From an uncultured Pseudomonadota bacterium (GTDB lineage Bacteria > Pseudomonadota > Gammaproteobacteria > Steroidobacterales > Steroidobacteraceae), in assembly GCA_903839465.1 (NCBI GenBank), contig CAIMCI010000339.1, forward strand, positions 1 through 38,180: a DNA stretch of 38,180 nucleotides, given 5' to 3'. Position 1 is the first letter of the stretch; every line of letters starts with the position of its first letter. The position numbers and the translations under genes are program-made. The notes below the pieces were generated by a model. It searched no databases. It was not told the origin of the DNA and saw only the letters and a list, made by a program, of their open reading frames with translations. Shown here piece by piece: positions 1 through 38,180 of this stretch.

Positions 1-102
1 GCTCGCCGGCTCCGCCGCCAGGCCCGCGGCGGCCGAGAGCAGCGCTGACGCCAGCGCCAGGGACACCGACCAGCGCCCTGGCCGCCGGCACCGGCCGCTC
101 AC
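1..102 (-). CDS. N-terminus of an exported protein (partial, runs off left edge)
   Basis: A reading frame opens with GTG at 102-100; that GTG overlaps the TGA stop of the upstream phosphotransferase gene (GTGA, four bases shared), so the two are probably translationally coupled. The 34 visible codons have an arginine-rich start (SGRCRRPGR), a hydrophobic stretch (SVSLALASALLSAAAG) and a likely signal-peptidase site after GLAA, before EPAS. This is the classic layout of a Sec signal peptide. Nothing of the mature protein is inside the window, so no function can be given. The frame is short and rests on the overlap plus the signal sequence. Confidence 0.55.
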   Translation of the reverse strand, partial: MSGRCRRPGRWSVSLALASALLSAAAGLAAEPAS

Positions 103-1562
103 GGCGGTCCGAGCTCGGCGCGCAGGCGCACGCACACGGCGTCGAGAACAGCGCAGCGCAGGTAATGCTTGTCGTCGGCGGGCACCGGCATCCACGGCGC
201 GCCAGCCACGCCGGTGGCCTCGATCGCCTGGTCGGCCGCCTGCTGGTAGTCCCACCAGCGGCGGCGGGCCTGCCAGTCACTCGTGTCGAGCTTGAACCGC
301 TTGGCGGGATTGGCGGCGCGCTCGTGGAATCGCCGCAGCTGCTCGTCACGGCCGACGGCCAGCCAGAACTTCAGCACGATGACCCCGCCGGCCACGATAT
401 CCGCCTCGAAGTCGCGGATCTCGGCGTAGGCACGCCGCCACTCGGCCGGACGGCAGAATCCTTCGACCCGCTCCACCAGCACCCGCCCGTACCAGGACCG
501 GTCGAAGATGGCGATGCGCCCCGGGCCCGGCAGCTGTGTCCAGAAACGGTGCAGGTAGGGGTAGCGGCGTTCCTCGTCCGTCGGGACACCGACCGGCACG
601 ACCGCGTACTGGCGCGGATCGAGCGCCTCGGCGATCCGCCGCACGGCCGTGCTCTTGCCGGCGCCGTCCATGCCCTCGAGGACGATGGCGAGCGAGCGCT
701 CCTGAAAGGCCCGCCGCCGGGACTGCATTGCCAGTTCCGCCTGCAGCGCCTCGACCGAGGTCCGCGCCGCCCGGGCACGCGCTACGGGCCCGGGCAGCGA
801 ATCAACGGCCAGCCGCCGTCGCGTAGGCGCCGGCCGCCGGGCGGGCGGCGGCGCGGGCTCGGCGATTGCACGTCCAAGCGCAGCGAGGAGGCCCCGGGCG
901 GCAGCGCCGAGCGCCCGGCGCGGCTCCCCGCCGTCGATGTGCAGGTGGTGCGCGTGAGCGACATCGGTCGCGGCCAGCAGGGCCTGCCAGCGGCTGCACT
1001 CGCGCCGGTAGTGCTTGACGAAATGGACGTCCGGCGCGGTGACTCGCCAGGCCTGCAACGGATCGTCGGCGTAGCGGCGCAGGCGCCGCTTCAGGGTGTC
1101 GCGATCGGCTGTGAAGTGGAGCTTCAGCAGGCGGACACCGGCGTGCCCGAGCTGGGCCTCGAAGGCGCGCACCGATGCCAGCGCCGTGCGCCGCCCGGCC
1201 GCGGTCAGCAGGCCGGCACGGTCCGCGACCAGGACGTCGTCATACCACCCGTCGTACAGCACCGCGATGCGTCCCCGCGCAGGCACGCAGTCGGCGAAGC
1301 GGAAGCACGGCGGCCGCCAGGGCCCCGGAGCGGCAACCGGCGCGTGTATCGTCAGCAACTTCGGGTTGAGCCATTGCACTAGGTGGCGGATGGCCTCGGT
1401 GCGGCCGGCCAGCGGCAGGCCGGTGGCCAGCAGCAGAAGGCCCTGGCGGCGCGAGCGGTCGAGCTGGAACTGGGCGTCGAGCAGCTGCTCGCGCAGTCGC
1501 AAGGTAGCGGCCCCGGTGGCGGGGCCCGACGGTTGGCGGGGGGCAGCGGCGGACGGGCTCAC
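99..1562 (-). CDS. pap: Polyphosphate:AMP phosphotransferase, two fused PPK2 domains
   Basis: 487 residues, the size of class II PPK2 enzymes, which transfer phosphate from polyphosphate to AMP to make ADP in the cytoplasm. Two PPK2 domains are visible. The N-terminal copy (about 20-230) has a degraded P-loop, GLPLAGR at 48-54, lacking the usual lysine, and DGWYDD at 104-109 where the active family has DRSWYG. The C-terminal copy (about 265-485) is intact: EGMDGAGKS at 296-304, DRSWYGR at 354-360 and the following VLVERVEGFC. The pattern of one decayed and one intact domain is known in this family and suggests catalysis by the C-terminal half. A basic, proline-rich linker (about 234-262) joins the domains. 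The start is GTG with only a weak ribosome site. It follows a PAP2 phosphatase gene by 44 bases and overlaps the next gene. No polyphosphate kinase gene is in the window. Confidence 0.9.
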   Translation of the reverse strand: MSPSAAAPRQPSGPATGAATLRLREQLLDAQFQLDRSRRQGLLLLATGLPLAGRTEAIRHLVQWLNPKLLTIHAPVAAPGPWRPPCFRFADCVPARGRIAVLYDGWYDDVLVADRAGLLTAAGRRTALASVRAFEAQLGHAGVRLLKLHFTADRDTLKRRLRRYADDPLQAWRVTAPDVHFVKHYRRECSRWQALLAATDVAHAHHLHIDGGEPRRALGAAARGLLAALGRAIAEPAPPPARRPAPTRRRLAVDSLPGPVARARAARTSVEALQAELAMQSRRRAFQERSLAIVLEGMDGAGKSTAVRRIAEALDPRQYAVVPVGVPTDEERRYPYLHRFWTQLPGPGRIAIFDRSWYGRVLVERVEGFCRPAEWRRAYAEIRDFEADIVAGGVIVLKFWLAVGRDEQLRRFHERAANPAKRFKLDTSDWQARRRWWDYQQAADQAIEATGVAGAPWMPVPADDKHYLRCAVLDAVCVRLRAELGPP

Positions 1563-1582
1563 CGCCGCAGTTTATCAGTGTT

Positions 1583-1602
1583 GCCCGGGCAGTCGCCCGG
1601 GC
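1583..1602 (-). terminator. GC-rich hairpin between PAP2 gene and pap
   Basis: Two copies of GCCCGGGC (1583-1590 and 1595-1602) separated by AGTC can form an 8-bp stem with a 4-base loop, starting 4 bases after the PAP2 stop codon. There is no T-run after it, so it may be an attenuator or mRNA-end stabiliser rather than a true intrinsic terminator. Confidence 0.35.
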
Positions 1603-1606
1603 CGGG

Positions 1607-2155
1607 TCAGACGACCCTCACCAGCAGCTGGCCGAGAAGGGCCAGCGTGGCGCCGATCGCACCGCCGGCCAGTACGTCGGTCGGGTAGTGGAGCCCGAGC
1701 ACGACGCGCGATGCCGCGACGAGCACGGCGAACGGAACGAGGACCCAGCCGAGCACCGGGAAATGCGCGACGGCCAGCAGCGTGAACGATACGGCGTGCA
1801 GCGTGTGGCCGGACGGGAAGCTGTACCGGTCGAGCGGCGGCGTCCCGGCGAAGATCCCGACTTGGGTGATGTAGGGCCGCTCGCGAACGAGCCGGTGCTT
1901 GAGCGCCTTGTAGACCACGACCCCGACCAGCGCGACGGCCGCCATCTGCGCGGTAGCGACGAGGCCCCGCTCGCCGTACACGAGCGGCAGGGCCAGCATC
2001 AGGCAGTACCAGAAGATACCGTCGCCGAGCCGGCTGACGGTCCGGAAGAGCCCGAGCACGAACGGCGAATCGCAGCCGCGATTCAGGCTGCGGCAGACCC
2101 GGCTTTCCGCCGCGTCCACTCGCCGGAACCAACTCGCCGCGCGGCTAGCGTGCAT
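1607..2155 (-). CDS. PAP2-family membrane phosphatase
   Basis: About 182 residues from the ATG at 2155, chosen because AGGAG lies six bases upstream; an in-frame ATG at 2212 would add 19 residues but has no such site. The three-part PAP2 phosphatase signature is present: KHRLVRERP, PSGH, and SRVVLGLHYPTD, which supply the phosphate-binding and catalytic histidines. Several hydrophobic segments surround the motifs, so it is an inner-membrane protein with the active site probably on the periplasmic side. Members of this family include undecaprenyl-pyrophosphate phosphatases (PgpB/BacA2-like) and lipid phosphatases; the exact lipid cannot be told from sequence. It precedes pap on the same strand, with a hairpin between. 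It is divergent from icd. Confidence 0.85.
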   Translation of the reverse strand: MHASRAASWFRRVDAAESRVCRSLNRGCDSPFVLGLFRTVSRLGDGIFWYCLMLALPLVYGERGLVATAQMAAVALVGVVVYKALKHRLVRERPYITQVGIFAGTPPLDRYSFPSGHTLHAVSFTLLAVAHFPVLGWVLVPFAVLVAASRVVLGLHYPTDVLAGGAIGATLALLGQLLVRVV

Positions 2156-2211
2156 ACGGAACTCCTGCCAGCCGGTCCGACCGAATGGCCACCGGACTAT
2201 CCATTTCGTCA

Positions 2212-2310
2212 CGCTAACCGCCCAATGCGTAATACGCGTGAATGAAGCATGACGAATTGTTTACGCACAACAACTTAGCGAGGTCCGCACCCCTTTTTCC
2301 CGTGGTTTTT
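2212..2310. promoter_or_regulatory. A/T-richer divergent control region between PAP2 gene and icd
   Basis: The 263 bases between the two divergent starts hold no gene. Bases 2212-2310 are clearly richer in A/T than the surroundings and include an odd-centred palindrome GCGTA-A-TACGC at 2227-2237. On the minus strand TTCGTC and TATTAC are spaced by 16 bases, a weak sigma70-like match towards the PAP2 gene. No convincing promoter was seen for icd; its mRNA may start near 2360-2400. Confidence 0.3.
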
Positions 2311-2418
2311 CCCTGCTCCGGCCCGCCGCATCGGCGGCATCCCGCGCCGGCCGGAGGCTCTATGTTACATTTTGACTCCTGTCGCCCGCGAAGGTTCCGT
2401 CCAGGAGTCCCCGATACC

Positions 2419-3717
<1,299 letters not shown>

Positions 3718-3724
3718 ACCAACC

Positions 3725-5467
3725 ATGAGCCTGGACGCGCGACTGTCGGCCCTCGGCCGTGAATGTGCCGACGACGCCGCCCAGGCTTTCGAGCGCTACA
3801 ACGCCGAATTCCGTGCCGTCACGCGCCGGGCACCGGGCCGCTTCGACGCCCGCGACTGGCATGGCAGCCAGCGCGATGCCGTCGAGCGGATCGAGCTCTA
3901 TGCCCAGCATGTCGACTCCGAAGTCGCCGGCCTGCGCCTGAAACTCGGTGAGGACGCGCTCAACCGCGAGCTCTGGATCCGCATCCGGGAGGAATTCGCG
4001 TCCGGCATCGCGGCGATGCCGGACGCCGAGTTCCGCAAGACCTTCTTCAACTCCCTGACACGCCGGCTTTTCGGCACGGTCGGCGTCGCGCCGGAAATCG
4101 AGTTTGTCGCGCTCGATCTCGACCCGCTCGCCGGCGTGTCGGCGCCGGTCGAGACCGAGAGCTACGCCAATCGCGGCTCGCTTGAGCTCCTGTTCGAGGA
4201 ACTGCTGGCCTCGGTGCCGCACAAGGCGCCCTGGCGGGACTTCGACCGCAGCGTCCGTCAGGTGGCGCGTGCGGTTCAGGGACACGCCGAACGCGTCACG
4301 GAACGGCGCTCGGTACAGAGCGTCGAGCTGATCCGCCCGGTCTTCTACCAGATCAGCCGCGCTTACCTGGTCGGCCGGATCGTGGGCCGCGACTGGACGA
4401 TGCCGCTCGTCATTGCCCTGAAGAACAGCGAGTCCGGAATCCTCGTCGATGCCGTGTTCATGACCGAAGACGACGTGTCGATCCTGTTCGGCTTCGCGCG
4501 CTCGTACTTCCACGTCGACCTCGAGCGGGTGGCCGAGGCCGCGCTCTTCCTCAAGAACCTGATGCCGAGAAAGCCGGTCAGCGAGATCTTCACGATGCTT
4601 GGCCGCGCGAAGCAGGGCAAGACCGAGCGCTACCGGGAATTCGTCAGGCACCTCGCGGAGAGTGACGACCAGTTCATCCACGCGGCCGGCGAGCGGGGCC
4701 TCGTCATGGTCGTTTTCATGCTGCCCTCCTACGACGTGGTCTTCAAGCTGATCCGGGACCGGTTTCCCGCCGTCAAGACCGCGTCGCGCAGCGACGTCCT
4801 GAACAAGTACGACTTCGTATTCAAGCACGACCGGGCCGGACGCCTGGTCGATGCCCAGGAATTCCGCCGCCTGCGGCTGCCCAAGGCGCGCTTCAGCGAG
4901 GCGCTGCTCGCCGAATTCAAGGCCGAGACCGCCGGCACCGTCCACGAGGACGGCGACGACCTGATCATCGACCACTGCTACGTCGAGCGGCGCATGACGC
5001 CACTCAACCTCTACCTGCGCGACGCCTCGCCAGAGGACTCGGAGAAGGCCGTCATCGAGTACGGCCAGGCCATCCGGGACCTGGCCAATACCAACATCTT
5101 CGCCGGTGACCTGCTGCTCAAGAACTTTGGCGTGACGCGCCACGGCCGGGTCATCTTCTACGACTACGACGAGCTGTGCCTCGTGACCGAGTGCCGCTTC
5201 CGCGAGATGCCGGCAGCCTCGTCCGACGAAGACGAGATGCGCGCCGAGTCCTGGTTCTACGTCGCCGACAACGACGTGTTCCCGGAAACGTTCATCAACT
5301 TCCTCGGCATGTTCGGCCCGATCCGCGACGCGTTCCTCGCGCACCACGGCGAGATCCTCACCGCCCAGTGGTGGCGCGGCGTGCAGGCGCGGCTGGCGGC
5401 GGACGAGGTGCTGGAAGTCCTGCCCTATCCGCACGCGCACCGCATCGGCGTCGCCAGCAGCCTGTAG
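3725..5467 (+). CDS. aceK: Isocitrate dehydrogenase kinase/phosphatase
   Basis: Bifunctional enzyme that inactivates isocitrate dehydrogenase by phosphorylation and reactivates it by dephosphorylation, setting the split between TCA cycle and glyoxylate shunt. 580 residues, close to the 578 of E. coli AceK. The N-terminal helical regulatory half is followed by a kinase-like fold: KYDFVFKHDRAG, the catalytic-loop equivalent GDLLLKNFG (Asp462, Lys466) and the metal-binding YDYDE (Asp480). In enteric bacteria aceK ends the aceBAK operon; here it directly follows icd, the gene of its target, and neither malate synthase nor isocitrate lyase is in the window. The stop codon is part of a perfect hairpin shared with the converging methyltransferase gene. 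Confidence 0.96.
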   Translation: MSLDARLSALGRECADDAAQAFERYNAEFRAVTRRAPGRFDARDWHGSQRDAVERIELYAQHVDSEVAGLRLKLGEDALNRELWIRIREEFASGIAAMPDAEFRKTFFNSLTRRLFGTVGVAPEIEFVALDLDPLAGVSAPVETESYANRGSLELLFEELLASVPHKAPWRDFDRSVRQVARAVQGHAERVTERRSVQSVELIRPVFYQISRAYLVGRIVGRDWTMPLVIALKNSESGILVDAVFMTEDDVSILFGFARSYFHVDLERVAEAALFLKNLMPRKPVSEIFTMLGRAKQGKTERYREFVRHLAESDDQFIHAAGERGLVMVVFMLPSYDVVFKLIRDRFPAVKTASRSDVLNKYDFVFKHDRAGRLVDAQEFRRLRLPKARFSEALLAEFKAETAGTVHEDGDDLIIDHCYVERRMTPLNLYLRDASPEDSEKAVIEYGQAIRDLANTNIFAGDLLLKNFGVTRHGRVIFYDYDELCLVTECRFREMPAASSDEDEMRAESWFYVADNDVFPETFINFLGMFGPIRDAFLAHHGEILTAQWWRGVQARLAADEVLEVLPYPHAHRIGVASSL

Positions 5468-5485
5468 CGGTCAGGGGCTGACCGC
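5467..5485. terminator. Hairpin spanning both stop codons of converging genes
   Basis: GCGGTCAG (5467-5474), loop GGG, CTGACCGC (5478-5485): a perfect 8-bp stem. It begins in the aceK TAG and contains the methyltransferase TGA (5473-5471 on the minus strand). The two convergent genes are only 3 bases apart, so this is the only place for a shared bidirectional terminator. No T-run follows on either strand, so termination itself is inferred. Confidence 0.45.
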
Positions 5486-6268
5486 CAGCAGGTGGGCCGG
5501 TCGCAGTTCGCCGCGTTCGAGAACGAGCACGAGCTGACGCCAGTTGACGACGAAGTGGTCGGCCCGGTCGCGCCCGATCCGCTCGACGATCAGCGGATAC
5601 CACTCCCCGGCCAGCGCCTCAAGTTCGCGACGGGCGAGATCGAGGTACCAGTCGTTACGGTCCCGCGCGACGACGTCGGTGAACCCCGCCTGGCGCAGCG
5701 CTTCGACCGACTGCGCGATCGAGGCCATGTTGTAGGTGATGCCTTCCAGGCGGAAGTATTCGAGCATCTCCGGTGTATAGGGTCCGCTGCCGCCGCGCAG
5801 CCAGTCGCTGGCGACGAACCGGCCGCCCGGCTTCAGGACGCGGCGGATCTCGGCGAAAATCGCCGACTTGTCCGGGATCTGCACCAGCGAATCCTTGGAG
5901 AACACCGCGTCGAACGAGGCGTCCGGGAACGGCAGCGGGCCCACCTCGACCGTGCGCACCTCGATGCGCCCGGCAAGGCCTGCCGCGCGCACCCGCCGAG
6001 CGGCCTTGGCGACGAGATCGGGCTCGAGGTCAATGCCGACGACGTGGCCGGCACCGTATGTCGCGACCAGCAGGACGTCGATCGCACCGAGTCCGCAGCC
6101 GATGTCCAGAACCCGCGCGCCGCGCAGGTCGACGCCCTCGAGCAGCCGCGCGATCTCCTCCGGCCCGCCCGGCGACAGGAAGCCATCGCCCCAGACGACC
6201 TGCAGCAGCGCCTGCATGCCGTCGTCGTACTCGCCGGGTTCCCCGGGCCTGTCGATCTTGATCGCCAT
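5471..6268 (-). CDS. Class I SAM-dependent methyltransferase, phosphoethanolamine-methyltransferase-like
   Basis: 265 residues from the ATG at 6268, which has GGGG five bases upstream; a GTG at 6286 would add six residues. Motif I, VLDIGCGLG (53-61), is the SAM-binding glycine loop; VVGIDLEPD follows as the acidic ribose-binding strand. The later part, with FSKDSLVQIPDK, VLKPGGRFVASDW and GFTDVVARDRNDWYL, resembles the methyltransferase domains of phosphoethanolamine and glycine/sarcosine N-methyltransferases. The substrate is therefore possibly a small amine or phospho-base, but this is only a resemblance. It converges on aceK and is divergent from the DUF2905 gene. Confidence 0.75.
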   Translation of the reverse strand: MAIKIDRPGEPGEYDDGMQALLQVVWGDGFLSPGGPEEIARLLEGVDLRGARVLDIGCGLGAIDVLLVATYGAGHVVGIDLEPDLVAKAARRVRAAGLAGRIEVRTVEVGPLPFPDASFDAVFSKDSLVQIPDKSAIFAEIRRVLKPGGRFVASDWLRGGSGPYTPEMLEYFRLEGITYNMASIAQSVEALRQAGFTDVVARDRNDWYLDLARRELEALAGEWYPLIVERIGRDRADHFVVNWRQLVLVLERGELRPAHLLAVSP

Positions 6269-6336
6269 CACCGCCCCTACCTGCACCGTCCCTGCCGGGT
6301 GTGGCGGGCGCGACCCGCTCCTGCGACACTGCGCCC

Positions 6337-6537
6337 ATGCGCAGGCTCCTCTTCATCGCCGGCACGCTCCTGATCGTCGCGGCCCTCGCCTGGCCATGGC
6401 TTCGCCAGCTGCCGTTCGGCCGCCTGCCGGGCGACATCGCCATCGTGCGGCCGGGCTTTCGGCTTTACGTGCCGTGGGTGACGATGCTCGTGGTCAGCCT
6501 CGTCGCCTCGCTACTCCTGCGCCTCTTCGGCCGCTGA
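6337..6537 (+). CDS. DUF2905 small membrane protein
   Basis: 66 residues from the ATG at 6337. Two hydrophobic segments (LLFIAGTLLIVAALAWPWL and VTMLVVSLVASLLLRLF) flank the conserved GRLPGDIAI and FRLYVPW stretch, which is the hallmark of DUF2905. Function is unknown; topology suggests a two-pass inner-membrane protein. It is the only plus-strand gene in a long minus-strand run, and its last 27 bases overlap, tail to tail, the end of the trans-sulfuration enzyme gene. Confidence 0.8.
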   Translation: MRRLLFIAGTLLIVAALAWPWLRQLPFGRLPGDIAIVRPGFRLYVPWVTMLVVSLVASLLLRLFGR

Positions 6538-7701
6538 GGCGCGCGCGAGCGCCTCGCCGAGGTCATCGATCAGGTCGGCCGGATCCTCGAGACCGATCGA
6601 GAGGCGCGCGGTGCCGGCCGTCAGGCCCGCCCGCGCGGCCGCCTCGCGACCGAGGCCCTGGGAGCCGAGCAGCTGCGCGGGCACGATGAGGGATTCGGTC
6701 GAGCCCACGCTCGGGGTTACGGCGAACAGCGTCAGCGAATCGGTGAAGACGCGCATGGCCCGCTCGCCACCGCCGAGCTCCAGCGTCACGATGCTGCCGA
6801 AGTCGGCCATCTGGCGCGCCGCGAGCTCGTGGCCCGGATGCCCGGGCAGTCCCGGGTAGTGCACGCGCCGGACAAACGGCTGGGCGGCGAGGAAGCGGGC
6901 GACCTCGGCGGCCGACTCGGTTGCCGCGGTGCGCCTCAGGAAATACGTCTTCAGGCCGCGGCTCACCAGGAACGCCGCGTGCGGATCGAGCGTGGCCCCG
7001 AGGAGCGCGGCGGGTCCGCGCAGCCGCTCGATCAGGGACCGCGATCCGGCCACCGCGCCGGCCATCACATCCCCGTGCCCGGCGGCATATTTCGTCAGGC
7101 TGTGCACGTAAAGGTCGACACCGGTGCCGCCGTGCTGGTGCAGGCCCGCGAACGTGTTGTCGAGCACGAGCAGCGCGCCGCTCGTGCGCGCCAGGCCGAC
7201 CAGGTGGCCGATATCGGCAATTTTCAGCACCGGGTTGGTCGGGCTCTCGAACCAGACGAGCGCCGGCGGCCGCTCGGCAAAGGCCTGCTCGATGCCGGCA
7301 CGATCGTCGATCGACAGCAGCGTGTGGGTGGCGCCGAACCGCTCCAGCAGCCCGCCGACCAGGCGCCGCGTGGGCAGGTAGGTTTCCAGGAAGAGGAGGA
7401 CGTGGCTGCCGGCCTTCAGCAACGGCAGCAGCGCGCCCGAGACCGCCGCCATCCCCGAGCCGACGACCAGCGCATCCTCTGTACCCTGCAGGTCGGCGAC
7501 TGCCTGTTCGAGCTCCCGGACCGACGGATTGCGATCGCGGCTGTAGGAGTAGCCGGGCCGCGCGTGCCGCCACACCCCCTCCGTCGCCTCGAGCGTATCC
7601 AGACCGAACTTCACCGACTGGTAGATCGGCGCCACCAGCGGTCGGTTGTCGGCGGGGAGCGGTGCTGGCCGTGGATGGACCAGTCGGGTACGCGGCCTCA
7701 T
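6511..7701 (-). CDS. PLP-dependent trans-sulfuration enzyme (cystathionine beta-lyase/gamma-synthase family)
   Basis: 396 residues from the ATG at 7701; an upstream in-frame TTG at 7713 is possible. The Cys/Met-metabolism PLP fold is clear: YSYSRDRNPSVRELE near the N-terminus, GSGMAA for phosphate binding, ESPTNP, VLDNTFA (Asp that pairs with the PLP ring), and the Schiff-base lysine in SLTKYAAGHGD (Lys204). The C-terminal VTPSVGSTESL and ARLSIGLED carry the substrate-binding serine and arginine. The segment ETYLPTRRLV at the Tyr position is closer to MetC-type beta-lyases than to the YGG(T/S) of MetB, so a lyase is favoured but not proven. Located 66 bases after the HDOD gene on the same strand. 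Confidence 0.85.
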   Translation of the reverse strand: MRPRTRLVHPRPAPLPADNRPLVAPIYQSVKFGLDTLEATEGVWRHARPGYSYSRDRNPSVRELEQAVADLQGTEDALVVGSGMAAVSGALLPLLKAGSHVLLFLETYLPTRRLVGGLLERFGATHTLLSIDDRAGIEQAFAERPPALVWFESPTNPVLKIADIGHLVGLARTSGALLVLDNTFAGLHQHGGTGVDLYVHSLTKYAAGHGDVMAGAVAGSRSLIERLRGPAALLGATLDPHAAFLVSRGLKTYFLRRTAATESAAEVARFLAAQPFVRRVHYPGLPGHPGHELAARQMADFGSIVTLELGGGERAMRVFTDSLTLFAVTPSVGSTESLIVPAQLLGSQGLGREAAARAGLTAGTARLSIGLEDPADLIDDLGEALARASAAEEAQE

Positions 7702-7767
7702 GGCTCTATTCAATCACACGGCACGCCAGCCGGCGAGCCGCGTGCGGGTCGTGCCCCGACGCCGCGG

Positions 7768-8643
7768 TCAGTTGCGGAAGTTGTCGACCACGGCGCGGAT
7801 CTGCGCCGCCTGGCCGACGATCCCGGCGAGGGCGGGTGGCTGCAGCCGCAGGTGGCCCACGACCGGATCGTCAGCAAGCGCCATCGCCAGCGGCTCGCTG
7901 CTGGCGAGCGTGTGTTCGGCGAGCTGATGCGCGAGGAACGTCACGGCGCACTGGTCCTTGTAGAGCCCGGCATCCGCCCACGCCGACCAGTCGTCGATCA
8001 CCGCCGTCACGGCTGCCGGCAACTGCCAGGCGCGGGCCACCCGGCCGCCGATCTCGGTCTTGTACTCGGCCACCAGCGCATCGAGCGCGGGCTCGCTCAG
8101 CGTCAGCTGCAGCTTGCCGGCGATGTCCACGCAGGCCTGCAGGCACACCGGCGTGCCGATCTCGTGCATGAGGCCGGCGAGATAGCTCGCCTCGCCGCCG
8201 CGCCCGCTGACATCGGCGATCGCCCTGCCCCAGGCAGCGCTACCGACCGCCGTCGCCCACAGGCGCTCCGCCCGAGCCCGCTGGCGCGGGACGTTCAGCA
8301 GCCGCGACTTCACCGCCGCCGTGAAGGCCAGCTCGCAGACCTCGCCCATGCCCAGCCAGCTGATCGCATGGTGGAGCGACTGGATGGGCTGCGCGGGCCG
8401 GTAGGCCGCCGACGTCACCACCCGCATGACATGCGCCGCCAGGGCCGGGTCGGCGTAGATGATCTGCGCCATGTCCCGGGCGCTGGTCTCCGGGTCGCCG
8501 GCGGCGGCCACCACCTGCGCGGCAACCTCCGGAAGCATGGGAATGGCGATATCGCCGGCGCCGATCGTGTCTTCGAGCCGGGAACGCACCAGCTCGTACG
8601 AACCCGTCCGGTCAGCATCGACCGCGGGCTGCTTGTTGGGCAA
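7768..8643 (-). CDS. HDOD-domain signalling protein
   Basis: 291 residues. The start is a TTG at 8643, supported by GGAG seven bases upstream. The HDOD domain covers about 30-235: the IPMLPEVAAQVV entry, a helical core, AISWLGMGEVCELAF and a GLMHEIGTPV segment in the place where true HD phosphohydrolases have an HD pair. HDOD proteins lack the full metal site and are usually thought to act as non-catalytic scaffolds in c-di-GMP or stress signalling; no output domain is attached here. It lies 78 bases after the aminotransferase gene. A stem CCGGAC/GTCCGG sits in that gap (8654-8677) and may separate the transcripts. Confidence 0.85.
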   Translation of the reverse strand: MPNKQPAVDADRTGSYELVRSRLEDTIGAGDIAIPMLPEVAAQVVAAAGDPETSARDMAQIIYADPALAAHVMRVVTSAAYRPAQPIQSLHHAISWLGMGEVCELAFTAAVKSRLLNVPRQRARAERLWATAVGSAAWGRAIADVSGRGGEASYLAGLMHEIGTPVCLQACVDIAGKLQLTLSEPALDALVAEYKTEIGGRVARAWQLPAAVTAVIDDWSAWADAGLYKDQCAVTFLAHQLAEHTLASSEPLAMALADDPVVGHLRLQPPALAGIVGQAAQIRAVVDNFRN

Positions 8644-8721
8644 GGGAAGTCTCCGGACAGGGCCTGTTAAGTCCGGTTTAGCGACCCCTGGACCGCGAAC
8701 TTGAGGGCAGACGGGCTTCGG

Positions 8722-9876
8722 TCAGAGCGCCCGCAGCCGCTCGGCCGCCGCCACGAGCGTCGCCTCGTCCTTTGCAAAACAAAGCCTTATGAGCCGCTCC
8801 CCGGGCACCGCCCGCGGACTGAACGGCGACATCGGGATCGTCGCCACGCCGTGCTCGAGGACGAGGCGCCGGCTGAACTCGAGATCCGGCTCATCGCTGA
8901 TCGCGGAATAGTCGACGAGCTGGAAATAGGTGGCGGCGGTGGGCGTGAGCGCGAATTTCGAACCGGCGAGCAGGGCGACGAGGCGGTCGCGCAGGCGCTG
9001 GTAGAACGCCGGCAGGCCGAGGGCCGCAGCGGGTTCGGCCGCGAGGAAGTCGGCGAGGCCCTCCTGCAGCGGTGTGGCGACCGTGAACGTCAGGAACTGG
9101 TGCACCTTGCGCAATTCGGCCGACAGCGCCGGCGGCGCCACGCAGTAGCCGACCTTCCAGCCGGTGACATGGAACGTCTTGCCGTAGGAGGAAACGACGT
9201 AACTGCGCGCGGCGAGCTCGGGATGGGCGTGCACGCTCTCGTGCGGACGACCGTCGAAGACCATGTGCTCGTACACTTCGTCTGACAGGAGCACCGCGCG
9301 GGTCGGCCGCAGCAGCTCGGCAAACCGATCGAGCTCGGCACGCGTCAGGCAGCGACCGCTCGGGTTGTGTGGCGTATTGATGATGACCAGCCGGGTTCGC
9401 GGCGAGATCGCCGCCGCCAACCGCTCCCAGTCGGGCGAAAAGTCCGGGCGGGTCAACGGCACGTGGATCGTGCGCGCTCCCGCCAGCGTCGCGATCGGCT
9501 CGTAACTGTCGTACGCCGGATCGAAGACGATCACCTCGTCGCCCGCCCCGACCGTCGCCAGGATCGCCGCCGTGAGCCCCTCGGTGCCGCCGACCGTGAT
9601 CGTCACCTCGTCCGCCGCCGATACGCGCCTCGCGAAGCGCCGCCCGAGATCGGCGGCGATCACCTCGCGCAGGCGCATGACACCGGCCATCGGCGGGTAC
9701 TGGTTGGACTTGCCACGCAGGTGCCGGACGACGTGTTCGACCAGCGCGGCGGGCGGATCGAAGTCCGGCACGCCCTGCGAGAGGTTCAGCGCCCCGGCAC
9801 CGGAGGCGAGCTCGGTCATCACCGTGAAGATGGTGGTGCCGACCCCGGGCAGCCTCGACTCCACGGGCGCGATCAT
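8722..9876 (-). CDS. ybdL: Class I/II aminotransferase, YbdL-type (methionine aminotransferase-like)
   Basis: 384 residues from the ATG at 9876, whose ATGA overlaps the stop of the glucokinase gene. It aligns by eye with E. coli YbdL throughout: LGTTIFT-like start (VGTTIFTVM), LNLSQGVPDFD, FDPAYDSYEP, INTPHNPSG, LSDEVYEH and the PLP lysine in SYGKTFHVTGWKVGYC (Lys233), then LIRLCFAK near the C-terminus. YbdL transaminates methionine and aromatic amino acids with 2-oxo acids. Its location at the end of the polyamine operon is unusual. It is not of the class III type of SpuC, so it is not an obvious replacement for the missing polyamine transaminase, although that cannot be excluded. Confidence 0.88.
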   Translation of the reverse strand: MIAPVESRLPGVGTTIFTVMTELASGAGALNLSQGVPDFDPPAALVEHVVRHLRGKSNQYPPMAGVMRLREVIAADLGRRFARRVSAADEVTITVGGTEGLTAAILATVGAGDEVIVFDPAYDSYEPIATLAGARTIHVPLTRPDFSPDWERLAAAISPRTRLVIINTPHNPSGRCLTRAELDRFAELLRPTRAVLLSDEVYEHMVFDGRPHESVHAHPELAARSYVVSSYGKTFHVTGWKVGYCVAPPALSAELRKVHQFLTFTVATPLQEGLADFLAAEPAAALGLPAFYQRLRDRLVALLAGSKFALTPTAATYFQLVDYSAISDEPDLEFSRRLVLEHGVATIPMSPFSPRAVPGERLIRLCFAKDEATLVAAAERLRAL

Positions 9877-10625
9877 GGCCGCCGCACCAGACCCGCCGCA
9901 TAGGTTGCCGCACCGACCACGCCGGCGTGCTGGCGCAGCTGCGCCGGCACGATCGGCGCGCCGGCCTTCAGGCGCGTGCCGAACTCGGCCCAGTGCTCGG
10001 TCACGCCGCCGCTGATGATGTACAGGTCCGGCCAGAGCAGCCGGTGATACACATCGAGCACCTCGTTGACCCGGGCCGCCCAGTCCGACCAGCTCAGGTT
10101 GAGCGCGCTCCTGACGCGGGCGCTGGCACGGTGCTCGGCCTCCTCGCCGCGCACCTCGAGGTGCCCGAGCTCCGCGTTTGCCCACAGCTCGCCATTCGTG
10201 AACAGCGCGGTACCGATGCCGGTCCCGAGCGTGAGCACCAGGACGCTGCCGCGCACGCCCCGACCGGCCCCGAAACGCATTTCGGCGAGACCCGCGGCAT
10301 CGGCGTCGTTGAGAAAGCCGCACGGCCGGCCCGTGGCGCCCTCGACGAGCTCCGCGCCGTTGCAACCCACCCAGCCGTGATCGACGTTGGCGGCCGTCCG
10401 CGCAACGCCGTCGGTGACGACCGCCGGAAACGCGAAGCCCACGGTACCGGTCGCCTCCGGGTGTTCCGCGACGAGCGCGGCAACCGCGGCGGCTACCGCC
10501 GCCGGCGTCGCCGGCTGAGGCGTCGGACGCGTCGTGACCTCGCCCACGAGGCGTCCGTCAGCGACATCGACTGCCCCCGCCTTGATTGCCGAACCACCGA
10601 GATCGATACCGAGAGAAAGAGTCAT
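9873..10625 (-). CDS. ppgK: Polyphosphate glucokinase (ROK family)
   Basis: 250 residues, the size of single-domain polyphosphate glucokinases. The phosphate-1 loop LGIDLGGSAIKAG (5-17), the catalytic aspartates in NDADAAG (106-112) and LTLGTGIGTALF (131-142) are present. The downstream ELGHLEV, RASARVRSALNLSWSDWA, LLWPDLYIISGGV and HAGVVGAA stretches match the polyphosphate/ATP glucokinase of mycobacteria better than ordinary ROK kinases, which have a zinc-binding cysteine motif that is absent here. It would phosphorylate glucose using polyphosphate and perhaps ATP. Its start overlaps the potI stop (ATGA) and its stop overlaps the next start (ATGA), so it is locked into the polyamine operon. 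The phosphoryl donor is inferred from family resemblance. Confidence 0.85.
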   Translation of the reverse strand: MTLSLGIDLGGSAIKAGAVDVADGRLVGEVTTRPTPQPATPAAVAAAVAALVAEHPEATGTVGFAFPAVVTDGVARTAANVDHGWVGCNGAELVEGATGRPCGFLNDADAAGLAEMRFGAGRGVRGSVLVLTLGTGIGTALFTNGELWANAELGHLEVRGEEAEHRASARVRSALNLSWSDWAARVNEVLDVYHRLLWPDLYIISGGVTEHWAEFGTRLKAGAPIVPAQLRQHAGVVGAATYAAGLVRRP

Positions 10626-11473
10626 GCCGGAACCTCACGCGCCTCTTCCGCCTCGAGCACCAGCCGGCGTTCACGACGCTGCAGGGCAAGCCCGACGCCG
10701 ATCACGGCAATGGTTACCGTGAGGACGAGCAGGGTTGCCAGCGCGTTGATGTCCGGACTGACGCCAAGGCGGACCTTGGAAAAGATGAGCTGGGGAAGGG
10801 TAGTAGAACCCGGACCGGAGACGAAACTCGTTATGACGAGGTCGTCCCACGACAGAATGAAGGCCAGCAGCCAGCCCGACACCACGCTCGGCGCGATGAT
10901 CGGCAGCGTGATCACGAAAAACACCTTCGCCGGCCGTGCCCCGAGGTCGAGCGCCGCCTCCTCCAGCGACCGGTCGAACGTACTGAGGCGCGCCTGGACG
11001 ACAACGGTCACGTACGCGAGACAGAACGTCATGTGCGCGATGGTGATCGTCGTCGCGCCCCGCCCGGCGGGCCAGCCGATGACCTGCTCCATCGCAACGA
11101 ACACCAGCAGCATCGACAGTCCGGTGATGACCTCGGGAAGCACCATCGGCGCGGTCGTCAGACCGACGAAAAGGCTGCGGCCACGGAACTTGCCGAAGCG
11201 GACCAGGCAGAACGCCGCCAGCGTGCCGAGGATGGTCGAGCCGGTGGCGTTGAGCGCCGCCACCTTGAAGCTCAGCCGCGCCGCCTCCAGCACTTCGCCG
11301 TTCGACATCAGCTCCACATACCACTTGAGCGTCGGCGAATGCACGGAATCCCACACGGTCACCAGCCGCGAGGCGTTGAACGAGTAGACGACCATCAGGA
11401 TGATCGGCACGTACAGGAACGCGAAGCCCAGGCACAGCATCGTCAGGATGAATGGTGACAGCCGCCTATTCAC
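10622..11473 (-). CDS. potI: Polyamine ABC transporter permease, PotI/SpuH type
   Basis: 283 residues, all hydrophobic helices and short loops typical of the MalG/PotC group. The cytoplasmic EAA loop that docks the ATPase is visible as EEAALDLGARPAKVFFVITLPIIAPS. The N-terminal part, YVPIILMVVYSFN and LKWYVELM, is typical of PotI/PotC. GTG start at 11473, overlapping the potH stop by 8 bases. It pairs with PotH to form the inner-membrane channel for putrescine or spermidine. The stop overlaps the ppgK start. Confidence 0.93.
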   Translation of the reverse strand: MNRRLSPFILTMLCLGFAFLYVPIILMVVYSFNASRLVTVWDSVHSPTLKWYVELMSNGEVLEAARLSFKVAALNATGSTILGTLAAFCLVRFGKFRGRSLFVGLTTAPMVLPEVITGLSMLLVFVAMEQVIGWPAGRGATTITIAHMTFCLAYVTVVVQARLSTFDRSLEEAALDLGARPAKVFFVITLPIIAPSVVSGWLLAFILSWDDLVITSFVSGPGSTTLPQLIFSKVRLGVSPDINALATLLVLTVTIAVIGVGLALQRRERRLVLEAEEAREVPA

Positions 11474-12389
11474 TGGCCGGCTCCCGCGCCTGGACCCGCT
11501 GCAGGACGACGATGAACCCGACCAGCAGCAGCAGCAGCAGGACCGCGACGGCGCTCGCCAGGGGCCAGTCGCGGTTGTTGAAGAACTCCTCCCACAGCAC
11601 TCGTCCGATCATGAGCGTCCCGGGGCCGCCCAGCACCGCCGGGATCACGTACTCGCCGACCGAGGGGATGAAGACGAGCAGGCACCCGGCGAGGATGCCT
11701 TCGCTCGTCAAAGGCAGCGTGACGCGGAAAAAGGCCTTTATCGGCCGGCAGCCGAGGTCGGCGGCGGCCTCGAGCAGCGACGGGTCCAGCTTCTCGATCG
11801 CCGAGTAGAGCGGCAGGACCATGAAGGGCAGGTACGAATAGACCATGCCGAGGTACACGGCGAAGTCGGTCTGCAGCATCACCAGCGGCTCGTGGATGAT
11901 GCCGAGCTTCAGGAGGACCGTATTGATCGGCCCGGCCCTCGACAGGAGTCCGATCCACGCGTACACGCGCAGCAGGAACGAGGTGAAGAACGGCAGCACG
12001 ACGAGCAGGAACAGCACGCTGCGCCAGTTGCGTGGCGCGCGCGCGATGCCGTAGGCCATCGGGTAGCCGAGCAGCAGCGCCAGCACGGTCGAGACGAAGG
12101 CCACCTTGAGCGAATTGGCGAACGCCGCGACGTACAGCGAGTCCTGCGCGATGAACGTGTAATTGGACAGGTACAGGCGCAGCTGCAGCACCCGGTCGGC
12201 CCCGTAGGAGACCAGCGGCTCGATCGGCGGCATCGCGATCTTAGGTGTCGAGAACGAGATACCGAAGACGATCACGAGCGGCACCAGGAAGAAGAGGCAT
12301 AGCCACAGGTAGGGCACGCCGAGCACGAGGCGGCGACCCACCTGCAGGCGGGACCAGCCCCGGCCGAGGTCGGAAGAGCCGGTGCTCAC
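11466..12389 (-). CDS. potH: Polyamine ABC transporter permease, PotH/SpuG type
   Basis: 307 residues from a GTG at 12389 that shares GTGA with the potG stop; the longer open frame upstream runs through potG in another frame and is not used. The N-terminal YLWLCLFFLVPLVIVFGISF, the IAPHNW-region equivalent and the EAA loop (LEAADLG-type, LLEAAADLGCRPIKAFFRVTL) mark it as the PotB/PotH permease. The C-terminal motif VGEYVIPAVLGGP is highly conserved in polyamine permeases. Works with PotI, PotG and PotF in putrescine/spermidine import. Confidence 0.93.
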   Translation of the reverse strand: MSTGSSDLGRGWSRLQVGRRLVLGVPYLWLCLFFLVPLVIVFGISFSTPKIAMPPIEPLVSYGADRVLQLRLYLSNYTFIAQDSLYVAAFANSLKVAFVSTVLALLLGYPMAYGIARAPRNWRSVLFLLVVLPFFTSFLLRVYAWIGLLSRAGPINTVLLKLGIIHEPLVMLQTDFAVYLGMVYSYLPFMVLPLYSAIEKLDPSLLEAAADLGCRPIKAFFRVTLPLTSEGILAGCLLVFIPSVGEYVIPAVLGGPGTLMIGRVLWEEFFNNRDWPLASAVAVLLLLLLVGFIVVLQRVQAREPASE

Positions 12390-13486
12390 TGGGTCAGCAC
12401 GACGGGCGCCGACGGTTCCCAGGAAAGCCAGACCCGCTCGTCCCAGCCGATGCGTTCGGCGTGGCGGTGCAGGTTGGGCTGGCTGACGCGCACCTTGCGG
12501 CCGCCGTCGAGGGTGATCAGGTAGCGGGACACCTCGCCAAGATAGGCAACGTCCGTGACCATGCCGGCGGCGATGTTCTCGGGCTGCCGCCCGGGAACGG
12601 CCGCCGGCGTCTCCCGCGACAGGCTGATCTTCTCCGGCCTGAGCGCCACGCTGACCTTCGCATCGGGCGAGGAGCTGATGCCGTGATCGACATAGATCGG
12701 ATAGCCGAGTTCGGTGCATTCGATGCGCACATGGTCAGGCTCGTCGTCCAGCAGCCTGCCCTCGAAGAGATTGACCGAGCCGATGAAATCCGCGACGAAG
12801 CGCGAATTCGGGTACTCGTAGACCTCGGTCGGCGCGCCGACCTGGAGGATCTCCCCGGCGGACATCACGCCAATGCGGGTCGCCAGCGTCATCGCCTCCT
12901 CCTGGTCGTGGGTCACGATGACGAAAGTGACGCCCAGTCTCTCCTGGATGCTGACGAGCTCGAACTGCGTGCGCTCGCGCAACTTGCGGTCAAGCGCGCC
13001 GAGGGGCTCGTCGAGGAGCAGCAGCTTCGGTCGCTTGACGAGCGCCCGCGCCAGGGCCACGCGCTGGCGCTGGCCGCCGGACAGCTGGTGCGGCCGGCGC
13101 CGCTCATAGCCCTTAAGCTCAACCATCGCGAGCATTTCGGCGACCCGGTCCCTGATCTCGCCGGCCGGCAGGCCGTCCTGACGCAGACCGAACGCGACGT
13201 TGTTCTCGACGGTGAGGTGCGGAAACAGCGCGTAGGACTGGAACATCATGTTGACCGGCCGCTCGTAGGGCGGCACGTGGGTGACATCGACACCGTCGAT
13301 CCAGATCTGCCCGGTACTCGGCGTCTCGAATCCGGCCAGCATGCGCAGCAACGTCGTCTTGCCGCAGCCCGAGGCGCCGAGCAGGCAGAAGATCTCCCCC
13401 TTCGTGATGTCGAGCGAGACGTCGTTGACAGCCGCCTGGCTGCCAAAGCGCTTGGTGACCCGGTCGATGCGCACGTACGGCGGCAT
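12386..13486 (-). CDS. potG: Polyamine ABC transporter ATPase, PotG/SpuF type
   Basis: About 366 residues from the ATG at 13486, four bases after the potF stop; an in-frame ATG at 13531 would add 15 residues and overlap potF by 41 bases, and its length also fits PotG, so the start is uncertain. Walker A is GASGCGKTT (37-45), the Q-loop is in MMFQSYALFPH, the ABC signature is LSGGQRQRVALARAL, Walker B is LLLLDEPLGALD and the switch histidine is in VTHDQEEAM. The C-terminal 110 residues form a TOBE-type regulatory domain (VALRPEKI, LGEVSRYLI). Provides ATP-driven power for polyamine import at the inner membrane. Confidence 0.95.
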   Translation of the reverse strand: MPPYVRIDRVTKRFGSQAAVNDVSLDITKGEIFCLLGASGCGKTTLLRMLAGFETPSTGQIWIDGVDVTHVPPYERPVNMMFQSYALFPHLTVENNVAFGLRQDGLPAGEIRDRVAEMLAMVELKGYERRRPHQLSGGQRQRVALARALVKRPKLLLLDEPLGALDRKLRERTQFELVSIQERLGVTFVIVTHDQEEAMTLATRIGVMSAGEILQVGAPTEVYEYPNSRFVADFIGSVNLFEGRLLDDEPDHVRIECTELGYPIYVDHGISSSPDAKVSVALRPEKISLSRETPAAVPGRQPENIAAGMVTDVAYLGEVSRYLITLDGGRKVRVSQPNLHRHAERIGWDERVWLSWEPSAPVVLTQ

Positions 13487-13490
13487 CGTC

Positions 13491-14654
13491 CTATCGGCCG
13501 GTGCGGATGCGGGTCCAGGCTCGGTTTTCATAGCGGGTGTAGGCGAGTGATTCGGCACGGTGGTCCTTGAATCGGGTCCGCACTTCGGCGGGCGGATAGA
13601 TGGCCTGATCGTCCCGGATGGCCGGTGGCAGCAGCGGGATGGCCGCCAGGTTGCCCGACGGGTACTTCTTGTAAGTGGAGATTTCCGCCACCACGTCCGG
13701 CTGCATGATGTAGTTGAGGAACCTGTGCGCATTGTCCGGGTGCGGTGCGTCGGCCGGGATGGCCAGCAGGTCCGCCTCGAAGATCGCACCCTCCCTCGGC
13801 ACCGTGTAGGCGATCTTCACGCCGTTACCCGCCTCCTGCGCCCGGTCCCTCGCCTGCAGCACGTCGCCGGTGTAGCCGATTGAAACGCACACCTCGCCGT
13901 TGGCAAGGTCGTTGATGTACTGCGAGCTGTGGAAGTAGCGGATGAACGGCCGAACCCGCTTGACCAGTTCCTCCGCGGCGGCGAGGTCCTCCAGCCGCTC
14001 GCTGTTCGGGTCGATGCCGAGGTAAATCTGCGCCGAATCGAGGACTTCCGGCGGGGAATCGACGAACGTGATGCCGCAGGCCTGCAGCTTCTCGGCATTC
14101 TTGGGATCGAACACCAGAGCCCAGCTGTCGAGCGGGGCGTCGGGGCCGAGGGCGGCCCGCACCTTGTCGACGTTGTAGCCGATGCCGGTCGCCTGCCACA
14201 TGTACGGAATGCCGTAACGGTTGTCGGGATCGTTGAGCCGCAGGCGCTGCAGGAGGTCGGGATCGAGGTTGTGGTAGTTCGGCAGCTTCGACTTGTCGAG
14301 CGCGAGGAAAACGCCTTCCCTCGCCTGGCGCTCGAGAAAGAACGCCGAGGGGACCACGACGTCATAGCCGCTGTGCCCGGTCAGCAGCTTGGTCTCCAGC
14401 ACCTCGTTGGTGTCGTAGACGTCGTAGTTGACCTTGATACCGGTCTCCCGCTCGAAGCGGGTGATCGTGTCCGGCGCGATATAGTCGGACCAGTTGTAGA
14501 CGTTGAGGATTTTGGCTTCGTCAACCGGTTTTCCGGCGGGGGCGGCGACACCGTCGCGCTTGGCGCCGCAGGCCGCCAGCACGCCGAGGCCCGCTGTCGC
14601 CAGCGCCACAAGGCGAAGGAACCCGCGGCGCCGGGCCCACGTCGAAATCCGCAT
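13491..14654 (-). CDS. potF: Polyamine-binding lipoprotein, PotF/SpuD/SpuE type
   Basis: About 387 residues from the ATG at 14654 (a TTG directly before it, at 14657, is closer to the GGAG site). The N-terminus has RRRGFLRLVAL, which fits the twin-arginine pattern RRxFLR, then a hydrophobic core ending in the lipobox LAAC with the lipidated Cys29; so it may be a Tat-exported lipoprotein, where most PotF proteins are soluble Sec substrates. The mature part has the PotF/PotD fold: LNVYNWSDYIAPDTI, VVVPSAFFLERQ, GIPYMWQATGIGYN, VSIGYTGDV and FEADLLAIPADAPH, where aromatic and acidic residues line the amine pocket. Whether it prefers putrescine or spermidine cannot be read. An in-front promoter (14681-14708) suggests extra transcription from here. 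Confidence 0.93.
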   Translation of the reverse strand: MRISTWARRRGFLRLVALATAGLGVLAACGAKRDGVAAPAGKPVDEAKILNVYNWSDYIAPDTITRFERETGIKVNYDVYDTNEVLETKLLTGHSGYDVVVPSAFFLERQAREGVFLALDKSKLPNYHNLDPDLLQRLRLNDPDNRYGIPYMWQATGIGYNVDKVRAALGPDAPLDSWALVFDPKNAEKLQACGITFVDSPPEVLDSAQIYLGIDPNSERLEDLAAAEELVKRVRPFIRYFHSSQYINDLANGEVCVSIGYTGDVLQARDRAQEAGNGVKIAYTVPREGAIFEADLLAIPADAPHPDNAHRFLNYIMQPDVVAEISTYKKYPSGNLAAIPLLPPAIRDDQAIYPPAEVRTRFKDHRAESLAYTRYENRAWTRIRTGR

Positions 14655-14680
14655 CAAGTGATACTCCGGGACTGGACACG

Positions 14681-14708
14681 TTTATAGCCCAGCCGCGGAC
14701 CCCTTGAA
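14681..14708 (-). promoter_or_regulatory. Putative sigma70 promoter in front of potF
   Basis: On the minus strand TTCAAG (14708-14703) and TATAAA (14686-14681) are separated by 16 bases, ending 27 bases before the potF ATG. The -10 box matches 5 of 6 consensus positions, the -35 box 3 of 6. It lies in the 80-base gap after the glutamylpolyamine synthetase gene and would let the transporter genes be made independently. Prediction only. Confidence 0.4.
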
Positions 14709-14734
14709 CAGCCCGCCGGGGCCGGAGCGGCCGA

Positions 14735-16078
14735 TCAGACGTTCAGCAGCAGGTGCTCGCGCTCCCAGGCGGAAATCACCTTGAGGAAGGCCTCGTACTC
14801 GGAGTCCTTGACGGCCGAGTAAGCCTGCACGAACCGCTCGCCGAACAGCTCGACCAGCGGCCGGCATTCGCGCAGCAGGCGCAGCGCCTCCGCGAGGGTC
14901 CGTGGCAGCTGGATCGGCAGCAGGTAGGCACTCCCGGACAGCGGCTCGGTAGGTTTGATGCCTTCCATCATCCCGAGGTAGCCGCAGGCGAGCGATGCCG
15001 CGATGGCGAGGTAGGGGTTCGCGTCCGCGCCGCCCAGGCGATTTTCGACGCGGCGCGCCGCCGGCGAGGACATCGGCACGCGCAGGCCGGCCGTGCGGTT
15101 GTCGTAGCCCCAGTGGACGTTGATCGGCGCCGAATTGTGCGGCGTGATGCGCCGGTAGCTGTTGACGTTCGGCGCGAACAGCGACATCGCCGCCGGCAGG
15201 TACTTCTGCAGGCCGGCGATGTGGGAGAAGAAGAGCTGGGTCGGCGTGCCGTCAGCCTGGCTGAAGATGTTCTGCCGCGTCTTCACGTCGACGATGCTCT
15301 GGTGGAGATGCATGGCGCTGCCGGGCTCCTTGGCCATGGGCTTTGCCATGAACGTCGCGTACATCTTGTGGCGCAGGGCGGCCTCGCGCGCGGTCCGCTT
15401 GAAGAGGAAGGCCTGATCGGCGAGCGACATCGGATAGCCGTGCAGCAGGTTTATTTCCATCTGCGCCGCGCCGGCCTCGTGGATCAGCGTGTCGATCTCG
15501 ATTTCCTGCGCTTCGCAGAACGTGTAGACGTCGTCGAACAGCGGATCGAACTCGTTGACCGCGGCGATCGAGTAGCTCTGTCGGCCGATTTCCGGGCGCC
15601 CCGAGCGACCCACCGGCGGCTTGAGGGGATAGTCGGAATCGATGTTCGGCTCGACCAGGAAGAATTCGAGTTCCGGCGCCAGCACCGGCTCCCAGCCCTG
15701 CGCGGCGTACAGCTCGAGCACGCTGCGCAGCACGTAGCGCGGCGACATCGTCACCGGCCTGCCGTCGCTGTAGAAGCAGTCGTGGATGACCTGGGCGGTC
15801 GGCTCGGCAGCCCACGGCACGACCCGGATCGTCGACGGGTCGGCCTTCAGGACGATGTCGATCTCGGACGGGTTGATGGCGCTGTCGTCGTCCGGATATT
15901 CGCCGGTCACCGTCTGCAGAAAGATCGACTCCGGAAGGCGCAGCCCTTCCTCCTCGACGTACTTGGCGGCCGGCACGAGCTTGCCGCGTGCAACCCCTGC
16001 CATGTCGGGAACGATCGCCTCGACTTCGCTGATGCCATGGTCCTTCAGGAACTGGCGGATGGGGCTCTGCGTGCTCAT
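14735..16078 (-). CDS. puuA: Glutamine-synthetase-family gamma-glutamylpolyamine synthetase
   Basis: 447 residues from the ATG at 16078; an upstream TTG at 16105 is in frame but would overlap the preceding gene. It has the glutamine synthetase fold: the beta-grasp N-domain, then the catalytic core with PELEFFLVEP, HEAGAAQMEINL, SAMHLHQSI and SYRRITPHNSAPINVHWG, followed by RVPMSSPAARRVENRLGGADANPYLA. These supply the metal-binding glutamates and histidine and the ammonia/amine pocket. It resembles PuuA and the SpuB/SpuI enzymes of Pseudomonas, which ligate glutamate to putrescine or spermidine with ATP, rather than GlnA (no adenylylation tyrosine motif). Position between the PuuD/SpuA hydrolase and the polyamine transporter supports this role. 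Confidence 0.9.
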   Translation of the reverse strand: MSTQSPIRQFLKDHGISEVEAIVPDMAGVARGKLVPAAKYVEEEGLRLPESIFLQTVTGEYPDDDSAINPSEIDIVLKADPSTIRVVPWAAEPTAQVIHDCFYSDGRPVTMSPRYVLRSVLELYAAQGWEPVLAPELEFFLVEPNIDSDYPLKPPVGRSGRPEIGRQSYSIAAVNEFDPLFDDVYTFCEAQEIEIDTLIHEAGAAQMEINLLHGYPMSLADQAFLFKRTAREAALRHKMYATFMAKPMAKEPGSAMHLHQSIVDVKTRQNIFSQADGTPTQLFFSHIAGLQKYLPAAMSLFAPNVNSYRRITPHNSAPINVHWGYDNRTAGLRVPMSSPAARRVENRLGGADANPYLAIAASLACGYLGMMEGIKPTEPLSGSAYLLPIQLPRTLAEALRLLRECRPLVELFGERFVQAYSAVKDSEYEAFLKVISAWEREHLLLNV

Positions 16079-16101
16079 AGGATAGTCACCGGTCCGATTT
16101 T

Positions 16102-16863
16102 TCAACGACGCGCGCCGCGGCGAAGGCGCGCCGCCGCACCGAATGCCGCAAACAGTGCGCGCGAAAATTCATTCTCCATGGCCTTCCACTCCGGGTGCCA
16201 TTGCACGCCGATGGCGAACGACCGGGCCCCGTCGACACGGAACGCCTCGACGAGACCATCGGGCGCCGTCGCCTCCACCACGAGGCCCGGGGCAAGCCTG
16301 TCCACGCCCTGGGCGTGCAGCGAGTTGACGGCGAGCTCACGCTTGCCGCCCGCGAATCCCTCGAGCTGCCCGCCGGCGGCGAGCGTCACCTCGTGCGACG
16401 GCGCGTACTGCACGTCGAGCGGGTCGTCCTTGTTCTCGAGGTGGTTGAGATGGCCCGGCAACTCGTGCACCTTCTGGTGCAGCGAGCCGCCAAACGCGAC
16501 ATTCATCTCCTGGAAGCCGCGGCAGACGGCGAGGAGCGGCATCCCGTCGTCGACGAGCTGGCGGATCAACGGCAGGGTCGTCGCGTCACGGTGCGCGTCG
16601 TGCCAGGTGCCGGGCTCGCTCTGCGGACCGCCGTAATGGTGCGGCTCGACATTGGACGGGCTGCCGGTGAGGAACAGTCCGTCGCAGCAGGCACGCACGG
16701 CGTCAAGCGCAAGGTCCGCGCCGATGGACGGCAACAGCACCGGCACGGCACCGGCCGCCTCGGCTATCGCCGCGACGTACTTTTCGCCCACGCAATGGAA
16801 CCAGTGAGGTCCCAGCAACCGCCGATCGGCGGGAATCCCGATTACTGGTTTACGGTCAGACAT
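16102..16863 (-). CDS. puuD: Gamma-glutamyl-gamma-aminobutyrate hydrolase (class I glutamine amidotransferase-like, peptidase C26)
   Basis: 253 residues from ATG 16863. The catalytic triad of the C26 family is visible: the nucleophile in LLAVCRGFQEMN (Cys114) and His223 with Glu225 in VQWHPEW. The start VIGIPADRR, GLFLTGSPSNVEPHHY and VNSLHAQGV are typical of PuuD and of SpuA of Pseudomonas. It cleaves gamma-glutamyl-GABA, or the corresponding glutamylated acid from spermidine, releasing glutamate in the cytoplasm. First gene of the polyamine block; 23 bases separate it from the synthetase gene. No strong ribosome site precedes it. Confidence 0.92.
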   Translation of the reverse strand: MSDRKPVIGIPADRRLLGPHWFHCVGEKYVAAIAEAAGAVPVLLPSIGADLALDAVRACCDGLFLTGSPSNVEPHHYGGPQSEPGTWHDAHRDATTLPLIRQLVDDGMPLLAVCRGFQEMNVAFGGSLHQKVHELPGHLNHLENKDDPLDVQYAPSHEVTLAAGGQLEGFAGGKRELAVNSLHAQGVDRLAPGLVVEATAPDGLVEAFRVDGARSFAIGVQWHPEWKAMENEFSRALFAAFGAAARLRRGARR

Positions 16864-16994
16864 GTTTGTGGCTGTTGTCGCCGGGCCGCGGAACGCGAAA
16901 CCCGACCGGGCCTGAAGTGTAGCCTGAATCCGGCCCGGCCGCCCGCCGGGCGCCGGGCCACGGCGGTCAAATTCGCCGACGTTCGCGGCTTTTC

Positions 16995-17027
16995 GTGAAT
17001 TCAGACGGCATTATTTCAACAATTCAC
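16995..17027. promoter_or_regulatory. Inverted repeat upstream of the polyamine operon, possible operator
   Basis: GTGAATT (16995-17001) and AATTCAC (17021-17027) are perfect inverted copies 19 bases apart, in an A/T-rich island inside the 194-base gap between the cupin gene and puuD. The placement about 130-160 bases before the puuD start fits a transcription-factor site. A TACACT box on the minus strand (16921-16916) lies between it and the gene, without a clear -35 box. Operator function is inference. Confidence 0.35.
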
Positions 17028-17057
17028 AGCAACTCACGGCCGCCGGATCGCGCCCGC

Positions 17058-17426
17058 CTAGGCCTGGCCCGGGGGCGTATAGATGACATAAAGCTTGCGC
17101 GCGGCCTCGACCGTCTCCCACTCTCCCTCGAACCCCGCCGGGACGACGAACGAGTCCCCGGCCTGGAACTCCACGGCCTTGCCGTCGGCGGCGATGAGCC
17201 GGACGTGCCCGGCCAAGAGCACGCAGACCTCGTGTTCGGTGTAGCTGACGCGCCAGCGGCCCGGCGAGGATTCCCAGATCCCGGCGTCGAAGTGGCCGTC
17301 CGCGGCAGCGTAGTCGTTGCGGACCTTGGTTAGCGGCTGGCCGGCGCGCAGGCGCTCGACGGCGACGGGTTCGCCGCTGCCCGACACCGGGGCGACGGAC
17401 AGCAGACGGGGCAAGGGCTTGTTCAT
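17058..17426 (-). CDS. Small cupin-domain protein
   Basis: 122 residues from the ATG at 17426 (a GTG at 17459 is an alternative). The single cupin barrel shows the usual two motifs: YTEHEVCVLLAGHVRLIAADG, which lacks the paired histidines of motif 1, and FQAGDSFVVPAGFEGEWET. It belongs to the cupin_3 group, related to ureidoglycine aminohydrolase-like proteins, for which a metal site is often incomplete. Such cupins occur near polyamine and amino-acid catabolic genes, where they may sense or bind ligands. Here it sits just upstream of puuD on the same strand. Substrate unknown. Confidence 0.75.
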   Translation of the reverse strand: MNKPLPRLLSVAPVSGSGEPVAVERLRAGQPLTKVRNDYAAADGHFDAGIWESSPGRWRVSYTEHEVCVLLAGHVRLIAADGKAVEFQAGDSFVVPAGFEGEWETVEAARKLYVIYTPPGQA

Positions 17427-17467
17427 GACGACCTGCGCGTTGGGGCGCGCCTTCGTCACGCGCCGTC

Positions 17468-17704
17468 CTAGGGAGTGATCCTCGGCAGCAGTCGCAGCTC
17501 GCGCACGTCGACCGAGTGCAGCACGCGACGCGGCGTACGCTCGGTCGCACCGGAAGCCCGGCACGGCTCGTACCGGTAGCTCTCGATGGTGCGGGTCCAG
17601 CCCGCTGCCCCGACTACGGTAACCCATCCGTGGGTTTCATGGCGCGCCAGCGCGCCGACCGGACACTTGACGAGTTCGCTCGAATTCCACTGGATGACCA
17701 CCAC
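17468..17704 (-). CDS. Small hypothetical protein
   Basis: A 78-residue frame from GTG 17704 (or 17701), with GGGGGGAA just upstream as a ribosome site. Codons strongly favour G or C in the third position, as in the real genes around it, so it is probably coding. The middle, LVKCPVGALARHETHGWVTVV, faintly recalls the C-terminal barrel of HlyD-type membrane-fusion proteins, so it could be a remnant of such a gene; no signal peptide or membrane segment is seen. It lies between the rlmL 3-prime end and the cupin gene, behind two hairpins. I do not recognise the family. Confidence 0.4.
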   Translation of the reverse strand: MVVIQWNSSELVKCPVGALARHETHGWVTVVGAAGWTRTIESYRYEPCRASGATERTPRRVLHSVDVRELRLLPRITP

Positions 17705-17795
17705 GGTTCCCCCCGCTCGTCGCTGCGTGGCAGGCCACGCCTCCCTGCACGGTGACGCCGGCACGGTCTAGCCGCCGCGCTCGTCGCTCCGCATT

Positions 17796-17834
17796 GCGCC
17801 GGCGCATGCCGGCGCGGATCGCACTCTATGCGAT
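17796..17834 (-). terminator. Two tandem hairpins after rlmL
   Basis: First (in transcription order): ATCGCA (17818-17823)/TGCGAT (17829-17834), 5-base loop. Second: GCGCCGGC (17796-17803)/GCCGGCGC (17808-17815), 4-base loop. Both stems are perfect and start 9 bases after the rlmL stop. No T-run follows, so this is either a terminator of the GC-rich type or an mRNA-end structure. Confidence 0.45.
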
Positions 17835-17842
17835 GTCGGGGG

Positions 17843-19999
17843 TCATTGGGTTCGCGTGATCACATAACACCGATGGATCCGCGGATTCCTTGCGAAGTCA
17901 CGCGGGATCGTCGCGGCACTGATGTCCTCGACCTCGAGGCCGTCCAGCATGCCGGCCGCCAGGCGGAAACGCGTGTGATTGGTCGAGAAGACGAGCGTCC
18001 CGCCCGGCGCCAGGCGCCGCGCAGTCGCCTGCAGGAGGTCGACGTGGTCGCGCTGCACGTCGAGCGTACCGGTCATGCGCTTGGAATTGGAGAAGGTCGG
18101 CGGGTCGAGGAAAATAAGGTCAAAGACCGACTGGGCTTCGCGCAGGTACTCGAGCACGTCGGCCTGGATCAGGCGGTGCTCCGCGTCGGCAAAGCCGTTC
18201 AGCTCGAGATTCCGTCGCGCCCAGTCGAGGTAGGTTCGCGACAGGTCGACGCTGGTCGTGCTCGCTGCACCTCCGGCCGCGGCGTGGACCGTCGCCGTCC
18301 CCGTGTAGCAGAACAGGTTGAGGAAGCGCTTGCCGCGGGCAAGCGCGCGCAGGCGCGCCCGGGTGAGCCGGTGATCGAGAAAGAGTCCCGTGTCCAGGTA
18401 GTCGGTGAAGTTGACCAGGAGCCGCAGTCCGTCCTCCGTCACCTCGTGGAACTCGCCGAGCTCGGCGACCTTCGTGTACTGCTCGCCGCCGCGACTGCGC
18501 CGCCGTACGCGGACGTGGATGTGCTCCCGTGGCAGGTCGAGCGCGAGCGGGATGGCCGCCAGCGCCTCGGCCCGCCGGCCGCGGACCTTTTCCTCGGCGA
18601 CGGTGGCCGGCGCCGCGTACTCCTGCACGTAGGCGCGCCGCGGCGCGCTGCCATACAAATCAATCGCGAACGAGTACTCGGGCATGTCGGCGTCATAGAG
18701 CCGGAAGCACTCGACGCCCTCATCGCGGGCCCAGCGCCCGACCGTTGCCAGGTTCTTGCGCAGGCGGTTGGCGAACATCTGGGCGCCGGGGCTTTCGGCG
18801 CGTGCGGCGTTCGGCGCCGGCAGCTCGCCCGGTTTGCGCCGCACCATGAACTGGTCCGGCTCGATCGCAAAGCGCAGGAACACGCAGTCGATCGCCCCGT
18901 TGTACAGGTGATGGCTGCGCCGGGCGCGTAACCCGAGCGACTGGCCGAGCGACGGATTGCCGGTGAAGACGCCCGCCTGCCAGCCGAGGAAGCGCTCGCG
19001 CATGACCGAGCCCAGGGTCGAATACAGCGCATCGAGCCCGTCGGCATCACCGATGCGCTCGCCGTACGGCGGGTTGCAGAGGAGCAGGCCGCCGTCCCCG
19101 TGGGGCGTGGCATCCGCGACATCGCCGGCCGCGAACTGGATCCGGCCATCGAGGCCGAGGTTGGAAACCGAGTGACGGGCCGCCTGCAGCGCCCGCCGGT
19201 CGAGGTCGCTGCCGCGAATCCGGCCGGGTGCCAGCCGGTCGAGCCGGATCCGGGCGGTCGCCGCGTCGCGCACCTCGGCGTAGAGCGTCGCGTTATGTCC
19301 CTTCCAGCCCATGAACCCGAACCAGTCCCGGCTGAGGCCGGGCGCCATGTCGGCGGCGATCAGCGCCGCCTCGATCGGCAGTGTTCCGGACCCGCACATC
19401 GGATCGAGGAACGGCGCGCCGTCCGCCGCGAGGCGCTCCCAGCCGGCGCGCAGCAGGAGCGCAGCGGCCAGGTTCTCCTTCAGCGGCGCGGCAACGCCCT
19501 CGGCGCGATAGCCGCGCCGGTACAGACTGTCGCCGGCGAAATCGATCGCGAAGGTCGCCCGGTCGTTCACGACGCGCACCGCGACGCGCACCGACGGCCG
19601 GCTGGTATCGACCGACGGCCGGCCGCCGGCGCGCTCGCGCAGCTGATCGACGATGGCGTCCTTGACGCGCAGCGCGCCGTAGTGGGTATGGGTGATCGCC
19701 GAGTGTGCGGTCGAAAAATCGACCGCGATGGTGCCGCCTTCCGGGACGTGGATCGACCAGTCGATCGCCAGCGCCGCGCGGTAGAGCGCGTCGGGATCCG
19801 GAGCATCGCCCTGGCCCAGCACCCAAAGCACCCGGCTTGCCACCCGCGAGCCGACGCAGGCGCGGTAGAAGCCGGCAAGGTCCGCCTCAAATGTCACGAC
19901 CGCGCCGTTCTCGCGGGCCGAGTCCAGCCCGAGGCCTTTGAGCTCGGCAAGGACGAGATCGAGCGTGCCGTGCGGCGCGGTCGCTATTCCGGCCGGCAT
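17843..19999 (-). CDS. rlmL: Fused 23S rRNA methyltransferase RlmKL (m2G2445 / m7G2069)
   Basis: 718 residues from the ATG at 19999 (E. coli RlmKL has 702); the longer open frame upstream runs out of frame through the previous gene. A THUMP domain (about 45-160) is followed by the RlmL methyltransferase with DPMCGSGTLPIEA (199-211) and the N6/N2-type NPPYGER motif (309-315). The second, RlmK, methyltransferase forms the C-terminal third with LNLFCYTGTATVHAA and DLIFLDPPTFSNSKR. It modifies two guanines in domain V of 23S rRNA and helps unwind helix 74. Its start lies inside the last 16 bases of the nuclease gene, so the two are coupled. Confidence 0.95.
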   Translation of the reverse strand: MPAGIATAPHGTLDLVLAELKGLGLDSARENGAVVTFEADLAGFYRACVGSRVASRVLWVLGQGDAPDPDALYRAALAIDWSIHVPEGGTIAVDFSTAHSAITHTHYGALRVKDAIVDQLRERAGGRPSVDTSRPSVRVAVRVVNDRATFAIDFAGDSLYRRGYRAEGVAAPLKENLAAALLLRAGWERLAADGAPFLDPMCGSGTLPIEAALIAADMAPGLSRDWFGFMGWKGHNATLYAEVRDAATARIRLDRLAPGRIRGSDLDRRALQAARHSVSNLGLDGRIQFAAGDVADATPHGDGGLLLCNPPYGERIGDADGLDALYSTLGSVMRERFLGWQAGVFTGNPSLGQSLGLRARRSHHLYNGAIDCVFLRFAIEPDQFMVRRKPGELPAPNAARAESPGAQMFANRLRKNLATVGRWARDEGVECFRLYDADMPEYSFAIDLYGSAPRRAYVQEYAAPATVAEEKVRGRRAEALAAIPLALDLPREHIHVRVRRRSRGGEQYTKVAELGEFHEVTEDGLRLLVNFTDYLDTGLFLDHRLTRARLRALARGKRFLNLFCYTGTATVHAAAGGAASTTSVDLSRTYLDWARRNLELNGFADAEHRLIQADVLEYLREAQSVFDLIFLDPPTFSNSKRMTGTLDVQRDHVDLLQATARRLAPGGTLVFSTNHTRFRLAAGMLDGLEVEDISAATIPRDFARNPRIHRCYVITRTQ

Positions 20000-21444
20000 G
20001 GCGGAACCTCCAGCACGTGGCCCGCCGCCGGACCCGCCAGGTGCTTGGCGAGCAGCCGGTAGATGTCGACGTCGAACGTTCCGCCCGCATCGCGCAGCTC
20101 GGCGATCTCGTCGACGGAGTGCACGGTGCCGATGTAGCGCCAGGCCTGGAAGACGTGCAGGTCCTCCTCGCCTCGCCAGTTGCGCTCGCGCACGGCGACG
20201 GCGCCCGGGTAAGGCCAGGGCTTGATGCGGCTTGCCGACAGGGCGAGCCTGAGCCTCGTGTCGTGCAGCCGGCGTGATTCCCGGCCGACGCACGCGCCGC
20301 GACAGCGACCGAGCTGGTAGGCGAAGCAGGAACCTTCGGCTGCCTCGAGCCCGAGCACCTTCTGGCACAGGCCCTGCGCGCGGGCGATTTCGGTGAGCGC
20401 CTGCTTGGCATCCCGCGCCTTCTTGAACAGCCCGTAGATTTCCGCCTCGGCATGCACCTCGATGCCGCTCGCGTCCTCGATCACCGGCACCACGCCATCG
20501 CTGCCTTCAGCCAGGCGGATCGACCACAGCTGCAGCGGCCCGCGCAGCCGGCGGTTGAAGAGCGGCGCGTCGCGCTTGACGCCACGCGCCTCGGCGAGCA
20601 GCGCGCCCAGCTCGCCGGCCGTTTCCTGCCACTCGACGCGGCGCAGGAGCGCGACCAGCTTCTGCTCCCGGCCGTCGCGGGCAGCGGCGCCGAAATGGGC
20701 GAGCACGCGCTGCTTGAGGTTCTTCGACTTGCCGACATAGAGCAGGGCATCGGCCTCGCCGTAGAACCGGTACACGCCCGGCCCTTCGGGCAGCTCGTCG
20801 GCAAGATCCTGCGGCAGATGCGCCGGCACGAGCGACTCGCCGAGGACGGCAGTAGCGGCGGCCGCGAGCTGGCCGGCGGGCAGCGTGGCGGCGTAGACCG
20901 CGAGCAGGTCGCGCAGCACCCGCGCATCGCCGAGCGCCCGGTGCCGGGCTTCGCAGCCGAGCCCGTGGCGCGCGATCAGCGCATCCAGGTTGTGGCGCGG
21001 GTGCTCCGGATGGAGTCGGCGAGACAGCTTGACCGTACAGAGCGTGCGCGCCTGCCAGCGGACGTCCAGGCGCGCGAGCTCGCCCTTGATGAAGCCGTAG
21101 TCGAACCGGGCGTTGTGGGCCACGAACAGACGCCCGTCGAGGCGCTCGAGGAGGTCCTTGTAGATATCGGCGAAGGCCGGCGCACCGGCGACCATGGCGT
21201 CGTCGATGCCGGTGAAGCCGACAATCGACGGCGGAATACGGCAGCCCGGGTCGACCAGCGTCGTCCATTCGCTGATCGCGCCGTCGCGATCGATCGTGAC
21301 AACCCCGATCTCGATGATGCGGTGCAGTGCGGGATTGCCGCCGGTGGTCTCGAGATCGACACACACGAGATCACGGCCGAGCAGTGCGGCCAGCGACCGG
21401 GTGTCGCTGGCCACGGCTGTCGGCCCCGGGTGGCCGGCGGCCAT
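19984..21444 (-). CDS. DnaQ-type 3'-5' exonuclease fused to UvrC-type GIY-YIG nuclease
   Basis: 486 residues, ATG at 21444. The N-terminal DEDDh exonuclease (about 25-185) shows Exo I in CVDLETTG (Asp30, Glu32), Exo II in AHNARFDYGF (about 110-118) and Exo III in HRALGDA (168-174), the full DEDDh set. After a short linker the GIY-YIG domain starts with GPGVYRFY (222-228) and LLYVGKSKNLKQRV (235-248), with an acidic Glu-rich continuation. The last third, with a cysteine pair in LGRCRGACVG, corresponds to the UvrC/Cho-type region. Such fusions are known but poorly characterised and are guessed to act in DNA repair as an alternative incision/trimming enzyme. TGATG couples it to the upstream dehydrogenase; it overlaps rlmL by 16 bases. 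Confidence 0.9.
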   Translation of the reverse strand: MAAGHPGPTAVASDTRSLAALLGRDLVCVDLETTGGNPALHRIIEIGVVTIDRDGAISEWTTLVDPGCRIPPSIVGFTGIDDAMVAGAPAFADIYKDLLERLDGRLFVAHNARFDYGFIKGELARLDVRWQARTLCTVKLSRRLHPEHPRHNLDALIARHGLGCEARHRALGDARVLRDLLAVYAATLPAGQLAAAATAVLGESLVPAHLPQDLADELPEGPGVYRFYGEADALLYVGKSKNLKQRVLAHFGAAARDGREQKLVALLRRVEWQETAGELGALLAEARGVKRDAPLFNRRLRGPLQLWSIRLAEGSDGVVPVIEDASGIEVHAEAEIYGLFKKARDAKQALTEIARAQGLCQKVLGLEAAEGSCFAYQLGRCRGACVGRESRRLHDTRLRLALSASRIKPWPYPGAVAVRERNWRGEEDLHVFQAWRYIGTVHSVDEIAELRDAGGTFDVDIYRLLAKHLAGPAAGHVLEVPPCRPE

Positions 21445-22946
21445 CAGGTGAGGTCGATCCAGGTCGCCTTCAGCTCCGTGTACTTGTCCAGGGCATGCAG
21501 CGACTTGTCGCGGCCGTTGCCGGACTGCTTGTAGCCCCCGAACGGCATGGTCATGTCACCGCCGTCGTAGCAGTTCACCCAGACGCTGCCGGCGCGCAGC
21601 TCGCGGGCCACGCGGTGCGCCGTCGAGATGTCACGGGTCCAGACCGAGGCGGCAAGGCCGTAAATCGTGTCGTTGGCGATGCGGATCGCGTCGTCGACAT
21701 CCTTGAACGTGAGGGCGGAAAGCACCGGACCGAAAATCTCCTCGCGGGCGATGGTCATGTCGGCCGTAACCCCCGAGAAGACTGTCGGCTCGACGAAGTA
21801 GCCTCCGCTCTCGGTCCGGCGGCGCTCGCCACCCAGCGCGAGCCTGGCGCCTTCGCTCTTGCCCTTCTCGATATAGCCGAGAACCGTCTTGAGCTGCAGA
21901 TCGTCGACGATCGCGCCAACCTGGGTCGAGGGATCGAGCGGATCACCGAGCTTGAGAGACCGGCCCACGGCAACGACCTTCTCCAGAAACGCGTCGCGGA
22001 TCGACTCATGCACGAGCAGCCGTGATCCCGCCGTGCACACTTCACCCTGGTTGAAGAAGATCGCCCACGCCGCCGCCGTAGCCGCGCGCTCGAGGTCGCC
22101 GACATCGGCGAGGACGATGTTCGGTGACTTGCCGCCGCATTCGAGGTACACGCGCTTCATGTTCGACTGGCCGGAATAGGTCAGCATCAGCTTGCCCGTG
22201 CGGGTCGAGCCGGTGAATGCCAGAACATCGACGTCCATGTGCAGTGCCAGCGACTGGCCGGCGGTCTGACCGTATCCCGGCACGACGTTGAAGACACCGG
22301 CCGGCAGTCCGGCCTCGAGGGCGAGCGCGGCGATGCGGATCGCCGTCAGCGGGCTTTTTTCGGACGGCTTGAGGACGACCGAATTACCGGCGGCCAGCGC
22401 CGGGCCGATCTTCCAGCAGGCCATCAGCAGCGGGAAATTCCACGGCACGACCGCGCCGACGACGCCGATAGGCTCGCGCGTGATGAGCCCGAGTTCGTTC
22501 GGTCCGGTCGGCGCCACCTCGTCGTAGATCTTGTCGATGGCCTCGCCGTACCAGGCGATGCAGTTCGCCGACGAGCGCAGGTCGACGTTCAGGCTGTCGG
22601 AAATGGGCTTGCCCATGTCGAGGGTCTCCAGCAGCGCGAGCTCCTCGCGGTTCGCCTCGATCAGTTCGGCGAAACGGCGCAGGACGCGCTTGCGCTGGGC
22701 GGGCGGGGTGCGCCGCCAGCTGCCGGTCGTGAACTCGCGGCGGGCGGCGCGCACGGCGACCTCGATATCGGCCGCCTGACCGTGCGCCACCTGGGCGAGG
22801 ACCGCGCCGGTCGCCGGGTTGATGCACGGAAAGGTTCCGCCAGCGATCGCCGGCACGTAGCGCCCATCGATGAACGCGCGGCCCTCGATCGCGAGGCCAG
22901 CCGCACGAGCCGCCCAGGAGGCGGCGGTATTCTCTTTGTTCGTCAT
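21444..22946 (-). CDS. puuC: Aldehyde dehydrogenase, gamma-glutamyl-gamma-aminobutyraldehyde dehydrogenase type
   Basis: About 500 residues from the ATG at 22946 (an ATG at 22985 is also in frame). The sequence follows E. coli PuuC and Pseudomonas KauB closely: LLETLDMGKPI, WYGEAIDKIYDEVAPT, VGAVVPWNFPLLM, LECGGKSPN with the catalytic Glu, FFNQGEVCTAGSRLL with the catalytic Cys, EEIFGPVLS, and the C-terminal MPFGGYKQSGNGRDKSLHAL. It oxidises omega-amino aldehydes such as gamma-glutamyl-GABA semialdehyde with NAD(P). It would supply the third step of the pathway encoded by the operon about 5 kb downstream, although it lies in another transcription unit, coupled by TGATG to the nuclease gene. 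Confidence 0.9.
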   Translation of the reverse strand: MTNKENTAASWAARAAGLAIEGRAFIDGRYVPAIAGGTFPCINPATGAVLAQVAHGQAADIEVAVRAARREFTTGSWRRTPPAQRKRVLRRFAELIEANREELALLETLDMGKPISDSLNVDLRSSANCIAWYGEAIDKIYDEVAPTGPNELGLITREPIGVVGAVVPWNFPLLMACWKIGPALAAGNSVVLKPSEKSPLTAIRIAALALEAGLPAGVFNVVPGYGQTAGQSLALHMDVDVLAFTGSTRTGKLMLTYSGQSNMKRVYLECGGKSPNIVLADVGDLERAATAAAWAIFFNQGEVCTAGSRLLVHESIRDAFLEKVVAVGRSLKLGDPLDPSTQVGAIVDDLQLKTVLGYIEKGKSEGARLALGGERRRTESGGYFVEPTVFSGVTADMTIAREEIFGPVLSALTFKDVDDAIRIANDTIYGLAASVWTRDISTAHRVARELRAGSVWVNCYDGGDMTMPFGGYKQSGNGRDKSLHALDKYTELKATWIDLT

Positions 22947-23033
22947 GATGTTAGAGCCCAATAAAGCAGGTTCCGGGAACGCCATGATCGCACAGACCGG
23001 GCGCCCGTCGCGCCCGCGGCGCGGTGGCCGGCG

Positions 23034-24011
23034 CTAGCCCTGCGGGCTGGCGGCGGCGAACAGCCCGGCGATCACGCCGAGGTCGACGTTGCCGCCGCTC
23101 AGCACGATGCCGACCTGCCCGCCAAAGGCGCCCGGCGACCCCTCCAGCACGGCCGCGACCGGCACCGCGGCCGACGGCTCGATCACGACTTTGAGGTACT
23201 GCCAGACGAGGCGCATCGCCTCGACGATGCCCTCTTCGCTGACGGTCACGATCTCGTCGACGTCGCGGCGGATGAGCGCGAAGGTGCGCGCCGACAGGGC
23301 CGCGCGCAGGCCGTCGGCGATCGTCCCGGTCGGTGCCGCCGGCTGCAGCATGCCCGAGCGAAAGCCCCGCGCGGCGTCGTCGGCGGCGCCCGGTTCGCAG
23401 CCGACCACCCGGGTCGTCGCCCAGACCGCCCGGGCGGCCAGCGCCGTGCCCGACAACAGCCCGCCGCCGCCCACGGGCACCAGGACAGCGTCCGGCCGTG
23501 GCGCCTGCACCGCGAATTCCAGGGTCGCCGTACCCTGTCCGGCAATGACGAGGACATCGTCGTAGGGATGGATGAAGGTCGCGCCGGTGCGCCGGACGAG
23601 CGCGTCCGCGGCGGCCTCGCGGGCCGCCAGCGTCGGCTCGCAGTCGATGACCGAGCCGCCATAGCCGATCACGGCCGCCCGCTTGACCATCGGCGCGTTG
23701 CTCGGCATGACGACGTAGGCCGGGATCCCGCGCAGCCGCGCCGCGCGGGCCACGGCGGCCGCGTGATTGCCGGAGGAATGGGTCGCCACCCCGGCGACGG
23801 CGGTGGCGGCCGGCAGGGCATAGACCGCGTTGGTCGCGCCACGCGCCTTGAACGCGCCGACCTTCTGCAGGTTCTCGCACTTGAAGCTGACCTCGGCGCC
23901 GAGCAGCCGCGACAGTTCCGTCGACTGCAGCACCGGCGTGCGGTGCACCAGCCCGTCGATCCGCGCGGCCGCCGCGCGGACATCGTCGACTGTCGGCAGG
24001 AAGTCGTTCAT
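23034..24011 (-). CDS. PLP-dependent serine/threonine dehydratase or racemase family
   Basis: 325 residues, ATG at 24011. Fold type II PLP enzyme: the Schiff-base lysine is in GAFKARGATN (Lys55), the phosphate and carboxylate contacts in THSSGNHAAA (78-87), and the glycine loop is VPVGGGGLLSGTA. It lacks the C-terminal ACT regulatory domain of biosynthetic IlvA, so it is a catabolic threonine/serine deaminase, a hydroxyectoine-type dehydratase or a serine racemase. The exact substrate cannot be chosen from the sequence. Located 87 bases before the aldehyde dehydrogenase on the same strand and divergent from slyX. Confidence 0.85.
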   Translation of the reverse strand: MNDFLPTVDDVRAAAARIDGLVHRTPVLQSTELSRLLGAEVSFKCENLQKVGAFKARGATNAVYALPAATAVAGVATHSSGNHAAAVARAARLRGIPAYVVMPSNAPMVKRAAVIGYGGSVIDCEPTLAAREAAADALVRRTGATFIHPYDDVLVIAGQGTATLEFAVQAPRPDAVLVPVGGGGLLSGTALAARAVWATTRVVGCEPGAADDAARGFRSGMLQPAAPTGTIADGLRAALSARTFALIRRDVDEIVTVSEEGIVEAMRLVWQYLKVVIEPSAAVPVAAVLEGSPGAFGGQVGIVLSGGNVDLGVIAGLFAAASPQG

Positions 24012-24090
24012 GGGAGTATTTTAGACCCCTGGAGCGAGTCGCGTATCCCGACCGGGGTGCCAGCACTCAGCTTGCCTTGGGGACCGACAC

Positions 24091-24300
24091 GTGGCCGAAC
24101 GCGAATCGACCGAACAGCTGGAGCTCAAGGTGGCTTACCTGGAAAAGGCCCAGCAGGAGCTCAGCGATCTCGTCTATGCGCAGCGTCGTGAACTGGACAG
24201 CCTCACCGCCCGCCTGACGGCGCTCCTGCAGCGCCTGCAGGAGGTGGAAAGCGACGCCGGCAAGTTCGATCCCGACGCCGAGCGGCCTCCCCACTACTGA
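24091..24300 (+). CDS. slyX: SlyX-family protein
   Basis: 69 residues from GTG 24091, with GGGGA upstream. It is a single amphipathic coiled coil (heptads across ELKVAYLEKAQQELSDLVYA and the repeated LTALLQRLQEV) ending in the family's diagnostic PPHY tail. SlyX is conserved in proteobacteria next to slyD in enterics; its role is unknown. Here no slyD is present. Confidence 0.88.
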   Translation: MAERESTEQLELKVAYLEKAQQELSDLVYAQRRELDSLTARLTALLQRLQEVESDAGKFDPDAERPPHY

Positions 24301-24349
24301 AGCGCCCGACGCCGGCACGCGCCGACCCTTGCCTATTGGCGGCGCGGCC

Positions 24350-24376
24350 CCAAACCGGCAGACTGCGTGGGTTTGG
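24350..24376 (+). other. Inverted repeat between slyX and the MttB-like gene
   Basis: CCAAACC (24350-24356) and GGTTTGG (24370-24376) pair perfectly, with a small inner GCAG/CTGC stem (24358-24361 / 24363-24366). It lies 50 bases after slyX and about 75 before the next start. It could end the slyX transcript or act in the leader of the next gene; no T-run is seen. Confidence 0.3.
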
Positions 24377-24449
24377 CAGGCGAATCGCGATCCGCCGTTC
24401 GCCGCGCCATCCCCATCGTCCAGATCCGCAGCGCGTAAGAGGTGCAACC

Positions 24450-26024
24450 GTGGCAGAGGCTCCCCATCCGGCACGTCGTCCCAGCGGCAGAGATTTGCGG
24501 CGCGCCCAGCGCGCGGCGCCGCTGCCGGACAACATCCGGCCGGTCTCGCCGGGACTCTCCTCGGGCAACTACCGACCGCTGACGGACGCTGCGGTCGAGA
24601 AAATCCACCAGACTGCACTGCGCCTGCTCGCCGAGGTCGGCCTCGCCGATGCGCCGCCGTCGGGTGTCGAGATCCTTACCCGCGCCGGCTGCACCGTGAG
24701 CGAGCACGGCCGGATGCTGTTCCCCCGCGCGCTGGTCGAGGACACGCTCGCCAAGGCCGGCCGCCACTTCGTGCTGCATGGCCAGGACAAGCGGTACGAC
24801 CTCGAACCGTGGGGCAAGAAGGTCCACTTCGGTACGGCCGGGGCCGCCGTCAACATGGTGGACAGCGACGGCAAGTACCGCGAGTCGCTGCTGACCGACC
24901 TCTACAACATCGGCCGCATCGTCGACGTGATGGAGCACATCCACTTCTTCCAGCGCGCCGTCGTGCCGCGCGACCTGCCCGATCCGTTCCAGATGGACTT
25001 CAACACCTGCTACGCCTCGGTCATGTCGACCACCAAGCACGTCGGCTCCAGCTGGGTCGACCCGAAGCACCTCGAAGCCTCGTTCGAGATGCTGCACATG
25101 ATCGCCGGCGGCGAGAAGCAGTGGCGCGAGCGTCCGTTCGTCAGCCAGTCGAACTGCTTCGTCGTGCCGCCCATGAAATTCGCGGTCGATGCCTGCCGCT
25201 GCCTGGAACTGGCCGTTACCGGTGGCATGCCCGTGCTGCTCCTGTCCGCCGGTCAGGCCGGTGCCACGGCGCCCGCGGCGCTGGCCGGTGCGCTTGCGCA
25301 GGAAGTCGCGGAGGTGCTGGCCGGCCTCGTCTACGTCAACGCCATCAAGCCGGGGCATCCGGCGATCTTCGGCACCTGGTGCTTCGTTTCCGACCTGCGC
25401 ACGGGCGCCATGTCGGGCGGCAGCCCCGAACAGGCGCTGCTGTCGGCGGCGGCCGGCCAGATGGCCCACTTCTATGACCTGACCGGCGGCACGGCCTCCG
25501 GCATGACCGACTCGAAGGTGCCGGACGGCCAGGCGGGGGCCGAGAAGGGCCTCAACCACGCGCTCGTCGGCAATGCGGGCGCGAACATGATCTACGAGGC
25601 CGCCGGCATGCACGCGAGCCTCCTCGGTTACAGCCTCGAGAGCCTCGTCATCGACAACGACATCATCGGCGCCGCGATGCGCACCATCAAAGGCATCGAC
25701 GTGTCGGACGAGAAGCTGTCCTTCGAGACGATCAAGGACGTGTGTATCAACGGGCCGGGCCACTACCTCGGCTCCGACCAGACGCTGCAGCTGATGCAGA
25801 CCGACTACCTCTATCCGTCGATCGGCGACCGCCGCAGCCCGAACGACTGGACCGAACGTGGCGCGACCGACATCGAGGAACGCGCCGCGGAGCGGGTCAA
25901 GGAAATCCTGGCGACTCACTACCCGAGCCACGTTCCCGAATCGATCGACGATGCCATCCGCGCCAAGTTCCCGGTGAAGCTGCCGAAGAGCGCGATGCGG
26001 GCGGGCGGCTCCAGCCAGTCCTGA
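24450..26024 (+). CDS. MttB-superfamily (trimethylamine/betaine-type) corrinoid methyltransferase, non-pyrrolysine
   Basis: 524 residues from the GTG at 24450, which has AGAGGTG six bases upstream; the longer frame before it is not protein-like. The whole length resembles the trimethylamine methyltransferase family: a TIM-barrel with LTDAAVEKIHQTALRLLAEVG, FGTAGAAVNMVD, TTKHVGSSWV, FVSQSNCFVVPPMKF, GQAGATAPAA and HPAIFGTWCFVSDLRTGA. There is no in-frame amber codon, so it does not use pyrrolysine and belongs with the glycine-betaine/quaternary-amine group (MtgB-like), whose members pass a methyl group to a corrinoid protein. No corrinoid protein or reductive activator is nearby. Substrate is unknown. 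A 9-bp hairpin follows. Confidence 0.85.
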   Translation: MAEAPHPARRPSGRDLRRAQRAAPLPDNIRPVSPGLSSGNYRPLTDAAVEKIHQTALRLLAEVGLADAPPSGVEILTRAGCTVSEHGRMLFPRALVEDTLAKAGRHFVLHGQDKRYDLEPWGKKVHFGTAGAAVNMVDSDGKYRESLLTDLYNIGRIVDVMEHIHFFQRAVVPRDLPDPFQMDFNTCYASVMSTTKHVGSSWVDPKHLEASFEMLHMIAGGEKQWRERPFVSQSNCFVVPPMKFAVDACRCLELAVTGGMPVLLLSAGQAGATAPAALAGALAQEVAEVLAGLVYVNAIKPGHPAIFGTWCFVSDLRTGAMSGGSPEQALLSAAAGQMAHFYDLTGGTASGMTDSKVPDGQAGAEKGLNHALVGNAGANMIYEAAGMHASLLGYSLESLVIDNDIIGAAMRTIKGIDVSDEKLSFETIKDVCINGPGHYLGSDQTLQLMQTDYLYPSIGDRRSPNDWTERGATDIEERAAERVKEILATHYPSHVPESIDDAIRAKFPVKLPKSAMRAGGSSQS

Positions 26025-26072
26025 TGCAGACGGGAGCGCGTCGGCCGGGGCGCGCTTCACGAAACTGAGCCT

Positions 26073-26097
26073 TGGCCGGAGCACGCCTCTCCGGCCA
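26073..26097 (+). terminator. Perfect 9-bp hairpin after the MttB-like gene
   Basis: TGGCCGGAG (26073-26081), 7-base loop, CTCCGGCCA (26089-26097), about 50 bases after the stop codon and 32 before the next gene. No T-run follows. It probably terminates or protects the upstream mRNA. Confidence 0.4.
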
Positions 26098-26128
26098 CTC
26101 CCCGGCCGTCAGTCCGGAGTATTCACGC

Positions 26129-27847
26129 TTGCGCCACCTCCTCGTTCTCGCCGCCGGACTCGTGTCCTTTGCGGTCGACGCCGCGCCCGCGGCCACGACG
26201 GTCTACGTCCACGGCCACATCTACACGGGCAACCGGGCGGCACCCTGGGCCGAGTCCATCGCGGTCGAAGGTGCCGCCATCGCCGCCGTCGGCAGCGACG
26301 CGGCACTCGCCCGCTACCGCCGCGGCGCCCGGGTCGTCGACCTCGAGGGGCGGACCGTGATCCCCGGACTCGTGGATGCGCACATGCACCTGCTGTTCGG
26401 CGCGCTGACGCTCGATGGCCTCAACCTGTCGACGCCCGAGCGCAGCCTGACGGCAGACCATGCCGACGAGTTCGTCGCTGCGCTCAGGAAGTTCGCCGAC
26501 CAGCATCCCGACCGGCGGGTCCTGATCGCACGCGGTGACTTCAGCACGGCACAGCCGACGGCACCGGACCGCGCCCTGCTCGACCGCGCGGTGCCCGACC
26601 GGCCGCTCGTCATCCACAACGCCTCGGAACACGCGGTCTGGGTCAACAGCAAGGCACTGGAGCTCGCCGGCATCACCGATGCGCCGGTCGCCGACGAGGT
26701 GGCCGAGCGCAACATCTTCCGCGATGCGAGCGGCCGCCCGGGGGGCGTACTGCTCGAGGCCGCGCAGGACCTGATCCACAACGCGGTCCTGAAGACCCTG
26801 TCGACCGAGGAAAAGCTGGCGCTCCTGCGCCGCGCGACCCACTACCTCAACGGCTACGGCATCACTAGCATCGTGAATGCCACCGGCAACCTGGCCGAGA
26901 TCGAGCTGTACGGCGCGCTCCGCGATCGCGGCGAACTCACGGTCCGGACCCGCACGGCATTTGGCTCCGTGTCGGTCCCGCACCGGCTGAGCCCCGAGTT
27001 CCTCGCCGACCTCGAGGCCGCGCGCAGCCGCTTCCACGATGACTGGGTGTCGGCCAATCTCGTGAAGTTCTTTGCCGACGGCAGTACCGGCTACGTGCCG
27101 CCGCTCGTGTACCGGCCGGCCGAGTACCGCGCGCTCGTGCTTGAGCTCGACAGCCGGGGTTTCCAGCTGATGACCCACGCGCAGCGCAGCGACTCGGTGC
27201 ACATGATCCTCGATGCCTACGAGAATGCGATTGCGAAGAACGGCGCACGCGAGCGGCGCCTCAGGATAGAGCACAGCTTCCTGATCCAGGACGCGGACAT
27301 CGACCGCTACGCGCGCCTCGGCGTCATCGCCGGCGTGCAGCCGGCCTTCTGCTGCAGCGAACTCGGCACGGGGTACGACGCTAAGGACCCGACCGTGTCC
27401 GACCGCTGGCGGACCCTGCTCGATCGGGGCGTCAGGCTCGCGTTCAGCAGCGACTGGCCGTGCATGTGGCCGCCGGATCCGTACTTCAACATCCAGCAGG
27501 CCGTCACCCGCCAGGCCTGGCGCTCGCCGGACACAGCCGGCATCGATGCCGGTGTCCTCGACGGCGCACGCAACGGCGGCGCCAAGCCGCTGGCCGGCAC
27601 CTACTACGGCAAGAACGAGGCAGTCACGGTGCGCGAGTCGGTCGATGCCTACACGCAGGGCGCGGCCTACGCCGCCTACGCCGATCGCCTCGTCGGCACC
27701 CTCGAAAAGGGCAAGGCCGCGGACCTCGTGGTGCTGTCCCAGGACCTGTTCACCGTACCGGCTGAGCAGATCGGCGACACCCGCGCCCTGCTCACGGTCG
27801 TGGGCGGACGTGTCGTCTTCGACGCGAAGGCCGAGAGCGCGCGCTGA
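26129..27847 (+). CDS. Exported amidohydrolase, YtcJ type
   Basis: 572 residues from a TTG at 26129; GGAG lies nine bases upstream and this start gives a textbook signal peptide (MRHLLVLAAGLVSFAVDAAPA), whereas the longer frame from 26072 would hide it. The amidohydrolase barrel has the metal-binding HMH of LVDAHMHLLFG (85-87), later histidines in LMTHAQRSD and IEHSFLIQ, and the final metal aspartate in FSSDWP. The N- and C-terminal parts (TVYVHGHIYTGN and GTLEKGKAADLVVL) form the composite beta sandwich. YtcJ-type enzymes hydrolyse N-acyl or N-formyl amides; the substrate is unknown. The signal peptide places it in the periplasm. Confidence 0.87.
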   Translation: MRHLLVLAAGLVSFAVDAAPAATTVYVHGHIYTGNRAAPWAESIAVEGAAIAAVGSDAALARYRRGARVVDLEGRTVIPGLVDAHMHLLFGALTLDGLNLSTPERSLTADHADEFVAALRKFADQHPDRRVLIARGDFSTAQPTAPDRALLDRAVPDRPLVIHNASEHAVWVNSKALELAGITDAPVADEVAERNIFRDASGRPGGVLLEAAQDLIHNAVLKTLSTEEKLALLRRATHYLNGYGITSIVNATGNLAEIELYGALRDRGELTVRTRTAFGSVSVPHRLSPEFLADLEAARSRFHDDWVSANLVKFFADGSTGYVPPLVYRPAEYRALVLELDSRGFQLMTHAQRSDSVHMILDAYENAIAKNGARERRLRIEHSFLIQDADIDRYARLGVIAGVQPAFCCSELGTGYDAKDPTVSDRWRTLLDRGVRLAFSSDWPCMWPPDPYFNIQQAVTRQAWRSPDTAGIDAGVLDGARNGGAKPLAGTYYGKNEAVTVRESVDAYTQGAAYAAYADRLVGTLEKGKAADLVVLSQDLFTVPAEQIGDTRALLTVVGGRVVFDAKAESAR

Positions 27848-27869
27848 GCGATAGGCCCCCCGGGGGTCC

Positions 27870-27886
27870 GTCGCGCGCAGCGCGAC
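27870..27886 (+). repeat. Short perfect palindromic hairpin after the amidohydrolase gene
   Basis: GTCGCGC / GCGCGAC with GCA loop, 23 bases after the stop, preceded by a second near-palindrome GGCCCCCCGGGGGTCC (27854-27869). The rest of the 275-base gap up to the sigma factor holds no gene. The unit looks like a repetitive extragenic palindrome, but only one copy was noticed in the window. Confidence 0.35.
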
Positions 27887-28122
27887 GCTCCCGACTCCCG
27901 CAGGGGTGCGCCCCCGCTCCGGCTCGAGGCGTGCCGGGGAAATCTTCATAGCGTCGGGTCGCGCGCCCCGAAAGGCCGACCGATCCGGCGGCATGGAAGC
28001 TCCCTCCGCATTCCAAGTACACTCGGGAACCGCGGCCTTCAGCAGGATCTGCACGCAAGCACTTTCGCAAAACGCAGTCGGCACCCGGGACCGCGCGTTT
28101 CCGGGAGCCGGATGGAATCCGC

Positions 28123-28812
28123 ATGCCGTCAAGAGAACCCGATCCGATAGGCCTCCCGGCAGCGCCCGTGGATTGCTCCCCCAGTGGCGACTCACCGGAG
28201 CAGATCACCCGGCTGCTGGTTGCCTGGAGCGACGGCAGTGGCGGCGCGCTGGAGGAACTGGCGCCCATCGTCTACGCGGAGCTCCGGCGGATGGCCGCCC
28301 GCCACCTGCGGCGCGAATCGGCGGCCAATACCCTGCCGCCCACCGGCCTCGTTCACGAGGCGTTTATCCGACTGATCGGCCAGAAGCACACCCGCTGGCA
28401 GAGCCGCGCGCACTTCTTTTCCCTCGCCTCCAAGCTGATGCGCCGCATCCTCGTGGACCAGGCCCGCGCGCGCCTTGCCGCGAAGCGCGGCGACGGCATC
28501 CCGAATGTCAGCCTCGACCAGGTCCAGCCGCACGCGACGCTCGAGGGTGGTGACGGGGGTGCTTTTCTCGAGCGCTACGAACTGGACGCGGGGCGCGATG
28601 CAGGCGTCGACCTGATGAGCATCGACGCGGCCCTAACCCGCCTGGAGACGCTCGACGCCAGGCAGTCGCAGATCGTCGAGCTGCGTTTTTTTGGCGGGCT
28701 GACGGTCGAGGAAACGGCAGAGTCGCTCCAGATCAGCGAGGCAACCGTCAAGCGGGACTGGACCATGGCCAAGGCCTGGCTCGCCCGGGAACTCGCCGCC
28801 CACCGACCTTAA
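28123..28812 (+). CDS. ECF sigma factor, X6 type
   Basis: 229 residues, ATG 28123. Region 2 is seen as LEELAPIVYAELRRMAARHL with the following TGLVHEAFIRLIG and SRAHFFSLASKLMRRILVDQAR; region 4 has the helix-turn-helix LTVEETAESLQISEATVKRDW and the C-terminal AKAWLARELA. The spacing and the LVHEAF and ASKLMRRILVD segments mark the Sig-70 X6 group, whose members are usually encoded beside large Ser/Thr kinases with TPR repeats. No zinc-binding anti-sigma gene follows. The kinase at 29338-32223 is the likely partner. Target promoters are unknown. Confidence 0.9.
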   Translation: MPSREPDPIGLPAAPVDCSPSGDSPEQITRLLVAWSDGSGGALEELAPIVYAELRRMAARHLRRESAANTLPPTGLVHEAFIRLIGQKHTRWQSRAHFFSLASKLMRRILVDQARARLAAKRGDGIPNVSLDQVQPHATLEGGDGGAFLERYELDAGRDAGVDLMSIDAALTRLETLDARQSQIVELRFFGGLTVEETAESLQISEATVKRDWTMAKAWLARELAAHRP

Positions 28813-28816
28813 GCCC

Positions 28817-28868
28817 GGACCGGATGCCGGTCCCCGGGGCAGCCGTTGCCCCGCCGTGAGCCCTTTTT
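28817..28868 (+). terminator. Tandem hairpins after the sigma factor gene
   Basis: GGACCGG/CCGGTCC with ATG loop (28817-28833) and GGGGCA/TGCCCC with GCCGT loop (28836-28852), then CCCTTTTTCC with five T from 28864. The second stem and the T-run are 11 bases apart, which is long for an intrinsic terminator, but the arrangement suggests transcript ending before the UrcA gene. Confidence 0.45.
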
Positions 28869-28985
28869 CCCCTGCTCCCCGCGTTAGCTGGTAGAGGCGC
28901 GCAGGTCGGCGACCCCGTTCGGGGCCCCCGCCACCTGTCGGGCCTGAATGCACCTACCGCACAGGCTGGAAACAGGGGAACGACG

Positions 28986-29366
28986 ATGCGCCACACAAAC
29001 CGTGATCCGATCCATCATCCGTACGCCAGGACTCTCGCCCTGCTCGCTGCAGGGGTACTGCTGCCCGCCCTGACCCTGGCGGACCCGACCGGCCGGAAGG
29101 AGCCGGAAATGAAAACCGCCGCCGTTTCCGTCGCCGATCTCGATCTCACGACCGAGGCCGGCGCCCGGATCGCCCACGAGAGAATCTCGGCCGCCGCCTG
29201 GAAACTCTGCAGCCGGCTGGAGAATTCGCGGCAGGTGGACCACCGCGAGACGACGAACGACTGCTACCGCGACGCGGTTGCCGCCGCGTGGGCGCGGATG
29301 ACGCCCCCCGCGCAGGTCGCCGGCACGGGCGCCCCGGCTAAGGAGCCGGGTGATTCGAAGCGCTGA
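28986..29366 (+). CDS. UrcA-family secreted protein
   Basis: 126 residues, ATG 28986 with GGGGA upstream. A signal peptide is likely (TLALLAAGVLLPALTLA then DPTG). The mature part has the UrcA core: VSVADLDLTTEAGARIAHERISAAAWKLC followed by NDCYRDAVAAAW, giving two conserved cysteines about 30 residues apart that probably form a disulfide. UrcA proteins are small periplasmic proteins of unknown role in proteobacteria. It lies between the sigma factor and the kinase; its last 29 bases overlap the kinase 3-prime end on the other strand. Confidence 0.85.
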   Translation: MRHTNRDPIHHPYARTLALLAAGVLLPALTLADPTGRKEPEMKTAAVSVADLDLTTEAGARIAHERISAAAWKLCSRLENSRQVDHRETTNDCYRDAVAAAWARMTPPAQVAGTGAPAKEPGDSKR

Positions 29367-32223
29367 GGCTGACGCCGAGCCTGGCGAGTTCCGTCTCGCA
29401 GCGGGCGAGCAGGTCGCGCGGGCGCGACGGCCCCTCCGTGGCAAAGCCGCTCATGTTGAACCGGCCGGGATTGGGCGCCTTGCGCCAGATCTCGGCCGCC
29501 TGGAGGAACCGGGCCCGCGCCGCCTCCAGCCGGGCGATACTTGCCGATCCCGCCTCGCCGGGGGACGCCTTGCCCTGCAACAGGAGTTCGCCGAGGCCCG
29601 TGTACGTGTCGGCGGTCGCGAAGACGACTTCCACCATCGGTTGCGGTGCGGCGGCTAGCGGCTCGAGGATCGCGAGCGCCGCCGCATAACGCCGCCGGGC
29701 ACCCTCGTGGTCGCCCTGCTTTGCGAGCACGTCCCCGACCTTGGAATCGATCGCCGCGCGGGCCGCCGTGGCCTGGGCGTCCCCGTCGCCGACCGCGGCC
29801 AACAGGCTCGCGGCACGATGATAGTCGGCGAGACTCGCCGCGAACTGGCCCTCGTTGAACAGCAGCTGCGCCCGCAGTACGTAGTCCAGTGGCAGGACGC
29901 GGCCTGCAAACGAGTTCGGATCCGCCCTGTGCTCGCGCTCAAGGCCGCTGATCGCGGCGCCGAGGGCGGACAGACCGTCCGCATGGCGGCCGGCCCGGCT
30001 GACGGCCACGCCGAGCAACGCCTGGTCGGTGTACAGATCGATCCGGGCCAAAGCGTCCTCGCGATCCGCGACAACCGACTGCTTTTCGACGTCGACTGCA
30101 GATTCGTAGTAGCGGATCGCGGAACCGGCATCGTCGTCGATCATCGCCACGGTGCCCATTCGTTCAAATATCGTCACCGCCAGATGGCGCGCTTCCGGAT
30201 GCAGGCGATCGATGCCGACGCCCTCGATCCAGTTCGCGGAGTCGGTGTACAGACGCATTGCCTCGCCACGCTCGCCCTTTCTCACAAAGTCATCGGCAAG
30301 ATTGGTCGAGATCGCCAGCACCGACAGCCGATCGGGCTCGCTGTCCGGCCGGAGCTGCGCCAGGCGCTGCGCCTCGGCGAGCGCCTTGCGGTGGTTCCCG
30401 ATGGCCCCATCGATGTCACCCAGACTCGCCGAGGAGCCGGTTCCTCCCTGAATGGTGCCCATCATTTCGTGGACCGAGCTTGAAACGTCAAGAACGTCCG
30501 GGTCTGCCGGTCGCTTCGCGGCCTGGGCTTCGACGATTGCCAGCGCCCTCTTCTCATAAACGAAGGCCGCCTTTGGGTCGCTGAAACTGGCAAGTTCCAG
30601 CGTCGCGTTCAGGTCGAGGATCTTCGCCAGCGCCAGCTGGTCCTCGAGGCTCTCGGGGCTGTGAGCCGCCACGGATTCACGGATCGCGAGCGCTTTCTGC
30701 AGGCTGCGCCGGGCCCCGTCGGTATCGCCGAGGTTACGCTGCACCGCGCCACCCTGGACCGCGCCGAGCTTGCGGTAACCAGCCGCGAGTTCCCGCTGCA
30801 GCGACAGGTCCCCTTTCGCTTCACCGGCCAGCGTATCCAGATACTGGAGGGCGCGATCCACCAGCAGCTTTCGGGCGGCCGTGGAACCCGGCAGCGGTTC
30901 GATGGCTGCCTCAAGATCGAAGATCAGAGTCTTGGCGAGCCCGCGCACTTCGTTGAAACGCCGCTCGGCCCGCTGCCGCTCGGCGCGCGCAACCCGGTCC
31001 TCGGCGACGATCGCAACGACGCCGGCCAGCAGCATGACCGTGGCCACGCCCGTCGCGACGACCCCGACCCGATGGCGCCGGATGAACTTGCCCGTCCGGT
31101 ACCCCCAGGTATCGCGCGCCGCGCTGACCGTCAGTCCGTCGAGGTGCCGGCGGATGTCCTGCGCGAGGAGCGCAACCGAGGCGTAGCGGCGTTCCGGCTC
31201 CTTGCGCAGCGCCATGAGGGCGATGCTGTCGAGATCGCCGGCGAGTTGCCGCCGGTCAGCCGACGTCCGGGTGTCGCCGGGACCCCGGGCAGCGGCGGTA
31301 CTCGGCCGCGGCGGCTCCGTGTCGCAGACGTCCTTCGCGAGCGCATAGGGCTCGGCGGCCGTCGAGCGGTAGGGACTGCGGCCGCACAGGAGCCGGAACA
31401 GGATGACGCCCAGCGAATACACGTCGCTCGCCGTCGTGATCGGCTCGCCGCGTATCTGCTCGGGACTCGAGTACTCCGGCGTCATGGCCCACATCGAGGC
31501 GGCTTCCGCCGCCTGGCTCGCCTCGGTGTCGAGCACCTTGGCGATGCCAAAGTCCAGGAGCTTCGGCACGCCGTCGCGGGTCACCAGGATATTGGCCGGC
31601 TTCAGGTCACGGTGCACGGTCAGGTTCTGGTGCGCATACTGCACGGCCGAGCAGACGTCGCAGAACAGTCTGAGCCGATCCCTGACCGACAACGCGCGCG
31701 ATTCGCAGTACCGGTCGATCGGCTCACCGTCGACCAATTGCATGATGAAGTAAGGCTGGCCGTCGGCCGTCAGCCCCGCATCGAGCAGCCGCGCGATGTT
31801 GGGGTGATCGAGCCTGGCGAGGATCTGCCGTTCCGCCGTGAACCGGGCGAGCGTCAGCGCGCCCCGCAGGCCGCGCCGGACCAGCTTGATCGCGACCTCC
31901 TGCTGGTACTGGTTGTCGGCGCGGACAGCCCGGTAGACCTCGCCCATGCCGCCGGCGCCGAGTATGGCAACGATCTCGTACGCACCCAGCCGCTGCCCGA
32001 TCATCTGTTCGGGCGTTGGTCCGACCATCGCCTGCTCGACGGCCGGCTGCTCCATGAACCGACTCGCTTCGGCCGCGGACTCGAGCAGGGACTCGACCTC
32101 CGCGCGCACGCCGGGGGCGTCGGCGCACTCTTGCGCCAGGAGTTCGGCCCGCGCCGCAGAGTCGAGGCTGAGGCAGGCAGCGAACAGCGTCTTCGCGCGC
32201 TGCCAGTCCGTGGCGCTTTGCAT
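29338..32223 (-). CDS. Transmembrane Ser/Thr protein kinase with TPR-like C-terminal half
   Basis: 961 residues from the ATG at 32223, chosen for its AGGGA site; a longer frame adds 20 residues. After an N-terminal helical segment (1-75) typical of kinases encoded with X6 sigma factors, the Hanks kinase domain (about 82-362) has GAGGMGEVY (89-97), VAIK (Lys113), HRDLKPANIL (Asp206), DFG (224-226) and PEYSSPEQ. A single transmembrane helix (386-407, VGVVATGVATVMLLAGVVAIV) divides it from about 550 residues of helical repeats, including GDTDGARRSLQKALAI and GDIDGAIGNHRKALAEAQ, that look like TPRs and would lie in the periplasm. It converges on the UrcA gene and sigma factor. The likely role is to phosphorylate the sigma factor or its partner; this is inferred from known pairs. 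Confidence 0.92.
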   Translation of the reverse strand: MQSATDWQRAKTLFAACLSLDSAARAELLAQECADAPGVRAEVESLLESAAEASRFMEQPAVEQAMVGPTPEQMIGQRLGAYEIVAILGAGGMGEVYRAVRADNQYQQEVAIKLVRRGLRGALTLARFTAERQILARLDHPNIARLLDAGLTADGQPYFIMQLVDGEPIDRYCESRALSVRDRLRLFCDVCSAVQYAHQNLTVHRDLKPANILVTRDGVPKLLDFGIAKVLDTEASQAAEAASMWAMTPEYSSPEQIRGEPITTASDVYSLGVILFRLLCGRSPYRSTAAEPYALAKDVCDTEPPRPSTAAARGPGDTRTSADRRQLAGDLDSIALMALRKEPERRYASVALLAQDIRRHLDGLTVSAARDTWGYRTGKFIRRHRVGVVATGVATVMLLAGVVAIVAEDRVARAERQRAERRFNEVRGLAKTLIFDLEAAIEPLPGSTAARKLLVDRALQYLDTLAGEAKGDLSLQRELAAGYRKLGAVQGGAVQRNLGDTDGARRSLQKALAIRESVAAHSPESLEDQLALAKILDLNATLELASFSDPKAAFVYEKRALAIVEAQAAKRPADPDVLDVSSSVHEMMGTIQGGTGSSASLGDIDGAIGNHRKALAEAQRLAQLRPDSEPDRLSVLAISTNLADDFVRKGERGEAMRLYTDSANWIEGVGIDRLHPEARHLAVTIFERMGTVAMIDDDAGSAIRYYESAVDVEKQSVVADREDALARIDLYTDQALLGVAVSRAGRHADGLSALGAAISGLEREHRADPNSFAGRVLPLDYVLRAQLLFNEGQFAASLADYHRAASLLAAVGDGDAQATAARAAIDSKVGDVLAKQGDHEGARRRYAAALAILEPLAAAPQPMVEVVFATADTYTGLGELLLQGKASPGEAGSASIARLEAARARFLQAAEIWRKAPNPGRFNMSGFATEGPSRPRDLLARCETELARLGVSLSASNHPAP

Positions 32224-32255
32224 TCGTTCGTCCCTGACGGAAGCTGCCGGCCGAG

Positions 32256-32283
32256 AATATCGGCGAGATCGCCGTTTTCGCAA
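32256..32283 (-). promoter_or_regulatory. Putative sigma70 promoter of the kinase gene
   Basis: TTGCGA (32283-32278) and GATATT (32261-32256) on the minus strand, 16 bases apart, ending about 33 bases before the kinase ATG. GATATT lies in a small palindrome GCCGA-GAATA-TCGGC. The remaining gap up to 32492 holds nothing recognisable. Confidence 0.35.
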
Positions 32284-32492
32284 GCCTGCCGGCGGGTCCG
32301 GCTACGCCGTCGCGCACGCCCGTCCGACACATCGAATCATCGCGCGTGTTGATGACCCGCTGTCGTCTGTGCGCGCGAGTCACCGCGTGCGAGGGCCGTG
32401 CCGGTCGAAGGCCGAGTGCTCAGGCCCGACCGGGGAGCCACCGGTAGACGGACTGCAGGTTTGGGCGTGCCGGCTAGAGACTTCCCTGGCTC

Positions 32493-33260
32493 TTATGCGC
32501 CCAGCGCCCTCAGCGATCGGGCGATCGCAAGCCACGTGGCGGTGCCTGAGAACGGCACCATCAGCAGGCTGTACGCCACCAGCACCAGCCCGCCAATGCT
32601 GTAGACCGGATGCGGTTTGCCACGGGTTCGCCAGTCGTGCACGAGCGCGACGACGATTAAGAGACTCGCCGTCAGGACCGGCGGAATGATCACGAAGGTC
32701 GGCGGCAGCTCCGGGGAGTCGCCGGGCGGGGGCGCGAGCATGACCATGTAGACACGCGCCAGTGCCGGAACCATGAGTCCGCACATGATGAGGTAGAGGT
32801 AGCGCTTGTGTGCCTGCGGGTTGGCGATGTTGCGGATGGCGAGCGCGAAGTAGGCAACCAGCAGCGGCACGAAGCAGAAGGTAATGGCGGAGAAGTGCAG
32901 CGACGATTCACCGATGCCCTGCCGCTGTTCGATCTGCATCATCACGGTTCGCGTGACCAGCATCGAGCACACCATCACGCTGAACAGGGAGATGCCGAAC
33001 AGGCCCCAGGCGCGGTGATTCGCGATGCGTCCGCGGTCAACGAGCGCTGTCTGCACGAGATACAGAAGTGTCCAGCTGAACAGCAGCACGCCATGGACGT
33101 GGACGATGGCCGGAGCCTCGAACGTGCCTCGGGTCACCGGCGCCCAGTAGGTCGGAATGAAGCCTCCGAAGGCGATGAGCATGAATACGCCCGCCGTCCA
33201 GAGATAGAACCGATTCCTCCCGGCCCGCACGGCCGTACCGATATCGACAGTGGCTTCCAT
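32493..33260 (-). CDS. Polytopic membrane protein of unknown function
   Basis: 255 residues, ATG 33260 with GGGGGA upstream. About seven hydrophobic segments are present, e.g. FYLWTAGVFMLIAFGGFI, SWTLLYLVQTALV, WGLFGISLFSVMVCSMLV, FCFVPLLVAYFALAI and GGLVLVAYSLLMV. Histidines recur at membrane edges (IVHVHGVLLFSW, NHRAWGLFG, SSLHFSAITF, AHKRYLYLIM), which could bind heme or metal, as in cytochrome-b-like proteins, but the family was not recognised. Such proteins appear in several GC-rich proteobacteria without assigned role. Lies alone between the kinase and tRNA-Met. Confidence 0.75.
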   Translation of the reverse strand: MEATVDIGTAVRAGRNRFYLWTAGVFMLIAFGGFIPTYWAPVTRGTFEAPAIVHVHGVLLFSWTLLYLVQTALVDRGRIANHRAWGLFGISLFSVMVCSMLVTRTVMMQIEQRQGIGESSLHFSAITFCFVPLLVAYFALAIRNIANPQAHKRYLYLIMCGLMVPALARVYMVMLAPPPGDSPELPPTFVIIPPVLTASLLIVVALVHDWRTRGKPHPVYSIGGLVLVAYSLLMVPFSGTATWLAIARSLRALGA

Positions 33261-33397
33261 TCCGATCCCCCTGGTTGCCGGGTCATTTAACCCGCGCGGC
33301 CGCCGAATGGGAAGGCTGCGCGACGGGCGTGCTGCCACGGACCGTGCGCGTGAGCCGCGGCGCGGTCGACGGGTTGCCGCGACCACGGCGCGGGAGT

Positions 33398-33474
33398 TGG
33401 TGGCTAGGGGGGGAATCGAACCCCCGACCCCGGGGTTATGAATCCCGTGCTCTAACCGTCTGAGCTACCTAGCC
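33398..33474 (-). tRNA. tRNA-Met (CAT anticodon), elongator type
   Basis: 77 bases including an encoded CCA. The acceptor stem pairs GGCTAGG with CCTAGCC; the D arm is GCTCAGACGGTTAGAGC; the anticodon CAT is at 33440-33438; the T arm has GGGGG-TTCGATT-CCCCC. The start is like that of E. coli elongator tRNA-Met rather than the initiator (which begins CGCGGGG) or lysidine tRNA-Ile. In the anticodon stem the innermost pair is A31 with C39, a mismatch. Confidence 0.95.
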
Positions 33475-33524
33475 ATTTTGGGGTCCCGGCTCGCCGGGAT
33501 ACGCGAATCGCTGCGTAACCTCTT

Positions 33525-33553
33525 ATTTTCGGCGGACAGGCCGCTCGAGTCAA
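33525..33553 (-). promoter_or_regulatory. Putative promoter of tRNA-Met
   Basis: On the minus strand TTGACT (33553-33548) and GAAAAT (33530-33525), 17 bases apart; the tRNA begins about 50 bases downstream. The -35 box matches 5 of 6 consensus positions, the -10 box 4 of 6. A 6-bp stem TCCCGG/CCGGGA at 33484-33499 lies in the leader. Confidence 0.45.
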
Positions 33554-33620
33554 ATACGCCGATGGCCGCCCGGATCGGCAGTACGCTCAGTCGCCCGCCC
33601 ACCCGCCAGGAGCCCCGCCG

Positions 33621-34973
33621 ATGCCCCGGATTGCGTCCGCACCGTCGCTGATCGCCCTCGGTCTCGCCGCCATGACAACGGCGTACGCCGCAGCGGACCC
33701 CGCCGATCCGGTCGCCGCGGCGGTGGCCGCTGTCTCGCCGGCCTCGGTCCGCCAGACGGTCGACGCGCTGGTCGGCTTTGGCACCCGCAACACCCTGTCG
33801 TCGCAGGACGATGCCGGCCGCGGCATCGGCGCCGCCCGGCGCTACCTGCACGACGCCTTCGAGCAGTGCGCGGCGCGGTCGGGCGGCCGAATGACCGTCA
33901 CCGACGACCGGTTCGTGGTGGCAAGGAACCGCGACCTGCCGCGCGCCGCGACGCTCGTCAACGTCGTCGCCACGCTGCCAGGCGACGAAGGCCCCGGCGG
34001 TCGCGTCTACGTCGTCAGCGGCCACTACGACTCGCGCAACTCCGACGGCCTCGATCCGACCGGCGATGCACCGGGCGCCGACGATGACGCGTCGGGCACG
34101 GCGGCCGTCGTCGCCGCCGCCTGCGCGCTCGCGCCGCTTCACTTCCGTGCCACGCTGGTCTTCATGGCGGTGGCGGGCGAAGAGCAGGGCCTCTTCGGCG
34201 CCGAGCATTGGGCAAAGGCCGCCCGGGCCCGCCACCTGCGCATCGAGGGGATGCTCACCAACGACATCGTCGGGACGTCAGCCTATGCCGTAGGTCCCGA
34301 TGCGAGGCGCCTGCGGCTCTTCGCGGACGGCGTGCCGGGCCGGCCGACGACGGATGCCGCCGCCCTGCGCCGGTTCGCGACGGGTGGCGAGAACGACTCC
34401 CCGTCCCGGGCCCTGGCCCGCACCGTGAAGGCGATCGGCGCGAGCTACGTGCCGACGCTGCCGGTGGAGATCATCTACCGCCGCGACCGCTACCTGCGCG
34501 GGGGCGACCACCTGCCGTTCCTAGAGGCGGGCTACGCCGCCCTGCGCTTCACCGAGCCGCGCGAGAACTTCGACCGCCAGCACCAGGACGTGCGGACCGA
34601 GAACGGCGTGCGCTACGGCGATCTCGCGGAGTACGTCGACGCCGACTACGTGGCCGACGTCGCGCGGGTCAATGCCGCGACGCTCGCGACACTCGCGCTC
34701 GCGCCGCCGACGCCGACCGGCGTGCAACTCGTGACCGCGAAACTCGAGAACGACAGCACGCTGCGCTGGAATGCGGTGCCCGGTGCCACGACCTACCGGG
34801 TCCTGGTGCGACGGACGACGTCGGCGGACTGGGAGGAGTCGATCGAGGTTGGCGACGCGACCCGCTACACGCTCGAAGGCCGATCGAAGGACGACCTACT
34901 GTTCGGGGTCGCCGCCGTCGCCGCCGGCGGCTACGCGAGCCCACCGGCCTATCCCGATCCGTCGGCCGACTGA
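33621..34973 (+). CDS. Exported M28-family zinc peptidase with fibronectin-like tail
   Basis: 450 residues, ATG 33621 with GGAG upstream. Signal peptide ends near AYA (residue 23). The M28 catalytic domain has its metal ligands in VSGHYDSR (His135), GADDDASG (around Asp154), AGEEQGLFGAEHW (catalytic and metal glutamates 187-188), LTNDIVG (Asp215) and RQHQD (His321), so the di-zinc site looks complete. The last 90 residues, from PPTPTGVQLVTAKLENDSTLRW, form a fibronectin type III-like domain. It is probably a secreted or periplasmic aminopeptidase. It ends 30 bases from the converging Ig-like lipoprotein gene. Confidence 0.9.
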   Translation: MPRIASAPSLIALGLAAMTTAYAAADPADPVAAAVAAVSPASVRQTVDALVGFGTRNTLSSQDDAGRGIGAARRYLHDAFEQCAARSGGRMTVTDDRFVVARNRDLPRAATLVNVVATLPGDEGPGGRVYVVSGHYDSRNSDGLDPTGDAPGADDDASGTAAVVAAACALAPLHFRATLVFMAVAGEEQGLFGAEHWAKAARARHLRIEGMLTNDIVGTSAYAVGPDARRLRLFADGVPGRPTTDAAALRRFATGGENDSPSRALARTVKAIGASYVPTLPVEIIYRRDRYLRGGDHLPFLEAGYAALRFTEPRENFDRQHQDVRTENGVRYGDLAEYVDADYVADVARVNAATLATLALAPPTPTGVQLVTAKLENDSTLRWNAVPGATTYRVLVRRTTSADWEESIEVGDATRYTLEGRSKDDLLFGVAAVAAGGYASPPAYPDPSAD

Positions 34974-35002
34974 CCCGCGGTCAGCCGGCCGGCATCACGT
35001 CG

Positions 35003-37048
35003 CTAGTAGTCCAGCCAGCCGAGCATCGGGTTGATGGCATTGGCGCCGTTGCCCATCAGCACGATCTTGGTGTCGTCGACGATGTAGAAGACGAGGCCGG
35101 TGCCGCCGAAGAGGCTCCGCGACACCTGGCCGAGGCCGCGACCGGTCGTGGCATCGAGCGCGTACTGGCCGCTCATGTTGCCGCCGAAGGCACCGGACTG
35201 GACGGTCTGCGTCGGCAACAGAGACAGCGGCGAGATGGTTCCCGGCAGGATGGTGGTGCCGATGAAGACGCCCCCCGGGAACTGCGTGAACGGGAAATTC
35301 CGCTGGGGTTCGAGGAGCGCGTAACCGCCGGCGTTGCCCGCCGTCGTTTCGACGAGGAAGCCCGCCGAGGTTCCGTACAGGTACCCGGCGAAGGTCTGCG
35401 GGCTCGTGGTCGAGCCGAAGCTCAGCGTGACCCGCCCGGTCGACGAGACGCCGTAGGTCGCGGTGAACGGCGCGTCGTAGGTGACGGACGCCCCGGACGC
35501 GACGTCGAGCACCAGCGCGAGGGTCTTCTTGGTCTGGTCTGCCGCCGTGAGCCGGCCGAGCCCGACCTGCGTCGTCGGGTAGTGCGTTCCGGTCGCGGCG
35601 ACGTACTCGAAGATCGCCGGCACTTCCGCCTGGACGGTCGGCGTCGACGCGGCGGCCGGGGCCAGCGACTCGAGCCCGAAGGGGCCGAGCTGCGGCCTCA
35701 TGTCGCCGACGAGGACCGGCCCGCCGGTCGGGTCTGCCGACATCAGGAACAGGCGCCGGCCGTTGGCCGTGCCGGACACCGCGTAGTACACGTACTTGTG
35801 GCTGACTCCCTTGACCGTCATCGTCAACGTGCCGCGACCCGGGGCTGCAATACCGAACGCATCGGTCGCGCCGGGCGAGGTCAGGCTGCCGGTCACCGTG
35901 GCGTCGCGATACCCCAGCGCGCCGGTGTCATCGACGGTGCCGGAAGTGATCTGGCCGGCCGGCGAAACCGCGAGCTGCCCGGCGACGCCGAGCCGCACCG
36001 CGTTCGCATCCGAACCGACGAGGCCGAAGGCGTAAAGGTTGCCGAGGACGGCGGCCGAGTCGATCTTGGCGAAGTTCGCGGTGCCGGCGATACCGGCTCC
36101 GTCGAGCTCCTGCATGAAGCCTTCGTCCAGCGCCGTGAACAGCGCCCAGTTGAAGACCAGCGTCCCGCTCGAGGAGGTGAACGTGATATCGCCGCGGTTG
36201 CCGATCTGGTTATGGCACTTGCCGGAGGTCACCTGCTGGCCGATGGTCGTGCCGAGATCGGACTTGACGTCCTGGATGCCGGTCACGTCGCCATTGGAGT
36301 TGACCGAGAACGTACCGGCGCGGACCGCCGGCACTCCGTTCTTGCTGAAGCCGTTGAGCTTGTAGGCGTAGGTTCCGGACAGCAGGCAGGACGGCTGCGG
36401 ATTGACGTTCAGCGTGTAGACGCGCTTGTCGACGCGGCTGTTGGAGTCGGTCACCTGCATGGTGAAGGTCCAGCTACCGACCGCCTTGGGTGTGCCGCTG
36501 ATGCCGACGACACTGCCCGTGCTCGTGCCGAGCGTCAGCCCCGGCGGCAGCTGGCCGGCGACGACGAGCCACGCGTACGGCGCGACGCCACCCTGCACCG
36601 AGATGCCGGTCGAGTAGCCGACGTTCTGGTTCGCCGGCAGGCTGGATGACGGCTGCAGCTGCGGCGAGCCGTTGGTGACGACCGTCGCGTTGGCGTATTT
36701 CGTGGTGTCGGCGACCGAGAGCGCGGTGATCGTCGCCGAACCCACGCCGTTCAGTGACGACGGCGCCGTGTAGGTCACCTGCGTCTTGGACTTGCCGGAC
36801 AGGGTGCCGAGTCCGCTCAGGCTCCAGGTCACGCCCTTCGACGCCGAGTCGTTGTAGACGGTCGCGGTCAGCGTCACCGATCCGCCCGGCGTCAGGCTGG
36901 TCGTACCGGACGCGCTCAGTCCGACGCCGATACCCACGGCCGTGGTCTGGTTGTTGTTGTTGCTGCCGTTACTGCAGGCACCGAGGCCGGTGAGCAGAAC
37001 GAGCAGCACGGACGCGAGAACGGGACGGGACAGAACCTGGCGAATCAA
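35003..37048 (-). CDS. Large lipoprotein with Ig-like (putative-Ig) domains
   Basis: 681 residues from a TTG at 37048, preceded by GAGGAGG; this start gives the clean lipoprotein signal MIRQVLSRPVLASVLL... with lipobox LGAC (Cys25), whereas the ATG at 37111 overlaps ychF and has no ribosome site. After a low-complexity SNGSNNNNQTT linker, two Ig-like units are seen: LTPGGSVTLTATVYNDSASKG (about 45-120) and the putative-Ig repeat GGVAPYAWLVVAGQLPPGLTL (about 145-220). The remaining 450 residues are beta-rich, with repeated GTFSVNSNGDVTG-type segments, and were not assigned. Probably outer-membrane anchored and surface exposed. It lies directly after ychF. Confidence 0.8.
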   Translation of the reverse strand: MIRQVLSRPVLASVLLVLLTGLGACSNGSNNNNQTTAVGIGVGLSASGTTSLTPGGSVTLTATVYNDSASKGVTWSLSGLGTLSGKSKTQVTYTAPSSLNGVGSATITALSVADTTKYANATVVTNGSPQLQPSSSLPANQNVGYSTGISVQGGVAPYAWLVVAGQLPPGLTLGTSTGSVVGISGTPKAVGSWTFTMQVTDSNSRVDKRVYTLNVNPQPSCLLSGTYAYKLNGFSKNGVPAVRAGTFSVNSNGDVTGIQDVKSDLGTTIGQQVTSGKCHNQIGNRGDITFTSSSGTLVFNWALFTALDEGFMQELDGAGIAGTANFAKIDSAAVLGNLYAFGLVGSDANAVRLGVAGQLAVSPAGQITSGTVDDTGALGYRDATVTGSLTSPGATDAFGIAAPGRGTLTMTVKGVSHKYVYYAVSGTANGRRLFLMSADPTGGPVLVGDMRPQLGPFGLESLAPAAASTPTVQAEVPAIFEYVAATGTHYPTTQVGLGRLTAADQTKKTLALVLDVASGASVTYDAPFTATYGVSSTGRVTLSFGSTTSPQTFAGYLYGTSAGFLVETTAGNAGGYALLEPQRNFPFTQFPGGVFIGTTILPGTISPLSLLPTQTVQSGAFGGNMSGQYALDATTGRGLGQVSRSLFGGTGLVFYIVDDTKIVLMGNGANAINPMLGWLDY

Positions 37049-37103
37049 GAGGCCTCCTCGGCGAAGCACGGCGCCGGACGGCGCGTGGTCGGCAGCTCGT
37101 GCA

Positions 37104-38180
37104 TCAGACATTGAAGCGAAAATGCATCACATCGCCCTCGCGGACGACGTATTCCTTGCCCTCGAGCCGCATGCGGCCCGCCTCGCGCGCACCGGCTTCG
37201 CCCTTGCAGCCGATGAAGTCGTCATAGCCGATGACCTCGGCGCGAATGAAGCCGCGCTCGAAATCCGTATGGATGACGCCCGCCGCCTGCGGCGCGGTCG
37301 AGCCGGCGTGCACCGTCCAGGCGCGGACTTCCTTGGGACCGGCGGTGAAATACGTCTGCAGACCGAGCAGCCGGTAGCCGGCACGGATCACCCGGTTCAA
37401 TCCCGGCTCCGTGAGGCCAAGACCCGCCAGGAACTCCGCGCGGTCGGCATCCTCGAGTTCGGCGATTTCCGCCTCGATCGACGCGCAGACGGCAACGACC
37501 TCGGCGCCTTCGGTCTTGGCCAGGGCCTCGACCGCGGCGAGGCGCGGGTTGTTCGTGAAGCCGTCTTCGGCCACGTTGGCGACGTACAGCACGGGCTTCG
37601 CCGTCAGCAGGTGCATGTCACGGATCAGCAGCCGCTCGTTCGCGTCGAGCGCGAGTGCCCGGGCGGGCGTGCCGTCGTTCAGGGCATCCCGGACGCGGCG
37701 GACGATGTCGCGCAGCTTGATCGCCTCCTTGTCCTGGGCCTTGGCGGCCTTCTCGGCCTTCTGCAGCGCCTTGTCGGCCGTATCGAGGTCGGCGAGCGCC
37801 AGCTCCGTGTTGATGACGGCAATATCCGACAGCGGATCGACCCGACCGGCCACGTGCACGATGTCCTCGCTGTCGAAGCAGCGTACGACGTGCGCGATCG
37901 CGTCGACCTCGCGGATGTGGGCGAGGAACTTGTTGCCGAGACCCTCGCCCTTCGAGGCGCCCTCGACGATGCCGGCGATATCCACGAATTCGACCGTCGT
38001 CGGCAGCGTGCGTTCCGGTTTGGCGACGGCAGCGAGTTCATCGAGCCTGGGATCCGGCACCGGCACCACGCCGACATTGGGGTCGATGGTGCAGAAGGGG
38101 TAGTTATCCGCGGCGATGCCGGCACGCGTCAGGGCATTGAATAGCGTCGACTTGCCGACGTTGGGTAGACCGACGATGCC
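37104..38180 (-). CDS. ychF: Ribosome-binding ATPase YchF/EngD (partial, 5' end outside window)
   Basis: 359 codons are present; reading from the edge the sequence begins [18 protein letters not shown], so only about the first five residues are missing. The P-loop is GLPNVGKST; the switch region is in [21 protein letters not shown], where the usual G3 glutamine is replaced by a hydrophobic residue, as in all YchF/Obg-like proteins that prefer ATP. The C-terminal TGS-like domain includes [14 protein letters not shown] and [15 protein letters not shown]. YchF binds 70S ribosomes and is linked to oxidative-stress control. The stop lies 55 bases before the TTG start of the Ig-like lipoprotein. 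Confidence 0.96.

Follow-up and report, generated by a model that had tools for sequence, protein, structure and literature searches.

A urcA gene between an X6-type ECF sigma factor and a PknS-like kinase, and the recurrent placement of UrcA family genes beside membrane signalling genes

For some ECF sigma factors, activation is believed to occur through phosphorylation of the factor itself. In those of group ECF43, the acid pair of the sigma2.2 motif DAED is replaced by uncharged residues (PMC8999054, PMC13147305). One described system of this group is EcfK/PknS of Xanthomonas citri, in which the sigma factor and kinase genes are neighbours, EcfK carries a Thr at the sigma2.2 phosphosite (motif QATE), and PknS is reported to consist of an N-terminal extension, a Hanks kinase domain, one transmembrane helix and periplasmic TPRs (PMC13147305, PMC8999054). 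Another is EcfP/PknT of Vibrio parahaemolyticus (ECF43), where the phospho-activated EcfP has a Thr at the same place of its motif (STTA); phosphorylation of this motif position is reported for both EcfP and EcfK (PMC8999054, PMC13147305). UrcA proteins, for their part, form a family without an assigned function. The C. crescentus urcA gene (CC3302) encodes a periplasmic member of the family under a membrane sensor system, and is described as a regulated output of the two-component system UzcRS, which responds to U, Zn and Cu (PMC8963506).

We analysed a 38,180-nucleotide stretch of DNA from a Steroidobacteraceae bacterium (the window) in which genes of these kinds lie together. The trio named in the first-pass annotation, namely an X6-type ECF sigma factor, a two-cysteine UrcA protein and a transmembrane kinase whose gene overlaps urcA, was borne out by our scans, with the following features:

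28123..28812, forward strand: ECF sigma factor, TIGR02999/PF07638, EcfK/EcfP-like, by profile matches
28342..28344, forward strand: codon of Thr74 within PPTG, the sigma2.2 motif; matched to the position phosphorylated in EcfP/EcfK by motif rather than by alignment
28986..29366, forward strand: UrcA family protein with a signal-peptide-like N-terminus, Cys75 and Cys93, by profile, motif and hydrophobic stretch
29338..29366, no strand assigned: 29 bp shared by urcA and the kinase gene, which overlap at their 3' ends, by ORF coordinates
29338..32223, reverse strand: transmembrane Ser/Thr kinase, PknS-like, by profile, motif and homology evidence
31354..31980, reverse strand: kinase domain (Pkinase), residues 82-290, by profile match
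31006..31062, reverse strand: predicted membrane helix, residues 388-406, the single hydrophobic helix
29653..30882, reverse strand: predicted helical-repeat (TPR-like) periplasmic region, residues ~448-857, by profile and structure model

The sigma factor (229 aa) matched TIGR02999 (Sig-70_X6) with 204.2 bits (cut-off 126.15) and PF07638 with 174.2 bits; these families are broader than the published ECF groups, and its likeness to ECF43 was judged by features rather than by group models. Three such traits were observed. The DAED acid pair is absent, with uncharged residues in its stead, and the motif PPTG at residues 72-75 places Thr74 at the third position (consensus QTTA). Also, a Ser/Thr kinase gene lies close by and, in line with the first annotation, no anti-sigma family was detected among the eight proteins scanned (sigma factor, UrcA, kinase and five neighbours). 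The Thr is shared by 139 of the 143 sigma factor sequences aligned.

The kinase comprises 961 residues from its ATG (32223-29338, reverse strand), although an open TTG start also lies 60 bp upstream. All six catalytic motifs sought are present. Its best match among solved structures was PknS (9EED, E 1e-59, residues 3-362), which also ranked first by fold, and the homology spans both the N-terminal extension and the kinase domain. Exactly one hydrophobic helix past residue 300 was found in 114 of 122 kinase frames of at least 700 aa, and Lys and Arg residues were more numerous before than after that helix in 85 of these 114 and fewer in 7. In the window kinase the flanking charges are equal (5 and 5), so that for this protein the predicted periplasmic location of the TPR part is based on there being one helix and on the kinase domain being cytoplasmic. 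For the large helical-repeat region that had been proposed to lie outside the membrane, the single helix and a TPR match (TPR_12, residues 783-854) were recovered, while its side of the membrane is a prediction; the structure model of the repeats has low to moderate confidence, below 50 for much of the chain after residue 720.

The pairing itself is common. We collected 141 related sigma factor loci, leaving out of the sample 5 of 145 other sigma places, those with the weakest E-values. Reading frames were chosen by length and codon-position G+C (set A1), and a second set (A2) leaves out the chosen frames of L288, L292 and L293 and one of L287. A kinase was present in 136 of the 141 loci and within 1 kb of the sigma factor gene in 128; the other eight kinases lie farther off, and one of these eight (L227) scores only 44 bits. 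Collectively, these data give good support to the sigma factor and kinase being an ordinary EcfK/PknS-type pair, a signalling unit of known kind, as the first reading had suspected. The locus differs from EcfK/PknS in that sigma factor and kinase genes converge on an intervening urcA, the sigma2.2 motif reads PPTG rather than QATE, and no T6SS family was seen among the five neighbours scanned. It is thus a further example, unusually arranged, of a sigma factor for which activation by direct phosphorylation is supposed. In a pathway of that type, the kinase would sense an envelope signal through its periplasmic TPR part and, through its catalytic domain in the cytoplasm, phosphorylate the sigma factor, with Thr74 as the prime candidate site. 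The phosphate would then provide the negative charge that the sigma factor lacks for RNA polymerase binding.

UrcA (126 aa) matched TIGR04433 with 61 bits (cut-off 25) and gave no Pfam match in the profile scan. A hydrophobic stretch at residues 14-32 suggests that the protein is probably secreted to the periplasm. Cys75 and Cys93, a pair seen in our alignment and not taken from the TIGR04433 definition, occur together in 67 of the 70 rows aligned (a few genes being represented by two rows), and they probably form a disulfide. The single-sequence model (mean pLDDT 61.9) has helices at residues 57-81 and 90-105; it found no structural match at E < 1 (best E 1.7), and no solved sequence relative of UrcA was found at E up to 1.

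Is UrcA a third member of this signalling block? Co-occurrence with X6 sigma/kinase pairs, the check proposed with the first-pass annotation, revealed an association, contrary to the refuting outcome named there (no association in other genomes). Of the 141 loci, 5 have a urcA gene within 1 kb of the sigma factor gene, where 0.24 would be expected from per-genome urcA counts among the matches listed (at least 150 UrcA matches, at most 22 candidates per genome scored), counts that may be too low. Among those matches, the Poisson P is 6e-6 if the five are independent and 0.002 if only three are. A further sigma/urcA neighbourhood (G004:C35) was found from the UrcA side. The other 136 loci showed no urcA at that distance; many fetched stretches end at contig ends, and not found here means not within the stretch at hand. 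UrcA is therefore no fixed member of the sigma/kinase locus, and of the proposed three-part block the association stands but not the constancy.

These counts also bear on whether UrcA is a bystander, its gene having entered an ordinary sigma/kinase pair, in which the kinase gene was also inverted, while keeping its own regulation. This is consistent with the twelve nearest-ranked sigma relatives (L096-L107), none of which has a urcA found beside it. In eleven of them the sigma factor and kinase genes are still adjacent; in the twelfth, L101, a contig end truncates the stretch. Likewise, 8 of 9 convergent sigma/kinase loci have no urcA within 1 kb, which demonstrates that the convergent layout exists without it. 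The search for a common promoter motif, whose absence would also favour a bystander, returned none. The longest word common to the urcA and sigma upstream regions has 8 bases, for the kinase upstream region the shared word has 11 bases, which is unremarkable against random draws (168 of 3000), and a motif common to sigma and urcA was rejected, as words shared among the three window upstream regions were no more than chance gives. No clear promoter emerged from 140 sigma upstream regions by bipartite and 7-mer enrichment. As to read-through from the sigma factor gene into urcA, the 173 bp gap between them holds two GC-rich hairpins, which would speak against it, although the terminator scan scored no terminator there. 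Against a bystander stand the 5 loci where 0.24 were expected among the matches listed, and the enrichment of urcA beside other membrane regulators described below. We consider the bystander reading rather unlikely.

How often the neighbourhood arose is less clear. Among the 59 genomes of the relatives sample, compared by hand, urcA and an X6 sigma factor are adjacent only in G000 and G004. Outside the window's family, an X6 sigma factor adjoined urcA in none of 28 loci across the phylum; by hand comparison, 3 of 21 other urcA-bearing phylum genomes have an X6 sigma factor, none adjoining urcA. The five other urcA-linked sigma factors sit in a 42-row group to which the window's sigma factor does not belong. 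In a quick tree the linkage label changes five times, but the well-supported branches alone are compatible with one origin, and separate origins are not firm.

UrcA genes also recur beside other membrane regulators, a link wider than the window alone had suggested. With the window and G004 set aside, 7 of the 28 remaining UrcA loci of the window's family have a membrane regulator within 1.5 kb, either a LytS-type kinase or one of winged-helix type; among the control windows 4 of 284 do (Fisher P 6e-6). The regulator categories were picked after the neighbourhoods were seen, the winged-helix profile was built from UrcA-locus proteins, and the controls were taken only from sigma-locus flanks, keeping a distance of at least 1 kb to every sigma, kinase or UrcA gene detected. 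We rely on this figure rather than on the 9 of 30 against 4 of 284 obtained with the sigma category included, which is biased toward a link since that category is not expectable in such controls. When all signalling profiles are counted, response regulators and kinases too, the contrast is smaller (10 of 30 against 20 of 284, P 1e-4). Single seeds, taken from the host's two other urcA loci and from the window's sigma factor, gave 9 of 30 in the family, 7 of 28 in the phylum (28 rows for 25 places, three pairs being tandem urcA genes at one place) and 3 of 284 in controls. Those two other host genes lie one beside LytS/LytTR and one beside a winged-helix-TM-TPR regulator (C23). In another family (47 genomes, 46 genera), 27 of 39 urcA-bearing genomes have a LytS-type kinase gene no more than 3 kb from urcA and convergent with it, always in the same layout; the response regulator between the two was checked at six places of the phylum sample. 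The neighbourhoods of urcA are non-random in the genomes sampled, and our literature search found no paper linking UrcA with neighbouring membrane signalling genes. Since no function has been assigned to the family, its repeated occurrence near defined sensors offers a handle on what controls it or what it controls.

Such neighbourhoods might reflect not function but inherited gene order, or a general tendency of signalling and envelope genes to cluster, a reading that overlaps with the bystander one. The 27 identical layouts may stem from one ancestral arrangement, and the post hoc categories and flank-only controls leave room for it. This is nevertheless improbable in our view, given three unrelated regulator types, several layouts, different families, one genome with several of them, and the retention of the arrangement in 27 of 39 urcA-bearing genomes within a sample of 47 genomes and 46 genera. 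Alternatively, periplasmic UrcA could bind the TPR part of the kinase and set its activity, the partner role first suggested. The two are predicted to share a compartment, and TPR repeats occur in two types of protein encoded beside urcA, namely the PknS-like kinase and the C23 regulator. But 136 of 141 sigma loci showed no urcA within 1 kb, and the strongest urcA link is to LytS-type kinases, one of which, scanned alone, had no TPR match; we regard this ligand role as very doubtful. Equally doubtful is that UrcA proteins are interchangeable periplasmic accessories of all three unrelated systems (sigma/kinase, LytS/LytTR and winged-helix-TM-TPR), tuning the sensor or reporting the redox or metal state of the envelope.

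We postulate instead that UrcA is most likely a local envelope output of the neighbouring sensor, this being the likeliest reason why the family's genes recurrently adjoin membrane signalling genes, from ECF sigma/kinase pairs to LytS/LytTR and winged-helix-TM regulators. In the window, urcA would be driven by the sigma factor and yield a small periplasmic protein. In favour stands the regulated urcA of C. crescentus; there it is an output of a two-component system, here urcA lies beside an ECF sigma/kinase pair. Of the two roles, output matches the arrangements in the window's family slightly better than partner does: the divergent ones at L204, L176, L230, L092 and L094 are those of regulator and target. 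Counting against an output, the convergent urcA/LytS-type layout provides no operon and no common promoter. The lack of urcA finds beside the nearest sigma relatives, the place of the window's sigma factor outside the 42-row group, the promoter search that returned no shared motif and the 0 of 28 phylum loci with an X6 sigma factor weigh in the same direction. The full proposal, an EcfK/PknS-type pathway with UrcA as the local output gene of its sensor, is held tentatively, at slightly under an even chance, which takes into account that the sigma/urcA neighbourhoods may not have arisen independently.

An amidohydrolase was considered as a conserved third neighbour and rejected, as outside the window only the G004 place and a match at L238 turned up among the fetched loci. 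At G004, the Amidohydro_3 C-terminus also adjoins the sigma/urcA pair (46% over 67 aa).

The first-pass annotation had placed a sigma factor, a UrcA protein and a kinase side by side. All three genes were recovered at those positions, each matching its expected family (curated TIGR cut-offs; Pfam for the kinase):

28123-28812, plus strand: ECF sigma factor (TIGR02999, well above the curated cut-off)
28986-29366, plus strand: UrcA (TIGR04433, well above the curated cut-off)
32223-29338, minus strand: Ser/Thr kinase (Pkinase and TPR_12, above the Pfam cut-offs)

The sigma factor and the kinase form an ordinary pair of a familiar type, a theme that the annotation had already called known. We searched 217 genomes of the same family for sigma matches (E up to 1e-20) and retrieved the flanking DNA for 140 of the 145 found besides the window's own, which together with the window gave 141 loci. 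A kinase was present in 136 of these, within 1 kb of the sigma gene in 128, and at the five loci without a kinase the contig ends within 1 kb of the sigma gene. The commonest layout is sigma followed by kinase on the same strand (114 loci within 1 kb, and six with the genes farther apart), while nine loci, the window included, are convergent. Among solved structures, PknS is the best match to the kinase of the window (9EED; E 1e-59, residues 3-362). The host genome also carries a second X6 sigma/kinase pair, likewise convergent, on contig C48 (locus L095), whose sigma gene is truncated by the contig end; urcA was not found on this 3.9-kb stretch.

All six kinase motifs searched for are present in the window's kinase, whose long C-terminal part is helical; its one hydrophobic helix spans residues 388-406. 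Given this single helix and a kinase domain that has to lie in the cytoplasm, the C-terminus is predicted to be periplasmic. Exactly one hydrophobic helix after residue 300 was found in 114 of 122 kinase frames of at least 700 aa from the fetched loci. Lys and Arg residues are more numerous before this helix than after it in 85 of the 114, and fewer in seven. The window's kinase has five on each side; therefore, charge is uninformative on its topology.

The phospho-activated systems known from Xanthomonas citri (EcfK/PknS) and Vibrio parahaemolyticus (EcfP) belong to ECF43, for which Iyer et al. 2020 is reportedly the main paper. The window's sigma factor displays PPTG at a motif that is acidic in other ECF factors, and 139 of the 143 sigma rows in the alignment keep its Thr. 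The partner kinases of EcfP and EcfK phosphorylate the residue at the same place of the motif (PMC8999054, PMC13147305). The EcfK study also reports additional phosphosites in the linker and a Thr51Ala form that remains functional (PMC13147305).

Most likely, an envelope signal would reach the putative periplasmic TPR part of the kinase, which would in turn govern kinase activity; the kinase would phosphorylate the sigma factor at Thr74, and the phosphorylated sigma factor would drive transcription of its regulon, possibly including the neighbouring urcA. Close relatives studied by others are the basis for the first steps of this proposed chain. Meanwhile, the gene neighbourhood and the precedent of Caulobacter crescentus, in which urcA is a regulated output of UzcRS (PMC8963506), suggest that urcA may be a member of the sigma regulon. 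Upstream regions and terminator/hairpin scans yielded no promoter evidence for sigma-driven urcA.

The proposed association of UrcA with such pairs held in part. We found urcA within 1 kb of the sigma gene in five of the 141 loci (the window, L174, L204, L176 and L230), against 0.24 expected by chance from the UrcA genes per genome (Poisson P = 6e-6, or 0.002 if three cases are independent, an estimate that ignores relatedness). No urcA was found in the stretches examined at 133 loci, many of them limited in length; these loci include the closest relatives of the window's sigma factor (L096-L107). UrcA is no constant component of the sigma/kinase module. At L174 the order is sigma, urcA, kinase on one strand; at L204, L176 and L230 urcA is divergent from sigma-kinase, and in three further loci (L223, L135, L166) it lies 1-9.5 kb from the sigma gene. 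Outside the window's family, an X6 sigma gene next to urcA was found in 0 of 28 loci, and in 21 other urcA-bearing genomes of the phylum the two were never adjacent.

A search that started from UrcA revealed another sigma/urcA pair, on contig C35 of the relative G004. The window's UrcA has its top match in the 217 genomes here (40% identity), and no kinase was found on the 3.7-kb contig. In a quick sigma tree including this pair the urcA-neighbour label needs five changes; the well-supported branches alone are compatible with a single origin, and the tree program warns of long branches.

Some minor features accompany these loci. In the sigma-urcA gap of L174, a short frame between 10061 and 10594 resembles, by eye, the N-terminal part of the kinase itself, and looks as if it were the remnant of a partial duplication. 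An Amidohydro_3 gene (26072-27847) lies immediately upstream of the window's sigma gene, and a related Amidohydro_3 C-terminal end (locus L092, 2-274) flanks the G004 pair. The window also holds an MttB-family methyltransferase frame (24336-26021), within which the pyrrolysine insertion element model PYLIS_3 matches at 25503-25602 (39.2 bits, cut-off 38); since the frame has no in-frame stop, this match probably reflects protein-coding sequence rather than pyrrolysine use. A tRNA-Met gene is on the minus strand at 33398-33474.

Of 70 aligned rows, which include some genes twice, 67 retain both UrcA cysteines. A low-confidence single-sequence model places the cysteines on two separate helices, from which a helical hairpin closed by a disulfide may be guessed; the model matched no known fold. 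One paper lists a UrcA family protein with a signal peptide among released proteins and gives no known function for it. The word UrcA is absent from the EcfK/PknS paper (PMC13147305), and we found no account of the urcA neighbourhoods described here in open-access literature on UrcA (with Caulobacter, uranium, LytTR or UzcR).

The host genome encodes three urcA genes. Downstream of the second, on the same strand, are a histidine kinase of the LytS type and a LytTR response regulator; the third is transcribed divergently from the gene of a regulator that combines a winged helix with one membrane helix and TPRs. Among 30 family loci (one from each genome, chosen as top matches to the UrcA of the window), nine had a membrane regulator or X6 sigma gene within 1.5 kb (five winged-helix with a transmembrane segment, two LytS, two X6 sigma), against 4 of 284 control windows of 3.3 kb, which by design avoid sigma and kinase genes. 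Dropping the two sigma loci gives a fairer figure of 7/28 against 4/284 (Fisher P 6e-6), and counting all signalling profiles, including response regulators and kinases, gives 10/30 against 20/284 (P 1e-4). These regulator categories were picked after inspection of the host's own urcA neighbours and of Pfam tallies.

In a phylum-wide UrcA sample of 28 rows (25 places), eight rows had such a neighbour: seven were LytS with a response regulator (two rows being one place) and one was winged-helix with a transmembrane segment. Pfam confirms LytTR domains in five members of the ORF set from the fetched loci (A2). With the host included, urcA lay within 1.3 kb of 7 of 32 LytS-type kinases in this sample, against 0.08 expected.

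The link between urcA and LytS-type kinases is strong in f57, a family group of the host's phylum that is not listed under the same class. Its 47 genomes from 46 genera contained 91 LytS-type kinases, and 88 UrcA genes in 39 genomes. We found 27 urcA/kinase pairs at most 3 kb apart, in 27 of the 39 urcA-bearing genomes and all convergent (27/27), and seven further pairs 3-30 kb apart; the intervening response regulator was checked at the phylum loci only. This layout may be one ancestral gene order inherited within the family. It provides a recurrent neighbourhood for a protein family of unknown function.
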